Shown: positions 1 through 64,000 of the stretch, piece after piece
How the letters are laid out: each line of letters opens with the position of its first letter
How positions within the stretch are numbered: position 1 is the first letter of the stretch
Assembly (NCBI RefSeq): GCF_024748615.1
Contig: NZ_CP087168.1
Span: 5,394,001 to 5,458,000 of the forward strand
Direction: 5' to 3'
Origin: Pseudomonas sp. B21-048
GTDB lineage: Bacteria; Pseudomonadota; Gammaproteobacteria; Pseudomonadales; Pseudomonadaceae
Length of the DNA: 64,000 nt
Notes under the pieces: model-generated
The model's database searches: none
The model's input: only the letters and a program-made list of their open reading frames with translations
What the model was told of the DNA's origin: nothing
Position numbers and translations under genes: made by a program

Positions 1-1
1 C

Positions 2-151
2 AACCCTGATACCGATTTGCTGGCGGTCCGCCGTCAGGCTTTCAAGGAAGGCATGCGCAGTTTGCGCTTGTCGGGGGCGCAGAAAGTGGCGGCGGGTTTG
101 ACCACGATCGAAGAGGTGTTGCGAGTGACGCCGCAGAGCGAGCAGAAATAG
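2..151 (+). CDS. C-terminal end of a GspE/PilB-type secretion ATPase (partial)
   Basis: Only the last 49 codons and the TAG stop are in the window; the gene begins upstream of base 1. The translated tail contains the run EGMRSLRLSGAQKVAAG followed by TTIEEVLRVT. This is the typical end of type II secretion or type IV pilus assembly ATPases, where a conserved basic 'G(M)xxLRxxxxxKVxxGxTTxEEVLRVT' segment closes the C-terminal domain. Such hexameric ATPases sit on the cytoplasmic face of the inner membrane and power pseudopilus or pilus assembly. The Walker motifs and the tetracysteine zinc site are outside the window, so GspE cannot be separated from PilB-like paralogues here; the gene order around gcvP suggests a GspE-type protein. 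Confidence 0.75.
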   Translation, partial: NPDTDLLAVRRQAFKEGMRSLRLSGAQKVAAGLTTIEEVLRVTPQSEQK

Positions 152-171
152 GCCTGATGCTGGTAGGCGCT

Positions 172-236
172 GCCGCAGGTTGCGATCCTTTTATCTTGTT
201 TTTAAAAGCGAAAATCAAAAGATCGCAGCCTGCGGC
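172..236. repeat. Intergenic inverted repeat (REP-like)
   Basis: Two 16-base arms (172-187 and 221-236) are inverted copies of each other with one mismatch, separated by a 33-base AT-rich centre. It lies between the GspE-type stop and the DUF2388 gene. The structure could act as a transcript-end hairpin, and it resembles the palindromic repeats scattered elsewhere in the window. Confidence 0.6.
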
Positions 237-315
237 GAGCCGACTAACGTCACGGAACTCGATTGGGATATTGGCAATCAAAGCCCGCAGTTAAAACCCA
301 GTGGAGTCACCTTTT

Positions 316-636
316 ATGCGTCTCAAACTTGCTGTCGCTACCTTCGCCGTGTTGTCCCTCCCAGTCGGTTCGGCGATGGCTGATGACAGCTTTTTGCGTA
401 ACGTTCTTACGTCCGGTGCCACCACCGGTACGTCCTACCTGACCTCCAGGGATCATAAGCTGGTCGTCGCTGCCCAGGACGACGCCGGCAGCTTTGTCGC
501 CAGTGACGGCGCCATTCGCGGCCCGTACCTGGAAGCCGCCATGCAGAAAGTCCGCGCCGACAACCCTGGCCTGCAAGCCACGGACATGGAACTGGCGAAC
601 GCAATCCTGGCGAAGAATGCCATCGCCTCGAAATAA
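316..636 (+). CDS. DUF2388 family small secreted protein
   Basis: A 106-residue protein with a clear signal peptide (about residues 1-22, ending SAMA before DDSF), so probably periplasmic or exported. The mature part carries the pattern recognised in the Pseudomonas DUF2388 family: an N-terminal SFLRNVLTSGATTGTSYLTS segment, then VAAQDDAGSFVASDGAIRG and a helical end. No enzymatic motif is visible and the function of the family is unknown to me. ATG 316 is chosen over the GTG at 301 because a GGAG ribosome-binding site (303-306) lies nine bases upstream of it and because the signal peptide then starts normally. It stands alone between the GspE-type gene and the convergent gcvP. Confidence 0.85.
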   Translation: MRLKLAVATFAVLSLPVGSAMADDSFLRNVLTSGATTGTSYLTSRDHKLVVAAQDDAGSFVASDGAIRGPYLEAAMQKVRADNPGLQATDMELANAILAKNAIASK

Positions 637-671
637 GGTTCGTTGCTGAACAAAAAATGCGATCCATTTGA

Positions 672-780
672 TGATCGCTCCCACGCTCCGCGTGGTAGCA
701 CCGCCATGGACGCTCTGCGTCCGCTCTTGGGACGCGGAGCGTCCCGGGATGCATTCCCACGCAGAGCGTGGGAACGATCA
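672..780. repeat. Palindromic ~108-bp repeat, copy A
   Basis: First of five related elements in the window. It begins TGATCGCTCCCACGC and ends GCGTGGGAACGATCA, so the outer ends are inverted copies, with an inner pair of inverted GGACGC..GCGTCC arms. It fills the gap between the DUF2388 stop and the gcvP stop (convergent genes), where its hairpins could act in transcript ending. The left arm of this copy is the most diverged. Confidence 0.85.
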
Positions 781-791
781 GCCTCCCCCTG

Positions 792-3665
792 TCAGCGGTA
801 TTCGTCCACCGGCACACACGCGCAAAACAGATTGCGGTCACCGTAAACATTGTCCACACGGTTCACCACCGGCCAATACTTATGGGCCTTGGTATGCGCA
901 TCCGGCGTTACCGCCTGCGCGATGCTGTACGGCCGCTCCCAAACCCCGGTGATGTCGGCCAAGGTATGCGGTGAGCGTTTCAGCGGGTTGTCCTCCGCCG
1001 GCCAGTTGCCGTTCTGCACCTCGGTGATTTCCGCGCGAATACTCAGCATCGCGCCGATAAAACGGTCCAGCTCCGCCTTCGACTCACTCTCGGTCGGTTC
1101 GACCATCAACGTCCCCGGCACCGGGAATGACATGGTCGGCGCATGGAAGCCGTAGTCCATCAGGCGCTTGGCAACGTCCTCTTCACTGATTCCGGTCAGC
1201 GCCTTGAGCGGTCGCAAGTCGAGGATGCATTCGTGGGCCACTCGCTCGTTGCGCCCGGTGTAGAGCACTGGAAATGCACCCGCCAAATGCTGCGCCAGGT
1301 AATTCGCGGCGAGAATCGCCACTTCGCTCGCATCCGCCAGTTGCGGCCCCATCATCGCGATGTACATCCAGCTGATGGGCAGAATGCTTGCGCTGCCCCA
1401 AGGTGCCGCGCTCACCGCGCCGTTCTCCGGCAGCGGACCTTCGATTGGCACCACCGGGTGATTGGCGACGAATGGCGCCAGGTGCGCCCGAACGCCGATC
1501 GGGCCCATCCCCGGTCCGCCACCGCCGTGGGGAATGCAGAAGGTTTTGTGCAGGTTCATGTGCGATACGTCGGCACCGATGTCGGCCGGCCGTGCCAATC
1601 CAACCTGCGCATTAAGGTTGGCGCCATCCATGTACACCTGACCGCCGTGATTGTGGATAACTTCACAGATCTCGCTGATGCCTTCCTCGTAGACCCCGTG
1701 AGTCGACGGATAAGTCGCCATCAGGCAGGCGAGTTTGTCCCCCGCCTCCGTGGCTTTTTCCTTCAGATCATTCAGATCGACATTACCCCCCTCGTCGCAC
1801 TCGACGATCACTACCCGCATTCCGGCCATTTGCGCCGAAGCCGGGTTGGTGCCGTGGGCCGAGGACGGGATCAGGCAGATATCCCGCGCGCCCTGATGGC
1901 GGCTCTCGTGATATTTGCGAATCGCCAACAACCCGGCGTACTCACCCTGAGCGCCCGAATTGGGTTGCATGCAGATCGCATCGAAACCGGTGATCGCGCA
2001 GAGCCAGCGCTCCAATTCCTCGATCATCAAGGAATAACCCACCCCCTGCTCTTTCGGCACGAACGGATGCAGGTTGGCGAACTGCGGCCAGGTGATGGGG
2101 ATCATCTCGCTGGTCGCGTTGAGCTTCATGGTGCAGGAGCCCAGCGGAATCATCGATTGGTTGAGCGCCAGGTCCTTGTTCTCCAGCTGCTTCAGATAAC
2201 GCAGCATTTCGGTTTCGCTGTGATGAGCGTTGAACACGGGATGACGCAGATACGGCGTACTGCGCTGCAACCCGGCAGGAATGCCGGATGCCAGTGCTTC
2301 AGCGTCCAGGTCGTCGATGTTGAGCCCATGATCGGCACCGAGAAACACATTGAACAGCTTCGCCACGGTGGTTTCGTCACAGGTTTCGTCGAGGCTGAGG
2401 CCGAGCTGTCCACGGCCGAGAATGCGCAAATTGATCTGCGCCACCTGGGCACTTTCGATGATCGCAGTCTGAGTGCCACCGACCTCCAGGGTCAGGGTGT
2501 CGAAGAAGTGTTGGTTGAGACGTGTAATGCCGTGACGCTCCAGGCCAGCAGCGAGGATGCAGGTCAGCCGATGGACGCGCTGGGCAATCCGTTTGAGCCC
2601 TTCCGGGCCATGGTAGACCGCGTAGAAACTGGCGATATTGGCCAGCAGCACCTGAGCGGTGCAGATGTTGGAGTTAGCTTTCTCCCGGCGAATATGTTGC
2701 TCGCGGGTTTGCAGGGCCATGCGCAGGGCGACGTTGCCACGCGCATCTTTCGACACGCCGATAATCCGCCCGGGAATTGCCCGTTTGTATTCGTCGCGGC
2801 TGGCAAAAAACGCCGCGTGCGGGCCGCCGTAACCCATGGGCACACCAAAGCGCTGGGACGAACCGAATACCACGTCGGCACCCAGCTCCCCCGGCGGAGT
2901 CAGCATCAGCAGGCTTAGCAGATCGGTCGCTACACAGGCCAGAGCTTGCTGGGCATGCAAATGATCGATCAATGGGCGCAGATCACGCACTTCGCCATGG
3001 GTGTCGGGATATTGCAGCAGCGCGCCGAACACCTGATGTTGTTTCAAGTTATCCACAGCGTCGACGATCAGCTTGAAACCGAACCCTTCGGCCCGGGTCC
3101 GCACTACGGAAATGGTCTGCGGGTGGCAATTCTCATCGACGAAAAACAGGTTGCTCCTGGACTTGGCCACGCGCTTGGCCAGAGCCATGGCCTCGGCTGC
3201 CGCCGTGGCTTCATCCAGCAGCGAGGCGTTGGCCAGTTCCAGGCCGGTCAGGTCGATGGTCAACTGCTGGAAATTCAACAACGCTTCGAGCCGGCCTTGG
3301 GCGATCTCTGGTTGATAGGGGGTATAGGCGGTGTACCAACCGGGATTTTCCAGCACGTTGCGCAGGATGACGGCCGGCGTGAGGGTGCCGTGGTACCCCA
3401 TTCCGATCAGGCTGGTCCAGACCTGGTTCTGCTCGGCGTAGCCCCGCAGCTTGGCCAGTGCGGCTTCCTCGTCGAGGGCCGGCGGTAGATCCAACGGCCG
3501 GTTGAGGCGGATTCCCGGCGGCACCGTCTGCTCGATCAGTTCGACCCGGCTGCCAAGACCAAGGCTGTCGAGCATCGCCTGCTGCTCGGCGGCATCGGGG
3601 CCCAAGTGGCGGCGCAGAAAGGTATTGGGGTCGCGTAACTGGCTCAAGGACGGCAACTGGGACAT
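792..3665 (-). CDS. gcvP: Glycine dehydrogenase (decarboxylating), P-protein
   Basis: The 957-residue P-protein of the glycine cleavage system. It decarboxylates glycine with pyridoxal phosphate and passes the aminomethyl group to the lipoyl arm of GcvH. The length matches the single-chain proteobacterial form, made of two aminotransferase-like halves. The second half contains the PLP-lysine segment [20 protein letters not shown]. The start at 3665 ([20 protein letters not shown]) is chosen over an upstream ATG-like start at 3713 because GAGAGAG precedes it closely and the family begins there. Last gene of gcvT-gcvH-gcvP; 157 bases containing a hairpin repeat separate it from gcvH. Pseudomonas often has a second GcvP elsewhere. 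Confidence 0.97.
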
Positions 3666-3769
3666 GACGGGCTCTCTCTTGACTGGCGCTCGGCGTCGAT
3701 GCAATGCGGTCAAACCAGCATAGCAGTCGCTGTCACAGTGCCTTGAAGAAGGAGTCGTATGTAAACGAT

Positions 3770-3812
3770 GTAGGAGCTGCCGAAGGCTGGGGCCGCGTTC
3801 GGCAGCTCCTAC
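3770..3812. repeat. REP-like hairpin between gcvH and gcvP
   Basis: Perfect 15-base arms (GTAGGAGCTGCCGAA and its inverse) flank a 13-base G/C-rich loop. The core CCGAAGGCT.GGGCCGCGTTCGG is shared with the elements at 33263 and about 46060. Being inside the gcv operon, it may adjust gcvP expression relative to gcvT and gcvH. Confidence 0.75.
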
Positions 3813-3822
3813 GGGGCGAGCA

Positions 3823-4206
3823 TTACTCGCCGATAGCAGCCTTGTAGGCCACCGGGTCGAGCAGGTTGTTCAGCTCGGAGGTATCGCTCGGCTCGAGTTT
3901 GAAGAACCAGCTGTCATAAGGCGCGCTGTTGACCAGTTCCGGATTGTTGGCCAACTCTTCGTTAACGGCAATGACGGTGCCGGAAACTGGCGAGTAGATA
4001 TCCGACGCAGCCTTGACCGACTCGACGACACCCGCAGCCTCACCGGCAGCGAACACTTTGCCGATTTCCGGCAGCTCAACGAACACTACGTCACCCAAGG
4101 CTTCCTGAGCATGGTCTGAAATACCCACTTTCACGCCGCCATCATGGTCTAGACGGGCCCATTCGTGACTTTCGGCAAAACGCAGGTCGACAGGGATTTC
4201 GCTCAT
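3823..4206 (-). CDS. gcvH: Glycine cleavage system H protein
   Basis: A 127-residue lipoyl carrier that shuttles the methylamine intermediate between GcvP and GcvT. The lipoylated lysine lies in [18 protein letters not shown], the signature of the hybrid lipoyl fold. Start ATG 4206 ([10 protein letters not shown]) is preceded by GAGGA; an in-frame start five codons earlier (4221) lacks a site. The length is normal for the family. It lies between gcvT and gcvP on the same strand, 50 bases from gcvT, and is probably co-transcribed with both. Confidence 0.97.
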
Positions 4207-4256
4207 GTTCTGTGTCCTCAAGAAAAATGTCAGCGGTCATTGCCCGCCAGAAAAAG

Positions 4257-5339
4257 TTAGATCAAGGTTTTGCCGTGGCGTACGAAGGTCGGTTTGACCA
4301 CTCGAACCGGGTACCACTTGCCACGGATTTCCACTTCAGCGCGGTCAGCGGTGGCCACCGGCACGCGCGCCAGTGCTATCGACTTGCTAAGCGTAGGAGA
4401 GAAACTACCACTGGTGATCTCCCCTTCGCCAACATCGGCGATGCGAACCACCTGATGCGCACGCAAAACTCCCCGTTCTTCAAGGACCAGACCGACCAGT
4501 TTGTGCTGCACGCCGGCAGCCAGTTCGGCTTCCAGGGCAGTGCGGCCGATGAACGGGCGCGTGGCCGGTTCCCAGGCAATGCTCCAGGCCATGTTGGAGG
4601 CTAATGGCGAAACGTCTTGATGAATATCCTGACCGTAGAGGTTCATGCCGGCTTCGACCCGCAAGGTATCGCGGGCACCGAGGCCGATCGGGGAAATGCC
4701 CGCACCCACCAGATCATTGAAGAACCCCGGCGCCTGATCGGCCGGCAGCACGATTTCCAGACCATCCTCACCGGTGTAACCGGTGCGCGCGATGAACCAG
4801 TCACCGTCGGTTTGACCTTCGAAATATTTGAGCTGCTGAATCAGCGTGCCACGGGACTGAGTCACCAGTTCGGCAATCTTGTGCCGGGCGTGAGGCCCTT
4901 GAATGGCCAGCATCGCCAACTCGGAGCGCTCGTTGAGCTGCACATCGAAGTCGCCGAGATGAGCTTGCATCCAGGCCAGATCCTGATTGCGGGTGGAGGC
5001 ATTGACCACCAGGCGATAACCGTCCTCGAGACGATAGACGATCATGTCGTCGACGATGCCGCCGTGCTCGTTGAGCATGGCGCTGTAAAAGGCACGGCCG
5101 GGGCTGTGCAGACGTTCGACGTCATTGGCCAGTAAATACTGAAGCCAGGCCTTGGCCTGAGGGCCGTCAACATCGATCACGGTCATGTGGGATACATCGA
5201 AAACCCCGCAATCGCGGCGCACCTGATGGTGTTCCTCGACCTGAGAGCCGTAATGCAGAGGCATGTCCCAACCGCCAAAATCGACCATCTTCGCGCCGAG
5301 GGCGAGATGAAGGTCATACAGAGGCGTACGCTGTCCCAT
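4257..5339 (-). CDS. gcvT: Aminomethyltransferase (glycine cleavage T-protein)
   Basis: A 360-residue tetrahydrofolate-dependent aminomethyltransferase that releases ammonia and forms 5,10-methylene-THF from the GcvH-bound intermediate. N-terminal MVDFGGWDMPLHYGSQVEEHHQVRRDCGVFDVSHM is the diagnostic folate-binding start of GcvT (quoted in overlapping parts: FGGWDMPLHY, then GVFDVSHM). The fold continues with ARTGYTGEDGLEIVLP and GLGARDTLRVEAGMNLYG, and a C-terminal barrel. It is the first gene of the gcv operon; the 156 bases upstream, shared with the end of an ABC permease gene on the same strand, must hold the promoter. I looked for a glycine riboswitch there and found no convincing match. 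Confidence 0.97.
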   Translation of the reverse strand: MGQRTPLYDLHLALGAKMVDFGGWDMPLHYGSQVEEHHQVRRDCGVFDVSHMTVIDVDGPQAKAWLQYLLANDVERLHSPGRAFYSAMLNEHGGIVDDMIVYRLEDGYRLVVNASTRNQDLAWMQAHLGDFDVQLNERSELAMLAIQGPHARHKIAELVTQSRGTLIQQLKYFEGQTDGDWFIARTGYTGEDGLEIVLPADQAPGFFNDLVGAGISPIGLGARDTLRVEAGMNLYGQDIHQDVSPLASNMAWSIAWEPATRPFIGRTALEAELAAGVQHKLVGLVLEERGVLRAHQVVRIADVGEGEITSGSFSPTLSKSIALARVPVATADRAEVEIRGKWYPVRVVKPTFVRHGKTLI

Positions 5340-5495
5340 GGGTTTCTCCTTCCGGGCGTGGCGAAGGTGCGGACGGGCGCTGCACGGGGTGAAATACCTG
5401 TAAATAAAGGCTTTCAGCCGATTTCAGCGACCCGGTCTGAAGGACGGACCGCACCGAATGCCGCGCATTGTAGCCGCAAGGTGTAGGACTGACAC

Positions 5496-7112
5496 CTAGG
5501 TGTTTCGATGCGCCGACCTTCTGATCAGTCCGATGACCGGTAACAGCCCAACCAAAACCAGGGTCAGTGCCGGCAACGAGGCCCTCGCCCACTCGCCCTC
5601 GCTGGTCATTTCAAAGATGCGCACCGCCAGCGTGTCCCAGCCGAACGGGCGCATCAGCAGGGTCGCCGGCATTTCCTTGAGCACGTCGACGAACACCAGC
5701 AACGCAGCACTCAACGTGCCCGGCAGCAGCAGCGGCAGATACACTTTGAAAAACAGTCGTGGCCCACTGACGCCAAGGCTACGTGCTGCTTCGGGCAATG
5801 ATGGCCGTATTCGCGCCAGGCTGCTTTCCAGCGGTCCGTAAGCCACGGCGATGAATCGCACCAGATAGGCCAGCAACAACGCCGACAGACTGCCCAGCAG
5901 TAACGGTTTGCCCGCGCCGCCAAGCCAGCCTGACAACGGGATCACCAGTTCGCGATCCAGGTAACTGAACGCCAGCATGATCGACACCGCCAGTACGGAG
6001 CCTGGCAACGCATAACCAAGGTTAGCCAGACTGATGCCGGAACGGATCGCCCGGGTCGGCGCCAATCGACGGGCAAAGGCGAGCACCAGAGCGACACTGA
6101 CGGTGATCAACGCCGCCATACCGCCCAGGTACAGGGTATGCACGATCAATCCGGCATAGCGCTCATCCAGATCGAAGCGCCCGCGTTGCCAGAACCACAC
6201 CATCAGTTGCAGCACGGGAATGACGAAGGCGCAGGCGAATACCAGACCACACCAGCTCATGGCCGCCAGCGCCTTGACCCCGCGCAGGTGATACAACGCC
6301 TTGACCCGTGGCCGTTCGTTGCTCGCCCGGTTGGCCCCGCGGGCACGGCGCTCGCCATACAGCACGACCATCACCACCAACAGCAACAGGCTGGCCAGTT
6401 GCGCCGCGGTGGAAAGGCTGAAGAAGCCGTACCAGGTTTTGTAGATAGCGGTGGTGAACGTATCGAAGTTGAACACCGACACCGCACCAAAATCCGCCAG
6501 GGTTTCCATCAGCGCCAACGCCACCCCCGCGCCGATGGCCGGACGTGCCATGGGCAACGCCACACGCCAGAACGCCTGCCATGGGGATTGCCCAAGGACT
6601 CGCGCTGCTTCCATCAAGCCTTTGCCCTGAGCCAGGAAAGCGGTACGCGCCAACAGGTAAACGTACGGATAGAAAACCAGCACCAGCACCAGAATCACAC
6701 CGCCGGTGGAGCGCACTCGCGGCAGCCTCAGACCGCTGCCGAACCATTCACGCAACAAGGTTTGCACGGGGCCGGCAAAATCCAGCAGGCCGACAAAGAC
6801 GAAGGCCAGCACGTAGGCAGGAATCGCAAAGGGCAGCATCAGCGCCCAATCCAGCCAACGCCGCCCAGGGAATTCGCAAAGGCTGGTGAGCCAGGCCAGG
6901 CTGACGCCCAGCAGCGTTACGCCGAAACCGACACCGAGGACCAGCGTGAGGGTATTGCCCAGCAGTCGCGGCATCTGGGTGTCCCACAGGTGGGACCAGA
7001 TCTGCTGATCGATGGTTTGCCAGGAAAGAAGCAGGACGCTCAGGGGCAGCAGGACCAGCGCAGCAATGGCGAAGACCAGGGGATACCAGCGGCGTTGAGC
7101 GGGGTGGGCCAA
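5496..7112 (-). CDS. Iron(III) ABC transporter permease, fused two-domain type
   Basis: A 538-residue inner-membrane protein with two copies of the BPD_transp_1 permease fold, as in FbpB/AfuB/SfuB. Each half carries an EAA-type loop: EAARVLGQSPWQAFWRVALP in the first and EAARSLGVSGPRLFFKVYLP in the second. About twelve hydrophobic segments are apparent. It should work with the binding protein encoded upstream (7290-8294); no ATPase gene is adjacent, so the ATP-binding subunit must be elsewhere. I use TTG 7112 (AHPAQRRWYPLVFAI follows), with GAGAG eight bases upstream; a longer reading to 7160 would run into a repeat element and looks artificial. Confidence 0.93.
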   Translation of the reverse strand: MAHPAQRRWYPLVFAIAALVLLPLSVLLLSWQTIDQQIWSHLWDTQMPRLLGNTLTLVLGVGFGVTLLGVSLAWLTSLCEFPGRRWLDWALMLPFAIPAYVLAFVFVGLLDFAGPVQTLLREWFGSGLRLPRVRSTGGVILVLVLVFYPYVYLLARTAFLAQGKGLMEAARVLGQSPWQAFWRVALPMARPAIGAGVALALMETLADFGAVSVFNFDTFTTAIYKTWYGFFSLSTAAQLASLLLLVVMVVLYGERRARGANRASNERPRVKALYHLRGVKALAAMSWCGLVFACAFVIPVLQLMVWFWQRGRFDLDERYAGLIVHTLYLGGMAALITVSVALVLAFARRLAPTRAIRSGISLANLGYALPGSVLAVSIMLAFSYLDRELVIPLSGWLGGAGKPLLLGSLSALLLAYLVRFIAVAYGPLESSLARIRPSLPEAARSLGVSGPRLFFKVYLPLLLPGTLSAALLVFVDVLKEMPATLLMRPFGWDTLAVRIFEMTSEGEWARASLPALTLVLVGLLPVIGLIRRSAHRNT

Positions 7113-7130
7113 GGAAAGCTCTCGTTTAAA

Positions 7131-7237
7131 TGATTGTGCCCACGCTCTGCGTGGGCACACATCTTGTGACGCTCTGCGTCACGCCTCGACGCGGAGCGTC
7201 GGTGGATGCGTTCCCACGCAGAGCGTGGGAACGATCA
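7131..7237. repeat. Palindromic ~108-bp repeat, copy B
   Basis: Second copy of the element seen at 672-780, between the iron-binding protein stop and the permease start. The right end GCGTGGGAACGATCA is exact; the left half is diverged but still pairs with itself (CCCACGCTCTGCGTGGG). It sits inside a presumed operon, so it may reduce permease expression relative to the binding protein. Confidence 0.85.
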
Positions 7238-7289
7238 GGTCGGCAGGGACGCCGCCGACTTCATTCTGTGGCGCAGTATATCGACAGAC

Positions 7290-8294
7290 TCAGTTCCAGC
7301 CAGCCCGATCCATCATCCGGATCGCTTCTGCCTGACGCTTGCCAGCCACTTCCACCGGCAGGGTATCGGCAACGAACTTGCCCCAGGCCGCTACTTCAGC
7401 TGAAGGCTGAACGACAGGGTTGGCCGGGAATTCCTGGTTCACGTCAGCGAAAATCTTCTGTGCTTCAGGCGTGGTCATCCACTCCACCAGCGCCTTGGCA
7501 GCTTGCGGGTGCGGCGCATGTTTGGTCAGGCCGATGCCCGACAGGTTGACATGTACGCCACGGTCACCCTGATTCGGCCAGAACAGCTTCACCGGCAGGT
7601 CCGGCTTCTGTTTGTGCAGACGACCGTAGTAGTAAGTATTGACGATGCCAACGTCGCATTGGCCGGCGTTGATCGCCTCCAGCACGGCAATGTCATCGGA
7701 GAACACATCAGTGGACAGGTTGTTGACCCAGCCATTGAGGATCTTCTCGGTTTTCTCGGCGCCATGGACTTCGATCAGGGTGGCGGTCAGGGACTGGTTG
7801 TAGACCTTCTTCGCCGTGCGCAGGCACAGACGGCCTTCCCACTGCTTGTCGGCCAGCGCTTCGTAGGTGCTCAGCTCGCCCGGTTTCACCCGGTCGGTGG
7901 AGTAGGCGATGGTCCGCGCCCGCAGGCTCAGGCCGGTCCAGGCATGGGAGGAAGCGCGGTATTGCAGTGGGATGTTGGCGTCGATCACCTTGGAAGTGAA
8001 CGGCTGGAGGATGCCCATCTGCTCGGCCTGCCAGAGGTTGCCGGCATCGACGGTCAGCAGCAGATCGGCGGTGGCATTTTCGCCCTCGGCCTTGATCCGC
8101 TGCATCAGCGGCGCTTCCTTGTCGGTGATGAACTTCACCTGCACGCCGGTTTTCTGGGTGTAGGCATCGAAGACCGGTTTGATCAGCTCATCGATACGCG
8201 AGGAGTAAACCACCACCTCGTCGGCGGCCTGGACGGCGGTGCTGCCAATCAGGGTCAGGGCCAGTGCGGTCAGTAGACGCTTGGGTGCCAACAT
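7290..8294 (-). CDS. Iron(III) ABC transporter periplasmic binding protein
   Basis: A 334-residue substrate-binding protein of the FbpA/IdiA/AfuA ferric-binding family. A signal peptide covers about residues 1-23 (ending VQA before ADEV). The mature start [21 protein letters not shown] is a close family match, as is [19 protein letters not shown]. The tyrosine pair NTYYYG in the second lobe fits the iron-coordinating tyrosines of the family. It delivers ferric iron to the permease encoded downstream; a palindromic repeat separates the two genes. A degenerate Fur-like palindrome lies just upstream (about 8326-8346), which fits iron control but is weak. Confidence 0.93.
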
Positions 8295-8323
8295 GGAAGC
8301 GGTCTCTCGAATGGGGAAGTGAG

Positions 8324-8346
8324 CGCAAATGATAAGGACTCACATT
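8324..8346 (-). promoter_or_regulatory. Possible Fur operator upstream of the iron-binding protein
   Basis: An imperfect palindrome with AAATG and CATTT ends around a TGAGTCCTTAT centre lies 30-50 bases before the binding-protein start. It matches the 19-base Fur consensus only in part. The placement and the iron-uptake role of the gene support it, not the sequence alone. Confidence 0.3.
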
Positions 8347-8454
8347 TAGCTTCTCAATCGAACAGTTTGCGGAGAAGTTACCAAATGTTGCACGGGTAAG
8401 GATATGAGGTGGCTGATCTGCCGCCATCGCGGGCAAGCTACCGCAGCGAAAATT

Positions 8455-9678
8455 TCAAGCCTTGGCAAGCGCCGGCAGATCCCCGATCAACCCAAGCGCC
8501 TCACGCACGAACAACGCCTTGGCCTCGGGCATCTGATCGACCATCTTCAATCCGGTATTACGCAACCAGCGCACTGGTAACGGATCGGCCTGGAACAGTC
8601 GCTCGAACCCTTCCATCGCCGCCATCAACGCCAGGTTGTGAGGCATGCGCCGACGCTCATAGCGACTGAGCACTTTCACGTCCGCCAACCGCTCACCCCG
8701 CGCGGCCGCTTGCAGCAGCACTTCGGCCAGCACTGCGGCATCGAGGAAACCGAGGTTCACGCCCTGCCCCGCCAACGGATGGATGGTGTGGGCCGCATCG
8801 CCGATCAGCGCCAGGCCTTCAGCCACATACCGCTTGGCATGACGCTGACGCAGCGGCACGCACAGGCGCGGGTCAGCGCTGAGCACTGTGCCGAGGCAGC
8901 CTTCGAAGGCCCGTTCCAGCGCCTTGCAGAAGCCTTCGTCGTCCAGCGCCATCAGGCGTTCGGCTTCGCTCGGCGTGGTCGACCAGACGATCGAGCACCA
9001 ATCCTGCCGGCCGTCCCGTTCCAGCGGCAGAAACGCCAGAGGGCCGTTGTCGGTGAATCGCTGCCACGCCGTCATTTGATGAGGTTTTGCACTGCGCACA
9101 CTGGTGACGATCGCGTGGTGCATGTAATCCCATTCGCGGGTCGCGACACCGGTCAGACGCCGCACCGCCGAGTTGGCACCATCCGCCGCAATTACCAAAG
9201 GCGCCCGCAAGGTGCGACCGTCGGCCAGGGTCAGCAGCCAATCGTCACCGGAGCGGCGCATCTGCTCCAGACGCGCATTGGCCAGCATCCCGAGATCGCA
9301 GTCGTGCAGCCGGTCGAGCAAGGCGTCCTGAACCACGCGGTTCTCGACAATATGCCCGAGCACGTCGGCATGCACACTGGTCGCCGAGAAATGGATCTGC
9401 CCGGTGCCGCTGCCGTCCCAGACGTGCATGTCGGTGTACGGACTACTGCGCCGACTGGCAATGCCATCCCAGACGCCCAGACGTTCGAGTATTCGCTGGC
9501 TGGCCGCCGACAAGGCGCTCACCCGTGGTTCGAACGGAGCCTGCCCATAGAAGGGTTTGACGCTCAGGGGGCTACCGTCCAACAGCAGGACTTCAAGCCC
9601 ACTGTTTTGTAACGCCAGCGCCAGGGCACTGCCGACCATTCCGGCTCCGACAATCAGCAGATCTGCGCGCATTTCCAT
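8455..9678 (-). CDS. ubiI: FAD-dependent ubiquinone hydroxylase (UbiI/VisC type)
   Basis: A 407-residue flavin monooxygenase of the UbiH/UbiF/VisC/COQ6 family, which hydroxylates the aromatic ring during ubiquinone synthesis at the inner membrane. Visible motifs are the N-terminal dinucleotide site GAGMVGSALALALQ, the central VIAADGANSAVRR (DG motif), and the C-terminal flavin site GDAAHTIHPLAGQGVNLGFLD. It is the second hydroxylase of the pair, downstream of ubiH with about 110 bases between. In P. aeruginosa the equivalent gene (visC) is assigned to C5 hydroxylation as UbiI; the call here rests on family and position. Start ATG 9678; an in-frame ATG two codons later is also possible. Confidence 0.88.
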   Translation of the reverse strand: MEMRADLLIVGAGMVGSALALALQNSGLEVLLLDGSPLSVKPFYGQAPFEPRVSALSAASQRILERLGVWDGIASRRSSPYTDMHVWDGSGTGQIHFSATSVHADVLGHIVENRVVQDALLDRLHDCDLGMLANARLEQMRRSGDDWLLTLADGRTLRAPLVIAADGANSAVRRLTGVATREWDYMHHAIVTSVRSAKPHQMTAWQRFTDNGPLAFLPLERDGRQDWCSIVWSTTPSEAERLMALDDEGFCKALERAFEGCLGTVLSADPRLCVPLRQRHAKRYVAEGLALIGDAAHTIHPLAGQGVNLGFLDAAVLAEVLLQAAARGERLADVKVLSRYERRRMPHNLALMAAMEGFERLFQADPLPVRWLRNTGLKMVDQMPEAKALFVREALGLIGDLPALAKA

Positions 9679-9681
9679 GCT

Positions 9682-9795
9682 TTAAGCCTGTCTCGCTTGC
9701 GGTTTGAGCCGCAGGTAAAGGGTTTCTTCAACGCGTGTCAGCAAAGTGCTCGCGCTGTCATGAATATCGACTTGCCAGTGCGTAGGCTCAAACAT
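9682..9795 (-). CDS. Possible 37-residue peptide between ubiH and ubiI
   Basis: A small reading frame starts at ATG 9795, overlapping the last eight bases of ubiH, and ends at 9682, four bases before the ubiI start. The peptide MFEPTHWQVDIHDSASTLL (first 19 residues) then RVEETLYLRLKPQARQA has a protein-like composition with alternating polar and hydrophobic residues. There is no strong ribosome-binding site, so translation would depend on coupling to ubiH. I do not recognise it. It exactly fills a gap that would otherwise be about 110 bases, which is the main argument for it; it may still be chance. Confidence 0.35.
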   Translation of the reverse strand: MFEPTHWQVDIHDSASTLLTRVEETLYLRLKPQARQA

Positions 9796-10975
9796 CAGGA
9801 CGCGTACCCAAACCCATGGCCTGTCGGGCGAACCAGCGCTTGGCCGGCGGCAGCAGATCGAGGCCAAGCAGGCCGATGTTGCGCCCCAGGGAAACCAGCG
9901 GCTGAGTGCTGCCAAATAACCGGGTGACCTGATCGGAAAAGCCCACGGTCAGGTTCTGATCCATTCGCTGACGCTCGCGATAGGCCTGCAAGGTAGCGAA
10001 GTCGCCGGGCCCGGTCTCGCTACCCAACAAACTGTCGGCCAGCGCCTGGGCGTCACGCAACGACAGGTTGAAACCCTGCCCGGCGATCGGATGCAGGCTA
10101 TGAGCAGCGTTGCCGAGAATTGCCAGATGCGGGCGGACTTGTTCCTCGGCTTCGATCAGCGACAGCGGATACAAATGCCGTGCGCCGACCTGTTTCAGCG
10201 TGCCGAGGCGATAACCGAAGATGCCCTGCAACTCGGCGAGAAAGCTGCGGTCATCCAGGGCTGCCAGCCGCTGCGCGTCCATGCCCAAACGGGTCCAGAC
10301 CAAAGCGCAGCGGTTTTCCGGCAGCGGCAGCAAAGCCATTGGACCATCGTCGGTGAAACGCTCGAAGGCCATGCCGTTGTGCGCTTCGCTGGTGGTGATG
10401 TTGGCGATCAGCGCGCTCTGGTTGTAAGGGCGTTTCTTGATGCCGATCCCCAGTTGCTCACGCAAGCCGGAACGGCCGCCATCGGCGAGCACCGCAAGGT
10501 CGCATTCCAGGATGGTTTCATCGTCGAGCGTCAGGCGATAGCCGTCGGTCAGCGGTTCCATGCGGGTGACTTCCGCCGGGCAGCGCCAACTGATCACGTC
10601 CTTGTCCAGACCTTGCCAGAGGCATTGGCCAAGCCAGGCGTTTTCCACCACATAACCCAGCGCCGGAACGCCCTCTTCCATCGCCGACAGCCGGGCGGTG
10701 GAGAAACGTCCACGGTCGGAGACATGAATCTGCTTGATCGGCTCGGCGCGGCGGGAGATTTCCTGCCACACACCCAACCGTTGATAAATCTGCCGGGCAC
10801 CGAAGGACAGCGCCGAAGAGCGGGCGTCATAGCTCGGCTGATAGGTGTGGCCGGGGGCAAACGGTTCGATCAGCACGATCTTCCAGCCACGGGCCTTGGC
10901 TCCAGCCTGCAACGCCAACGCCAGACTGGCGCCGACCAGGCCACCGCCGATGATTGCCAGATTGATTCGACTCAT
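9788..10975 (-). CDS. ubiH: 2-octaprenyl-6-methoxyphenyl hydroxylase
   Basis: A 395-residue flavin monooxygenase, paralogue of the next gene, acting in aerobic ubiquinone synthesis. It has the FAD-binding start IIGGGLVGASLALALQ, then SYDARSSALSFGARQIYQRLG (the family's DxRxxALs segment), the DG motif LAVLADGGRSGLREQLG, and the C-terminal GNAAHSLHPIAGQGFNLSLRD. The last motif has GNAAH, where ubiI has GDAAH; GNAAH is usual in UbiH. The ATG overlaps the pepP stop by four bases, so pepP and ubiH are translationally coupled, as in the E. coli pepP-ubiH-ubiI operon. Confidence 0.95.
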   Translation of the reverse strand: MSRINLAIIGGGLVGASLALALQAGAKARGWKIVLIEPFAPGHTYQPSYDARSSALSFGARQIYQRLGVWQEISRRAEPIKQIHVSDRGRFSTARLSAMEEGVPALGYVVENAWLGQCLWQGLDKDVISWRCPAEVTRMEPLTDGYRLTLDDETILECDLAVLADGGRSGLREQLGIGIKKRPYNQSALIANITTSEAHNGMAFERFTDDGPMALLPLPENRCALVWTRLGMDAQRLAALDDRSFLAELQGIFGYRLGTLKQVGARHLYPLSLIEAEEQVRPHLAILGNAAHSLHPIAGQGFNLSLRDAQALADSLLGSETGPGDFATLQAYRERQRMDQNLTVGFSDQVTRLFGSTQPLVSLGRNIGLLGLDLLPPAKRWFARQAMGLGTRPDV

Positions 10976-12306
10976 GCCGCTTGTGCCCGTGCGGCGGCCA
11001 TCAAGGCCTCGATTTCGGCGACCGTTTTCGGCACGCCGTTAGTCAGGATTTCACAACCGGTTTTGGTCACTACCACGTCGTCCTCGATGCGCACGCCAAT
11101 ACCGCGCCATTTCTTCGCCACGTTCTGGTTGTCTGGGGCGATGTAAATGCCCGGTTCAACCGTCAGCGCCATGCCGACTTCCAATACGCGCCATTCGCCG
11201 CCGACCTTGTATTCGCCGACATCGTGCACATCCATACCCAGCCAGTGGCCAGCGCGGTGCATGTAAAACGCTTTATAGGCTTCGCTGGCGATCAACTCGT
11301 CAACGTCGCCCTGCAACAGGCCCAACTTCACCAGACCGGTGGTAATCACCCGGACCGTGGCCTCGTGCGCCTGATTCCAGTGTTTGTTCGGCGCGATCTC
11401 GGCAAACGCTGCTTCCTGGGAAGCCAGCACCAACTCGTAAATCGCCTTCTGCTCCGGTGAATACTTGCCGTTGACCGGCCAGGTGCGGGTGATGTCGCTG
11501 GCGTAGCAGTCGATTTCACAACCGGCGTCGATCAGCACCAGATCGCCGTCCTTGAGCACCGCGTCATTCTGCTGGTAATGCAGGATGCAGCTGTTGCGCC
11601 CCGCCGCGACGATCGACCCATAAGCCGGCATCTTCGCCCCGCCCTTGCGGAACTCGTAATCGAGCTCAGCTTCGAGGCTGAACTCATGCAAACCGGCACG
11701 GCTGGCCTGCATCGCACGAATATGTGCCTGGGCGGAAATCCGCGCGGCTTCGCGCATCACCTTCACTTCTGCCGCCGATTTATACAGGCGCATGTCGTGA
11801 AGCAGATGATCCAGGGCAACGAATTCGTTCGGCGGCTGGGCGCCGAGGTGCGCTTTAGAGCGGATCACGTTGATCCAGTCCATCAGGTGCCGATCGAATT
11901 CAGGATTGCTGCCCATGGCCGAGTACACCCGGTCACGCCCTTCGATCAGGCCCGGCAGGATGTCGTCGATGTCGGTGATCGGGAAAGCGTCGTCAGCACC
12001 AAAGTCGCGGATCGCGCCTTCCTGGCCGGCGCGCAGGCCGTCCCACAACTCGCGCTCGGCATTACGTTCCCGGCAAAACAGCACGTATTCGCCGTGCTCA
12101 CGACCGGGCATCAAGACGATGACGGCTTGAGGCTCGGGGAAACCGCTGAGGTACTGAAAGTCGCTGTCCTGACGGTAGACGTGCTCGACATCGCGGTTGC
12201 GGATGGCCACCGCGGCGGCGGGCAGGATGGCGATGCTGTTGGGTTCCATCTGCGCCATCAGCGCCTTGCGGCGACGGCTGTATTCCGATTTCGGGATATG
12301 AATCAT
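10972..12306 (-). CDS. pepP: Xaa-Pro aminopeptidase P
   Basis: A 444-residue cytoplasmic metallopeptidase that removes N-terminal residues preceding proline. The creatinase-like N-terminal domain (RNRDVEHVYRQDSDFQYLSGF) is followed by the pita-bread catalytic domain with the dinuclear manganese ligands in order: VLIDAGCEIDCYASDITRTW (two Asp), HRAGHWLGMDVHD (His), VEPGIYI (Glu) and IRIEDDVVVT-like GVRIEDDVVVT (Glu). Length is typical. It heads the pepP-ubiH-ubiI group, 27 bases after the YgfB-type gene, so all four are probably one operon transcribed away from zapA. Confidence 0.97.
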   Translation of the reverse strand: MIHIPKSEYSRRRKALMAQMEPNSIAILPAAAVAIRNRDVEHVYRQDSDFQYLSGFPEPQAVIVLMPGREHGEYVLFCRERNAERELWDGLRAGQEGAIRDFGADDAFPITDIDDILPGLIEGRDRVYSAMGSNPEFDRHLMDWINVIRSKAHLGAQPPNEFVALDHLLHDMRLYKSAAEVKVMREAARISAQAHIRAMQASRAGLHEFSLEAELDYEFRKGGAKMPAYGSIVAAGRNSCILHYQQNDAVLKDGDLVLIDAGCEIDCYASDITRTWPVNGKYSPEQKAIYELVLASQEAAFAEIAPNKHWNQAHEATVRVITTGLVKLGLLQGDVDELIASEAYKAFYMHRAGHWLGMDVHDVGEYKVGGEWRVLEVGMALTVEPGIYIAPDNQNVAKKWRGIGVRIEDDVVVTKTGCEILTNGVPKTVAEIEALMAAARAQAA

Positions 12307-12333
12307 GGGCAGATGGCTTTCCCTGGCACGCGA

Positions 12334-12888
12334 TTAATGCAACGACGGTTTGGCAGCCGCTTCGTCGGTTTTCTTGGTTTCGGTGAACAGCAGCAACGGC
12401 GCGACGCGCAGGTACTCCATCACTTCCATGTAGTCGCTTTCGCCGTCGTCGGACTCTTCCAGCGCGTCTTGCACCTGGGCAATGGCGGCGAGATCCTGCA
12501 GCACTTCGGTGGCCTCAGTGCTCAAGGCATATTCGCGGCGGGTCAGACCGAAGCCGGTAAGGAAGCCCTGGCACCACTGGCCCAGTGCAGCCGCGCGCTC
12601 GGTGAGCGGCGCGTCGTCGGTCGGCAACAGCAGAACCACGGTCATGTCGTCGCTGGTCAGCTCGCCCTTGACCATCTCTTGCAAGCCGATCAAGGCGTTG
12701 CGAACGTTGTCTTGCGGCTCGCCTTCGAGCAGCTCGGCGGCGTCAGCCAACCAGCTGTCGGCTTCGAAGCCGGCACCGGCGCAACTGCGGCCGAGCAACA
12801 GACCGTGCAGTTCGGCAGGCGAGACGGGGTGGCCGCTGGTGTTCAGCAGGGTGGCGAAGGCTTGGTACGGTGAATTCTGAATGGGCAT
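12334..12888 (-). CDS. UPF0149 / YgfB-YecA family protein
   Basis: A 184-residue acidic protein of the UPF0149 family. It shows the characteristic pattern [16 protein letters not shown] near the start and [15 protein letters not shown] in the middle. There is no zinc-binding SEC-C tail, so it resembles E. coli YgfB rather than YecA. In P. aeruginosa the YgfB homologue (PA5225) has been linked to control of ampDh3 and beta-lactam resistance through AlpA; I infer the same identity from position next to pepP. It is probably the first gene of the operon leading to pepP, divergent from the ZapB-like gene. Confidence 0.9.
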
Positions 12889-13016
12889 GGGCAGCTAGGC
12901 GCCAGACGGCGCTATGTCTAGAATGAAGGCCTTGTATCCTACATCGACAGACTCGCCAAGACTATTAAAGGCTGTCCGCCTGTTACCTACCATCAGACAC
13001 AAACCCAGTGGACCCA

Positions 13017-13226
13017 ATGGAAGACACCGACCTGCAAGCGCTGATGGCCAGACTCGAACTGCTAATTACTCGAGTCGAGCAACTAAAGAGCCAGAATGGA
13101 CTCCTATTAGCTCAGGAAAAGAGCTGGCGCGAGGAACGCGCGCACCTCATTGAAAAAAATGAAATCGCCCGGCGTAAGGTCGAATCGATGATTTCGCGCC
13201 TCAAGGCCCTGGAGCAAGACTCATGA
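13017..13226 (+). CDS. Small coiled-coil protein, ZapB-like (TIGR02449 family)
   Basis: A 69-residue, highly charged protein predicted to be one continuous coiled coil (leucine/isoleucine heptads from about residue 5 to 65: LQALMARLELLITRVEQLK, then KNEIARRKVESMISRLKALE). It matches the TIGR02449 group found directly before zapA in gammaproteobacteria and is probably a ZapA/FtsZ-ring accessory like ZapB. Its stop overlaps the zapA start (ATGA), so the two are co-translated. ATG 13017 is preferred to GTG 13008; the upstream GTGGA is a weak ribosome-binding site for either. Confidence 0.85.
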   Translation: MEDTDLQALMARLELLITRVEQLKSQNGLLLAQEKSWREERAHLIEKNEIARRKVESMISRLKALEQDS

Positions 13227-13540
13227 GTTCAAGCAATAGCGTTACCGTGCAGATCCTCGACAAAGAATATTCGATCATCTGCCCCCAGGAAGAACGCAGC
13301 AACCTGATCAGCGCCGCCCGTTATCTGGATGGCAAGATGCGCGAAATTCGCAGCAGCGGCAAAGTCATCGGCGCCGACCGCATCGCCGTGATGGCCGCAC
13401 TGAACATCACGCACGATCTTCTGCATAAAGAAGAACGCCCGGATGTACAGGCCAGCGGCTCGACCCGCGAGCAGGTTCGCGATTTGCTGGACCGCGTCGA
13501 TCTGGCGCTGTCGACCGATCCGGATGTCACCAAGGGCTGA
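13223..13540 (+). CDS. zapA: Cell division protein ZapA
   Basis: A 105-residue protein that bundles FtsZ filaments at midcell. The N-terminal globular part NSVTVQILDKEYSIICPQEE is the classic ZapA start, followed by LISAARYLDGKMREIRSSGK and DRIAVMAALNITHDLL, then a coiled-coil tail that mediates tetramer formation. It overlaps the preceding coiled-coil gene by four bases and is followed directly by the 6S RNA gene, the standard gammaproteobacterial arrangement zapA-ssrS-fthC. Confidence 0.97.
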   Translation: MSSSNSVTVQILDKEYSIICPQEERSNLISAARYLDGKMREIRSSGKVIGADRIAVMAALNITHDLLHKEERPDVQASGSTREQVRDLLDRVDLALSTDPDVTKG

Positions 13541-13559
13541 TTCGCGTGATCGCTTGGGT

Positions 13560-13565
13560 TATACT
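13560..13565 (+). promoter_or_regulatory. -10 element of the 6S RNA promoter
   Basis: TATACT lies about seven bases before the first paired bases of the 6S RNA. It is the only good -10 match between the zapA stop and the RNA. I do not see a clear -35 hexamer at 17 bases. Confidence 0.5.
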
Positions 13566-13571
13566 CGCATC

Positions 13572-13755
13572 ACTCCCTGGGGTGCTTGCCAGTTGACGAC
13601 GTCCCTGAGCCGATTCGCACTACCCTGGAGGTTGCACGTTGGGCTGGTGTGCATGTCCGCTAGACGGAAAGCCTTAAAGCCTACTGCATCTTCCACCTTG
13701 AACTTTCGGGTTCAAGGGCTAAGTCGACAGCGGTTCATCCGGGGAGCCTGATTCC
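13572..13755 (+). ncRNA. ssrS: 6S RNA
   Basis: The regulatory RNA that mimics an open promoter and sequesters sigma-70 RNA polymerase in stationary phase. It lies between zapA and fthC, the conserved ssrS position. Recognised conserved parts in order: CCCTGAGCCGATTCG (5' strand of the central bulge region), CTAGACGGAAAGCCTTAAAGCC, and ACCTTGAACTTTCGGGTTCAAGGG forming the hairpin CCTTGAAC-GTTCAAGG. The 5' end CTCCCTGGGG can pair with the 3' end TCCGGGGAGCC to close the rod. Ends are estimated from this pairing, so they may be off by a few bases. The length of about 184 nt agrees with pseudomonad 6S RNA. Confidence 0.93.
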
Positions 13756-13760
13756 AGTCC

Positions 13761-13793
13761 GATGCCGGTTTTCATACCGGCATCGGCTTTTTT
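13761..13793 (+). terminator. Rho-independent terminator after 6S RNA
   Basis: Perfect nine-base stem (GATGCCGGT / ACCGGCATC) with a six-base loop followed by GGCTTTTTT. It ends the 6S RNA precursor before fthC. Confidence 0.92.
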
Positions 13794-13834
13794 ACGGGTA
13801 CGCTTTACGTACTCGCACTTCGAAGCCTGAATCC

Positions 13835-14440
13835 ATGACCGAACCTGCGCTGCTGCCCCGCCCGCAACTTCGACGCATGCTGCGCAAGGCCCGCCGCGCA
13901 CTGACACCCTGTCAGCAGCGCGAGGCCGCTCGCGGGCTGTATAAGCAATTGGCCCAGCACCCGCTGTTCCGCCGCGCAAAACACATCTCCCTGTACCTGC
14001 CCATGGACGGTGAAATCGATCCGCACCTGCTGATGCGTGCCGCGCAACGTCGGGGCAAGGTGACGTATCTGCCGGTGCTCAGTGCGTGGCCGCGAACAAA
14101 AATGGCGTTCCAGCGGATTCGTCCCGGCGAAAAGCTTAAACCCAACCGCTTTCGCATCCCTGAACCTCGGCACAACATCGCCCGACAACGCAAGGTCTGG
14201 GCGCTGGATCTGGTGTTGCTGCCGTTGGTGGGGTTTGACGATGTCGGCGGACGCCTGGGGATGGGCGGTGGTTTCTACGACCGGAGCCTGGCCTATCTCG
14301 CTCGCCGCAAAAACTGGCGCAAGCCGACGCTGCTGGGCCTGGCCCATGAATGTCAGAAGGTTCAACGATTGGCTCAGGCGAGCTGGGATGTACCGCTGCA
14401 GGGAACGGTCACGGACAAGGCGTGGTATTTCGCGGATTAG
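13835..14440 (+). CDS. fthC: 5-formyltetrahydrofolate cyclo-ligase
   Basis: A 201-residue enzyme of the YgfA/MTHFS family, which uses ATP to convert 5-formyl-THF to 5,10-methenyl-THF. Motifs include the basic N-terminal helix LRRMLRKARRALTPCQQREA, the substrate loop LYLPMDGEIDPHLL, and the nucleotide-binding end LVLLPLVGFDDVGGRLGMGGGFYDR, which is diagnostic. It follows the 6S RNA gene as in E. coli, where the pair is co-transcribed. Here a strong terminator separates them, so read-through or a separate promoter must supply fthC. Confidence 0.95.
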   Translation: MTEPALLPRPQLRRMLRKARRALTPCQQREAARGLYKQLAQHPLFRRAKHISLYLPMDGEIDPHLLMRAAQRRGKVTYLPVLSAWPRTKMAFQRIRPGEKLKPNRFRIPEPRHNIARQRKVWALDLVLLPLVGFDDVGGRLGMGGGFYDRSLAYLARRKNWRKPTLLGLAHECQKVQRLAQASWDVPLQGTVTDKAWYFAD

Positions 14441-14475
14441 ACGCCACTGAAATCAGCGGCGTCAAAAAGACAGCT

Positions 14476-14625
14476 TCAGCGCTTGAAGGCTGACGGTTGT
14501 TGCTGCGCGATCTCGACGGGAGCATCGGTCTTGTTGGCCCACAGGCTTTGGGCATAGCCGGTGGTCACGACGCCCAAACCGAACAAAATAACCAATATCC
14601 ATAGTAAATCCGGTTTGCGTTTCAT
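14476..14625 (-). CDS. Small single-pass membrane protein (49 aa)
   Basis: A short gene with a strong ribosome-binding site (GGGGGG six bases before ATG 14625). The peptide starts MKRKPDLLWILVILFGLGVV, so two positive residues precede one hydrophobic segment (about residues 7-24); the rest, TTGYAQSLWANKTDAPVEIA onward, would be outside the inner membrane. TTGYAQ could also be a signal-peptidase site, giving a tiny secreted peptide. I recognise no family. It is convergent with fthC and divergent from the EVE-domain gene. Composition, start signal and hydrophobic pattern support a real gene. Confidence 0.75.
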   Translation of the reverse strand: MKRKPDLLWILVILFGLGVVTTGYAQSLWANKTDAPVEIAQQQPSAFKR

Positions 14626-14827
14626 CGATTGCCCCCCTCAAGGCACATCAACACGATGACAGCAGCGGTTTCCGTTTTAGGTGTAGGCCGTGCAGCAGCG
14701 TCAAGCTTGGAAGGCCGGCATTTTGCGACAACGTGAACCGACACGCAAACGCTGGCGTCAACCGACTGTCGGTTTGTCATAAAATTGACCCACCACTTGT
14801 CCGCACACCTCGCAAGGAGCAAAAACC

Positions 14828-15280
14828 ATGGCCTACTGGCTGATGAAATCCGAGCCCGACGAACTCTCGATCAAAGACCTGGAGAAGCTTGGCCGAGCAC
14901 GCTGGGACGGGGTTCGCAACTACCAGGCGCGTAACTTCTTGCGAGCGATGGCGGTAGGTGACAAATTTTTCTTCTATCACTCCAGTTGCCCGGAACCGGG
15001 AATTGCCGGGATCGGCAAAATTGTCGAGGCCGCCTATCCGGACCCGACGGCGCGGGAGCCTGAGAGTCATTACTTCGACCCGAAGGCCACTGCCGAGAAA
15101 AACGCCTGGAGCGCGATTGATGTTGCTCATGTCGAGACGTTTCCCAAGGTGCTGAAGCTCGATTATCTGAAACAGCAAACGGCGCTGGCCGAGATGCCAC
15201 TTGTGCAAAAAGGCTCGCGACTGTCGGTGATGCCGGTGACGGCTGAGCAGTGGGCGGCGGTGATTGCGCTCAAGCCGTAA
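14828..15280 (+). CDS. EVE domain-containing protein
   Basis: A 150-residue protein consisting of one EVE (PUA-like) domain. Start MAYWLMKSEPDELSIKDL and the following RWDGVRNYQARNFLRAMAVGD and FFYHSSCPEPGIAGIGKIV are strongly conserved in the family (the HS..PGI core is typical). EVE domains bind modified nucleobases in DNA or RNA; the physiological role of this stand-alone form is not settled. AAGGAG occurs nine bases before the ATG. It is a single-gene unit between the small membrane protein gene and the convergent FliL-like gene. Confidence 0.93.
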   Translation: MAYWLMKSEPDELSIKDLEKLGRARWDGVRNYQARNFLRAMAVGDKFFFYHSSCPEPGIAGIGKIVEAAYPDPTAREPESHYFDPKATAEKNAWSAIDVAHVETFPKVLKLDYLKQQTALAEMPLVQKGSRLSVMPVTAEQWAAVIALKP

Positions 15281-15324
15281 TCGCGGGCTTGCCCGCGATG
15301 AGGCCCATTCGGACAGCGAAAAAT

Positions 15325-15732
15325 TTACTGAATGATCAGGTTGTTGAACAACAAATCCTCAACCACCGGTTTGCCGGTTTCGTCATTCATCACTTGCTGG
15401 GTCTGCTTCAAGGCTTCCTGACGCAGCTTTTCCTTGGCTTCGACATTGTTCATGGCTTCAGTGGTCTGCTGCGAAAACAACGCCACCAGCTGATTACGGA
15501 TCAATGGCTCATTGGCCTTCACGGCTTTGGTCGCCTCTTCACCGGTCACCCGCAACGCCACATCGGCCTTGTAGACCTTGAGCTTCGGCGTACCGTCCAG
15601 CCCATAATTGCCCACGAATGGCGGGCTCAGGGTGATGTAGTTGACCTTCGGGGCTTCACCTTCTTTGGCTTCTTCGGCCATCGCTGCCACAGGCAGAGAC
15701 AGGGCCAGCATCAACATGATCCACGCTTTCAC
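15325..15732 (-). CDS. FliL-like exported protein
   Basis: A 135-residue protein related to the flagellar basal-body protein FliL. Instead of FliL's membrane anchor it has a cleavable-looking signal peptide (about residues 1-19, ending PVAAMA before EEAKEG), so it should be periplasmic. The mature part has the FliL pattern: VNYITLSPPFVGNYG, then LKVYKADVALRVTGEEATK, ending KEKLRQEALKQTQQVM and VEDLLFNNLIIQ. It is far from flagellar genes. Start GTG 15732 follows AAGGAG by six bases; extended readings upstream to 15843 have no site. Its role may be in stator or envelope function but is unproven. Confidence 0.85.
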   Translation of the reverse strand: MKAWIMLMLALSLPVAAMAEEAKEGEAPKVNYITLSPPFVGNYGLDGTPKLKVYKADVALRVTGEEATKAVKANEPLIRNQLVALFSQQTTEAMNNVEAKEKLRQEALKQTQQVMNDETGKPVVEDLLFNNLIIQ

Positions 15733-15881
15733 AATTCGCTCCTTATCCGGTTTGCGGCCAAGCATAACGGCCCGCCGCTCAAGCACACGCTTATGGCTGA
15801 CTATCAGAGTCGGGCATACTCGTTGCCCCATCGACTCACACACCTACACTTATCGGCCATCACTCCCAAAGGAATAGCCCT

Positions 15882-16350
15882 GATGAAAGCCGTGCTGTGC
15901 AAAGCCTTCGGCCCTGCCGAATCGCTGGTGCTGGAAGACGTCGCCAGTCCTGTCGCGAAGAAGAACGAAATCCTGCTGGACGTGCACGCGGCCGGGGTAA
16001 ATTTCCCGGACACGTTGATCATCGAGGGCAAGTACCAGTTCAAACCGCCCTTCCCTTTTTCACCGGGGGGCGAAGCGGCCGGGGTGATCAGCGCAGTAGG
16101 CGAAAAGGTCAGCCACCTCAAGGTCGGTGACCGGGTCATGGCTCTGACTGGCTGGGGCAGCTTCGCCGAACAGGTCGTGGGGCCGGGCTACAACGTGCTG
16201 CCAATTCCACCGTCGATGGACTTCAACACTGCCGCCGCCTTCAGCATCGCTCGCGTCAGGTCCGTTGAGGCTTCTGGTGACGATGGCGCTCCTTGCACCA
16301 CTCTGGGCCACAAGAACGTCGCCAGTCAGAGCCGCGAAGCGACCACCTGA
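15882..16350 (+). pseudogene. Truncated NADPH:quinone oxidoreductase (MDR family)
   Basis: ATG 15882 starts a good medium-chain dehydrogenase/reductase of the quinone oxidoreductase type: MKAVLCKAFGPAESLVLEDV, then AAGVNFPDTLIIEGKYQFKP and PGGEAAGVISAVGEKVSHLK. Family homology stops at about 16248 (residue 122, after DFNTAAAFSI), exactly where the region contacting NADPH and the Rossmann domain should begin. Full-length relatives have about 325 residues. The frame then runs 34 unrelated codons to a TGA at 16348, overlapping the 3' end of the convergent ChaC-like gene. About 200 codons are lost. It cannot make a normal enzyme; the junction looks like a deletion. Confidence 0.85.
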
Positions 16351-16994
16351 TCAGCCTTTGATTTACAGCGCTTGAGCCGCGCTTCCAGATTCCGGTCAGG
16401 CATGGCGTGGCTACGCAGGGCGTGCGCAGTCTGCTCGACATACTCGCGAGTGGTGCCGTAACGTCCGCAAGCGCTTTCGAACACCTGGCTCAGCACATGA
16501 TCCGGCAAGTTGCCGGCATAGCTGGGCAGGTGCCGTTCCAATACAAACCCCAATGCCTGAACCTGGCTCCCATCTTCAAGACGGCAGTTGAGCCAGTGGG
16601 GGCGATAGGACGGGAATGGCATTTCACGCTGCCAGAGTGCATAAAGCGAAGCGTCGAGTTGTTCTTCTGGCAAGCGATAGGCAAACCCGCTGCATGAGCC
16701 GCCGCGATCCAGGCCAAACACCAGCCCAGGCACTTCCGGTGTACCGCGATGTTCGTGGGACCACAGGTATAAACCGCGATGGTAGCCATGCACGCGACCG
16801 CGCACTCGCTCAACCGCCGCGCATTCTGGACGCCAGATCAGCGAACCATAAGCGAACAACCAGACCGGCCCACCCTTGTGGCGTGCCATGGTCGCCTGCA
16901 TTGAGCCGAGTAATTGTTCGTGCGTAAGCTGCGGCCCCAGATCGAGCCGTGGAGGGTAAGCCAGATTCAAAAAAGCAGATTCAATGGCGCTCAT
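16326..16994 (-). CDS. ChaC-like gamma-glutamylcyclotransferase
   Basis: A 222-residue protein of the ChaC family, which degrades glutathione to 5-oxoproline and Cys-Gly in the cytoplasm. The core VWLFAYGSLIWRPE is the YGSL substrate-binding motif, and GRVHGYHRGLYLWSHEHRGT follows as in ChaC. The catalytic glutamate is likely in YRLPEEQLDASLYALWQREM. The C-terminus is complete (helical and basic, ending VVASRL), although its last codons overlap the end of the truncated oxidoreductase frame, so the deletion there did not obviously damage it. The upstream 200 bases are AT-rich. Confidence 0.92.
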   Translation of the reverse strand: MSAIESAFLNLAYPPRLDLGPQLTHEQLLGSMQATMARHKGGPVWLFAYGSLIWRPECAAVERVRGRVHGYHRGLYLWSHEHRGTPEVPGLVFGLDRGGSCSGFAYRLPEEQLDASLYALWQREMPFPSYRPHWLNCRLEDGSQVQALGFVLERHLPSYAGNLPDHVLSQVFESACGRYGTTREYVEQTAHALRSHAMPDRNLEARLKRCKSKADQVVASRL

Positions 16995-16999
16995 GGCGA

Positions 17000-17214
17000 A
17001 TAGCGTTCAGCTCCCCGCGAGTGAAGAATTACTTAATAGAACGCACCGTTGTAACAATAAGGCACATATGTTTTAAGGCAATTTAAGTGCCATGGCGGCG
17101 CTCTAAAACTTATTGCCTGAATGAGATATAACCTACCGGCATTTATATAAATCTATAAATACCGATCGGCTATATGGAGAGTTATAACGATTTAAAATCG
17201 GGGGGGGGGGCGGA
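17000..17214. other. AT-rich intergenic stretch ending in a run of 11 G
   Basis: Between the ChaC-like start and the reductase stop lies about 215 bases of sequence much richer in A/T than its surroundings (for example ATTTATATAAATCTATAAAT near 17142), then an uninterrupted run of 11 G at 17200-17210, four bases after the reductase stop in the reading direction of that gene. No gene or terminator is visible. It should contain the ChaC promoter. Together with the truncated oxidoreductase nearby it marks a rearranged spot. Confidence 0.7.
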
Positions 17215-18183
17215 TCAAGATCGCGGCGCGTAAGCGAAAACGTCCGCGCGCATTTGATGGGCATCCATCCCCGCTTCAACCAGCGCATCCAGCGTGCCAT
17301 AGACCATCGCCGGAGAGCCGCTGGCGTAGACGTGCAGGGCTTTCAGATCAGGGAAATCTTCACACACCGCCTCATGCAACATGCCGCAACGCCCGCCCCA
17401 GCCACATTGATCGCTGACGACTTTATGCAGGAACAGATTGGGCAACTTCAACCATTCATCCCAATGCTCGATCTGATAAAAGTCTTCGGGACGACGCACG
17501 CCCCAATACAAATGCACCGGATACTTGAAACCCGTGGCCCGGCAATGTTCGATCAGGCTGTGGATCTGGCCCATGCCGGTACCGGCAGCAATCAGTACCA
17601 ATGGACCGTCCGGCAGTTCCGCCAGATGGGTGTCGCCGAACGGCATCTCGATGCGCACCATCAGGTTGCGCTGAAGCTGTTCGATCAGGCTCAGCGCACT
17701 GCTTTCGCGCGCCAGCACATGAATCTCCAGATCGCGTCCGGAATGCGGTGCAGAGGCCAGGGAGAAGGCGGATTTCTCGCCGTTCTCACGCTCGATCATC
17801 AAGTACTGGCCGGCGTGATAGCGCGGCGGCTTGCCCGCCGGCGCACGCAGGCGCACACGCCAGGTATCGCCGCCGACGTCCCTGCATTCAATGACCTGAC
17901 ACGACACGCTGCGCACCGGCAATTCTCCCAGCGCGAGCACGCCATCCCACAGCACGATGCAGTCTTCCAGCGGCTCTGCAATGCAAGTGTAGAACTCGCC
18001 ATGGTCGCGCACATCGCCGGCTTGTTCGACCCGCCCTTCCACCAGTAACGCGCCGCACACATGGCAATTGCCGTTGCGACAGCTTTGCGGGCATTCATAG
18101 CCCAGGCGCCGCGCGCCATCGAGAATACGCTCGCCGGGCAGAATCTCTAGCACTGCTCCGGAGGGCTGCAAGGTTACACGCAT
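17215..18183 (-). CDS. 2Fe-2S ferredoxin-type NAD(P)H reductase (CDP-6-deoxyglucoseen reductase-like)
   Basis: A 322-residue electron-transfer flavoprotein. An N-terminal plant-type 2Fe-2S ferredoxin domain carries CPQSCRNGNCHVCGALLVEG (C-x4-C-x2-C) and a fourth cysteine in FYTCIAEPLEDC. The FAD domain has YHAGQYLMIE and SAFSLASAPHSG, and the NAD(P) domain has LVLIAAGTGMGQIHSLIEHC and VHLYWGVRRPEDFY. This is the layout of oxygenase reductases and of CDP-6-deoxyglucoseen reductase, a common database label. The ATG overlaps the ubiD stop (ATGA), so it is translated with ubiD. An electron-donor role near ubiquinone synthesis is an inference from this coupling. Confidence 0.9.
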   Translation of the reverse strand: MRVTLQPSGAVLEILPGERILDGARRLGYECPQSCRNGNCHVCGALLVEGRVEQAGDVRDHGEFYTCIAEPLEDCIVLWDGVLALGELPVRSVSCQVIECRDVGGDTWRVRLRAPAGKPPRYHAGQYLMIERENGEKSAFSLASAPHSGRDLEIHVLARESSALSLIEQLQRNLMVRIEMPFGDTHLAELPDGPLVLIAAGTGMGQIHSLIEHCRATGFKYPVHLYWGVRRPEDFYQIEHWDEWLKLPNLFLHKVVSDQCGWGGRCGMLHEAVCEDFPDLKALHVYASGSPAMVYGTLDALVEAGMDAHQMRADVFAYAPRS

Positions 18184-19649
18184 CAATCTATTCCTAACTG
18201 ATTCCAGATGGCATCGATCCGTTGGGTAACGGCTTCATCCTTGACGATGACCCGGCCCCACTCGCGAGTGGTTTCGCCCGGCCATTTATGCGTGGCATCG
18301 AGCCCCATCTTCGAACCCAGGCCGGAGACCGGCGAGGCGAAGTCCAGGTAGTCGATCGGCGTGTTGTCGATCATCACCGTGTCACGCTTGGGGTCCATGC
18401 GTGTGGTGATGGCCCAGATCACGTCGTTCCAGTCCCGTGCGTTGATATCGTCGTCAGTGACGATAACGAACTTGGTGTACATGAACTGTCGCAAAAACGA
18501 CCAGACACCGAGCATTACCCGCTTGGCATGCCCAGGATATGACTTCTTCATGGTCACGATGGCCATGCGGTACGAACAGCCTTCGGGCGGCAGGTAGAAG
18601 TCGGTGATCTCCGGAAACTGCTTTTGCAGGATCGGCACGAACACTTCGTTCAGCGCCACGCCGAGAATCGCCGGCTCATCCGGTGGACGGCCGGTGTAGG
18701 TGCTGTGGTAGATCGGTTTGATCCGGTGGGTGATGCGCTCGACGGTGAACACCGGGAAGCTGTCGACTTCGTTGTAGTAACCGGTGTGGTCGCCGTATGG
18801 ACCTTCATCGGCCATTTCGCCCGGATGGATCACGCCTTCGAGGATGATCTCGGCGGTGGCCGGCACTTGCAGGTCGTTGCCACGGCACTTCACCAGTTCG
18901 GTGCGATTGCCGCGCAACAGACCGGCGAAAGCGTATTCAGAGAGGCTGTCCGGCACCGGCGTCACGGCGCCCAGAATGGTGGCCGGGTCAGCGCCCAGGG
19001 CCACGGAAACCGGGAACGGCTGGCCGGGGTGTTTCTCGCACCACTCACGGTAATCCAGCGCGCCGCCACGGTGGCTCAACCAGCGCATGATCACCTTGTT
19101 GCGGCCGATCACTTGCTGACGGTAGATGCCGAGGTTCTGGCGATCCTTGTTCGGACCTTTGGTGACGGTCAGGCCCCAGGTGATCAGCGGACCGACGTCG
19201 CCCGGCCAGCAGGTCTGTACCGGCAACATCGCCAGATCGACATCGTCGCCTTCGATGACCACTTCCTGGCACACCGCGTCTTTGACGACTTTCGGCGCCA
19301 TGGCGATGATTTTGCGGAAGATCGGCAGCTTGGACCAGGCATCCTTCAGGCCCTTCGGCGGCTCGGGCTCCTTGAGGAACGCCAACAGCTTGCCGATTTC
19401 GCGCAACTCGCTGACCGCTTCCGCGCCCATGCCCAGCGCCACGCGCTCTGGGGTGCCGAACAGGTTGCCGAGTACTGGAATGTCATAGCCGGTAGGGTTT
19501 TCGAAAAGCAGCGCCGGGCCCTTGGCCCGCAGCGTGCGATCACAGACCTCGGTCATTTCGAGCACTGGGGACACTGGAACCTGGATGCGCTTGAGTTCGC
19601 CGCGCTTTTCCAGGCCGCTGATAAAGTCGCGCAAGTCGCGATACTGCAT
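18183..19649 (-). CDS. ubiD: 4-hydroxy-3-octaprenylbenzoate carboxy-lyase
   Basis: A 488-residue prenylated-FMN-dependent decarboxylase of ubiquinone synthesis. The start [20 protein letters not shown] is the family hallmark; further conserved segments are [33 protein letters not shown] (catalytic glutamate region) and [15 protein letters not shown]. Length equals E. coli UbiD. Downstream of rho on the same strand with about 100 bases between, including the rho terminator, so it likely has its own promoter. It is followed by an overlapping ferredoxin-type reductase gene. Confidence 0.97.
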
Positions 19650-19750
19650 GCGTGAGCCTCGTGTTGGCCGTGGCGTTCGGGGCAGGCAGTTTAGCGCCGA
19701 ACCCCTCTATTCAGAACCACGAACTGCCGGTTCATCAAAAATCAGATAGC

Positions 19751-19776
19751 AAAAAGCCGGGTTTCCCCGGCTTTTG
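19751..19776 (-). terminator. Rho-independent terminator after rho
   Basis: An AAAGCCGG/CCGGCTTT stem with a G/C-rich short loop and flanking A and T runs lies 16 bases past the rho stop. The flanks make it usable on the minus strand. Confidence 0.85.
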
Positions 19777-19791
19777 CTGACTTTCTGCGAT

Positions 19792-21051
<1,260 letters not shown>

Positions 21052-21085
21052 ATAGGAATGACGTAATCATTTATGGAGGGGGGAA

Positions 21086-21104
21086 ATTAAGCTTTTGGCT
21101 TAAT
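21086..21104 (-). promoter_or_regulatory. Hairpin in the rho leader
   Basis: A perfect ATTAAGC/GCTTAAT stem with a five-base loop sits 35 bases before the rho start. The leader between the trxA terminator and rho is about 200 bases, room for the Rho autoregulation known in other bacteria. Function is not shown by sequence. Confidence 0.4.
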
Positions 21105-21247
21105 GAGGCCGCGCCGCAGAGAAGGCGACAGGATCGCGTACTTATTCGAAAAGGAGTGCGTCGGCGACGGCTAGCAGGGGGCAGTGGAGAAACCAGTGCG
21201 GGGCCGAATGTACCACCTGAGTTTCGGAGCGTCTAGCCCTCAATAAC

Positions 21248-21278
21248 GAAAAGGCCCCGCATTATACGGGGCCTTTTC
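21248..21278 (-). terminator. Rho-independent terminator after trxA
   Basis: A perfect 12-base stem, GAAAAGGCCCCG paired with CGGGGCCTTTTC, with a seven-base loop. It lies 21 bases past the trxA stop and separates trxA from the rho leader. Confidence 0.93.
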
Positions 21279-21298
21279 ATGACGCTTTATAACAACGC

Positions 21299-21628
21299 TT
21301 AGATGTTGGCGTCGAGGAAAGCAGCCAGTTGCGACTTCGACAGCGCGCCAACCTTGGTGGCTTCGACGTTGCCGTTCTTGAACAGCATCAGCGTCGGGAT
21401 ACCACGCACGCCATGCTTGGCCGGGGTTTCCTGGTTTTCGTCGATGTTCAGCTTGGCAACGGTCAGCTTGCCAGCGTAGGTGCCAGCGATCTCGTCCAAA
21501 ACCGGGGCGATCATTTTGCAAGGGCCGCACCACTCAGCCCAGTAGTCAACAAGCACAGGGCCAGCAGCCTTCAGTACTTCTTCTTCGAAGTTAGCGTCGG
21601 TGACGTGCTTGATAAGATCGCTGCTCAT
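21299..21628 (-). CDS. trxA: Thioredoxin 1
   Basis: A 109-residue thioredoxin. The redox-active site is in [20 protein letters not shown] (WCGPC), and the cis-proline loop is [13 protein letters not shown]. It reduces disulfides in cytoplasmic proteins with electrons from thioredoxin reductase. Size and sequence match E. coli TrxA closely. It is a single-gene unit with its own terminator, upstream of rho. Confidence 0.98.
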
Positions 21629-21750
21629 GGATGTCTCCGGGTTGTAAGCAATAAAAAACGTGGCCCATCATAGCCGCCCTTCCCGTGTTCAGGAAGCCGC
21701 AGATGATTGAGTCTCGCTATGGTGGCCCATGAGTTTGGGTATAGCTCAAG

Positions 21751-22458
21751 TCATGAGGTGGCGGGAGCGACGAAAGCGATTCCGGTACGCAGGGCGGCGT
21801 TGCGCACATGCTCTTGCATGGCCTTCTGCGCGGCGCCAGAGGCCCGACGCGCCAGCGCACGGAGGATTTTGCGGTGCTCCTGCCAGGTTTCCATCGCCCG
21901 TTCGGCCCGGATGAACGGTAGCTTCTGGCTCTCCAGGAAGATGTCGGCGCTGGCCGTCAGAATGCTCAGCATCGCCTGATTGCCACTGGCCAGGAGGATG
22001 CGTCGGTGAAACTCGAAATCCAGTCGCGCCGCCGCCTCGAAGTCGGCGGCGCGCAGTTCATTGCGCATGGCGGCGACATTGTCTTCCAGGGCATCGAGCT
22101 CATCGGTGCTCAGGGTCACGGCCGCCAGCCCGGCGGCAAAACCTTCCAGCGCGTAGCGCAACTGAAAGATGTCCAGCGGAGATGCCTGGGCCGCGAACGG
22201 CCAGCCCGGCGCCGCATCGCCACGGGGCAGATCGACCGGTGACTGCACGAACACGCCCTTGCCTGGCTGGATACTGATCACGCCCAGCGCACTCAGGGAC
22301 GATAACGCCTCACGCAATGACGCCCGACTGACCCCCAATTGCACCGCCAGATCCCGTTGCGAAGGCAAGGCATCCCCCGCCCCGAAGCCTTGCTCGGTGA
22401 TCAGTTTGCGGATGGCTTGCAGCGCCACTTCAGGTACGGCGCGGGAGATCGAGTTCAT
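21751..22458 (-). CDS. FadR-family (GntR) transcriptional regulator
   Basis: A 235-residue regulator. The N-terminal winged helix-turn-helix shows the GntR signature (GDALPSQRDLAVQLGVSRASLREALSSL, here in two overlapping parts: ALPSQRDLAVQLGVSR and SRASLREALSSL). The C-terminal all-helical FCD domain has DIFQLRYALEGFAAGLAA, then AARLDFEFHRRILLASGN and WQEHRKILRAL, with the Asp/His metal-binding residues typical of FCD proteins. The ligand is likely an organic or amino acid. It is divergent from the ABC transporter operon starting at 22717 and probably controls it. Confidence 0.9.
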   Translation of the reverse strand: MNSISRAVPEVALQAIRKLITEQGFGAGDALPSQRDLAVQLGVSRASLREALSSLSALGVISIQPGKGVFVQSPVDLPRGDAAPGWPFAAQASPLDIFQLRYALEGFAAGLAAVTLSTDELDALEDNVAAMRNELRAADFEAAARLDFEFHRRILLASGNQAMLSILTASADIFLESQKLPFIRAERAMETWQEHRKILRALARRASGAAQKAMQEHVRNAALRTGIAFVAPATS

Positions 22459-22558
22459 GGTTTTTTTCAGACGAGCCAGGCCAATGAGCGGCTAGTTGTA
22501 AAGCTATTCGCGACATCCGACAAGTCGTGCCCCATGGGGGTTCGGGACTTTTAACGGG

Positions 22559-22575
22559 TGCGCCATCAGGGTGCG
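22559..22575 (+). promoter_or_regulatory. NtrC-like enhancer site
   Basis: TGCGCC-N5-GGTGCG matches the NtrC consensus TGCACC-N5-GGTGCA with two changes. It lies about 95 bases upstream of the -24 element at 22655, a usual distance for an enhancer of a sigma-54 promoter. Confidence 0.5.
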
Positions 22576-22654
22576 AAAGGCCACCCAACTGTTCAGACCA
22601 GTAAGACCGAACGCCCCCAGCAAAACCGTGGCCTGCGCCCCCCAAAACCTAATC

Positions 22655-22671
22655 TTGGCATGGCCCGTGCT
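22655..22671 (+). promoter_or_regulatory. Sigma-54 promoter of the amino-acid ABC operon
   Basis: TTGGCATG-N4-GTGCT fits the sigma-54 consensus TTGGCACG-N4-TTGCT with two mismatches, and keeps the essential GG and GC exactly ten bases apart. Transcription would start near 22682, 35 bases before the binding-protein ATG. Confidence 0.7.
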
Positions 22672-22716
22672 CTGTCGATCCGCAGAAATCACTTCCCGCC
22701 GATTCGGAGATTTGCC

Positions 22717-23502
22717 ATGACCATGCGTTACAGCGTCCTCATCAAAGCCCTGTTCGCCAGCCTGATGCTGAGCCAGGCACCCGCCCACGCCGACGGTCTG
22801 GAGGATGTGGTCAAGCGCGGTACCCTCAAGGTCGCCGTGCCGCAGGACTTCCCGCCGTTCGGTTCGGTCGGCCCGGACATGAAACCTCGCGGCCTGGACA
22901 TCGACACCGCCAAACTGCTGGCCGACCAACTCAAGGTCAAACTCGAGCTGACCCCGGTCAACAGCACCAACCGCATCCCGTTCCTGACCACCGGCAAAGT
23001 CGACCTGGTGATTTCCAGCCTCGGCAAAAACCCTGAGCGCGAAAAAGTCATCGACTTCTCCCGTGCCTACGCACCGTTCTACCTCGCCGTGTTCGGTCCG
23101 CCAGACGCCGCCATCAAGAGCCTGGATGATCTCAAGGGCAAAACCATCAGCGTCACCCGTGGCGCCATCGAAGACATCGAGCTGACCAAAGTCGCCCCCG
23201 AAGGCGCGACCATCAAACGCTTCGAAGACAACAACTCGACGATCGCCGCTTACCTCGCCGGCCAAGTCGACCTGATCGCCAGCGGTAACGTGGTGATGGT
23301 GGCAATCAGTGAGAAAAACCCGAAACGCGTGCCGGCGCTGAAAGTGAAACTCAAGGACTCGCCGGTTTACGTTGGCGTGAACAAGAACGAGTCGGCGCTG
23401 CTGGGCAAGGTCAACGACATCCTCACCTCGGCCAAGGCTGACGGTGCGTTGGAAAAGAACTCGCAAACCTGGCTGAAAGAGCCGCTGCCGGCCGATCTCT
23501 GA
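22717..23502 (+). CDS. Amino-acid ABC transporter substrate-binding protein
   Basis: A 261-residue periplasmic binding protein of the SBP_bac_3 family. A signal peptide ends at about residue 25 (SQAPAHA before DGLEDV). Family segments are LKVAVPQDFPPFGSVG, LDIDTAKLLADQLKVKLEL, TTGKVDLVISSLGKNPEREK and VIDFSRAYAPFYLAVFG. The ligand is probably a polar amino acid or a derivative; the specificity cannot be read from sequence. ATG 22717 follows CGGAGA and gives a proper signal peptide; upstream in-frame starts do not. First gene of a four-gene operon preceded by a sigma-54 promoter and divergent from a FadR-type regulator. Confidence 0.92.
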   Translation: MTMRYSVLIKALFASLMLSQAPAHADGLEDVVKRGTLKVAVPQDFPPFGSVGPDMKPRGLDIDTAKLLADQLKVKLELTPVNSTNRIPFLTTGKVDLVISSLGKNPEREKVIDFSRAYAPFYLAVFGPPDAAIKSLDDLKGKTISVTRGAIEDIELTKVAPEGATIKRFEDNNSTIAAYLAGQVDLIASGNVVMVAISEKNPKRVPALKVKLKDSPVYVGVNKNESALLGKVNDILTSAKADGALEKNSQTWLKEPLPADL

Positions 23503-23524
23503 TCGTTCGCGCGGGAGACGATTA

Positions 23525-24196
23525 ATGGCTTATCAGTTCGATTTCTTGCCGGTGGTGGAAAACACCGACCTGCTGCTGCGCGGTGCGCTGTTCACCCTTG
23601 AGTTGACAGCCATTGGCGCGGTGCTCGGGGTCGGTCTGGGTATCGTCGGGGCACTGGTGCGGGCGTGGAACATCCGCCCGTTCGCCGGCATTTTCGGGGT
23701 TTACGTCGAGTTGATCCGCAACACGCCATTCCTGGTGCAGTTGTTTTTCATCTTCTTCGGTTTGCCGTCGCTGGGCCTGCAGATTTCCGAATGGCAGGCG
23801 GCGGTGCTGGCGATGGTGATCAACCTGGGCGCCTATTCGACCGAGATCATCCGTGCCGGCATTCAAGCGATCCCCCGCGGGCAGCTGGAAGCCGCAGCCG
23901 CCTTGGCGATGACGCGCTCCGAAGCCTTCCGCCACGTGGTTCTGTTGCCGGCGCTGGGCAAGGTCTGGCCGGCCCTGAGCAGCCAGATCATCATCGTGAT
24001 GCTCGGCTCGGCGGTCTGTTCGCAGATTGCCACCGAAGAGCTGAGCTTCGCCGCCAACTTCATTCAATCGCGCAACTTCCGCGCCTTTGAAACCTATGCC
24101 CTGACCACGCTGGTCTACCTGTGCATGGCGCTGTTGATCCGCCAATTGCTGAACTGGATCGGCCGGCGCTACATAGCAAGGAGCAGCAGCCAATGA
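23525..24196 (+). CDS. Amino-acid ABC transporter permease 1
   Basis: A 223-residue inner-membrane permease of the HisM/GlnP type. It has the N-terminal TLELTAIGAVLGVGLGIVGA, then YVELIRNTPFLVQLFFIFFG, characteristic of this family, and the cytoplasmic EAA-type loop PRGQLEAAAALAMTRSEAFR. About five membrane segments. Its stop overlaps the next permease start by four bases (ATGA). The two permeases form a heterodimer with the ATPase encoded last. Confidence 0.94.
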   Translation: MAYQFDFLPVVENTDLLLRGALFTLELTAIGAVLGVGLGIVGALVRAWNIRPFAGIFGVYVELIRNTPFLVQLFFIFFGLPSLGLQISEWQAAVLAMVINLGAYSTEIIRAGIQAIPRGQLEAAAALAMTRSEAFRHVVLLPALGKVWPALSSQIIIVMLGSAVCSQIATEELSFAANFIQSRNFRAFETYALTTLVYLCMALLIRQLLNWIGRRYIARSSSQ

Positions 24197-24843
24197 GCGA
24201 TTTCACCTTCTGGGACATCCTGCGCAACCTGCTCACGGGCCTGCAATGGACCCTGGCCTTGTCGCTGGTGGCGTTTATCGGCGGCGGGCTGATCGGTTTG
24301 TTGATCATGGTGATGCGGATTTCAAAAAAATCCCTCCCCAGCCACTTCGCCCGCACCTACATCGAACTGTTCCAGGGCACGCCGCTATTGATGCAGCTGT
24401 TTCTGGTGTTCTTCGGTGTGGCGTTGGCCGGGGTAGAAATTTCACCGTGGATGGCGGCGGCGATTGCCTTGACGCTGTTCACCAGCGCTTATCTGGCGGA
24501 GATCTGGCGCGGTTGCGTCGACTCGATCCCTAATGGCCAGTGGGAAGCCTCGTCGAGCCTGGCGCTCAATCCGCTGGAGCAACTGCGCTACGTGATCCTG
24601 CCGCAAGCCCTGCGCATCGCCGTGGCGCCAACCGTGGGCTTCTCGGTGCAAGTGGTCAAAGGCACCGCCGTCACCTCGATCATCGGCTTCACCGAACTGA
24701 CCAAGACCGGCGGCATGCTCGCCAACGCGACCTTCGAGCCCTTCATGGTCTACGGCCTGGTGGCGCTCGGTTACTTCCTGCTCTGCTACCCCTTGTCCCT
24801 CAGCGCGCGCTACCTGGAAAGGAGACTGCATGCCTCTGCTTAG
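24193..24843 (+). CDS. Amino-acid ABC transporter permease 2
   Basis: A 216-residue permease, paralogue of the preceding one. The family signature YIELFQGTPLLMQLFLVFFG and the EAA loop PNGQWEASSSLALNPLEQLR followed by VILPQALRIAVAP are clear. ATG 24193 overlaps the upstream stop; longer readings (to 24121) would extend far into the previous gene. It overlaps the ATPase gene by 14 bases, so the last three genes are translationally coupled. Confidence 0.94.
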   Translation: MSDFTFWDILRNLLTGLQWTLALSLVAFIGGGLIGLLIMVMRISKKSLPSHFARTYIELFQGTPLLMQLFLVFFGVALAGVEISPWMAAAIALTLFTSAYLAEIWRGCVDSIPNGQWEASSSLALNPLEQLRYVILPQALRIAVAPTVGFSVQVVKGTAVTSIIGFTELTKTGGMLANATFEPFMVYGLVALGYFLLCYPLSLSARYLERRLHASA

Positions 24844-25567
24844 AATTTCCGCCCTGCATAAATATTACGGCGACCACCATGTGCTCAAAGGCATCAACCT
24901 GAGCGTCGATGAAGGTCAGGTGGTGGCGATCATCGGCCGCAGCGGTTCGGGCAAATCCACCTTGTTGCGCACCCTTAACGGTCTGGAATCGATCAATGAC
25001 GGCGTGATCGAAGTCGATGGCGAATACCTCGACGCCGCCCGCGCCGACCTGCGTAGCCTGCGGCAGAAAGTCGGGATGGTGTTCCAGCAGTTCAACCTGT
25101 TCCCACACCTGACCGTGGGCGAAAACGTCATGCTCGCGCCGCAAGTGGTGCAGAAAGTGCCGAAAGCCAAAGCCGCCGAACTGGCGCGACAGATGCTGGA
25201 ACGGGTCGGGCTGGGGGAGAAGTTTGATGCGTTCCCGGATCGATTGTCCGGCGGCCAGCAACAGCGGGTGGCGATTGCTCGTGCCTTGGCGATGTCGCCG
25301 AAGGTGTTGTTATGCGACGAGATCACCTCGGCGCTGGACCCGGAACTGGTCAACGAAGTGCTCAACGTGGTCCGGCAACTGGCCAAGGAGGGCATGACAC
25401 TGATCATGGTCACCCATGAAATGCGCTTTGCCCGGGAGGTTGGGGACAAATTGGTGTTCATGCACCATGGCAAGGTGCATGAGGTGGGGGATCCGAAGAT
25501 TCTGTTTGCCAACCCGCAGACGGCGGAGCTGGCGAATTTCATTGGGACGGTTGAACACGCCAACTGA
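24830..25567 (+). CDS. Amino-acid ABC transporter ATP-binding protein
   Basis: A 245-residue ABC ATPase of the polar-amino-acid class. Walker A is IGRSGSGKSTLLRTLNGLES, the Q-loop GMVFQQFNLFPHLTVGENV, the signature LSGGQQQRVAIARALAMSPK, Walker B VLLCDEITSALDPEL, and the switch histidine in MVTHEMRFAREV. It energises the transporter formed by the two upstream permeases. Its TGA stop (25565-25567) is also the first three bases of a palindromic repeat, so the repeat seems to have inserted at, or spread from, the very end of the gene. Confidence 0.95.
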   Translation: MPLLRISALHKYYGDHHVLKGINLSVDEGQVVAIIGRSGSGKSTLLRTLNGLESINDGVIEVDGEYLDAARADLRSLRQKVGMVFQQFNLFPHLTVGENVMLAPQVVQKVPKAKAAELARQMLERVGLGEKFDAFPDRLSGGQQQRVAIARALAMSPKVLLCDEITSALDPELVNEVLNVVRQLAKEGMTLIMVTHEMRFAREVGDKLVFMHHGKVHEVGDPKILFANPQTAELANFIGTVEHAN

Positions 25568-25673
25568 TCGTTCCCACGCTCCGCGTGGGAATGCAGCCCG
25601 GGACGCTCCGCGTCCCAGAAGCGGACGCGGAGCGTCCATTGAGGCATTCCCACGCGGAGCGTGGGAACGATCA
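25565..25673. repeat. Palindromic ~108-bp repeat, copy C
   Basis: The cleanest of the five copies. Both ends carry TGATCGTTCCCACGCTCCGCG and its inverse; the inner arms GGGACGCTCCGCGTCCC and GGACGCGGAGCGTCC can form further hairpins. It starts within the ATPase stop codon and could work as the operon's transcript end. Confidence 0.9.
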
Positions 25674-25775
25674 GGGCAGACAGGGTGTGCTGGATCAATG
25701 CTTTGAACACTACGCGTTGGCGGCAGCGTTTGATCGTGGCAGGATGTCGAGGTTATCGACCGAGACCCCCTGACC

Positions 25776-27278
25776 ATGCCGCAATCCCAAGCCAAGAATC
25801 TGTCCCTGATCGCCGCAATCGACCTGGGCTCCAACAGCTTTCACATGGTCGTGGCCAAGGCCCAGAATGACGAAATCCGTATTCTCGAACGTCTCGGGGA
25901 GAAGGTTCAGTTGGCCGCCGGCATCGACGAAGAGCGTCAACTCAGCGAAGAATCCATGCAGCGCGGGCTCGATTGCCTGAAGCGTTTCGCCCAACTGATC
26001 AGCGGTATGCCGCCCGGCGCCGTGCGGATCGTCGGCACCAACGCCCTGCGCGAAGCCCGTAACCGCGGCGAATTCATCCGTCGCGCCGAAGAAATTCTCG
26101 GCCATCCGGTAGAAGTCATCTCCGGCCGAGAAGAAGCGCGCCTGATTTACCTCGGCGTCTCCCACACCCTCGCCGACACGCCGGGCAAGCGCCTGGTGGC
26201 CGATATCGGTGGCGGCAGTACTGAATTCATCATCGGGCAGAGATTCGAGCCATTGTTGCGCGAAAGCCTGCAAATGGGCTGCGTGAGCTTCACTCAGCGC
26301 TATTTCAAGGACGGCAAGATTACGCCGGCCCGTTACGCCCAGGCGTACACCGCTGCGCGGCTGGAGATCATGAGCATCGAACACGCTCTGCACCGCCTGA
26401 CTTGGGATGAAGCCATCGGCTCCTCGGGCACCATTCGCGCCATCGGCCTGGCGCTGAAGGCCGGCGGGCATGGCACTGGCGAAGTGAATGCCGAAGGCCT
26501 GGCCTGGCTCAAGCGCAAGCTGTTCAAACTCGGCGACGCCGAGAAAATCGATTTCGAAGGCATCAAGCCCGACCGCCGGGCGATCTTCCCCGCCGGGTTG
26601 GCGATTCTCGAAGCGATCTTCGATGCCCTCGAACTGCAACGCATGGATCACTGTGAAGGTGCCCTGCGCGAAGGCGTGCTCTATGACCTGCTGGGCCGTC
26701 ATCATCACGAAGACGTCCGTGAGCGCACACTCAGCTCGCTGATGGAGCGTTACCACGTCGACCTGGAACAAGCCGTGCGGGTCGAACGCAAGGCGCTGCA
26801 TGCCTTCGATCAGGTGGCCGAGGATTGGCAGCTGGATGACGGTGTCTGGCGCGAACTGCTGAGCTGGGCGGCCAAGGTCCATGAAGTGGGCCTGGACATC
26901 GCGCACTATCAGTACCACAAGCACGGCGCCTATCTGATCGAGCACTCGGACCTGGCCGGATTCTCCCGCGAAGACCAGCAAATGCTCGCGCTGCTGGTGC
27001 GCGGCCATCGACGCAATATTCCCAAGGACAAGTTCGCCGAATTCGGCGACGACGGCATCAAACTGATTCGCCTGTGCGCGCTGCTGCGTTTTGCGATTCT
27101 GTTCCATCACATCCGCGGCACCCAGGAAATGCCACAAGTGGTGCTGCACGCCAACGGCGACAGCCTGGATGTGTTATTCCCGGAACACTGGCTGGAGGAC
27201 AACCAGCTGACCCAGGCCGATTTCGCCCTGGAAGCGGAATGGCTGACCCGCGTCGGCTTCGTGCTGAACGTGCGCTAA
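25776..27278 (+). CDS. ppx: Exopolyphosphatase (Ppx/GppA family)
   Basis: A 500-residue enzyme that removes terminal phosphate from inorganic polyphosphate; it may also act on pppGpp. The ASKHA-fold phosphate-binding motifs are [19 protein letters not shown] and [16 protein letters not shown], with [19 protein letters not shown] and [11 protein letters not shown] between. The C-terminal HD-like helical half ([20 protein letters not shown]) is complete. It is convergent with ppk, the polyphosphate-synthesising gene, and shares a terminator with it; this is the usual Pseudomonas arrangement. Confidence 0.96.
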
Positions 27279-27337
27279 TCAGAAGGCTGCCGAAAATCCC
27301 TACACGGAACAGGTTCGACATCAACGTCCGGTGAAAA

Positions 27338-27373
27338 CAAAAATGGCGATCCGCAGGGATCGCCATTTTTTTA
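27338..27373. terminator. Bidirectional terminator between ppx and ppk
   Basis: An uninterrupted stem AAAAATGGCGATCC/GGGATCGCCATTTTT with a three-base loop, flanked by A and T runs on both sides. It can serve both convergent genes. Confidence 0.93.
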
Positions 27374-27386
27374 TGCTACGCCGAGG

Positions 27387-29609
27387 TTAACGCACAGCCA
27401 GAATCGGGCTGCCCAAACGCTCAAGCAAGGTTGCCTGGGCACTGCGCGGGTTCTGGTTGCCGGTCGGTGTGTTGCGGATGTAGCGACCGTCCGCCTGCAG
27501 GCTCCAGCTGTGGGTGTTATCGGTCAGATAAAGCTCCAGCTCTTTCTTGACCCGCAAAATCAGCTTCTTGCCCTCGACCGGGAAGCAAGTCTCGACGCGC
27601 TTGTCGAGGTTGCGCTCCATCCAGTCGGCACTGGACAGGAACATCTGCTCTTCACCGCCGTTCAGGAAGTAGAAGACCCGGGTGTGCTCCAGGAAGCGAC
27701 CGATGATCGAGCGCACGTGGATGTTGTGGGATACGCCGGCGATACCCGGTCGCAGACAGCACATGCCGCGCACCACCAGATCGATACGCACACCGGACTG
27801 ACTGGCCTTGTACAACGCGCGGATGACTTTCGGATCGGTCAGCGAGTTGAACTTGGCGATGATGTGCGCCGGTTTGCCGTCGAGGGCGAACTGCGTCTCC
27901 CGGGCAATCATGTCGAGCATGCCCTTCTTCAACGTGAACGGCGCGTGCAGCAGTTTCTTCATGCGCAGGGTTTTACCCATGCCGATCAACTGGCTGAACA
28001 GTTTGCCGACGTCTTCGCACAAGGCATCGTCGGAAGTCAGCAGGCTGTAGTCGGTGTACAGACGAGCGTTGGCCGCGTGGTAGTTGCCGGTACCCAAGTG
28101 AGCGTAACGGACAATCTCGCCCGCTTCGCGGCGCAAAATCAGCATCATCTTGGCGTGGGTCTTGAAACCGACCACGCCGTAAATCACCACCGCACCGGCC
28201 GCTTGCAGACGGCTGGCCAGTTGCAGGTTGGATTCCTCGTCGAACCGCGCGCGCAATTCGATTACCGCCGTCACTTCCTTGCCGTTACGCGCCGCGTCCA
28301 CCAGCGCATCGACGATCTCCGAGTTGGCGCCGCTGCGATACAACGTCTGACGAACCGCCAACACATGCGGATCCTTGGCCGCCTGGCGCAGCAAGTCGAC
28401 CACCGGGGTGAACGACTCGAACGGGTGCAGCAGCAGGATGTCCTGCTTGCTGATCACACTGAAAATGTTCTCGCTGTTTTGCAGCAGTTTCGGGATCTGG
28501 GGGGTGAAGGGGGTGTATTGCAGCTCCGGATGACTGTCCAGACCAGTGATGCTGAACAGCCGGGTCAGGTTCACCGGACCGTTGACCTGATACAACTCGG
28601 TCTCGTGCAGGTTGAACTGCTTGAGCAGGTAATCGGACAGGTGTTTCGGGCAGGTGTCGGCCACTTCCAGCCGCACCGCGTCACCGTAGCGACGGGAGAA
28701 CAACTCGCCGCGCAGGGCGCGCGCCAGGTCTTCGACGTCTTCGGTATCGACCGCAAGGTCGGCGTTTCGGGTCAGGCGGAACTGGTAGCAGCCCTTGACC
28801 TTCATGCCTTGGAACAGGTCATCGGCGTGGGCGTGGATCATCGACGACAGGAACACGTAATTATCGCCTTGGCCACCCACTTCTTCCGGAACCTTGATGA
28901 TCCGGGGCAGCAGGCGCGGTGCCGGGATGATCGCCAGACCGGAGTCGCGACCGAAGGCATCGATGCCTTCGAGTTCGACGATGAAGTTCAGGCTCTTGTT
29001 CACCAACAACGGAAACGGGTGCGTCGGGTCGAGGCCGATCGGGGTGATGATCGGCGCGATCTCGTCGCGAAAATAACGGCGAACCCAGGTCTTGAGCTTG
29101 GTGGTCCAGTAGCGACGACGAATGAAGCGGACCTGATGTTTTTCCAGTTCCGGCAACAGAATGTCGTTGAGGATCGCGTATTGGCGATCGACGTGGCCGT
29201 GCACCAATTCGCTGATGCGAGCCAGGGCCTGGTGCGGTTGCAGGCCATCGGCGCCGGCCTGCTCACGGGCGAAGGTGATCTGCTTCTTCAGGCCGGCCAC
29301 CCGAATCTCGAAGAATTCGTCCAGGTTGCTGGAGAAAATCAGCAGAAACTTCAGCCGCTCCAGCAATGGGTAGGACTCATCCAGCGCCTGTTCCAGCACG
29401 CGAATGTTGAACTGCAGTTGCGAGAGCTCACGATGGATGTACAGGCTGCTGTCATCCAGACCGGGAATGGCAATCGCTGGCGCCGCCACAGCGGGCTCGG
29501 CCACCACCGCGGGTGGAGCAGGCTCCAGCTCCGGCGGGGTTTCGGCGATTTGCTCCACCACAGGTTGAGCGTCTTTTACGGCAACTTCAGTGAGTCCTTC
29601 GGTATTCAT
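27387..29609 (-). CDS. ppk: Polyphosphate kinase 1
   Basis: A 740-residue enzyme that polymerises the gamma-phosphate of ATP into polyphosphate. After a ~50-residue Pro/Ala/Glu-rich leader comes the N domain ([20 protein letters not shown]), then [19 protein letters not shown]. The catalytic part has [19 protein letters not shown] with the autophosphorylated histidine, and the second PLD-like motif [20 protein letters not shown]. The leader is longer than in E. coli Ppk (688 residues) but usual for Pseudomonas. It lies 18 bases after hemB on the same strand and is probably co-transcribed with it. Confidence 0.97.
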
Positions 29610-29627
29610 CGAATGTTCCTGGGAGGG

Positions 29628-30833
<1,206 letters not shown>

Positions 30834-30914
30834 TCACGTCGAGACACATTTTGACACTTTCCTGAATGTGTCCGAGGGGTTAGGCTGCGCGTTCATTTCG
30901 CCAGCACCCAGACA

Positions 30915-31547
30915 ATGCTCCAACAATTTCTGCATGACTTCGGCTACTTTGCCCTGTTCCTCGGCACGTTTTTCGAAGGCGAAACCATTCTGGTGCTCGC
31001 AGGCTTCCTCGCGTTCCGCGGATACATGGACATCAATCTGGTAGTCGTCGTGGCGTTCTTCGGCAGTTATGCCGGCGATCAGCTGTGGTACTTCCTGGGG
31101 CGCAAGCACGGGCGCAAATTGCTCGCACGTAAACCGCGCTGGCAACTGATGGGTGATCGGGCGCTGGAACATATCCGCAAGCACCCGGACATCTGGGTGT
31201 TGAGCTTCCGTTTTGTCTATGGCCTGCGCACCGTGATGCCAGTGGCGATCGGGCTGTCGGGCTATCCGCCGGGACGTTATCTGCTACTCAACGGGATTGG
31301 CGCCGCGATCTGGGCCACGGCGCTGGCCGCAGCCTCTTATCACTTCGGCGCGGTGCTCGAAGGCATGCTGGGCAGTATCAAGAAATACGAGCTGTGGGTG
31401 CTGGGCGCCCTGCTGATACTGGGCTTTGTTCTGTGGCTGCGGCGGCGCTTCAAGAATGCCCGCCTGGCAAAGCAGATCTACGCCGACGAGCAGGCATTGA
31501 AAGCCGAACAGGCCAAGTCCAGCGAACCGACGACGCCCATCGAGTGA
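30915..31547 (+). CDS. DedA family membrane protein
   Basis: A 210-residue inner-membrane protein of the DedA/SNARE-associated (VTT) family, implicated in lipid flipping, notably of undecaprenyl phosphate. Family hallmarks: LFLGTFFEGETILVLAGFLA with the conserved Glu, FFGSYAGDQLWYFLGRKHGR, and the re-entrant FRFVYGLRTVMPVAIGLSG. The C-terminus is hydrophilic and Lys/Ala-rich. It is divergent from hemB; the 270-base gap holds both promoters. The 3' end overlaps the reading of a decayed desaturase gene on the other strand. Confidence 0.94.
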   Translation: MLQQFLHDFGYFALFLGTFFEGETILVLAGFLAFRGYMDINLVVVVAFFGSYAGDQLWYFLGRKHGRKLLARKPRWQLMGDRALEHIRKHPDIWVLSFRFVYGLRTVMPVAIGLSGYPPGRYLLLNGIGAAIWATALAAASYHFGAVLEGMLGSIKKYELWVLGALLILGFVLWLRRRFKNARLAKQIYADEQALKAEQAKSSEPTTPIE

Positions 31548-31555
31548 AGCGGTTT

Positions 31556-31943
31556 CTACAACAGTAGAGACCGATTCCGCTGAGCAGGCTGTAGCTGAGC
31601 AGCCCCACCCAGCCCACCACGCTGCCCGGCCATGGCCCGACCATTGGCGCCTCGAATTTGCGGAACTGGCTCAGGTCCGGTTTGTTCATCGGATATTGGG
31701 TCGCCACCTCCGCCGGCCACCAACCGGTGCGAATGAACCCGATCCGCAGCGCGTCCCACCCGCTTTCGGCGCGCCGGGCGCCGTCCCACAGCGGCACATG
31801 GAACTGCACGTTCGCCCCTACGGGTTCCAGCTCGCCAGCAGTGTGGTCATGCCGAAAATCACCGGTTCGTTGTCGTCCTCTTCCTGGAACGAGCCGAACA
31901 GACGGCCCCAAATAATGAACACCCCACTGTAGTTGCGATCCAT
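31556..31943 (-). pseudogene. Remnant of a sterol desaturase family protein
   Basis: On the minus strand the reading MDRNYSGVFIIWGRLFGSFQ, then EEDDNEPVIFGMTTLLASWNP, is the C-terminal part of fatty-acid-hydroxylase/sterol-desaturase proteins, in which 'DxNYxGxFxxWDRLFGTFxxE' follows the last histidine box. A TAG stop interrupts after SWNP (about 31826); one frame over, the match resumes as GANVQFHVPLWDGARRAES and RTGWWPAEVATQYPMNKPDL. So there is a frameshift. The N-terminal two thirds with the HxxxH/HxxHH metal-binding boxes are absent, and the end runs into the DedA gene's tail. It is a dead fragment. Confidence 0.8.
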
Positions 31944-32007
31944 AAACCCTATGGCAACGAGTGACAAATTAGTGGACATTTAACGCCATGAATCTGGAGA
32001 AAAGCCC

Positions 32008-32676
32008 ATGAGCAAAAAAATTGCAGTGATCCTTTCCGGCTGCGGCGTGTACGACGGCGCCGAGATCCACGAAAGCGTGATCACTCTGCTGCGGCTGGAT
32101 CAGCGCGGTGCCCAGGTGCAGTGTTTCGCACCCGATATCTCGCAATTGCAGGTGATCAACCACCTGACCGGCGAAGAAATGCCCGAGGCGCGCAACGTGC
32201 TGGTGGAGTCGGCGCGAATCGCTCGGGGCAACATCAAGGACATCCGCGAGGCCAGCGTCGAAGACTTCGATGCGCTGATCGTTCCTGGCGGATTTGGATC
32301 GGCCAAGAACCTGTCGAACTTTGCCGTCGACGGCGCCGGTTGCAGCGTTCAGGCTGACGTCCTGGCGTTGACCGAAGCGTTCGCCGAAGCCGGCAAACCG
32401 GTGGGGCTGATCTGCATCTCACCGGCCCTGGCGGCCAAGATCTACGGCCCGGGTGTGACTTGCACCATCGGCAACGATGCCGAAACCGCCGCCGCGATGA
32501 ACAAGATGGGCGCCACCCATGCCGAGTGCGCAGTGACCGACATCGTCGAAGACAAGGCGCGCAAGCTGGTGAGCACTCCGGCGTACATGCTGGCGCAATC
32601 GATCAGCGAGGCCGCTTCCGGCATCAATAAACTGGTCGACCGGGTGCTGGAACTGACCCACGAAAACGACGAATAA
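32008..32676 (+). CDS. elbB: Isoprenoid biosynthesis glyoxalase ElbB
   Basis: A 222-residue protein of the DJ-1/PfpI superfamily, similar to E. coli ElbB (SCRP-27A), a glyoxalase that affects isoprenoid production. It has the N-terminal IAVILSGCGVYDGAEIHESV, the ALIVPGGFGSAKNLSNFAVDG segment, and the nucleophile-elbow equivalent PVGLICISPALAAKIYG. CTGGAG stands ten bases before the ATG. It is a single gene followed at once by a palindromic repeat. Confidence 0.95.
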   Translation: MSKKIAVILSGCGVYDGAEIHESVITLLRLDQRGAQVQCFAPDISQLQVINHLTGEEMPEARNVLVESARIARGNIKDIREASVEDFDALIVPGGFGSAKNLSNFAVDGAGCSVQADVLALTEAFAEAGKPVGLICISPALAAKIYGPGVTCTIGNDAETAAAMNKMGATHAECAVTDIVEDKARKLVSTPAYMLAQSISEAASGINKLVDRVLELTHENDE

Positions 32677-32681
32677 CACTG

Positions 32682-32789
32682 TGATCGTTCCCACGCTCTG
32701 CGTGGGAATGCAGCCCGGGACGCTCTGCGTCCCAAAGCGGACGCAGAGCGTCCATTGAGGCATTCCCACGCAGAGCGTGGGAACGATCA
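32682..32789. repeat. Palindromic ~108-bp repeat, copy D
   Basis: Near-identical to copy C except that CTCCGCG is CTCTGCG, with the compensating change in the opposite arm (CGCAGAG). It lies between the elbB stop and the UPF0178 stop, directly touching the latter (stop codon at 32790-32792). Paired base changes in both arms mean the fold is conserved. Confidence 0.9.
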
Positions 32790-33242
32790 TTACCTACGCG
32801 ACAGCCGCGTGAGTATCCGATCCAGCGCATTGGCGAACGCCTGCTTCTCACGCTCGCCAAACGGGGCCGGTCCACCACTCATCTGGCCCTGCTCGCGCAG
32901 ATCGGTGAACAGGTTACGCACCGCCAATCGATCCCCCATGTTCTGCGCATCGAACTCCTTGCCCCGTGGATCCAGCGCCGCTACGCCCTTCTTTACCAGC
33001 CGGTCCGCCAGCGGCACATCGCTGCAAATCACCAGTTCACCCGGCACCGCGTATTCCACCAGGTAATCATCGGCGGCATCCGGACCGCTGGGCACCACGA
33101 TCAGCTTCACCAGGGCGAGGCCCGGTTTGATCTGCGGCTGACCGGCCACCAGCACCACTTCGAACTGGCGTTTGAGGGCGAACTTCACCACCAGATCCTT
33201 GGCTGCCCGCGGGCAGGCGTCGGCATCGATCCACACGCGCAT
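32790..33242 (-). CDS. UPF0178 (YaiI/YqxD) family protein
   Basis: A 150-residue protein with the family start MRVWIDADACPRAAKDLVVK and later GELVICSDVPLADRLVKKG, then FTDLREQGQMSGGPAPFGERE. This PIN-like NYN-related fold keeps acidic residues (DADACP, SDVPLAD) typical of a nuclease; no activity is established to my knowledge. ATG 33242 is preceded by AGAGG; a GTG three codons upstream is possible. It is convergent with elbB across a palindromic repeat. Confidence 0.93.
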   Translation of the reverse strand: MRVWIDADACPRAAKDLVVKFALKRQFEVVLVAGQPQIKPGLALVKLIVVPSGPDAADDYLVEYAVPGELVICSDVPLADRLVKKGVAALDPRGKEFDAQNMGDRLAVRNLFTDLREQGQMSGGPAPFGEREKQAFANALDRILTRLSRR

Positions 33243-33262
33243 GTTTTTCACCTCTTGAAAGC

Positions 33263-33305
33263 AAAAGATCGTCCGAAGGCTCGGGCCGCGTTCGGACGAT
33301 CTTTT
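33263..33305. repeat. REP-like hairpin with A/T-tailed arms
   Basis: Arms AAAAGATCGTCCGAA and TTCGGACGATCTTTT enclose GGCTCGGGCCGCG. The core equals that of the repeat at 3770. Lying 14 bases beyond the FTR1 stop, with A-rich and T-rich edges, it probably doubles as that gene's terminator. Confidence 0.8.
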
Positions 33306-33319
33306 AAAGGATCACTCGA

Positions 33320-35218
33320 TCAGGAAACCGACACCCGCCGCTTCTCAGCCATCCGGCTACGGCTGTACAGCACGATGATTGCAATGATCGCCACGGCCTG
33401 AGCACTCAGCGAATAGGCATCAGCGTGGATCCCCAGCCAGTCGAAATCAAAGAACGGCACTGGCCGCGTGCCGAAGACCCCGGCTTCCTGCAACGCCTTC
33501 ACACCATGGCCGGCAAACACCACCGACAACGCGCACAGCAGCCCGGCATTGATGCCGAAGAACAACGCCAGCGGCAGTTTCGCCGAACCGCGCAGAATCA
33601 CCCAGGCCAGACCGATCAGCAATACCAGCGCCGTCGCCCCGCCCGCCATTACGGCGTTGTGCCCTGCTGGCCCTGCCTGCAACCACAGGGTTTCGTAAAA
33701 CAGGATCACTTCGAACAGCTCGCGATACACCGAGAAGAATGCCAGGATCGCAAACCCGAAACGCCCGCCGCCGCTCACCAGGCTGCTCTTGATGTAATCC
33801 TGCCAGGCCGCTGCGTGGCGACGGTCATGCATCCACACGCCAAGCCAGAGCACCATGACACTGGCAAACAACGCCGTCGCGCCTTCCAGCAGTTCACGCT
33901 GGGCACCGCTGACGTCGATCACATACGCCGCCACCGCCCAGGTCGCCAACCCGGCCAGCAGCGCCAGGCCCCAACCGATATTGACGCTGCGCACCGCCGA
34001 TTGCTGACCGGTGTTGCGCAGGAATGCGAGGATCGCCGCGAGCACCAGAATCGCTTCCAGGCCTTCTCGCAACAGAATCAACAGGCCAGAAATGTAGCTC
34101 AGCGACCAGCTCAAGCCATCGCTGCCGAGCAGGCCAGCGGACTCTTTCAACTTGGCCTTGACCGTCTCCAGACGCTGCTCGGCCTGGGCCACCGGCAAAC
34201 CATCCTGCAACGACTGACGGTAAGCCATCAGGGACTTCTCGGTGTCTTTGCGCACGTTGGCATCGACATTGTCCAGAGAACTTTCGACCAACTCGAAGCC
34301 TTCCAGGTACGCGGCCACCGACAGGTCGTAGGCCTGATCGTGATCGCCGGCGCGGTAGGCTGAGATGCTTTTGTCCAAGGTGGCTGCGGTGTAATCCAGC
34401 AACTGCCCCGGGCCACGCTTGACCTGCGGCGGTTGCGCTCGTTGCGCGCGGAAGGTCGCGGCGGCTTGCGGACCTTCGGCGGCCTGCACTTCGGCGGGTG
34501 TCTGACGCGCCAGGTCGGCGATGTTGTAGGTTTTCTCGGACGTTGCCGTGGCCGGATCGGCGCTGAAGCTGGCGATGTAGGTCGCCAGGTCCCAACGCTG
34601 GCGATCATCCAGCTGATCGGCGAAAGCCGGCATGTCGGTGCCTTCGACGCCCATGCCCAGTGTGTTGTAGATCGCGTAGAGGCTCAGACGGTCCAGTCGC
34701 ACGGCATCGCGCAGATTGGCCGGCGGCGGCGTCATGCCGACGCCTGCCGGGCCATCACCGGCGCCCGCGTCGCCATGACACACCGAGCATTGCTGGGCAT
34801 ACAGCGGTGCGCCGCGGGTCGGGTCCGGGGTGATGACCGGGGCCTGGCTGACCTCGTAGGTCACTGCCAGTTTTGCCCCCAGTTGCCGCGCCTGACGGGC
34901 AACATCCGCGCCGTCCTTGCGTGCGGCGATCGCAGCGCGAAGGCTGCTGACCCCCTGTTCCAGTTCTGCGCGCTCGGGTTTGGCCGGTAAATCGGCGATC
35001 AAACCTTGCAACACCTTCAAGAATTCCTGCTGCTCGCGGTATTCAGACTCATCGATGACTTTGCCCGCCTCGACCGTCGCCGGGTAATCGGCGCCAATGT
35101 AATCGAGCAAATGCAGGGCCTTGGGCGCACCTTCTGTGGTTTCGGCCAGCGCATTGAAGCCGCAGAGCGCGATCATCGGCAGCAGGAGCCACGCCAGAAA
35201 ACGAGAGGAGCCAGTCAT
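33320..35218 (-). CDS. Cytochrome c-FTR1 iron permease fusion
   Basis: A 632-residue protein joining three parts. A signal peptide (about 1-25) is followed by a periplasmic helical region, then a cytochrome c domain with one haem site CSVCH at residues 144-148 and a distal methionine probably in GTDMPAFAD. The C-terminal half is a seven-helix FTR1/EfeU permease with REGLEA (384-389) and RELFE (499-503), the two R-E-x-x-E iron-translocation motifs. In yeast a separate ferroxidase feeds FTR1; here the haem domain could receive electrons from Fe(II) oxidation. No efeO or efeB gene is adjacent. It is divergent from the lipoprotein operon. Confidence 0.93.
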   Translation of the reverse strand: MTGSSRFLAWLLLPMIALCGFNALAETTEGAPKALHLLDYIGADYPATVEAGKVIDESEYREQQEFLKVLQGLIADLPAKPERAELEQGVSSLRAAIAARKDGADVARQARQLGAKLAVTYEVSQAPVITPDPTRGAPLYAQQCSVCHGDAGAGDGPAGVGMTPPPANLRDAVRLDRLSLYAIYNTLGMGVEGTDMPAFADQLDDRQRWDLATYIASFSADPATATSEKTYNIADLARQTPAEVQAAEGPQAAATFRAQRAQPPQVKRGPGQLLDYTAATLDKSISAYRAGDHDQAYDLSVAAYLEGFELVESSLDNVDANVRKDTEKSLMAYRQSLQDGLPVAQAEQRLETVKAKLKESAGLLGSDGLSWSLSYISGLLILLREGLEAILVLAAILAFLRNTGQQSAVRSVNIGWGLALLAGLATWAVAAYVIDVSGAQRELLEGATALFASVMVLWLGVWMHDRRHAAAWQDYIKSSLVSGGGRFGFAILAFFSVYRELFEVILFYETLWLQAGPAGHNAVMAGGATALVLLIGLAWVILRGSAKLPLALFFGINAGLLCALSVVFAGHGVKALQEAGVFGTRPVPFFDFDWLGIHADAYSLSAQAVAIIAIIVLYSRSRMAEKRRVSVS

Positions 35219-35545
35219 GAATAAATCTCAAATGGAAATACGAAGTAACACATTGTTCACTTCCAATGAGTTTCACTCAAGCTTTGTTGTGTTTGGTTTT
35301 TGTATTGACCAGCCGCCGCATTGAACTCCCGTTGCAATAAATAATGGCACAACCCTTCAAATATGACGCCAAAAAGCCATTACATAGCCAGCATCCCTGT
35401 TTATAATGCCGCGCCGTCGTTATTGCGATATGGCATTTATGCTCCTTTTTTTATGAGGAATTGGCAGGACGCCAACCGTTCTGTCGATGGGTCCCAACAG
35501 CCCGACCAGCACGCGGCTGCTTTTATTCAGGGAAGACGTACCCCT
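35219..35545. other. Divergent control region between the iron permease and the lipoprotein operon
   Basis: A 327-base AT-rich gap without a gene of its own. It contains a sigma-70-like promoter for the plus-strand operon (see next entry) and, near the FTR1 side at about 35260-35280, the palindrome TGAGT-GAA-ACTCA next to CATTGG, a possible weak Fur site. In-frame ATGs upstream of 35546 give no signal peptide and are not used. Confidence 0.5.
35380..35407 (+). promoter_or_regulatory. Putative sigma-70 promoter of the lipoprotein operon
   Basis: TATAAT at 35402-35407 is a perfect -10; TTACAT at 35380-35385 is a partial -35 at a 16-base spacing. It would give a leader of about 130 bases before ATG 35546. 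Confidence 0.45.
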
Positions 35546-36940
35546 ATGGCATTCCGCGCCCCCACCTTGATCGCGCTCAGCGCTGTCATGTTACTTTCCG
35601 GCTGCTCGGCCTTTCGTAACTACGATTCGGAACTTGCACAAACCAATCAGCAACTGGCTTCCGGCAACGTCGACGCCGCGTTGACTCTGTTGGAAAAAAA
35701 CAACACGGGTGCCGACAAAGACCTGCTCTATTACTTCGAGAAGGGTGAACTGCTGCGCGCCAAGGGCGATTTGTCCGGCAGCCAGAACGCCTGGACCCGC
35801 GCCGATCAGGTAGTGGGAAAGTGGGAAGACGCGGTCAAGCTCGACACCGACAAATACCTGGCCCAGTTCGGCAGTTTCCTGGTCAACGACAAGGTCCGTC
35901 GTTACGAAGGTTATGACTACGAAAAAGTTCTGCTGACGACTCAGATGGCCCTCAACCTGCTGGCGATGAACGACTTCGATGGGGCGCGCACCGCGATCAA
36001 GAAGACCCACGAGCGTGAAGCGGTGATCGCCGAGCTGCGCGACAAGGAATACCTCAAGAGCGAAGAGCAAGCCGAGAAAGAAGGCGTCAAAACCCAGTAC
36101 AAGGATCTTCAGGGTTACCCGGTGGCCAGCCTCGACGCGCCAGACGTGGTCAGCCTGAAAAACAGCTACCAGAGCGCGTTCAGCCATTATCTGGCCGGCT
36201 TCGTTTATGAAGCCCTGGGCGAGAAAGATCTGGCGGCGCCGGGTTATCGCAAGGCCGCCGAACTGCGTCCGAACACACCGCTGCTGGAACAGGCGCTGGT
36301 GAGTCTCGACAAACCCGCCAAGGATGAGGACAGCGACATCCTGATCGTCGTGCAAAGCGGTCTGGCGCCATCCCGCGACTCGATCCGCATTCCGTTGCCG
36401 TTGCCAATCAGCAACAACGTGGTGATCACGCCGCTGTCGTTCCCGATCATCAAACCGGATACCTCTACCGCCACCTTCGCCCAGATTGGCGTGGACGGTC
36501 AGCAACTGAACCTGACTCAACTCAACAGCACCACCGCCATGTCCCGTCGCGCGCTGCGTGATGACATGCCGGGCATCATCCTGCGCACCACCGTGCGGGC
36601 GATCACCCGTGGCGTGGCACAGAAGCAGATCAACGAAACCAACCCGTTGGCGGGTCTTGCGGTCGGCATCACTTCAGCCGTGCTCGAAGGTGCCGATACC
36701 CGTACGTGGCGTACGCTGCCGGACAACACTCAGGTAGTGCGTCTGCGCTTGAAGAAAGGCGAGCACCATGTCTCGCTGCCGAGCGCCGTGGGCGGCTCGG
36801 TGATCAAGGTCACTGTCGATCAGCGCTTTCAGGTCATCACCCTGCGCGCCGTGGGCAATCAAGTATTCGCCAGCGGCGTGGCGGCGCACGTGATCCCGAG
36901 CGCCAACCCGACCACCGTGGCCAGCCTCAAACAACCTTAA
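35546..36940 (+). CDS. COG3014 family lipoprotein
   Basis: A 464-residue lipoprotein; the lipobox LLSGC gives an acylated cysteine at residue 20. The N-terminal half is helical and repeat-like, similar to TPR proteins (SELAQTNQQLASGNVDAALT, LNLLAMNDFDGARTAIKKTH, SHYLAGFVYEALGEKDLAAP). The C-terminal half is beta-rich (ILIVVQSGLAPSRDSIRIPL and later). This arrangement is that of the COG3014 group often found beside ycfL and lpoB. Function is unknown to me; the TPR-like part suggests a protein-binding role at the outer membrane. First of four genes in the same direction. Confidence 0.85.
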   Translation: MAFRAPTLIALSAVMLLSGCSAFRNYDSELAQTNQQLASGNVDAALTLLEKNNTGADKDLLYYFEKGELLRAKGDLSGSQNAWTRADQVVGKWEDAVKLDTDKYLAQFGSFLVNDKVRRYEGYDYEKVLLTTQMALNLLAMNDFDGARTAIKKTHEREAVIAELRDKEYLKSEEQAEKEGVKTQYKDLQGYPVASLDAPDVVSLKNSYQSAFSHYLAGFVYEALGEKDLAAPGYRKAAELRPNTPLLEQALVSLDKPAKDEDSDILIVVQSGLAPSRDSIRIPLPLPISNNVVITPLSFPIIKPDTSTATFAQIGVDGQQLNLTQLNSTTAMSRRALRDDMPGIILRTTVRAITRGVAQKQINETNPLAGLAVGITSAVLEGADTRTWRTLPDNTQVVRLRLKKGEHHVSLPSAVGGSVIKVTVDQRFQVITLRAVGNQVFASGVAAHVIPSANPTTVASLKQP

Positions 36941-36955
36941 GAACGGAGTCTTTGC

Positions 36956-37327
36956 ATGCGTTTCAAATTCATCGCTGTCGTCGCCCTGGCCTTGCTGGCC
37001 GGCTGCGCCACCCCGCCACCACCTGAGCCAGGCAGCGCTGCCAGCAAGGTCGTGGCCATGGGCAAGCTCAAGAACATCGTGGTCGGTGCCATGCGCGTGG
37101 CCCGGGAAAACGGCTTCATGACGGTCAATGCGCAGCTGAGCAACACCAGCTACAACAACAAGACGTTCTACTACCGTTTTGCCTGGCTCGGCCCTGAAGG
37201 TTTCCCGGTTGCCGAGGAAGAAACCTGGAAAAGCCAGATGATGTACGGCGAGCAGACCAGTTTCATCCAGGCCATTGCGCCAACCGCCAAAGCCGTGGAT
37301 TTCCGTCTCGAAATCAAAACGCCTTAA
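36956..37327 (+). CDS. YcfL-like lipoprotein
   Basis: A 123-residue lipoprotein; LLAGC places the lipidated cysteine at residue 17, followed by a proline-rich linker. The domain (IVVGAMRVARENGFMTVNAQ, LSNTSYNNKTFYYRFAWLG) matches the YcfL/DUF1425 family, a small beta-sandwich. In E. coli ycfL lies directly before lpoB, and the same order holds here, 39 bases before the LpoB-like gene. Role unknown; lipidation and neighbours point to the outer membrane. Confidence 0.88.
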   Translation: MRFKFIAVVALALLAGCATPPPPEPGSAASKVVAMGKLKNIVVGAMRVARENGFMTVNAQLSNTSYNNKTFYYRFAWLGPEGFPVAEEETWKSQMMYGEQTSFIQAIAPTAKAVDFRLEIKTP

Positions 37328-37366
37328 GCCCCACACCCTATTCGTTCAGTTCTAGAGAGCATTCCC

Positions 37367-37954
37367 ATGTTTGCACGCTTTTCGTTCATCGCCGTCATCG
37401 CCCTTCTGGCCAGCGGTTGCGCCAACACTTCGCCAACCTTGGGCAGCAAAAACATCAGCTACGGCGACACCAAAGCCGTGGAAACCGTGACCAACGAGTT
37501 CGGCTCCACCGACCTGCAGATGATCGCCGAATCCATGACCCGCTCCCTGGCGCAGTCCGGCATCCTGCAAGGCCGTCCGGTGGTTCAGGTTTACGACGTG
37601 AAGAACAAGACCAGCGAGTACATCGATACCCGCGAAATCACCACCAGCATCAAGACCCAGTTGATGAAGACCGGCGTCGCCCGCTTCGCCAGCGATAACA
37701 CCGCCATGCAAAGCCAGGTTGACCAGCTGAAGTTGCAAAACCAGAGCGGCCTGTACAAGAAAAGCACCGTTGCCAAGACTGGCAACATGATCGCAGCCCA
37801 GTATCGCATCGAAGGTTCGATCAGCTCGATCGTCAAGCGCAGCAGCGATTACAAGGATGTCTTCTACAAGTTCAGCCTGCAATTGATCGACGTTGAAAGC
37901 GGTCTGGCCGAATGGATGGACGAAAAAGAGATCCGCAAAACCACGGAGCGTTAA
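37367..37954 (+). CDS. lpoB: LpoB-like penicillin-binding protein activator
   Basis: A 195-residue lipoprotein with LASGC (cysteine 18). The domain is clearly LpoB: SYGDTKAVETVTNEFGSTDL, MIAESMTRSLAQSGIL, PVVQVYDVKNKTSEYIDTRE and AAQYRIEGSISSIVKRSSDY. E. coli LpoB activates PBP1B from the outer membrane through a long disordered linker; here the linker after the lipobox is short (about ten residues), which would make spanning the periplasm harder. P. aeruginosa uses LpoP for PBP1B, so the partner of this protein is uncertain. Third gene of the operon; four bases before the next. Confidence 0.88.
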   Translation: MFARFSFIAVIALLASGCANTSPTLGSKNISYGDTKAVETVTNEFGSTDLQMIAESMTRSLAQSGILQGRPVVQVYDVKNKTSEYIDTREITTSIKTQLMKTGVARFASDNTAMQSQVDQLKLQNQSGLYKKSTVAKTGNMIAAQYRIEGSISSIVKRSSDYKDVFYKFSLQLIDVESGLAEWMDEKEIRKTTER

Positions 37955-37957
37955 TCG

Positions 37958-38701
37958 ATGCGCACATGGATTGGCATGATGGCCCTGGCTTGCGCGTTCA
38001 GCGTGCAAGCGGCCCCGAAAGTCGCCGTAGCGGACCTGGCGTATCAGGAACGGGTGGAGCAATACGTCCACACTGTTTCGGCCCAGAGCAACCACAGCCA
38101 GAGCTATTACAGCGCCAGTGGTTCGTCCAGTTACGAAGAGTACGAAGCAACCAGCAGCTACATCGAGCAAGGTGAGCTGCGTAAATTCACCGGCGACATC
38201 AAGGGCGAGATTCTTCGCACCGGCATGTTTCAGTTGGTGCAGGGCACGCCTTACACGGCATCGTCCAAAGGTGACGTGTATGACGTGATCAAGCGCATCA
38301 AGGCCGGTAGCTTCAAGGGTGCCGACTACGTGCTGTTCGGCACCGTGTCAGACATCGACTTCACCCGCGACATGAACGAACTGGCCAACACCGACAGCTA
38401 TTCGGCGGTGCTGGGGCTGACGCTGGTGGCGGATTTCAGTCTGATCAACACCAAGACCTTTGAAATCACCTCGGCCTTCACAGCGATGGGCGAAGGTCAG
38501 GACACCAAACTGGTGAATGGCCGGGATATCAAGATTTCGCTGAACCGCCCACGGGTGGTGCGTGATGTGTCCAAGGCGTTGGGCGAGGATGTGGCTGGGC
38601 AATTGAGCCAACAGCTCGGTGGCGGTGGCTATGAGCAGCCGGGGCAAGCGCCGCTGCGCAATAACCTGCCACGGGATACGGCACCGGTGATTCTGCACTG
38701 A
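37958..38701 (+). CDS. CsgG/LpoB-like secreted protein
   Basis: A 247-residue protein with a signal peptide of about 18 residues (ending VQA before APK) and no lipobox, so periplasmic or surface-located. The start of the mature domain PKVAVADLAYQERVEQYVHT and the later DYVLFGTVSDIDFTRDM and LVADFSLINTKTFEITSAF follow the CsgG/LpoB-type fold seen in the previous protein, but with a Ser/Tyr-rich insertion (SNHSQSYYSASGSSSYEEYE). It is a paralogue-like partner of the LpoB-like gene. The role is unknown. The gene begins four bases after the lpoB stop. Confidence 0.85.
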   Translation: MRTWIGMMALACAFSVQAAPKVAVADLAYQERVEQYVHTVSAQSNHSQSYYSASGSSSYEEYEATSSYIEQGELRKFTGDIKGEILRTGMFQLVQGTPYTASSKGDVYDVIKRIKAGSFKGADYVLFGTVSDIDFTRDMNELANTDSYSAVLGLTLVADFSLINTKTFEITSAFTAMGEGQDTKLVNGRDIKISLNRPRVVRDVSKALGEDVAGQLSQQLGGGGYEQPGQAPLRNNLPRDTAPVILH

Positions 38702-38709
38702 GCAGGCTT

Positions 38710-38820
38710 TGATCGTTCCCATGCTCTGTGTGGGAATGCAGCCAGGGACGCTTTGCGTCCCAAAGAGCCGAACGCGGAGCCTCCGTTGAGGCATTCCCAC
38801 GCAGAGCATGGGAACGATCA
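38710..38820. repeat. Palindromic ~108-bp repeat, copy E
   Basis: The fifth copy, slightly diverged (ATGCTCTGTGTGGG in the left arm against CCCACGCAGAGCATGGG in the right). It follows the lipoprotein operon by eight bases and is immediately followed by a terminator. Confidence 0.88.
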
Positions 38821-38846
38821 GGCGACCTGTAAGAGTCGCCTTTTTT
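38821..38846 (+). terminator. Rho-independent terminator of the lipoprotein operon
   Basis: GGCGAC/GTCGCC stem with an eight-base loop and six T. It abuts the right end of repeat copy E. Confidence 0.85.
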
Positions 38847-38859
38847 GTGCCTGAAGGTT

Positions 38860-39492
38860 TTACACCGCGGCTTTGCGCAGGGTCGCCATGAACGCCGCCG
38901 CGCCGATGAACAGCCCGGCAAAGGTGCGGTTCATGCGTTTTTGCTGCTTGGGTGTGCGCAGCAAACGCAGCACCTTGGCCGCCAGCCCGGTGTAACCAGC
39001 CATGACGATCAGGTCGACACAGATCATGGTCACGCCGAGGATCAGGTACTGGGCCACCAGCGGCACGTGGGGGTCGATGAATTGCGGCAGCACCGCGAGC
39101 ATGAACACCAGGGCCTTGGGGTTGCTGACGTTCACCAGAAAACCGCGAAACACCAGCGCCATCGGCTTACCGATCTGCCGGATGGCAGCATCGTCGTTCA
39201 TCTCGTTGGGCAGCGCGCGCCATTGCTTGACCGCGAGGTAGACCAGGTAGGCCACGCCAAACCATTTGATCGCATAGAAAGCCGTGGCGGAGGCCGCGAG
39301 GATCGCACCGACACCGGCAGCAACAATCGCAATCTGCAACGCCAGGCCCAATTGCAGGCCCAGGGCGTTCCAGTAACCGCGCCAGAAACCGTAGCGCAAA
39401 CCGCTGGACATCGACGCAATGGCGCCAGCACCGGGAGAAAGACTGATCACCCAGCAGGCGGCAAAAAACGCCAGCCATGTTTGAAGCACCAT
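38860..39492 (-). CDS. LysE/RhtB family amino-acid exporter
   Basis: A 210-residue membrane protein with about six hydrophobic segments. The family signature near the start is VISLSPGAGAIASMSSGLRYG, and the middle has GFLVNVSNPKALVFMLAVLPQF, the conserved NPKA motif of LysE/RhtB exporters. Such proteins export homoserine, threonine, lysine or similar compounds. The substrate cannot be told from sequence. It is a single gene, convergent with the lipoprotein operon, with its start facing the MscS gene. Confidence 0.93.
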   Translation of the reverse strand: MVLQTWLAFFAACWVISLSPGAGAIASMSSGLRYGFWRGYWNALGLQLGLALQIAIVAAGVGAILAASATAFYAIKWFGVAYLVYLAVKQWRALPNEMNDDAAIRQIGKPMALVFRGFLVNVSNPKALVFMLAVLPQFIDPHVPLVAQYLILGVTMICVDLIVMAGYTGLAAKVLRLLRTPKQQKRMNRTFAGLFIGAAAFMATLRKAAV

Positions 39493-39640
39493 CGCACACC
39501 TCGACTCAGACTCGTGACAGACGTCTAAGCTAATGCGCCTTTGGGCCGATGACTACCGATTTTTTGTCGGACAGAGCGACTGCCGACCAGCGTTTACGGC
39601 TGTAAGGCCTCATCGCGAGATCGATGCAGGAATTCAGAGC

Positions 39641-40222
39641 CTATTTTTCAAACCCGCTGGACGGAAACACATCCGTACCACGCCAACGCCGAACCGAGCG
39701 CTGGAAGAACAGGCTATTGGGCACTTGCACCATGGCGCTGCCGGTGCCGAGTTCTTCGGCTTCGATCAGCGTGGTATAGAGCAGATTGATCGCCACCACC
39801 CGGCCTTTGACGCCGGGCTTGTCGGTGGTGTCCACCAACTCGACCACATCGCCGATGCGGAACGGGCCGACGGTGAAGATCAGGATCGCGCACAGCAGAT
39901 TGGACAGCACGCTCCACATGGCGAAGAACGCCACCGCCGCTACCGCTACGAAACCGGACAATGCGGTCCAGAGCACAGTGGCCGACACGCCAAGACGCTC
40001 CAGCACAAAAATCAGCGCACTGCCCATGATCAGCCAGCGCAAACCGCCGCGCAGTGGCATGAAAAACTGTGGCGGAAACGGGTAGCGCTCACCCAGACGA
40101 GTCAGACATTTAGCGACCACCCGCTGGGCGATATAACCGGCCAGCAGGATCAGCAGGATTTGCATGACCAGCCAGAGCGGCTCGCCCCACCCAGCCGGTA
40201 AAGGCAGCTTGAAGGCTTCCAT
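39641..40222 (-). CDS. Small mechanosensitive ion channel (MscS family)
   Basis: A 193-residue inner-membrane protein with about three or four membrane segments and the MscS core: the pore helix region TALSGFVAVAAVAFFAMWSVL followed by LSNLLCAILIFTVGPFRIGD and VVELVDTTDKPGVKGRVVAI. It is much shorter than MscS (286 residues), lacking most of the C-terminal cytoplasmic vestibule after VQVPNSLFFQRSVRRW. The ATG overlaps the ABC-F stop by one base (TGATG), so the two are translated in sequence. Confidence 0.88.
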   Translation of the reverse strand: MEAFKLPLPAGWGEPLWLVMQILLILLAGYIAQRVVAKCLTRLGERYPFPPQFFMPLRGGLRWLIMGSALIFVLERLGVSATVLWTALSGFVAVAAVAFFAMWSVLSNLLCAILIFTVGPFRIGDVVELVDTTDKPGVKGRVVAINLLYTTLIEAEELGTGSAMVQVPNSLFFQRSVRRWRGTDVFPSSGFEK

Positions 40223-42132
40223 CAGGACAGTGCCTCCAGCTCCGCCTGCATGCTTTCCAGCAGTTCCAGCGCTTCCATCCAGGCTTCTTCCAGTTCGGCT
40301 TCACGCACCTTCAGCTTGGCTTGTTCAGCCAGCAGATCACGCAAATCGTTCTTGCGCATCGGCTCGTAAATGTCGCTGTCGCCAAGGCTGGTATCGATCT
40401 TCGCCAGTTTCTCGTGCAGCTTGCCCAGTTCGGCTTCAAGCTTGTCGGCCTCGCGCTTGTGCGGTGCCAACTGCTGACGCAATGCGGCAGCGGCCTGGCG
40501 CTGAGCCTTCTTGTCAGTCTTGTCCGGATTGACCGGGGTATTGCTGACCGGGGCATTGCGTTGACGGTAGTCGACCAGCCAACGGGCGTAGTCTTCCAGG
40601 TCGCCGTCGAACTCCTCGACCTTGCCGTCTGCCACCAGATAGAAATTATCGGTGGTGCTTTTGAGCAGATGACGATCGTGGGAGACCACCAGTACCGCGC
40701 CACTGAACTCCTGCAACGCCATGGTCAGCGCCAGACGCATTTCCAGATCCAGGTGGTTGGTCGGTTCGTCGAGCAGCAACAAGTTCGGTCGATCCCAAGC
40801 GATCAATGCCAAGGCCAGACGCGCCTTCTCACCGCCGGAGAAATTCAGTACCGGCTCATCGATACGCGCGCCGCGGAAATCGAAACCACCGAGGAAGTCG
40901 CGCAGGGTCTGCTCACGCTCGGTCGGCGCCAGGCGCTGCAAGTGCAGCAACGGACTGGCCTTGGCGTCGAGGGAATCGAGCTGATGCTGGGCGAAGTAGC
41001 CAACGACGGTGTTTTCACCGCGCGTCAGGCGACCGGCCAACGGCTCAAGCTCACCGGCGAGGTTTTTGATCAGGGTCGATTTACCCGCGCCGTTGGGGCC
41101 GAGCAAGCCGATCCGCGCGCCTGGGGTCAGTTGTAGCTTGACCTTCTCCAGCACGGCTTTGTCGCCGTAACCCAGTCGGGCATCCGACAGATCGATCAAC
41201 GGGCTGGAAATTTTCGTCGATTCACGGAAGACGAAGTCGAACGGCGAATCGACGTGCGCGGCGGACAACTCTTCCATCCGCTCCAGCGCCTTGATCCGGC
41301 TCTGGGCCTGACGGGCCTTGGTGGCCTGGGCCTTGAAGCGGGCGATGTAGCTTTCCATGTGCGCACGTTGCGCCTGTTGCTTCTCGTAAGCCTGTTGTTG
41401 CTGGGCCAGACGTTCGGCACGGGCGCGCTCGAAAGCGCTATAACCACCGCGATACAGGGTGATCTTGCGTTGATCGACATGGGCTACGTGATCGACCACG
41501 GCATCGAGGAAGTCCCGGTCGTGGGAAATCAGCATCAAGGTGCCGGGGTAGCTTTTAAGCCACTCTTCGAGCCAGATGATGGCATCGAGGTCCAAGTGGT
41601 TGGTCGGTTCGTCGAGCAGCAACAGGTCCGAGGGGCACATCAAAGCCTGCGCCAGGTTCAGACGCATCCTCCAGCCACCGGAGAAATCTCCTACTTGCCG
41701 ATCCATCTGCTCATTGGTGAACCCAAGGCCGGCCAGCAGCTTTCGAGCCCGGGCATCGGCGGTGTAGCCGTCGGCGCTATCGAGTTCCGAGTGCAAGCGG
41801 GCCTGAGCGGCACCGTCATGGGCCGCTTCGGCTGCGGCGAGGTCGCGTTGCACCTCGCGCAGGCGCAGGTCACCATCGAGCACGTAGTCGACCGCGATGC
41901 GTTCGAGCGTCTCGATTTCCTGGCGCATGTGGGCGATGCGCCAGTCGGCCGGCAGGAAGCAATCACCCGAGTCGGGGTGCAGTTCGCCCCGGATCAAGGC
42001 GAACAGGCTCGATTTGCCGGCGCCGTTGGCACCGATGAGGCCGGCTTTGTGGCCGGCGTGCAGGGTCAGCTCGGCGTCTTCTAGCAGACGTTGCGGGCCA
42101 CGCTGTAAAGTCAGGTTCTGAAGTCGAATCAT
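40222..42132 (-). CDS. ABC-F family ATPase (YheS-type)
   Basis: A 636-residue soluble protein with two ATPase domains and no membrane part. Domain 1 has GLIGANGAGKSSLFALIRGE, FSGGWRMRLNLAQALMCPSD and LLLLDEPTNHLDLDAIIWLE; domain 2 has GLLGPNGAGKSTLIKNLAGE, FSGGEKARLALALIAWDRP and LLLLDEPTNHLDLEMRLALT. A charged linker (residues around 240-290) and a long coiled-coil tail identify the YheS/Uup class that acts on the ribosome. Start ATG 42132 (MIRLQNLTLQRGPQRLLE); a start at 42165 would add 11 residues. First gene of a pair with the MscS gene. Confidence 0.95.
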   Translation of the reverse strand: MIRLQNLTLQRGPQRLLEDAELTLHAGHKAGLIGANGAGKSSLFALIRGELHPDSGDCFLPADWRIAHMRQEIETLERIAVDYVLDGDLRLREVQRDLAAAEAAHDGAAQARLHSELDSADGYTADARARKLLAGLGFTNEQMDRQVGDFSGGWRMRLNLAQALMCPSDLLLLDEPTNHLDLDAIIWLEEWLKSYPGTLMLISHDRDFLDAVVDHVAHVDQRKITLYRGGYSAFERARAERLAQQQQAYEKQQAQRAHMESYIARFKAQATKARQAQSRIKALERMEELSAAHVDSPFDFVFRESTKISSPLIDLSDARLGYGDKAVLEKVKLQLTPGARIGLLGPNGAGKSTLIKNLAGELEPLAGRLTRGENTVVGYFAQHQLDSLDAKASPLLHLQRLAPTEREQTLRDFLGGFDFRGARIDEPVLNFSGGEKARLALALIAWDRPNLLLLDEPTNHLDLEMRLALTMALQEFSGAVLVVSHDRHLLKSTTDNFYLVADGKVEEFDGDLEDYARWLVDYRQRNAPVSNTPVNPDKTDKKAQRQAAAALRQQLAPHKREADKLEAELGKLHEKLAKIDTSLGDSDIYEPMRKNDLRDLLAEQAKLKVREAELEEAWMEALELLESMQAELEALS

Positions 42133-42182
42133 AATGGCGGCGGAGTCTACCAGCTTCGCTCGCAACTGGCGCGAGTAGCACT

Positions 42183-42647
42183 ATGTCCTCTGACCTGTGG
42201 AGCTTTTCCGTTATCACTTACTCCCGTCGCGGAGTAGAAGGTGCGTGCCTGCAATTGCAGTCGGCAGGCGTGAATGTGTGCCTGCTGCTGTGCGGGTTGT
42301 GGCTGGAAGAACGTGGAGTCACCTGCAACAAACAACGCTTGCAACTGCTTCGTGATGTCGCCGGGCCTTGGGACGCGGATGTCGTGCAACCGTTGCGCGC
42401 CTTGCGCCTGCAATGGAAAGCCGGCGCTAGCGAGGATGCCGGGCTGGATGATTTGCGCGAACAAGTAAAATCACTGGAGTTGGAAGCCGAACGACATCTC
42501 TTGTCACGGCTGGAACGATTGGCACAGAGTTGGCCGCAGTGTGAGGAGACCGAACGAACGGCCTGGCTCGAAGGTGTGGCGGCAGGCGCCGCCAACCTGA
42601 ACCGCGACGCGCTGCATCAGTTGCGCGTCGCGGTAACCGGCACTTAG
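42183..42647 (+). CDS. TIGR02444 family protein
   Basis: A 154-residue cytoplasmic protein of the TIGR02444/DUF2390 family, found in gammaproteobacteria. Typical features are the N-terminal DLWSFSVITYSRRGVEGACL and the central WKAGASEDAGLDDLREQVKS followed by ELEAERHLLSRLERLAQSW. No function is known. It is divergent from the ABC-F gene with only 50 bases between the starts, and convergent with algP; the stop codons of the two overlap by four bases (TTAG, 42644-42647). Confidence 0.9.
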   Translation: MSSDLWSFSVITYSRRGVEGACLQLQSAGVNVCLLLCGLWLEERGVTCNKQRLQLLRDVAGPWDADVVQPLRALRLQWKAGASEDAGLDDLREQVKSLELEAERHLLSRLERLAQSWPQCEETERTAWLEGVAAGAANLNRDALHQLRVAVTGT

Positions 42648-43735
42648 GAAGCGCTGGTTGGGGTGGTGCCGGTGCTCGACGACGCGGCTGGCGTTGGCGC
42701 AGACGTGGTGGTCGAGGTGGTTGCTGCAGGCGCGGGCGAAGCCGAGGAGACCGGGGCCGGAGTTGCTGGCTTGATCGCTGGCGCAGCAGCCGGCTTGGCA
42801 GCGACGACTGGCTTTTTCACGGCCGGTTTTGCTGCTGTCTTGGCTGCGGTTTTGGCTACTGGTTTTGCAGCCGGTTTTGCGGTGGCTGGTTTGGCAGCAG
42901 TGGCTGGCTTGGCAGCGGCAGCCGGTTTCGCAGCAGCCGTTTTGGCAGCCGTTTTGGCAGCCGGTTTCGCGGCGGGTTTGGCGGCAAGCTTGGCAGCCGG
43001 TTTCGCGGCGGCAGTTCTAGCGGCTGGTTTGGCAGCAGATTTAGCCGCTGGTTTTGCCGCTGCAGTTTTCGCCGCGGCGGGTTTGGCAGCCGTGGTTCTT
43101 GCTGCCGGTTTAGCCGCAGCTGTTTTGGCAGCAACTGGCTTGGCGGCAGGTTTTGCAGCCGTCGTTTTAGCCGCCGGTTTTGCAGCGCTGCCAGCAACTG
43201 GTTTTTTCGCCGCAGGTTTTGCGGCTGGCTTGGCTGCGGCTTTCACCGGAGTTTTGGCAGCAGGCTTGGCCGGCGCTTTTGCAGCAGCCGGTTTGGCCGC
43301 CGCTTTCTTCGCAGGTGCTGCAGCTGGCTTGGCCGCACGCAGGGACAACGCCTTGCCGACAGCCTCTTGGACACGACCGACACCCTGGGCCAGTTTCAGG
43401 CTTTCTTGAGCGTCGCGTTTGAGTTGCAGGATGTAGCTGCGAGTTTCGGACTGACGATCCTTGAGGGCGTCGAGCAGACCCTCAAGTTCTTTCACCGCGT
43501 CTTTGGCCTTGGCCTGTGCCTTGGCTTTGCCGGCCGCCGCAGCGTCCTGCAATTTGGTGCGGGATTTGTGCAACTTTTCCTGCGCTTTTCCGCGCTGCTT
43601 TTCCAGTTTGGCGAGCAGTTTTTCAGCGTCAGCCAGGGCTTGGGAACAAGCGTTTTCCAAATGCTCAAGCAAGCTGCCCGAGAGTTGTTGGAGTAAGTGC
43701 AACGGAGTATTTACAGGCTTCTTGGTGGCCGACAT
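42644..43735 (-). CDS. algP: Histone H1-like regulator AlgP (AlgR3)
   Basis: A 363-residue protein. The first 130 residues are a soluble helical domain (LLQQLSGSLLEHLENACSQA, then KLLAKLEKQRGKAQEKLHKS). The remainder is a very basic Lys/Pro/Ala tail with about seventeen KPAA units and many variants, then a Ser/Thr/Pro-rich end. This is the AlgP pattern, resembling histone H1 tails and able to bind DNA; in P. aeruginosa it affects algD transcription. The repeats are low-complexity DNA prone to length change, so strain differences are expected. It lies in the algP-FKBP-algQ order known from PAO1. Confidence 0.96.
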   Translation of the reverse strand: MSATKKPVNTPLHLLQQLSGSLLEHLENACSQALADAEKLLAKLEKQRGKAQEKLHKSRTKLQDAAAAGKAKAQAKAKDAVKELEGLLDALKDRQSETRSYILQLKRDAQESLKLAQGVGRVQEAVGKALSLRAAKPAAAPAKKAAAKPAAAKAPAKPAAKTPVKAAAKPAAKPAAKKPVAGSAAKPAAKTTAAKPAAKPVAAKTAAAKPAARTTAAKPAAAKTAAAKPAAKSAAKPAARTAAAKPAAKLAAKPAAKPAAKTAAKTAAAKPAAAAKPATAAKPATAKPAAKPVAKTAAKTAAKPAVKKPVVAAKPAAAPAIKPATPAPVSSASPAPAATTSTTTSAPTPAASSSTGTTPTSAS

Positions 43736-43927
43736 GGTTTACCTCCTGGCTGGCGTTAATGCGGCTCATACTAGACCTCTGCTGCTACCGCCGCTAGGGC
43801 ATGTTGACAGTATTGCAAGCGCTCTGTTGCAACGGCGCAAAAATGTTCGGCGCCAGCACAAAACCAGTTCACCTTCGAGTGCATCCACACTGGCATAATC
43901 CTGCGCATCTCAGGTCGGAGAGTGCCT

Positions 43928-44593
43928 ATGTCGCGTTACCTTTTTTTATCGCTGTTCGTGTGTTTTTCCGTGGCTCAGGCCGGCGAAAAAACTGCCGTAA
44001 ATGACGCTCACGATCTCGCTTACAGCTTGGGCGCAAGCCTTGGCGAACGCTTGCGCCAGGAAGCTCCGGACCTGCAACTTCAGGCATTGCTCGAAGGTTT
44101 GCAGCAAGCGTATCAAGGCAAGCCGCTGGCCCTGAGAGATGAGCGGATTGAACAGATACTGTCCGAGCATGAAGCCCGAATTGCCATGCAATCGCCTGTG
44201 CCGCAAAGCGAATTGGCTTTGGAAAATGAGCAACGTTTTCTTGCTGAGGAAAAAGCCAAACCCGGCGTTCGCGAACTGACAGATGGAATATTGCTGACAG
44301 AACTGGCGCCGGGCACCGGTGCCAAGGCAGGACCGAATGGCAGGGTTCAGGTGCTGTATATCGGACGCTTGCCAGATGGCTCAGTGTTCGACCAGAACAG
44401 TCAACCGCAGTGGTTCAGTCTGGACAGTGTGATCGCGGGCTGGCGCAATGCGCTGCAAAACATGCCGGTTGGCGCAAAATGGCGCCTGGTCATTCCATCG
44501 GCCCAAGCCTATGGCGCCGACGGTGCCGGTGACGTGATCGCGCCGTTCACGCCGCTGGTATTCGAAGTCGAATTGCGCGGTGCTACAAGCTGA
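43928..44593 (+). CDS. FKBP-type peptidyl-prolyl isomerase, exported
   Basis: A 221-residue protein with a signal peptide (about residues 1-18, ending SVAQA before GEKT). An FkpA/Mip-like N-terminal dimerisation part (DLAYSLGASLGERLRQEAPD, LLEGLQQAYQGKPLAL) precedes an FKBP domain (VQVLYIGRLPDGSVFDQNSQ, then MPVGAKWRLVIPSAQAYGAD). It should assist folding in the periplasm. Some active-site aromatics of FKBP are changed (PQWFSLDSVIAGW for the usual FxLGxVIxGW), leaving the WF.L..VI.GW core. ATG 43928 follows GGAG; GTG 43922 is less likely. It lies between the divergent algP and the convergent algQ. Confidence 0.93.
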   Translation: MSRYLFLSLFVCFSVAQAGEKTAVNDAHDLAYSLGASLGERLRQEAPDLQLQALLEGLQQAYQGKPLALRDERIEQILSEHEARIAMQSPVPQSELALENEQRFLAEEKAKPGVRELTDGILLTELAPGTGAKAGPNGRVQVLYIGRLPDGSVFDQNSQPQWFSLDSVIAGWRNALQNMPVGAKWRLVIPSAQAYGADGAGDVIAPFTPLVFEVELRGATS

Positions 44594-44607
44594 AAGCCGG
44601 AAACGAA

Positions 44608-44632
44608 AAACGGCGCGCATTGCGCACCGTTT
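44608..44632. terminator. Hairpin between the FKBP gene and algQ
   Basis: AAACGG(C)GCGC / GCGC(A)CCGTTT with a three-base loop and one mismatched pair, between two convergent stops. T-tracts are short on both sides, so its strength is uncertain. Confidence 0.55.
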
Positions 44633-44663
44633 CTGGTTTCTTGGGAAGGGTCTTGCGCAAGGT

Positions 44664-45122
44664 TCAGGCCTGAACCGAATCTTCTTCCTTGTGGGCGGTA
44701 TGCAACACTTCGATCAGGCAATCTTCCAGTTCGAAGCGTTCATGCAACAAGCCTCCCAGCTCCTTGAATTTCTCCGCGACACATTTGCCTGCATCACACA
44801 GGTCGTTGAACGCCAGCAGCTTCTCGGTGATGACGTCGATGCGCGGGTAAATCGTCTCGGCCAACTCCAGACCGCGAGTATCACCGAACGCCTTGGCTTC
44901 GCCGGTCAGCTGTTCGTAAATCTCGAAATGCCCGGCAGACACGTAGTCGACCAGCACACCGCAGAATTCCTGCAACGGTTTTCGGTTCTCGCCCAAAGCT
45001 TCTGGCTTGGCGCCGAGAGCGTCATAGGCCCGAACCAGTTCGTGACGCTCCTGCAACCAGCGATCGATCAGCAGATGCACTCCACCCCAGCGTTCCTGAG
45101 CATTCTGACAACTTTCAAGCAT
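44664..45122 (-). CDS. algQ: Anti-sigma-70 factor AlgQ (Rsd family)
   Basis: A 152-residue protein of the Rsd/AlgQ family, which binds the domain 4 region of sigma-70 and so favours alternative sigma factors; it is linked to alginate and siderophore expression in Pseudomonas. Family segments are [40 protein letters not shown] and [20 protein letters not shown]. Length matches P. aeruginosa AlgQ (160 residues) closely. It is a single gene between the FKBP gene and dsbB. Confidence 0.95.
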
Positions 45123-45301
45123 GGTGATTCTCTCTTCCCTTGTGGGTCATGCTGCTCTACACCTGTCGCACACTTGAGGATCAAGAATCGACCAGGCAGA
45201 GCGTCATTCGAGCAACATAAATCCAATGACACGTGCGGGCCAGATTATGCCCGCGCGCTTATCGCTTCAAGGTACGCAGGAGATAAAGTTCATACAAGTG
45301 T

Positions 45302-45844
45302 TTAATCGCCCGCCAGTAGCCGGTGTGACGACTCGCCGCTGAGCGGTCGCTGACACCTGATCCAGGCAAGGCGCAGCAACTGATAGCCACCCAGAATCGT
45401 CATCGCAACGAAGAACAGCAAACTCCATTCCGGAATGCTCAGGTCGAACAGCGTCCAGGAAATTTCCGTGCAGTCGGCGGTTCCTTTGAATATTCGTTGC
45501 AGGAAACACAACCAGGGCGTACTGGCGACCAGATCAGGCAAACAGGCCGATAACTGATGTTCCGGATCGCTCTGCAACACCACTTGCCGCCACGCCGTGA
45601 CGGTCCCCCCCAGACTGCAAAGCAGACCCAGCAACCAATACAGGAAGGATCCAAAGCGGCCAGGTCCCTGCACTGAAGCCGCCAGGCATACAGCCGTGAG
45701 CAGTGCCAGGCAAACTCGTTGCAACAGGCACAACCCGCAAGGCTTGAGGCCGACCACGTATTCCAAGTGATAGGAAACGCCCAAGGCCAGGGCACCTGCA
45801 ATGAAAACCATGAAAAACAAGGAGCGTGAGCAGGCCAAAGACAT
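45302..45844 (-). CDS. dsbB: Disulfide bond formation protein DsbB
   Basis: A 180-residue inner-membrane protein that reoxidises DsbA and passes electrons to ubiquinone. Four membrane segments. The first redox pair is KPCGLCLLQR (C36 and C39), the second is formed by C101 and C125 (QLSACLPDL, TADCTEISW), matching the two periplasmic loops of DsbB; a further cysteine (C113) is extra. ATG 45844 (MSLACSRSLFFMVF) is chosen over an upstream start that would add 16 residues. Pseudomonas has two DsbB-like proteins; by position this is the hem-linked one. Confidence 0.92.
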   Translation of the reverse strand: MSLACSRSLFFMVFIAGALALGVSYHLEYVVGLKPCGLCLLQRVCLALLTAVCLAASVQGPGRFGSFLYWLLGLLCSLGGTVTAWRQVVLQSDPEHQLSACLPDLVASTPWLCFLQRIFKGTADCTEISWTLFDLSIPEWSLLFFVAMTILGGYQLLRLAWIRCQRPLSGESSHRLLAGD

Positions 45845-45892
45845 GGCTTTTCCGTAACTGTAGAGACAGACGGTTACGGTAGAGGAAAGCAC

Positions 45893-46118
45893 GGCAGCCT
45901 TTCAAGGCAGCTCAGCACGGACACTTCACCAAAAGCGTAGGGAATTCCCGACAGGGTCGAGAGGATTTGATGTAGTCCACTGTAGGACTTTGCCGGCGAA
46001 GGACTACAACGCTAAAACAGTGGTGGATTCGAAGCGACCGCGCTCTTACAAGAAGATCAAAAGATCGTCCGAACGCGGCCCAAGCCTTTGGCAGCTGCTA
46101 CATAGGTTCGCGCCGTAA
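45893..46118. repeat. Intergenic gap dsbB-hemY with two repeats
   Basis: The 226-base gap holds an inverted pair GTAGTCC (45972) / GGACTAC (46001) and, at about 46060-46106, a REP-like element whose left arm AAAAGATCGTCCGAA matches the element at 33263 but whose right part TTTGGCAGCTGCTAC matches the one at 3770. The core GCGGCCCAAGCC is the family core in inverse orientation. It appears to be a hybrid of two repeat subtypes. No gene is seen. Confidence 0.65.
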
Positions 46119-47357
46119 TCAGGCGTGAGCCGGCACCGGCAGCGGTGCCGCCAACAAGCGCTCATCCAATAGACCCAAACCTTCCTGGAACAGCTGATTA
46201 CTGCGTTCGGTGTCACCCAGTTGCGCCAGCAATCGCGCCAGTTCGGCGCAGGCTTCAGGGTTACGCTGCACGCGCAGGCTGCTTTCCAGATAATCCCGGG
46301 CCTTGCCCCACAGACTGCTTTGCAGACACAAACGGCCCAAAGTCAGTAACAGGCTTGAATCGGCCGGATGATCCTTGAGCCAACTTTCGGCGATGTGCAG
46401 TTGCCTGGCCGGATCGCTGCCGCGAACGAGTCCGTACAAGCGTGCCAGATGACTGTCGTATTGACGTTTGAGGGCCGTACGCAGGAGCTCTTCGGCCTCG
46501 ACCTGCGCGCCCAGTTGCCGCAATTGCTCGGCATAGGCCAGTACCAGTGGCGGCTCCTGACGCTGGGCAGCGGTGAGTTGTTGCCACGCGCGATTGAGCG
46601 ATTGCAAACCGACAGTTCCGTCCTCTTCCTGGTGCGCCGCCAACGAAAGATTCTCACCCCAGGCGCGGCGCTCCAGTTCAGCCAGCTCGGCCGGTGGCAA
46701 TACCTTGTCCTTACGCAATTCCGGCAACAAGCGAATCACGGCCGACCAGTCGCCCCGCTGCTGAAGCAGGCGCTGCAACTGGCGTAAGGTCTGGACGTTA
46801 TGAGGATGACGCTCGTGCATCGCTTGCAGGGTCACCAGCGCGCCGTCAGTGTCACCGCGATCAGTCTGCAATTGGGCATGGCTCAAGGCAATCGCCAACT
46901 CGGCCTGGGGCTGGCGCTCGAGGGCGCGCTCCAGCAGGTTATCGCTTTCCTCATAATGACCTTGTTCGTTCGCGGCGCGGGCAGCCCCTAGGTAGTAGAG
47001 CAACGGCTGGCGCTCGGCTTCCGCCGCGCGATACAGATGACGCTGCGCACTGGCCCAGCGACCCTCGGCCAAATCCAGCTGACCGTGCTCGATCGCCACT
47101 TGCACTCGTCGACTGCGATTGCGCCGTGACCATGGATTGACCACCCCTCCGGAAGTCATCACCAGTTCGATCAACGCCTTGATGCCCCAAAACACCAGCC
47201 ACAGCACGGTTACCAAGGCCAGGGTTGCCCACAGGCTCGATTCGTAACGGAAAGTTTTGTAGGCGATCAGTACGTAGCCGGAATGCTCGGCAATCGCCAG
47301 GCCCAGCGCGGCGGCAGCGGCGATGACCACAAACACGATCACATAGAGGCGCTTCAT
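46119..47357 (-). CDS. hemY: HemY porphyrin-pathway membrane protein
   Basis: A 412-residue inner-membrane protein of the proteobacterial HemY family (distinct from Bacillus HemY). Two N-terminal hydrophobic segments (VIVFVVIAAAAALGLAIA and ATLALVTVLWLVFWGIKAL) are followed by a large domain of TPR repeats (LDLAEGRWASAQRHLYRAAE, NEQGHYEESDNLLERALERQ, and more to the C-terminus). Its biochemical role is unsettled; it is thought to help assemble or regulate late haem synthesis. It overlaps hemX by four bases and is the last gene of hemC-hemD-hemX-hemY. Confidence 0.95.
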   Translation of the reverse strand: MKRLYVIVFVVIAAAAALGLAIAEHSGYVLIAYKTFRYESSLWATLALVTVLWLVFWGIKALIELVMTSGGVVNPWSRRNRSRRVQVAIEHGQLDLAEGRWASAQRHLYRAAEAERQPLLYYLGAARAANEQGHYEESDNLLERALERQPQAELAIALSHAQLQTDRGDTDGALVTLQAMHERHPHNVQTLRQLQRLLQQRGDWSAVIRLLPELRKDKVLPPAELAELERRAWGENLSLAAHQEEDGTVGLQSLNRAWQQLTAAQRQEPPLVLAYAEQLRQLGAQVEAEELLRTALKRQYDSHLARLYGLVRGSDPARQLHIAESWLKDHPADSSLLLTLGRLCLQSSLWGKARDYLESSLRVQRNPEACAELARLLAQLGDTERSNQLFQEGLGLLDERLLAAPLPVPAHA

Positions 47358-48508
47358 GGCGTGGCCTCCTGCGCAGTGTTCGAGGCGGGTTTTGCAAAAG
47401 GTTTGACCGAGTCTTCGGCGTTGACGTTGCGCCGCTCAAGGTAGGCCTGGACGGCGCTCAACGTGCCCGTCAGATCTGGCGTGACCACCGTGACCGGCTG
47501 CTTGCTCAACTCGGCCACCTGCTCCAGCATGATCTTGCTCTGAGGGTTGTCCGGGTTGAAGTTACCCTTGAGCACGTCCCGCGCCTCGGCCAACGCCTGG
47601 GTGTAAACCGCGGCCTGGCCATTGAGCGCGGCCCACTGCGCCTGCTCCAGCGCCAGGCTGAGAGCCAGACGCACCTGGCTCAGGCTCTGGCCTGCCAGCA
47701 ACGGACGAACATTCTTGTCGGCGTTGAAATCAATGCGGATATAACGCGAGATTTGATCCCACCATTGCGCCCAGCGACTGGCACCGTCGCCATCGGCGGT
47801 CAGGCCCAGCAGGGATTCGCCACGGTCCTTGTACTCGGGCGCCAGCTCGGTGAGGCTGATCACCTGATCGCGCAAGGCCCCCAGACGCAGGAACAACCCG
47901 GTGCGATCCGGCTGTTCGGTACTGCGCAGGGCCACCAGGGTTTTGGCCACTTGCTCGCGAGCGGAAAAAGCCCCCGGGTCGTTCTGTTCACGGAGAATTT
48001 CATCGGCACCCTGCACCAGGGCCTGGGCGCTGCTGATGTCCTGCAACGCCGACAGACGCAGGCTGGCCAGACGCAGCAAGTGCTCGGCTTCGGCCAAACG
48101 CCAGTCCTTGCGGCTGGCACCGAGGACGGTTTCCAAACGTTGATTCAGGCGTTGCTGATCGCCTTGGAGTTGAGTGACCAAGCGACTGCGCGCGTCGAGT
48201 TCCTCGGCGGCCGGCATTTGCTCGAGGCGAGCCGTCAGGCGTTGCTCGTTGAGTTTCAAGCTCTGGGCCTGATCGTTCAGCGCCTGAACCTGACTCAACT
48301 GTTGCTGGTTATTGGCTTGCAGGTGACGCACCTGCCAGACTCCCCAACCGCCCACGGCAACACCGGCCGCGCCCAACAGCAGCGCGATGATTGCCAACCC
48401 ATTGCCTCGGCGCTGCTCAACAGCAGGTGGCGCAGTTTCAACCGGTGCATCAACCGGTGCATCAAGCACAGGCCGGACGTCATCTTTAGGCAGGGCTGTT
48501 TCGCTCAC
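47354..48508 (-). CDS. hemX: HemX (uroporphyrinogen III C-methyltransferase-like membrane protein)
   Basis: A 384-residue protein with a cytoplasmic N-terminus, one membrane segment (LAIIALLLGAAGVAVGGWGV, about residues 38-57), then a periplasmic coiled coil (QVRHLQANNQQQLSQVQALN onward) and a helical domain (AEHLLRLASLRLSALQDISS; AALNGQAAVYTQALAEARDV). Often annotated as a methyltransferase, but no SAM-binding motif is visible. It lies between hemD (16 bases) and hemY (overlap), the standard order, and is presumed to form a complex with HemY. Confidence 0.94.
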   Translation of the reverse strand: MSETALPKDDVRPVLDAPVDAPVETAPPAVEQRRGNGLAIIALLLGAAGVAVGGWGVWQVRHLQANNQQQLSQVQALNDQAQSLKLNEQRLTARLEQMPAAEELDARSRLVTQLQGDQQRLNQRLETVLGASRKDWRLAEAEHLLRLASLRLSALQDISSAQALVQGADEILREQNDPGAFSAREQVAKTLVALRSTEQPDRTGLFLRLGALRDQVISLTELAPEYKDRGESLLGLTADGDGASRWAQWWDQISRYIRIDFNADKNVRPLLAGQSLSQVRLALSLALEQAQWAALNGQAAVYTQALAEARDVLKGNFNPDNPQSKIMLEQVAELSKQPVTVVTPDLTGTLSAVQAYLERRNVNAEDSVKPFAKPASNTAQEATP

Positions 48509-48524
48509 GTATCCATCCTTTGCA

Positions 48525-49292
48525 TTAGAGAACGGGTCCGGGATGCTCCCGTAACGCCGTCAGCAAGGCCGCGGCGCTGGCGCCACGACAATCCACAACT
48601 GTTTGGGCCCCGGCGGCACGTGCCAGCTCGGCTACCCTGGGGCTTGGAACAAACAACGGCAGCTGCGACAACTGCAGCCAGGCATCGCCAGCCAACTGAT
48701 GCAGGTGCTCAAAACCCTGTCCACTGCTGACCACCAGCCCGTTCAAGTGTTCCGCTTCGATCCGGTCAGGCAGCGTTGCCGACGGGTACTGCGGCAAGCC
48801 GCGTCGGTACAACTCCAGATACTCGACACTAGCACCAAGCTCGCGTAAACGCTCAGCCAGCAGCTCGCGCCCACCCTCCCCGCGCATGATCAGTACCCGC
48901 GGATCGGGGCCGGCGACAGCTTCGCGCAACGGCGCAAGCTCAAGCAACGCTTCACTGTCGTCGCCAGCGACCGGGAAACTCACATCCAGCCCGTTATCCC
49001 CGAGGATCTGCGCCGTCGCCGCGCCTACGCTGAACCACCGCAGAACCGGTGATTGCGGCCAGTACTGGTTGAGCAGATCGACAGCGATTCGGGCGGCCGG
49101 TTTGCTGACCACGATCACCGCGCAATAGCGATCCAGGTTCTGAATCATTTCGCGCATTGTGTCAGAAGCAGGCATCGGCTCGATATCCAAAAGCGGCAAG
49201 CTGCTGCTGAAAACCCCCGCGTCGGCCAGCACACGGGCAAGCGCCGCCGACTCATCCGCAGGGCGCGTCAGCAGCAGGCGCCAGCCAGTCAC
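48525..49292 (-). CDS. hemD: Uroporphyrinogen-III synthase
   Basis: A 255-residue enzyme that closes hydroxymethylbilane to uroporphyrinogen III with inversion of ring D. The protein is poorly conserved in general, but the start [20 protein letters not shown], the central [19 protein letters not shown] and the [20 protein letters not shown] segment, with the two-domain length, fit HemD. The ATG overlaps the hemC stop by four bases, which secures the call. Second gene of the hemC-hemD-hemX-hemY operon. Confidence 0.95.
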
Positions 49293-50230
49293 TCGTGACC
49301 TGCCTCACCATAAACTGCTTTCAGAATGGCGCCGGCGCCCTGGCTCAGCAGGTCTTCGGCCACTTGCACTCCCAAAGCCTCGGCATCGCCACGTGGCGCA
49401 CGAGCCTCAGCACTGAGCAGCAGGCCGCCGCCCGGATCACCCACCAAACCACGCAACCAGATCTGCTCGCCTTCAAGCACGGCGTAGCAGGCGATTGGCA
49501 CCTGGCAGCCGCCATTCAAATGTTTGTTGAGAGCACGTTCGGCAGTCACACGAGTGGCCGTGTCCTGATGATGCAGCGGCGCCAGTAATGCGTGGATTTC
49601 AGTGTCGGCGCTACGGCATTCGATACCGACCGCGCCTTGGCCACCAGCCGGCAGACTGTCTTCGACGCTGATGGCCGAGGTGATGCGGCCTTCGAAGCCC
49701 AGGCGAATCAAGCCTGCCGCGGCGAGGATGATGGCGTCGTATTCGCCAGCATCGAGCTTGGCCAGGCGAGTGTTGACGTTGCCGCGCAGGAAGCGGATTT
49801 CCAGGTCCGGGCGACGAGTCAGCAGTTGAGCCTGACGGCGCAGACTGGAAGTCCCGACAATGCTGCCTTTTGGCAACTCATCCAGGCTGGCGTAAGTGTT
49901 GGAAACGAAGGCATCGCGCGGGTCTTCACGCTCGCAGATGCAAAACAGACCGAGGCCTTCGGGGAAGTCCATCGGCACATCTTTCATGGAGTGCACGGCG
50001 ATGTCAGCTTCGTTTTCCAGCAGCGCGGTTTCCAGTTCCTTGACGAATAGGCCCTTGCCGCCGATTTTCGACAGCGGCGAATCGAGCAGCTTGTCGCCGC
50101 GACTGACCATGGGTACCAGCGTCACGAGCAGGCCCGGATGGGCCTCTTCCAGACGGGCCTTGACGTATTCGGCCTGCCACAAGGCGAGTGCACTTTTGCG
50201 GGTGGCGATGCGGATTTCGCGAGAGGACAT
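49289..50230 (-). CDS. hemC: Hydroxymethylbilane synthase (porphobilinogen deaminase)
   Basis: A 313-residue enzyme that joins four porphobilinogens. Conserved parts: [60 protein letters not shown], and [20 protein letters not shown] with the cysteine that carries the dipyrromethane cofactor. Length is that of E. coli HemC. First gene of the hem operon; it lies about 175 bases after algR on the same strand, so read-through from algR is possible but an own promoter is likely. Confidence 0.97.
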
Positions 50231-50345
50231 GGTTCAATCCGTACTGAGTAGATACGACGGATAATAACAGCTCAGCCAAATCCGCTTTGATTTGTATCAG
50301 AACTGCATCGCCTCCTGGCCCTCAATGCCCTGCAATAAGGTAGAA

Positions 50346-50365
50346 ATCCGCCGTGAATGGCGGAT
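50346..50365 (-). terminator. Hairpin downstream of algR or in the hemC leader
   Basis: A perfect ATCCGCC/GGCGGAT stem with a six-base loop in the gap between algR and hemC. There is no good T-run on the minus strand, so it may be a leader structure and not a terminator. Confidence 0.35.
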
Positions 50366-50406
50366 TAGGGGACGTTCTCAATTAATTTCCCCGCCGGGTT
50401 GTCGCT

Positions 50407-51153
50407 TTAAAGCTGTTGCATCATTTTGCGCACGCCGGCCACATGGCGTCGGCTGACGATCAGGGCATCGCCGTTCAGACCTTTGAGAAACAGCTGGAAA
50501 TGCCCCAGAGGCGTGCGTTGCAGCCGCTCGATGCGTTCGCGGGCAACCAATGCGTTGCGGTGGATGCGAACGAAACGGTCGCCAAATTCGTCTTCGAGGG
50601 CCTTGAGTGGTTCGTCGAGCAGCACTTCACCGCCTTCATGACGCAAGGTGACGTACTTGTGGTCGGCGATGAAGTAGACCACCTGACCCAACGGAATCAG
50701 TTCGATGCCTTTTCGGGTGCGGGCGCTGATGTGGCTACGCGGACCGCTACCGGTTTCGGCCGCGGGGCGAGTCAAGGCCGCGAGCTGAACGCGATTGGGT
50801 CGCTCGGCCTTCTTTAATGCTTCGTGTAACTGTTCTGTGCGCACTGGCTTCACCAGATAACCCACGGCGCTGGCCTGTAGGGCTTCCACGGCAAATTCAT
50901 CGGGCCCCGTGCAAAACACCACGGCGGGCGGGGTTTCGCGTTCGCACAATCGTGCAGCCACTTGCAGGCCATCGAGACCCGGCATGCGAATATCGAGCAA
51001 CACGATATCCGGCTTGTGACTGTCGATCAGTGCCAACGCCTCTTCGCCATTCGTAGCGCTGGGCTCCAGGACATTGTATCCCTCGAGTTCGCCGACCATC
51101 CGGCTCAGGCGCTCGCGGGCCAAGGGTTCGTCATCGACGATCAGGACATTCAT
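50407..51153 (-). CDS. algR: LytTR response regulator AlgR
   Basis: A 248-residue response regulator. The receiver domain begins MNVLIVDDEPLARERLSRMV and has the phosphoacceptor Asp in PDIVLLDIRMPGLDG and a lysine in VGYLVKPVRTEQL. The C-terminal LytTR DNA-binding domain contains VVYFIADHKYVTLRHEGGEV and DRFVRIHRNALVARERIERL. In P. aeruginosa AlgR controls alginate, twitching and rhamnolipid genes with its kinase AlgZ (FimS). ATG 51153 overlaps the TGA of the preceding frame (ATGA), the usual coupling to algZ, but here that frame is only a remnant of the kinase. AlgR may thus work without its cognate kinase. Confidence 0.97.
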   Translation of the reverse strand: MNVLIVDDEPLARERLSRMVGELEGYNVLEPSATNGEEALALIDSHKPDIVLLDIRMPGLDGLQVAARLCERETPPAVVFCTGPDEFAVEALQASAVGYLVKPVRTEQLHEALKKAERPNRVQLAALTRPAAETGSGPRSHISARTRKGIELIPLGQVVYFIADHKYVTLRHEGGEVLLDEPLKALEDEFGDRFVRIHRNALVARERIERLQRTPLGHFQLFLKGLNGDALIVSRRHVAGVRKMMQQL

Positions 51154-51569
51154 ATTGCGCTGGATTCCTGCGTGAGTCTCGCACAAGGATAGCGTAGACA
51201 GGTGAAGTGACGTCCGTCACCGCGATCCACGCTAAGACTAGTGCGAGGGCCAAAAAGTGCCGCGAGACCGGCGGCTAAATTTTCATCTGCCGCGTGACTG
51301 ACGGCCCAGGCCCGCACTGGCGAGGCATCGCCATAGGGTTTGCTGATACACAATATGAACACCCCTCTTCTTTCTGTAGTCAGCTGCAGCCTCGAGAAAT
51401 GCGCTGATCCTCTGTCCAACTGTAGACGGTTGCCGGGACGATATTGCTCAATTGAAAAATATCGTTGCGCAATTTCCGTATCGCTTGCTTCGAGCAGGGG
51501 GTGCACGATGAAAAAAAACCTGTCGACCAGTGTCAGCGACAGGATTGGCAACCCTGTTATTATCCGCAT
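51150..51569 (-). pseudogene. algZ: Degenerate remnant of sensor kinase gene algZ (fimS)
   Basis: The normal algZ position, overlapping algR, holds only a 139-codon open frame; the full gene has about 350 codons. Three parts still resemble LytS/AlgZ kinases: EIAQRYFSIEQYRPGNRLQ (about residues 32-50, the segment after the phospho-His helix), FILCISKPYG (71-80, a strand of the ATPase domain), and LAALFGPRTSLSVDRGDGRH followed by FTCLRYPC (102-128, the kinase end). The membrane domain, the phospho-histidine helix, the N-box (usually PLLENA.xHG) and the glycine-rich loop are missing. The frame has no internal stop and keeps the ATGA overlap with algR. It might be translated, but it cannot be a working kinase. 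Confidence 0.82.
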
Positions 51570-51613
51570 CAGCGTTCCACGCCATCTTTCTTCAAGCCGA
51601 TACGAGCGAATTC

Positions 51614-53008
51614 ATGAGCACTGACAAGACCAATCAGTCCTGGGGCGGCCGCTTCAGTGAACCCGTCGACGCCTTCGTCGCCCGCTTCACCGCCTCCGTC
51701 ACTTTCGACCAGCGCCTGTATCGCCACGACATCATGGGCTCGATCGCCCACGCCACCATGCTGGCCAAGGTCGGCGTGCTGACCGATGCCGAGCGTGACA
51801 GCATCATCGATGGGCTGAAAACCATCCAGAGTGAAATCGAGGCCGGCCAGTTCGACTGGCGCATTGACCTCGAAGACGTGCACATGAACATCGAGGCGCG
51901 TCTGACCGACCGCATCGGCGTGACCGGTAAAAAGTTGCACACCGGTCGCAGCCGTAACGACCAAGTCGCCACTGACATCCGCTTATGGCTGCGTGACGAG
52001 ATTGACCTGATCCTCAGCGAAATCACCCGTTTGCAACAAGGCTTGCTGGAGCAGGCCGAGCGCGAAGCCGGCAGCATCATGCCGGGCTTCACTCACCTGC
52101 AAACCGCGCAGCCGGTGACTTTCGGGCACCATATGCTGGCCTGGTTCGAAATGCTCAGCCGTGACTACGAGCGTCTGGTGGACTGCCGCAAGCGCACCAA
52201 CCGCATGCCGCTGGGCAGCGCCGCGCTGGCCGGCACCACTTACCCGATCGATCGCGAATACACCGCTCAACTGCTGGGCTTCGACGCGGTCGGCGGCAAC
52301 TCGCTGGACAACGTGTCCGATCGCGACTTCGCCATCGAGTTCTGCTCGGCCGCGAGCATCGCGATGATGCACTTGTCGCGGTTCTCCGAAGAGTTGGTGT
52401 TGTGGACGAGCGCGCAGTTCCAGTTCATCGATCTGCCGGACCGTTTCTGCACCGGCAGCTCGATCATGCCGCAAAAGAAAAACCCGGACGTCCCAGAGCT
52501 GGTTCGCGGCAAGACTGGCCGGGTATTCGGCGCGCTGATGGGCCTGCTGACCCTGATGAAAGGCCAGCCACTGGCCTACAACAAGGACAACCAGGAAGAC
52601 AAGGAACCGCTGTTCGACGCCGCCGACACCCTGCGCGATTCGCTGCGGGCCTTTGCCGACATGATCCCGGCGATCAAGCCCAAGCACGCGATAATGCGCG
52701 AAGCGGCTCTGCGCGGTTTCTCCACCGCCACCGACCTGGCTGACTATCTGGTTCGGCGTGGCCTGCCGTTCCGTGATTGCCACGAAATCGTTGGCCACGC
52801 GGTGAAGTACGGCGTGGACAGCGGCAAGGACCTGGCGGAAATGAGCCTGGAAGAACTGCGCAAGTTCAGCGACCAGATCGAGCAGGACGTGTTTGCCGTG
52901 CTGACCCTGGAAGGCTCGGTGAATGCCCGTGACCACATCGGCGGGACTGCGCCGGCGCAGGTCAAGAAGGCTGTTGCTCGCGGTCAGGCGTTGCTCGCCA
53001 GCCGCTAA
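51614..53008 (+). CDS. argH: Argininosuccinate lyase
   Basis: A 464-residue enzyme that splits argininosuccinate into arginine and fumarate. The start [20 protein letters not shown] is typical; the fumarase-superfamily signature is [20 protein letters not shown], with [20 protein letters not shown] and [20 protein letters not shown] as further conserved regions containing the active-site residues. ATG 51614 is used; the reading can be extended upstream to 51530, but this would enter the algZ remnant. Divergent from algR, as in PAO1, where algZ lies between them. Confidence 0.97.
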
Positions 53009-53011
53009 AAG

Positions 53012-53100
53012 CTTCGCGGGCAAGTCGGATCGCCGCACCGCTCGCTCCTACAGATTTCGGTGTATGAGCGAGCGGGCGGCGTTCCGACTTGCCCGCGAAG
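53012..53100. repeat. Inverted repeat after argH
   Basis: CTTCGCGGGCAAGTCGGA at the left and its inverse TCCGACTTGCCCGCGAAG at the right end enclose further inverted GCGCTCGCTC-type arms. Located between argH and the convergent GST gene. The motif CGCGGGCAAG recurs singly at 8430, 15285 and 63965, so this is a full palindromic copy of a family whose half-copies are common here. Confidence 0.8.
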
Positions 53101-53123
53101 GCATTTTCAAGATCGTTACACGT

Positions 53124-53783
53124 CTACTTTTTGGACGCGATCATCTCCAGAAACGCAGGCATCGCCGCGTCCTTGTCCTTTGCGATCCGCTGCACATGCG
53201 GATTCTGCTCCAGACGCTCCAGTAGCGCCCTGGCCGCCGGCATCTCGGCCAACAGATCGATATCGAACAGTTTCTGCGCCACGGCACGCGCCAACGGCAC
53301 GCTGTAGAAGAAATACAGATCGGCCACGCTCAGGCTGTCACCTGCCACATAAGGGGCAAACTTGCCGTGTCTGCCCAGCGAGGCAAACCCCAGCAGTAAC
53401 TCTGCCTTGGTCTTTTCCTGGATAGCCTCCGGCACCGTCATGCCGAAAAACGCCGCGGGGTAACAGGCGCGTCCGGGCAGTTCGATGTACAGCTCGATTT
53501 CCTTGGCCAAGGCCAGGACCTGCGCTCGTTCGAAGGGGTCGCTTGGCAGCAGCGGCGTGCCTTTCTGGCTCTGCTCGAGGTACTCGAGAATCACGCTGGT
53601 TTCATTGATGAAACCTTGTTCGACGCCCAGCACCGGAACCTTTCCACGCGGGCTGATCGCTAGCGCCTCGGGGGTAGTGCCTGGGTAAAACGGCACCTCT
53701 TCAAACGGCAGTCCCTTCTCCAGTAACGCCAGCTTGACCATGCTGTAGTAGTTGCTGACGCAAAATCCATAAAGTTTGAGCAT
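53124..53783 (-). CDS. Glutathione S-transferase family protein
   Basis: A 219-residue cytoplasmic GST. The thioredoxin-like N-terminal domain begins MLKLYGFCVSNYYSMVKLAL and has the glutathione-binding GKVPVLGVEQGFINETSVIL (cis-Pro and the E-T/S motif). The C-terminal helical domain has GDSLSVADLYFFYSVPLARA, the N-capping/hydrophobic staple region. The substrate is unknown. ATG 53783 is chosen since the family starts there; 26 codons of upstream reading are not homologous. Convergent with argH and divergent from the small acidic protein gene. Confidence 0.92.
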   Translation of the reverse strand: MLKLYGFCVSNYYSMVKLALLEKGLPFEEVPFYPGTTPEALAISPRGKVPVLGVEQGFINETSVILEYLEQSQKGTPLLPSDPFERAQVLALAKEIELYIELPGRACYPAAFFGMTVPEAIQEKTKAELLLGFASLGRHGKFAPYVAGDSLSVADLYFFYSVPLARAVAQKLFDIDLLAEMPAARALLERLEQNPHVQRIAKDKDAAMPAFLEMIASKK

Positions 53784-53908
53784 TACATAGCCTCCAGGCC
53801 GTGCAGGGGGTTGGCAGCGCCCGTTATAGAACGCCCGGGCACTTCTTGCCAGCAGCATCACAGCGCTGAATGCAGGTAAACTGGCCGCCTTTCCTTGAGG
53901 AGCCTGCC

Positions 53909-54193
53909 ATGAGCGAGCAAAACGACATCGACAACGACGAAGAAGCGTTCACCGAAACGACGCTGATCGAAGCGATCGAGAACCAGATCGAAAGCGATAA
54001 CCCGCCAGCGGCCAAGGCGACCTTCAACAAGCTGACCCTGGTGGGTTACGAGCGTGAAGAAATCCTCAACTTGATGGCCCACGTGCTGGCGGTGGAAATC
54101 GACGCGATCCTCGAAGAAGACCGCGCGTTCAACACCCAATGGTACGAAGCGGCGCTGCGCGCTCTGCCAGAATTGCCGCCGGAAAAGAAATAG
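53909..54193 (+). CDS. Conserved small acidic protein
   Basis: A 94-residue acidic protein predicted to be all-helical. The first 20 residues are almost purely acidic and polar (MSEQNDIDNDEEAFTETTLI), then IEAIENQIESDNPPAAKATF and YEREEILNLMAHVLAVEIDA make two or three helices; the end is LPELPPEKK. TTGAGGAG lies seven bases before ATG 53909, a strong start. I recognise no named family; a regulatory or protein-binding role is possible. It is a single gene followed by a palindromic repeat. Confidence 0.85.
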   Translation: MSEQNDIDNDEEAFTETTLIEAIENQIESDNPPAAKATFNKLTLVGYEREEILNLMAHVLAVEIDAILEEDRAFNTQWYEAALRALPELPPEKK

Positions 54194-54502
54194 GCCAGCC
54201 CTGTCACGGGGCTTTTGTGGCGAGGGAGCTTGCACCCGTTCGGCTGCGTAGCAGTCGCAAAGCTTTTGGGGCCGCTTCGTGACCCAACGGGAGCAAGCTC
54301 CCTCGCCACAGACAAGCCCTTTCGCCATAGAAGCCCGCCTCCACATAGATTGTCACCAATCAATACCGCCTTGCCCCAGACGCTGACTAAACTGGAAACC
54401 ACCCCAAGGCGAAAAAACCCTGTTACGAGCACTGGACATGCCGCACCAGCGAGTTCACCTTAGGAGCGCTATCGTCTAATTCCTAGAAAGTCTGGAGTCC
54501 TT
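54194..54502. other. Intergenic region with palindromic repeat
   Basis: This 309-base gap has a repeat at 54216-54310 whose ends TGTGGCGAGGGAGCTTGC and GCAAGCTCCCTCGCCACA are perfect inverses, with an inner pair CCCGTTCGG../..AACGGG. The rest (54311-54502) should hold the promoter of the next gene; I see no reading frame there that looks coding. A second copy of the same repeat is at 58365. Confidence 0.8.
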
Positions 54503-54748
54503 ATGTCGCTTACCCCTGAGTTGGTTGCCGAACTGGAAATCCTCGCCCTCTTCAACCTGGACAGTTCCCAGGAAGGTTTGAAAATTCATCAGACCGCTGC
54601 CCCGAAAGCCATTGCCGCCGCCCAAAGACTGTTCGACAAAGAATTGATCACCCAGCCCGATGGCGGTTATCTGACTAGCCTGGGTCGTGACGCCGCACAA
54701 AATGTGCAAACTGTTCTAACCATTCTGTCCGTACGCGAAACAGCCTGA
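54503..54748 (+). CDS. TIGR02647 family small DNA-binding-like protein
   Basis: An 81-residue protein matching the TIGR02647 family of gammaproteobacteria: LTPELVAELEILALFNLDSS, then KIHQTAAPKAIAAAQRLFDK and ITQPDGGYLTSLGRDAAQNV. The last part resembles the wing of a winged helix-turn-helix and the family is described as a putative DNA-binding protein. Actual function is unknown. It lies upstream of cyaA on the same strand with about 195 bases between. Confidence 0.88.
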   Translation: MSLTPELVAELEILALFNLDSSQEGLKIHQTAAPKAIAAAQRLFDKELITQPDGGYLTSLGRDAAQNVQTVLTILSVRETA

Positions 54749-54942
54749 GTAGCACCGCATCGCCCACGGAAAGCTCTGTTACGGGATTTCCGCGGGCACA
54801 CTCTGGTGCCCGCCGTCGCCATGTAATAGACATCTGGCGCCTGGAAAATAAAATCAGCTTAAAAGTCCCGGGGCCGAGGCGCTAAACTGCCCCTCATCCC
54901 GAGCCCTCCACGTCCGAGCCCCGCGAGCCGGATTGAGCTGAC

Positions 54943-57789
54943 ATGACCCGCACCCATGAAATCCGCCCCGATCTGGACGAGGGAATCGACCGCAAGGTTC
55001 TCAGCCAGCTGCGCGCCCGTTTTCTGAAGCTCAACGAGGGCCGCATGGCCCGTGCCATGGAAGGGTTATCGACGCGCCAGCAAACGGTTCTGACCCTGCT
55101 GCCGCTGTTTTTCCATGTCAATCATCCGCTGTTGCCGGGTTACGTTTCGGGTAGCACCCCGGCCGGACTGTCGAATTTCGAACCTGACGCCAATGCTCTC
55201 GCCGAAGCCCAGCGCCTGACCCGCTCGTTTTCCTACAAGCCGCGCCACGGCAGCAATCCGCCGCGACCGATCCACGGTCTGTTCCTGATGGGCAGCCTCG
55301 GCACCCTTGCCCAGGCCGACCAGAGCGATATGGATGTATGGGTCTGTCACGGGCCGGACTTGAGCGAAAGCGAGCTCACTGAGCTGCGCAAGAAATGCCA
55401 GTTACTTGAAATATGGGCCGCCAGCCAGGGTGCCGAGGCGCATTTTTTCCTGATCGACCCGGCTCGCTTCGTGCTCGGCGAGCGCGATACCCAACTGAGC
55501 TCGGAAGACTGTGGCACCACCCAGCACTATCTGCTGCTGGACGAGTTCTACCGCACCGCGATCTGGCTGGTCGGCCGCACACCCATCTGGTGGCTGGTGC
55601 CGATTTATGAAGAAGCGGCGTACGACCGCTATACCCACACGCTGTTATCCAAGCGCTTCATCCGTGCCGACGAGACTCTGGACCTGGGGCATCTGGCGCA
55701 TATCCCACCCGGGGAATTCATCGGTGCGGGGCTCTGGCAATTGTTCAAAGGCATCGAGTCACCGTACAAATCAGTGCTCAAACTGCTGCTGACCGAGGTT
55801 TACGCCAGCGAATACCCCAAGGTCCAGTGTCTGAGCCTACGTTTCAAGCAGGCGGTGTTTGCCAATCGACTGGACCTCGACGAACTGGATCCATACGTGG
55901 TGGTATACCGGCGAATCGAGGAATACCTCACGGCCCGGGGCGAACCGGAACGGCTGGAGCTGGTACGCCGCGCGCTGTACCTGAAGGTCAATCGCAAACT
56001 CACCGGCAGCAGCGGTCGCACTCAGAGCTGGCAGCGCTCGTTGCTCGAACGCCTGGCCCACGAATGGCACTGGGATCAGCGTCAGCTTGCATTGCTCGAC
56101 AGCCGCAGCCAGTGGAAAGTCCGTCAGGTCAGCGCCGAACGCCGAGCCTTGGTCGGCGAGCTGAATTACAGCTACCGCTTCCTGACGCAGTTTGCCCGCA
56201 ACGAGCAGACCGTCAGCCTGATCAACAAGCGCGACCTCAATGTGCTGGGTCGGCGGCTGTACGCGGCCTTTGAGCGCAAGGCCGACAAAGTCGAATTCAT
56301 CAACCCGGGCATCGCCCCCGATCTGGCCGAAGACACCCTGACGCTGGTGCAGGCACCCAACAAGAAAGAGTCGGGGCAAACCCAATGGGGTTTGTACAAC
56401 GGCAGCCTGGCCGCCCACGAGTGGGAGCATTTCGCGCCGATCAAGCGCAGCCGCCAGCTGCTGGAACTGCTCACCTGGTGCCACCGCAACGGCGTGATCG
56501 ACAGCAGTACCCGCCTGGCCTTGCACCCCGGCACCAGTGACTTGAGCGAGTTCGAACTGTTCAACCTGCTCGGCAGCCTGCAACAAAGCATCGCCCTGCC
56601 CCTGACCACTGTCGCCGAAGAGCCTTTGCTACGCGCCAGTGTGCCGAGTGAAATACTGATTCTGGTGAACGTCGGCGTCGATCCGCTCAGGCACCATCGC
56701 GACCTGAACATTCTGATGACCACCGAGCGCACCGACTCCCTGAGCTACGCCGGCGTGCGGGAAAACCTGGTGTTGACCCTGGACCAAGTCACGCTCAATA
56801 GCTGGAACGAGGTGCTGGTCAGCCGTTTTGACGGTCCCCACGCCCTGCTCGACTGCCTGCGCGATTACCTCAACAACCTGCCGGACGGGCCACAACAGCC
56901 CAAGCTGCGGGTGCGCTGCTTCTGCCACAACCGCGCGCAGTTCATTGCCCGGCGGGTCGAAGAAATTCTCGACACTGCGCAGAACCTGCTGCTGAGCAAA
57001 CTCAATCATCGTTACCTGATTCAGGTCCAGCAGCATTACCACGTGCTGGAACTGGTGCCCGGGCAGGTCAATCACGTTGCCCTCGCCACCCTGCCGGCGC
57101 TGTTCGACTACCTCGGCGAAGAACTGGCGAGCTACAGCCCCTTGCATCTGGACTCGATGGCACTGGAAGACCACGACCTGGCGCTGATCCTGCCCATGGG
57201 GCAACCCGACTGCGTTCAGGTGTTCTACCGGATCAGTGAACACCAGGCCGATGTGTATGTACTGGATGAATTCAATGCCTTGTGGCAGCAGCGTTTGCCC
57301 TATCACGACGAACAGAGCCTGTTGGTGCCGCTGCAACGCTTCCTGCAATCGATCCAGTACCGGCGCGATGCCTTGCTGCCGATAGACGCCGCCCAGCCAC
57401 TGAGCCTGGAGACTTTGTATTACCAGTTGTTGCCTTCAGGTCCCGCGCGGGCGCGTCGGGTCGAAGCCCGGCCGACACCGCAAACCCCGCTCAACAAACC
57501 GTTCTATGACGTGCAGGCCATCATCGGCAAAGCCGCACCGGGGCAGGTGCAGGTCACCTTGTATTGCAATCAGCGGGAATTTTCCGAGCTGGAACATGGC
57601 GATCAATTGTTCAGCGTAGTCGCGGGGGAAATCTTCGAGCAGCGTCGCGAGACAGAACGCTACCGCTGCTACATCACCGACCTGGACCTGTCGGGCCTAC
57701 TCGGTGATGGTCAGGGTTCAAGCCATCTGTATCTGCGCTACAAGGCCGAGCTGGAGCGCGCATTGAACGAGGCGCTCGAACAGGCCTGA
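54943..57789 (+). CDS. cyaA: Class I adenylate cyclase
   Basis: A 948-residue cytoplasmic enzyme making cAMP from ATP. N-terminal catalytic domain segments include IHGLFLMGSLGTLAQADQSD followed by MDVWVCHGPDLSE, which is the GSx10-DxD nucleotidyltransferase core (G-S, then D-M-D), and AEAHFFLIDPARFVLGER. The long C-terminal half (from about residue 540) is the regulatory part of enterobacterial-type CyaA. Length is slightly above E. coli CyaA (848) and normal for Pseudomonas. In P. aeruginosa most cAMP comes from CyaB, with CyaA minor. Single gene, convergent with rnk. Confidence 0.96.
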   Translation: MTRTHEIRPDLDEGIDRKVLSQLRARFLKLNEGRMARAMEGLSTRQQTVLTLLPLFFHVNHPLLPGYVSGSTPAGLSNFEPDANALAEAQRLTRSFSYKPRHGSNPPRPIHGLFLMGSLGTLAQADQSDMDVWVCHGPDLSESELTELRKKCQLLEIWAASQGAEAHFFLIDPARFVLGERDTQLSSEDCGTTQHYLLLDEFYRTAIWLVGRTPIWWLVPIYEEAAYDRYTHTLLSKRFIRADETLDLGHLAHIPPGEFIGAGLWQLFKGIESPYKSVLKLLLTEVYASEYPKVQCLSLRFKQAVFANRLDLDELDPYVVVYRRIEEYLTARGEPERLELVRRALYLKVNRKLTGSSGRTQSWQRSLLERLAHEWHWDQRQLALLDSRSQWKVRQVSAERRALVGELNYSYRFLTQFARNEQTVSLINKRDLNVLGRRLYAAFERKADKVEFINPGIAPDLAEDTLTLVQAPNKKESGQTQWGLYNGSLAAHEWEHFAPIKRSRQLLELLTWCHRNGVIDSSTRLALHPGTSDLSEFELFNLLGSLQQSIALPLTTVAEEPLLRASVPSEILILVNVGVDPLRHHRDLNILMTTERTDSLSYAGVRENLVLTLDQVTLNSWNEVLVSRFDGPHALLDCLRDYLNNLPDGPQQPKLRVRCFCHNRAQFIARRVEEILDTAQNLLLSKLNHRYLIQVQQHYHVLELVPGQVNHVALATLPALFDYLGEELASYSPLHLDSMALEDHDLALILPMGQPDCVQVFYRISEHQADVYVLDEFNALWQQRLPYHDEQSLLVPLQRFLQSIQYRRDALLPIDAAQPLSLETLYYQLLPSGPARARRVEARPTPQTPLNKPFYDVQAIIGKAAPGQVQVTLYCNQREFSELEHGDQLFSVVAGEIFEQRRETERYRCYITDLDLSGLLGDGQGSSHLYLRYKAELERALNEALEQA

Positions 57790-57796
57790 AGGGATG

Positions 57797-58207
57797 TCAT
57801 TCCGGGAAGGCGCCGCCATTGGCCGGCTGCGATTCGACTTCCAGCAACGTTAGTTTCAGAGTTTTGCCGCCAGGTGCCGGCCAGTCGATGTGCTGGCCAA
57901 CCTTCAGGCCGAGCAAGGCACTGCCCACCGGCGCCAGAATGGAAATCCGGCCTTCGTCGGCGTTGGCATCCTTGGGGTAAACCAGGGTCAGGTGATAGTC
58001 CTTGCCGCTGCTCTCTTCACGGCAATGCACACGGGAATTCATGGTCACGACATCGGCGGGCACTTCATCGTGACCGACCAGGGTATCGGCGCGATCCAGT
58101 TCGGTTTGCAGCGCGATAACGCCCGGCAGCGTGTCATCCAGGCTGTCGATCAGGCGCTCCAGACGTTGTACGTCCAGACGGGTAAGGGTGATGGAAGGTG
58201 CGGTCAT
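57797..58207 (-). CDS. rnk: Nucleoside diphosphate kinase regulator Rnk
   Basis: A 136-residue protein of the Rnk/GreA C-terminal family. It has a short N-terminal coiled coil (LDVQRLERLIDSLDDTLPGV) and the FKBP-like GreA domain (VTMNSRVHCREESSGKDYHL, LTLVYPKDANADEGRISILA, PVGSALLGLKVGQHIDWPAP). Rnk binds RNA polymerase and in Pseudomonas affects Ndk levels and alginate. ATG 58207 follows AAGGAG by ten bases. A terminator-shaped hairpin stands just upstream in the leader (58237-58273), suggesting control by premature termination. Convergent with cyaA. Confidence 0.94.
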   Translation of the reverse strand: MTAPSITLTRLDVQRLERLIDSLDDTLPGVIALQTELDRADTLVGHDEVPADVVTMNSRVHCREESSGKDYHLTLVYPKDANADEGRISILAPVGSALLGLKVGQHIDWPAPGGKTLKLTLLEVESQPANGGAFPE

Positions 58208-58236
58208 GATCAGGGCAGACTCCTTTCTTCTGCACG

Positions 58237-58273
58237 AAAAAAGCAAAACCCCGCCAGAAAAAGGCGGGGTTTT
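58237..58273 (-). terminator. Terminator-like hairpin in the rnk leader
   Basis: Minus-strand sense: an 11-base perfect stem AAAACCCCGCC/GGCGGGGTTTT, seven-base loop, then GCTTTTTT. It ends about ten bases before the rnk ribosome-binding site, too close for a promoter to fit between, so any rnk transcript must pass through it. Confidence 0.85.
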
Positions 58274-58364
58274 CACGAGCCTCGATGGGTTGAGGCGTCT
58301 CCGGACACTATCACAGCTCAATAAATATACAAGTGAGGGGCGATCACGGCCCTGCGCTGACCAT

Positions 58365-58474
58365 TGTGGCGAGGGAGCTTGTCGGAACGCCGCACCGTCC
58401 CGCTGGGGCGCGGAGCGGCCCTAAAAACCTTGCGGCTGCTTCGCAACCGAGCGGGAGCAAGCTCCCTCGCCACA
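58365..58474. repeat. Palindromic repeat, second copy of the 54216 type
   Basis: The ends TGTGGCGAGGGAGCTTG and CAAGCTCCCTCGCCACA match the element at 54216-54310; between them are CCGCTGGGGCGCGGAGCGGC-type arms. It lies between the DUF1289 stop and the rnk leader. Confidence 0.85.
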
Positions 58475-58477
58475 AAA

Positions 58478-58512
58478 GCCCTTAAGCCCTTAAGCCCTTA
58501 AGCCCTTAAGCC
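58478..58512. repeat. 8-bp tandem repeat at the DUF1289 stop
   Basis: Four perfect copies of GCCCTTAA plus GCC. Read on the minus strand the unit is TTAAGGGC; the TAA stop of the DUF1289 gene lies in the repeat. Changes in copy number would leave the protein unchanged, since they fall after the stop. Confidence 0.95.
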
Positions 58513-58724
58513 AAGACTTGGCGTTGGGCAGCCTGCGCACAAATCACTCGCCGTCGTTCATCATCCGCCGAGCGCCATTCGCGAATATCTTCGACATGGC
58601 GGAAACACCCCAGGCAGACCTTCTGTTCATTCAGCCGACACACACCGCTGCACGGAGAAGGCACCGCCGGGCTGACATTGCTGTAAAGCGGTTTGGGCGG
58701 ACGAACGGGCGCAGGTTGGGTCAC
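58506..58724 (-). CDS. DUF1289 cysteine-rich protein
   Basis: A 72-residue protein with the DUF1289 core: PSPCSGVCRLNEQKVCLGCF, then RHVEDIREWRSADDERRRVI. Four cysteines (C-x3-C ... C-x2-C) suggest metal or iron-sulfur binding. The start GTG 58724 lies four bases after the cyaY stop and is probably reached by coupling; an ATG-like start at 58817 would overlap cyaY by 90 bases. Pairing with frataxin (CyaY) fits a role near iron-sulfur handling, which is an inference. Its stop falls in a tandem repeat. Confidence 0.88.
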   Translation of the reverse strand: MTQPAPVRPPKPLYSNVSPAVPSPCSGVCRLNEQKVCLGCFRHVEDIREWRSADDERRRVICAQAAQRQVLA

Positions 58725-58728
58725 GATC

Positions 58729-59061
58729 TCACAGACCTTCGAAATCGAGTTCAACGTCGGCTTGCTGCTTGACGATGCGCTCAAGCATCTCACCAAGCTG
58801 CTCTTCACTCTTGTCACACATCCAGCGCTCGCTCTCTGCGTCGTAATCGAAGTGGAAACCGCCGGATGCCGCCGCCAGCCACAGCTGACGCAGCGGTTCC
58901 TGACGACTGAAGATCAATTGGCTGCCGTTTTCGAACTTGACGGTGAGCACACCGGCCGAGCTCTCAAGGTCGATATCCAGGCCACTCTCGTCAAAAATAT
59001 CCTCCAGCGTCTGCTGGGTTGCATCGACCAGGTCGTGAAAACGTGCTTCGGTCAAACTCAT
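58729..59061 (-). CDS. cyaY: Iron donor protein CyaY (frataxin)
   Basis: A 110-residue frataxin homologue that modulates iron-sulfur cluster assembly at IscS. The acidic first helix (TEARFHDLVDATQQTLEDIF), acidic ridge (DESGLDIDLESSAGVLTVKF), then NGSQLIFSRQEPLRQLWLAA and SGGFHFDYDAESERWMCDKS are typical. The conserved Trp-Leu and the acidic residues are present. It is transcribed towards the DUF1289 gene and divergent from lptM-lysA. Confidence 0.96.
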   Translation of the reverse strand: MSLTEARFHDLVDATQQTLEDIFDESGLDIDLESSAGVLTVKFENGSQLIFSRQEPLRQLWLAAASGGFHFDYDAESERWMCDKSEEQLGEMLERIVKQQADVELDFEGL

Positions 59062-59342
59062 TGCGGGAACCTCAAAAAGTGTCTACTCACGCTCAAGCGC
59101 CGCAAGATACGGGCGAGCCCCGGCGAATGCAAAGAATAACCACCTGCTCGCGAATGGCCGGTACATTCAACCTATTCGTTGCCTGACACACTGCTTTCGC
59201 GAGCAGGCTCGCGTCCACAGGGATTGCACATTACTGACGGGCATCGGCACAAGCCCCGCCGGACGGGAGCCGCGTCGCATAGGCAAGCTGCCGGGTGGCC
59301 GGTATACTCCGGCGCAATTAACGCATTTTCAAGGATTTCGCC

Positions 59343-59513
59343 ATGAAGCGCCTGATCTCTTCCCTTGCTGCGCTCCTCGCGGTTGCCTGCCTTGTATCGG
59401 CCTGTGGTCAAAAAGGCCCGCTGTACCTGCCTGATGAAAATCAGGACCCTGCAGAGCAAGCCAAATCGTCGCAGCAGACTCCGTCGAAAGCTCACAAGCA
59501 CGACGTCTACTAA
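59343..59513 (+). CDS. lptM: Small lipoprotein LptM/LppL (YifL family)
   Basis: A 56-residue lipoprotein. The lipobox LVSAC places the lipidated cysteine at residue 21; it is followed by GQKGPLYLPD, the invariant CGxKGPLYxP motif of YifL/LptM. In E. coli LptM assists disulfide maturation of the LPS translocon LptD. In Pseudomonas the gene is called lppL and always precedes lysA. It is nine bases before lysA and heads the lptM-lysA-dapF-DUF484-xerC-HAD operon. Confidence 0.95.
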   Translation: MKRLISSLAALLAVACLVSACGQKGPLYLPDENQDPAEQAKSSQQTPSKAHKHDVY

Positions 59514-59522
59514 GGGAACGCT

Positions 59523-60770
59523 ATGGACGCTTTTAATTACCGTGACGGCGAGCTGTTCGCGGAAGGGGTTGCCCTGTCCGCCATCGCCGAACGTTTTGGT
59601 ACACCGACTTATATCTACTCCCGTGCCCACATCGAAGCCCAGTATCTGGCCTACGCCAATGCGCTGGCCGGCATGCCGCACCTGGTCTGCTTTGCGGTCA
59701 AGGCCAACTCCAGCCTGGGCGTACTGAATGTCCTGGCGCGTTTGGGCGCCGGCTTCGACATCGTTTCCCGTGGCGAGCTGGAACGTGTACTGGCCGCAGG
59801 CGGCAGTGCCGACAAGATCGTGTTCTCCGGCGTCGGCAAGACCCGTGACGACATGCGTCGGGCGCTGGAAGTCGGCGTGCACTGCTTCAACGTCGAGTCC
59901 ACCGATGAGCTCGAACGTCTGCAAGTGGTGGCCGCCGAGCTGGGCGTTCGCGCGCCGATCTCGTTGCGCGTGAACCCGGACGTCGATGCTGGCACTCACC
60001 CGTACATCTCCACCGGTCTCAAGGAAAACAAGTTCGGCATCGCCATTGCCGACGCCGAAGACGTGTACGTCCGTGCCGCACAACTGCCTAACCTGGAAGT
60101 GGTCGGCGTCGATTGCCACATCGGTTCGCAACTGACCACCCTGCCGCCATTCATCGACGCCCTCGACCGCCTGCTGGGCCTGGTCGACCGCCTCGGCGAT
60201 TGCGGCATCTACCTGCGCCACATCGATCTCGGTGGTGGTTTGGGCGTGCGTTATCGTGATGAAGATCCGCCATCGGCTGCCGACTACATCAAAGCCGTGC
60301 GCGAGCGTCTCGACGGTCGTGACCTGGCGCTGGTGTTCGAGCCGGGCCGCTTCATCGTCGCCAACGCTGGCGTGCTGCTGACCCAGGTCGAGTACCTCAA
60401 GCATACCGAGCACAAAGATTTCGCCATCGTCGACGCGGCCATGAATGACCTGATCCGCCCGGCGCTGTATCAAGCCTGGATGGACGTCACCGCCGTACGC
60501 CCGCGCAACAGCGCCGCTCGCGCCTACGACATCGTCGGCCCGATCTGCGAAACCGGCGACTTCCTGGCCAAGGATCGTCAGCTGGCCCTGGAAGAAGGCG
60601 ACCTGCTGGCCGTGCATTCGGCCGGTGCCTATGGGTTTGTCATGAGTTCCAACTACAACACCCGCGGCCGTGCCGCTGAAGTGTTGGTGGACGGTGATCA
60701 GGCATTTGAAGTGCGTCGCCGTGAGACGGTAGCCGAGTTGTTTGCTGGCGAAAGCCTGCTGCCGGAGTAA
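59523..60770 (+). CDS. lysA: Diaminopimelate decarboxylase
   Basis: A 415-residue PLP enzyme making L-lysine from meso-diaminopimelate. The PLP lysine is in [59 protein letters not shown] and [20 protein letters not shown] are cofactor and substrate-binding regions; [20 protein letters not shown] contains the active-site cysteine from the partner subunit. Length is normal. Four bases separate it from dapF, whose product feeds the same pathway. Confidence 0.98.
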
Positions 60771-60774
60771 AACC

Positions 60775-61605
60775 ATGCTGCTGCGTTTTACCAAGATGCA
60801 CGGCCTGGGCAATGATTTCATGGTCCTCGACCTGGTCAGCCAGCACGCGCACATCCTGCCAAAACACGCCAAGCAATGGGGCGATCGGCACACGGGGATC
60901 GGTTTCGACCAGTTGCTGATCGTCGAAGCGCCGAGCAACCCGGACGTGGATTTCCGCTACCGGATCTTCAACGCCGACGGCTCCGAAGTGGAACAGTGCG
61001 GCAACGGTGCGCGCTGTTTCGCCCGCTTCGTGCTCGACAAGCGCCTGACCGCCAAGCGGCTGATTCGCGTCGAGACCAAAAGCGGCATCATCGAACTGGA
61101 CATCCGCAACGATGGCCAGATCAGCGTCAACATGGGCGCCCCGCGCCTGGTGCCGGCCGAGATTCCGTTCCAAGCCCCGAGCCAGGCCCTGAGCTATCAA
61201 GTCGACGTCGACGGCACCACGGTCGAACTGGCCGCAGTGTCCATGGGCAACCCCCATGCCGTGTTGCGGGTCAGCGACATCAACAATGCACCGGTGCATG
61301 AACTGGGGCCGAAAATCGAGCATCACCCGCGCTTCCCGGCGCGAGTCAATGTCGGTTTTCTCCAGATCATCGACCGCAATCGCGCACAGTTACGCGTTTG
61401 GGAACGTGGCGCCGGGGAAACCCAAGCTTGCGGAACCGGCGCCTGTGCTGCCGCAGTGGCCGCGATCAGCCAGGGGTGGATGGATTCGCCGCTATTGATC
61501 GACCTGCCCGGCGGGCGTCTGTCCATAGAATGGGCAGGCCCTGGCCAACCGGTCATGATGACCGGCCCGGCAGTACGCGTATACGAAGGACAAGTGCGTC
61601 TTTGA
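60775..61605 (+). CDS. dapF: Diaminopimelate epimerase
   Basis: A 276-residue cofactor-independent epimerase converting LL- to meso-diaminopimelate. The start [20 protein letters not shown] is diagnostic; the two catalytic cysteines are in [14 protein letters not shown] and [16 protein letters not shown]. The ATG at 60775 ([10 protein letters not shown]) is chosen; an upstream in-frame start would overlap lysA. Third gene of the operon, 13 bases before the DUF484 gene. Confidence 0.98.
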
Positions 61606-61618
61606 GTGAGCGAAATCC

Positions 61619-62344
61619 ATGACCGACAAGCCCCAGGTTCCCGTCCTGCAGCCCGACGAATCGCCTTCCGAAAGCCTTGAGGCGGCAGCGATTGCCGCGT
61701 ATCTGGAGGCTCATCCGGATTTCTTCATCGAACACGAAGAACTGCTCCCGGCGCTACGCATTCCGCACCAGCGCGGCGACACCATTTCGCTGGTCGAGCG
61801 CCAGATGACCATCCTGCGCGACCGCAACATCGAGTTGCGTCATCGTCTCTCGCACTTGATGGACGTGGCCCGCGACAACGATCGACTGTTCGACAAGACC
61901 CGCCGCCTGATTCTGGCGCTGATGGACGCCACCAGCCTGGAAGACGTGGTGATCGCCGTCGAAGACAGCTTGCGGCAAGACTTCCAGGTGCCCTTCGTCA
62001 GCCTGATCCTGCTGGGCGACAACCCAATGCCGGTAGGCCGTTGGGTGACGCATGCCGAGGCGCAAACAGCCATCGGCGGCTTGCTCTCGGAAGACAAAAG
62101 CGTCAGCGGCAGCCTGCGCGAGCATGAACTGGATTTCCTGTTCGGCGAAGAACAGCGCAAACAGATCGGCTCCACTGCCGTCGTCGCTATCAGCCACCAG
62201 GGCATCCACGGCGTCCTGGCCATCGCCAGCCGTGATCCACAGCACTACAAGAGTTCGGTGGGCACGCTGTTCCTGAGTTACATCGCTGAAGTCATGGGCC
62301 GCGTGTTGCCACGGGTCAACAGCTCCCTGCGCTCGGTACGCTGA
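61619..62344 (+). CDS. DUF484 family protein
   Basis: A 241-residue protein of the DUF484 family, always found between dapF and xerC in Pseudomonas and many gammaproteobacteria. The N-terminal [20 protein letters not shown] is the family signature, followed by a coiled coil ([20 protein letters not shown]) and a GAF-like domain ([40 protein letters not shown]). The layout suggests a signalling or regulatory role, but the function is unknown. It ends two bases before xerC. Confidence 0.94.
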
Positions 62345-62346
62345 CC

Positions 62347-63246
62347 ATGGAACGACAACTCGACGCTTACTGCGAACACCTGCGCAGTGAGCGGCAGGTG
62401 TCGCCACACACGCTGAACGCCTACCGCCGCGACCTCGACAAAGTACTGGGCTGGTGCGTCAAACAGAACATCGACAGCTGGGCAGCGCTGGACATCCAGC
62501 GCCTGCGCAGCCTGATCGCTCGCCTGCATGCTCAAGGCCAATCGTCCCGCAGCCTGGCGCGATTGCTGTCGGCAGTGCGCGGGCTCTATCACTATCTGAA
62601 CCGCGAAGGTCTGTGCGATCACGACCCGGCCAATGGCCTGGCACCGCCCAAGGGCGAACGTCGCCTGCCGAAGACCCTCGACACCGATCGCGCGCTACAA
62701 CTGCTTGAGGGTGCGGTAGAGGATGATTTTCTCGCGCGTCGGGATCAGGCGATTCTGGAACTGTTCTATTCCTCCGGCCTGCGCCTCTCCGAACTGACCG
62801 GGCTCAACCTTGATCAGCTGGACCTGGCTGACGGCATGGTCCAGGTGCTCGGCAAGGGCAGCAAGACTCGACTGTTACCAGTGGGCAAAAAGGCTCGCGA
62901 AGCGCTGGAGTTGTGGCTGCCACTGCGAGCCATGACCAACCCGGCGGACGACGCGGTGTTTGTCAGCCAGCAAGGCCGGCGCCTCGGCCCTCGGGCGATT
63001 CAGGTGCGGGTCAAGGCTGCCGGCGAACGCGAGCTAGGGCAGAACCTGCACCCGCACATGCTACGACACTCCTTCGCCAGCCATTTGCTGGAGTCCTCTC
63101 AGGACTTGCGGGCGGTGCAGGAACTGCTCGGCCACTCAGACATCAAGACCACCCAGATCTATACCCACCTGGACTTCCAGCACCTGGCGACGGTCTACGA
63201 CAGCGCCCATCCACGGGCCAAACGCATTAAAGGCGATGATTCATGA
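62347..63246 (+). CDS. xerC: Site-specific tyrosine recombinase XerC
   Basis: A 299-residue recombinase that with XerD resolves chromosome dimers at dif. The N-terminal core-binding domain ([20 protein letters not shown]) is followed by the catalytic domain with the R-H-R-H-Y residues: [10 protein letters not shown] (first Arg), [16 protein letters not shown] (His and Arg), [20 protein letters not shown] (His and the nucleophilic Tyr). In Pseudomonas the gene is also called sss and affects rhizosphere colonisation in P. fluorescens. ATGA overlap with the HAD gene downstream. Confidence 0.97.
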
Positions 63247-63947
63247 CCCTCCAATTGATCACCTTCGACCTCGACGACACCCTGTGGGACACCGCCCCGG
63301 TGATTGCCAGTGCCGAAGTCGTATTGCGTGAATGGCTGACCGGGCATGCACCGAACCTGGGCGCGGTGCCGGTGGAGCATCTGTGGTCGATTCGCGAGCG
63401 AGTGCTAAGCAACGAACCGAGCCTAAAACACCGCATCAGTGCCCTGCGTCGGCAGGTGTTGTTCCATGCGCTGGAAGAAGCCGGTTACGGACATACCGAA
63501 GCGTTCGACCTGGCTGATCAGGGTTTCGAAGTGTTTCTGCATGCACGGCACCAACTGGATATCTTCCCGGAGGTGCAACCGACCCTGGAAATTCTGGCCA
63601 ATCACTATGCGCTTGGTGTGGTGACCAACGGCAATGCCGATGTGCGTCGATTGGGGCTGGCGGATTACTTCAAGTTTGCCCTGTGCGCCGAAGACATCGG
63701 CATCGCCAAGCCCGATGTGCGACTGTTTCATGAAGCACTGCGCCGGGGCGGCGCGACCGCCGAGACCGCCGTGCATATCGGTGATCATCCCGGCGATGAC
63801 ATTGCCGGCGCCCAGCAGGCGGGGCTGCGGGCAATCTGGTTTAACCCGGCAGCCAAAGTGTGGGAAGCCGAGAAGGCGCCGGATGCAGAGATTCGCAGTT
63901 TGACCGAGTTGCCGGGGTTGTTGGCGCGGTGGAATTCGGTTTCGTAA
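63243..63947 (+). CDS. HAD family hydrolase (YigB-like)
   Basis: A 234-residue HAD phosphatase. Motif I is [16 protein letters not shown] with the nucleophile and acid Asp; motif II is [11 protein letters not shown]; motif III/IV is [16 protein letters not shown] and [20 protein letters not shown]. Similar to E. coli YigB, which lies after xerC there as well and acts on FMN (riboflavin formation) among other phosphates. The start overlaps the xerC stop by four bases. It is the last gene of the operon. Confidence 0.94.
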
Positions 63948-64000
63948 CGGCTTCGAGATCGCCTTCACGGGCAAGTCGGCCCACTTATCTTCACCCATGA
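63948..64000. other. Window end with a half repeat
   Basis: The last 53 bases contain CTTCACGGGCAAGTCGG, a half-copy of the element at 53012. No gene start is visible before the window ends. Confidence 0.5.

Follow-up and report, generated by a model that had tools for sequence, protein, structure and literature searches.

What remains of a sensor kinase gene once its kinase has been discarded, and how does the response regulator fare without its partner? The question is raised by a 139-codon open frame in Pseudomonas sp. B21-048, standing immediately before algR where the gene of the LytS-type kinase AlgZ (FimS) would be expected. The original prediction, made from 64,000 nucleotides of contig NZ_CP087168.1 (positions 5,394,001 to 5,458,000; hereafter the window), took this frame for the remnant of algZ, AlgR for an orphan and the open frame itself for something that selection maintains. 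Searches of the genome and a comparison across the genus bear out the first two readings and overturn the third. We consider it highly probable, as the best explanation overall, that the deleted algZ has left mainly regulatory DNA, and that the orphan AlgR operates in a kinase-free mode with a relaxed receiver switch.

A kinase gene in fragments

The source genome is one contig of 5.71 Mb (99.95% complete). On its minus strand the 139-codon frame is followed by algR and then by two genes that we take to be hemC and hemD, while argH, rightly described as intact, diverges on the plus strand (Table 1). In P. aeruginosa, algZR and hemCD are cotranscribed (PMC5790918). The regulator is identified as AlgR by its REC and LytTR architecture and by the gene order argH-(algZ)-algR, and is identical over 248 residues to the AlgR of P. 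farris SWRI79, of a P. mandelii strain and of Pseudomonas sp. Irchel s3b2. As predicted, the TGA of the frame overlaps the ATG of algR as ATGA; its 5' end is overlapped, on the opposite strand, by the sigma-70-like match before argH. The algR and argH start codons lie 460 bp apart, compared with 1,238-1,354 bp in the nearest kinase-bearing clade, a shortening of about 780-890 bp that exceeds the ~650 bases first supposed.

Table 1. Features of the algR-argH region (window positions) and of the pilus operon discussed below
Feature	Position	Strand	Basis
hemC (presumed name), downstream of algR	49289-50230	-	ORF
algR, intact, orphaned REC + LytTR response regulator; D7, D8, D54, T82, K102 present	50407-51153	-	ORF; Pfam Response_reg + LytTR
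139-codon open frame, eroded algZ DNA, judged no maintained gene	51150-51569	-	frame varies in relatives; no Pfam/NCBIfam match
3' algZ block, AlgZ residues 288-360	51153-51371	-	protein and DNA match
algR leader, strongly conserved, about -73 to -1	51154-51226	-	conservation; RNA fold signal absent
Putative AlgU (sigma-22)-type promoter GCACTT-N17-TCTTA; putative start about -73 from algR ATG	51233-51260	-	motif
Middle algZ block, around AlgZ residues 220-243	51390-51485	-	protein and DNA match
Distal island TTGAGC-N21-TACAGTTG, probable distal algR promoter with sigma-S/sigma-70-like -10 CTACAGT	51417-51451	-	promoter class inferred
Sigma-70-like match before argH, GCGACA-16-TATTAT	51536-51563	+	consensus scan only
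argH, intact, divergent	51614-53008	+	ORF
fimU-pilV-pilW-pilX-pilY1-pilE-like operon by fimT-like and pilSR-like genes	L211 6116-11862, within 4,808,000-4,822,000 of the genome		

Searched against its own genome, the AlgZ protein matches at 51153-51371 (residues 288-360, 68% identity, E 1e-25) and at 51414-51485 (residues 220-243, 75% identity, E 4e-4), and the remnant DNA blocks are 83-84% identical to an intact locus (L010). Protein and DNA alike, in the position upstream of algR, thus mark the remnant as homologous to algZ; a further block of common DNA corresponds to the argH-side upstream region (L021, 1-126). Of the three AlgZ-like segments originally described, the homology to AlgZ is real, but the supposed ATPase strand and C-terminus form one continuous block rather than two. 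The phospho-His, N-box and membrane parts of AlgZ are missing from the remnant, as had been claimed, and its 139-residue translation matches no Pfam or NCBIfam family. The AlgZ search finds nothing in the genome outside the remnant, a plasmid search with the region gives no match, and the LytS-type His_kinase family (PF06580) to which an AlgZ/FimS kinase would belong has no match in this single, nearly complete contig, so that no moved or full-length copy of algZ was found. AlgR is therefore an orphan, its cognate kinase being neither nearby nor represented by another member of its family in the genome, which leaves kinases of other families as possible donors.

Loss of algZ is old and not special to B21-048. 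AlgR occurs in 169/169 sampled Pseudomonas genomes, its kinase domain PF06580 in only 56, leaving 113 without. We assembled 191 algR-argH loci from the best 80 AlgR matches among named records and from 111 of the 169 genus genomes, among the matches listed. Seven are second copies from the same genome; the remaining 184 divide into 57 with full-length spacing (including the distant outgroup L007 and the broken-frame locus L173) and 127 that are short. Residue and open-frame counts refer to the 184 loci, and the matched pairs, dN/dS and cross-clade site test were likewise calculated without repeats; the tree, AlgU-motif count, island distances, fourfold-site heterozygosity, parsimony, first branch-length run, tally of newly variable sites, overlap test and comparison of Thr82 with PilY1 include them. 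On a tree of algR and argH the short loci sort into 111 of fluorescens type, 15 of putida type (a group with support 1.0) and a single genome, G167, and algZ has been lost at least three times in the genus. The fluorescens-type group joins full-length species such as P. gingeri and P. batumici at support 0.90. Because this large loss group is poorly supported as a single clade (0.34), there could have been more losses; the tree includes algR with its accelerated receiver, and attraction among the short lineages would lower the count, not raise it. One genome, G101 (L173), has kinase-length spacing and a kinase domain yet only 78 open codons into algR, and its sister G167 (L191) is without algZ; G101 possibly represents a loss in progress, or an error in a genome that is 86% complete.

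Conservation between algR and argH

The original prediction suggested that an open frame coupled to algR is kept by selection for translation into that gene. Counted from stop to stop in the frame of the ATGA, at least 139 open codons are present in 7 of the 111 fluorescens-type loci, B21-048 included (median 78), and in none of the 15 putida-type loci, whose maximum is 71 and in one of which just one codon is open. In 35 close loci (again including B21-048) the net length of the last 235 nt departs from that of B21-048 by -1, -2 or -13 in 23 cases, by -3 in six and not at all in six, and their third codon positions show no excess variation overall. Heterozygosity in these loci is 0.25 at fourfold sites of algR and argH, 0.09-0.24 by phase in the stretch between the two conserved islands described below, and about 0.01 over the last 60 nt; since the inter-island stretch varies less than fourfold sites, it may itself be under some constraint. 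The conserved frame, codon-phase constraint and indels in multiples of three that distinguish a functional coding gene are not found. A search of 5.8 billion proteins with the 139-residue query returned 39 matches from 74 candidates (10 named AlgZ by their source, five carrying PF06580, three 'hypothetical', one 'penicillin-binding protein', most nameless), a search that considers lengths of 0.55-1.75 times the query and in which full-length AlgZ could not show. What is conserved is DNA, namely the putative promoter islands and the leader, and not a reading frame; we judge the 139-codon frame to be a chance union of pieces in B21-048 and a few others, not maintained as a gene.

Retention of this DNA, measured by blastn against intact algZ, is uneven. 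Alignment of the 111 fluorescens-type loci is complete over -400 to -360 and -120 to 0 relative to algR, and over -320 to -260 is seen in only 6-7%; within the group, the tree calls for at least five deletions of -330 to -240, which is kept in 7/111. In the 15 putida-type loci, products of an independent loss, -400 to -340 is aligned in 53-84% and -100 to 0 in 80-99%, with hardly anything between. Every loss of algZ has spared the same two islands: the stretch just before algR and a distal element. The proximal island has the sequence and place of the published AlgU promoter of P. aeruginosa algR, which starts at -73 (PMC4064291), and published work on that species puts algR promoters within algZ. 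AlgU-type boxes (GCACTT-N17-TCTTA-like) lie at -107 in 111/111 fluorescens-type loci, all of which fit the AlgU form GAACTT/GCACTT-N16-17-TCTGA-like in sequence and position, the transcription start being predicted. The strict pattern is absent from 15/15 putida-type and 19/57 full-length loci, 17 of the latter 19 reading TCTCA; among 12 putida-type loci displayed, 11 carry GAATCTTT at the AlgU site, seven of them with TCTGA.

The distal island contains the sequence CGTCTACAGT in all 127 short loci and in 41 of the 57 full-length ones. It lies at about -407 in full genes, -316 in the close relatives of B21-048 and -193 in most putida-type loci, and the pattern TTGA[AG]C-N21-TACAGT fits 102/111 fluorescens-type, 10/15 putida-type and 38/57 full-length loci. 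It has no exact textbook promoter match and is not flagged by a sigma-70 scan. Its CTACAGT resembles the sigma-S -10 box, a likeness from which we infer that the island may be the RpoS promoter; more generally, it is probably a distal promoter of algR.

Both places appear to have been under constraint before the kinase was lost. Across 55 intact algZ genes, the last 90 nt show 0.37 of the synonymous variability expected, as against 1.08 elsewhere, and outside this tail the variability is lowest at the distal island, whose codons CTA CAG TTG score 0.07, 0.00 and 0.04; by permutation, windows of eight conserved codons were as low in 11 of 2000 trials. Such depressed synonymous variation indicates that both islands were already constrained while algZ was a gene and, together with their sparing at every loss, leads us to read the remnant as most likely algR promoter DNA formerly embedded in algZ. 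Third-position GC in intact algZ, elsewhere upstream about 0.75-0.87, drops to 0.38-0.52 near where the distal island begins (about -426 to -355), is 0.60-0.69 between the islands, and over the last 140 nt is mostly 0.41-0.50 with two windows of 0.65-0.73, a codon-usage mark that fits embedded regulatory DNA. The algR leader is conserved well past the needs of a ribosome-binding site and holds a GTGACG-GA-CGTCAC palindrome. A structured RNA leader was considered and rejected, its folding being no better than that of shuffled sequences.

Three other accounts of the remnant have to be weighed against embedded promoters. An assembly error, or a recent deletion peculiar to this strain, has nothing to recommend it beyond the single window and is scarcely credible: the contig is complete, and the same blocks at similarly short spacing in the 127 algZ-less loci, from many assemblies, refute it. 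A second account, in which the remnant is still translated as a short gene (a leader peptide, or a coupling frame that selection keeps so that translation passes into algR through the ATGA overlap), could appeal to the open frame of B21-048, to the 109 of 111 clade members with at least 64 open codons before algR, and to a 145-residue 'hypothetical protein' (P0003) predicted by a gene caller and 94% identical over 62% of it. Set against these are the frame-shifting net lengths, the want of third-position excess, the shorter open frames of the putida group and the absence of a family match, and we regard such a gene as very improbable. Rather less remote, though still unlikely, is the idea that the islands are binding sites or an RNA element and not promoters; for a -10 box the invariant CGTCTACAGT core is unnecessarily long, and near-palindromes surround both islands, but the distal island lies at distances from algR that vary between -407 and about -193, which a promoter would tolerate, the proximal island coincides with a mapped AlgU promoter in sequence and position, and the leader RNA shows no folding beyond that of shuffles. 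Embedded promoters thus remain our preferred reading.

The AlgR receiver after loss of the kinase

Among the 127 algZ-less AlgRs the residues D7, D8, D54 and K102 never vary, which suggests that some chemistry of the pocket still matters. Thr82 and Lys102 have been proposed as phosphate contacts (PMC4064291). T82 is present in 57/57 full and 15/15 putida-type loci but missing from G167 and, if S is accepted in place of T, from 48/111 fluorescens-type loci; Thr/Ser82 is thereby missing from 49/127 algZ-less AlgRs, while Thr82 itself is kept in 76/127, B21-048 included. A83, found in 57/57 full loci, is replaced by G, S or T in all 15 putida-type loci, in G167 and in 84 of the 111 fluorescens-type loci. 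H84 (56/57 full loci) is D or E in the putida type, Q in G167 and some other residue in 108/111, and continues to change within the clade without settling on a new residue. Position 99 is Y or F in 57/57 full loci, and H in 9/15 putida-type and 5/111 fluorescens-type loci.

Relaxation of the receiver is also seen in substitution rates (Table 2). Parsimony was run on 175 of the 191 loci, leaving out L007, the divergent algZ-less L133, L190, L198 and loci with too little argH. A first branch-length run agrees with it for REC and was dropped for LytTR, where an implausibly large kinase-bearing sum (12.1) was ascribed to the distant outgroup. Relative to LytTR alone, the speed-up of the whole receiver is clear in the fluorescens type only.

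Table 2. Change in AlgR with and without algZ (bootstrap over sites; intervals in brackets)
Measure	Kinase-bearing	putida-type	fluorescens-type	G167
REC changes per site relative to argH, parsimony	1.62	5.55	5.23	3.65
REC/argH, ratio to kinase-bearing		3.44 (2.09-6.04)	3.25 (2.11-5.13)	2.28 (1.26-4.30)
LytTR versus argH		2.14 (0.92-4.18)	1.41 (0.45-3.24)	1.41 (0.43-3.48)
REC versus LytTR		1.67 (0.80-3.98)	2.35 (1.01-7.24)	1.59 (0.62-5.85)
REC/argH, first branch-length run	0.73	3.98	4.12	1.84
Difference in matched pairs, residues 78-107	0.070	0.380	0.417	
Difference in matched pairs, residues 1-77	0.113	0.070	0.110	
Difference in matched pairs, LytTR	0.050	0.063	0.033	
dN/dS, residues 78-107	0.026	0.231	0.227	
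dN/dS, residues 1-77	0.072	0.059	0.077	
dN/dS, LytTR	0.034	0.040	0.020	
dN/dS, argH	0.083	0.049	0.040	

Of 18 newly variable sites, 15 fall within residues 78-107, a window picked after the variable sites had been seen, so that p-values on it are descriptive. An overlap test and a cross-clade site test are independent of that choice. Among sites fixed on kinase-bearing branches, all 19 that changed in the putida type also changed in the fluorescens type, where 37 of 72 did so (p 1.5e-7), and when 13 sites were chosen on the fluorescens type alone, 11 of them proved to have changed in the putida type, against 8 of the other 59. Matched pairs were drawn at an argH fourfold divergence of 0.25-0.35 (668 kinase-bearing, 31 putida-type, 2894 fluorescens-type); dN/dS, from all pairs with repeats, L007 and L173 left out, is about ninefold higher over residues 78-107 in both large loss clades. 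In an AlphaFold model of AlgR this segment comprises strand 4, helix 4, strand 5 and the start of helix 5, the model (32 sequences, mean pLDDT 70.6, block means of 72 and 65 for residues 81-100) being used only for the order of strands and helices. The coupling of Tyr and Thr (Y-T coupling) in receivers has been described, and pseudo-receivers defined, in PMC12632262; by that definition the AlgR of B21-048 keeps all five active-site residues, while the AlgRs without Thr/Ser82, all but one of them in its own clade, do not. We apparently see here, in replicate, how an orphaned regulator drifts toward a pseudo-receiver.

Mode of action and relation to known systems

In P. aeruginosa a D54N AlgR still supports alginate production, whereas twitching needs both AlgZ and D54 (PMC4064291). 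That AlgR may well act without phosphorylation, as originally suggested, is supported here, and strains like B21-048 seem to have adopted the first of these modes, in which AlgR comes from its own promoters and its quantity determines its activity. The 3' coding half of algZ would have held the algR promoters, an AlgU-type one about 107 bp and a distal element about 400 bp before algR. Deletions would then have taken the kinase sequence and spared the two islands, since algR, and probably hemCD too, still needs transcription, as well as the argH promoter region. AlgR would from then on work only in the kinase-free mode, one that P. aeruginosa enters when its internal promoters are active; in the absence of AlgZ, constraint would have lifted from the Thr/Tyr switch and the alpha4-beta5 output face, the acidic pocket, D54, K102 and the DNA-binding domain remaining fixed. 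The comparison shows the losses of algZ, the decay of the frame, the conservation of the islands and the relaxation of the receiver; that the distal island is a promoter, that phospho-control has gone, and why the kinase was lost, are matters of our interpretation.

The main rival to this kinase-free mode is that D54 of AlgR continues to receive phosphate, whether from acetyl phosphate or from a kinase of another family, so that AlgZ was replaced and not dispensed with. We think this possible but somewhat doubtful. The unvarying D7, D8, D54 and K102 are what it would predict, as is the Thr82 of B21-048 and most algZ-less strains; AlgR autophosphorylates with acetyl and carbamyl phosphate, and B21-048 retains a fimU-pilVWXY1E-like operon, which in P. 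aeruginosa depends on phospho-AlgR (PMC4064291). Against it, the rise in dN/dS over residues 78-107, about ninefold in each of the two large loss clades, includes the switch positions 82 and 99, position 84 is still changing, and more than a third of the algZ-less AlgRs are without Thr/Ser82. In the pilus operon PilV, PilX and PilY1 score above curated cut-offs and PilW below, fimU and pilE owing their names to position and pilin family; a consensus AlgR box (CCGTTYGNC) is absent between the fimT- and fimU-like genes, and the one match elsewhere in the locus compares with 1.75 expected by chance. PilY1 (PF05567) is present in 55/56 algZ-positive genomes, G159 being the exception, and in 49/113 algZ-negative ones, counts that ignore relatedness; its presence in many algZ-less genomes and absence from one algZ-positive genome make it seem that kinase loss came before pilus loss. 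That algZ was lost because its type IV pilus target had gone does not hold for B21-048, which has the operon. Among 50 fluorescens-type loci of known PilY1 state, Thr82 is kept in 14/20 with PilY1 and 0/30 without, a link that rests on few events since the PilY1 groups are nested.

Taken furthest, the kinase-free reading describes a repeatable path, to which we give an even chance: three lineages would independently have deleted algZ, kept exactly its hidden algR promoters and then relaxed constraint on one common face of the receiver, namely beta4-alpha4-beta5 together with the Thr82/Tyr99 switch, the Asp54 pocket and the DNA-binding domain being retained. AlgR would thereby have become uncoupled from its switch and controlled by amount, through AlgU and the distal promoter and not through phosphorylation; some lineages would already be pseudo-receivers by definition, and the invariant acidic pocket would serve another use such as metal, fold or small-molecule binding. 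Common as orphan regulators and pseudo-receivers are, the steps of their origin are seldom observed. A kinase found in 56/169 genomes and lost at least three times offers replicated before-and-after comparisons within one ortholog family, revealing which receiver residues become free once the kinase goes, and promoters inside an upstream kinase gene seem to decide what outlasts its deletion. Furthermore, P. aeruginosa findings on phospho-AlgR should not be transferred untested to P. fluorescens- or P. putida-type strains.

A literature search, with most subscription journals outside its reach, found no paper on an algZ deletion remnant or on receiver relaxation in algZ-less Pseudomonas. The name itself calls for care: 'algZ' in P. 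fluorescens papers can mean amrZ (PMC4395868), and its listing for strain PCL1751 (PMC4599888) is therefore no firm evidence of the kinase. Compared with AlgZ/FimS-AlgR of P. aeruginosa, known here from published descriptions, B21-048 has an AlgR ortholog with the same REC and LytTR domains and a putative AlgU promoter at the published position, and its remnant 3' algZ DNA is clearly homologous to the intact algZ of relatives; it differs in that the kinase gene is deleted, the formerly internal, probable promoters stand alone and the switch region of the receiver is relaxed. An AlgR without algZ is already in print for P. putida KT2440 (PP_0185), whose AlgZ partner is entered as 'nd' in a table of PMC12112638. 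That entry concerns one strain, probably of the separate putida-type loss, and the passages of the paper that bear on it contain no analysis of remnant, promoter or receiver. With the orphan regulators and pseudo-receivers of PMC12632262, as described in that paper, the algZ-less AlgRs share the lack of a partner kinase, the drift of the Y-T coupling positions and, in 49/127, the absence of Thr/Ser82, one of the five active-site residues; they differ from those pseudo-receivers in being a single ortholog followed across three loss lineages, in which the phospho-acceptor never changes.
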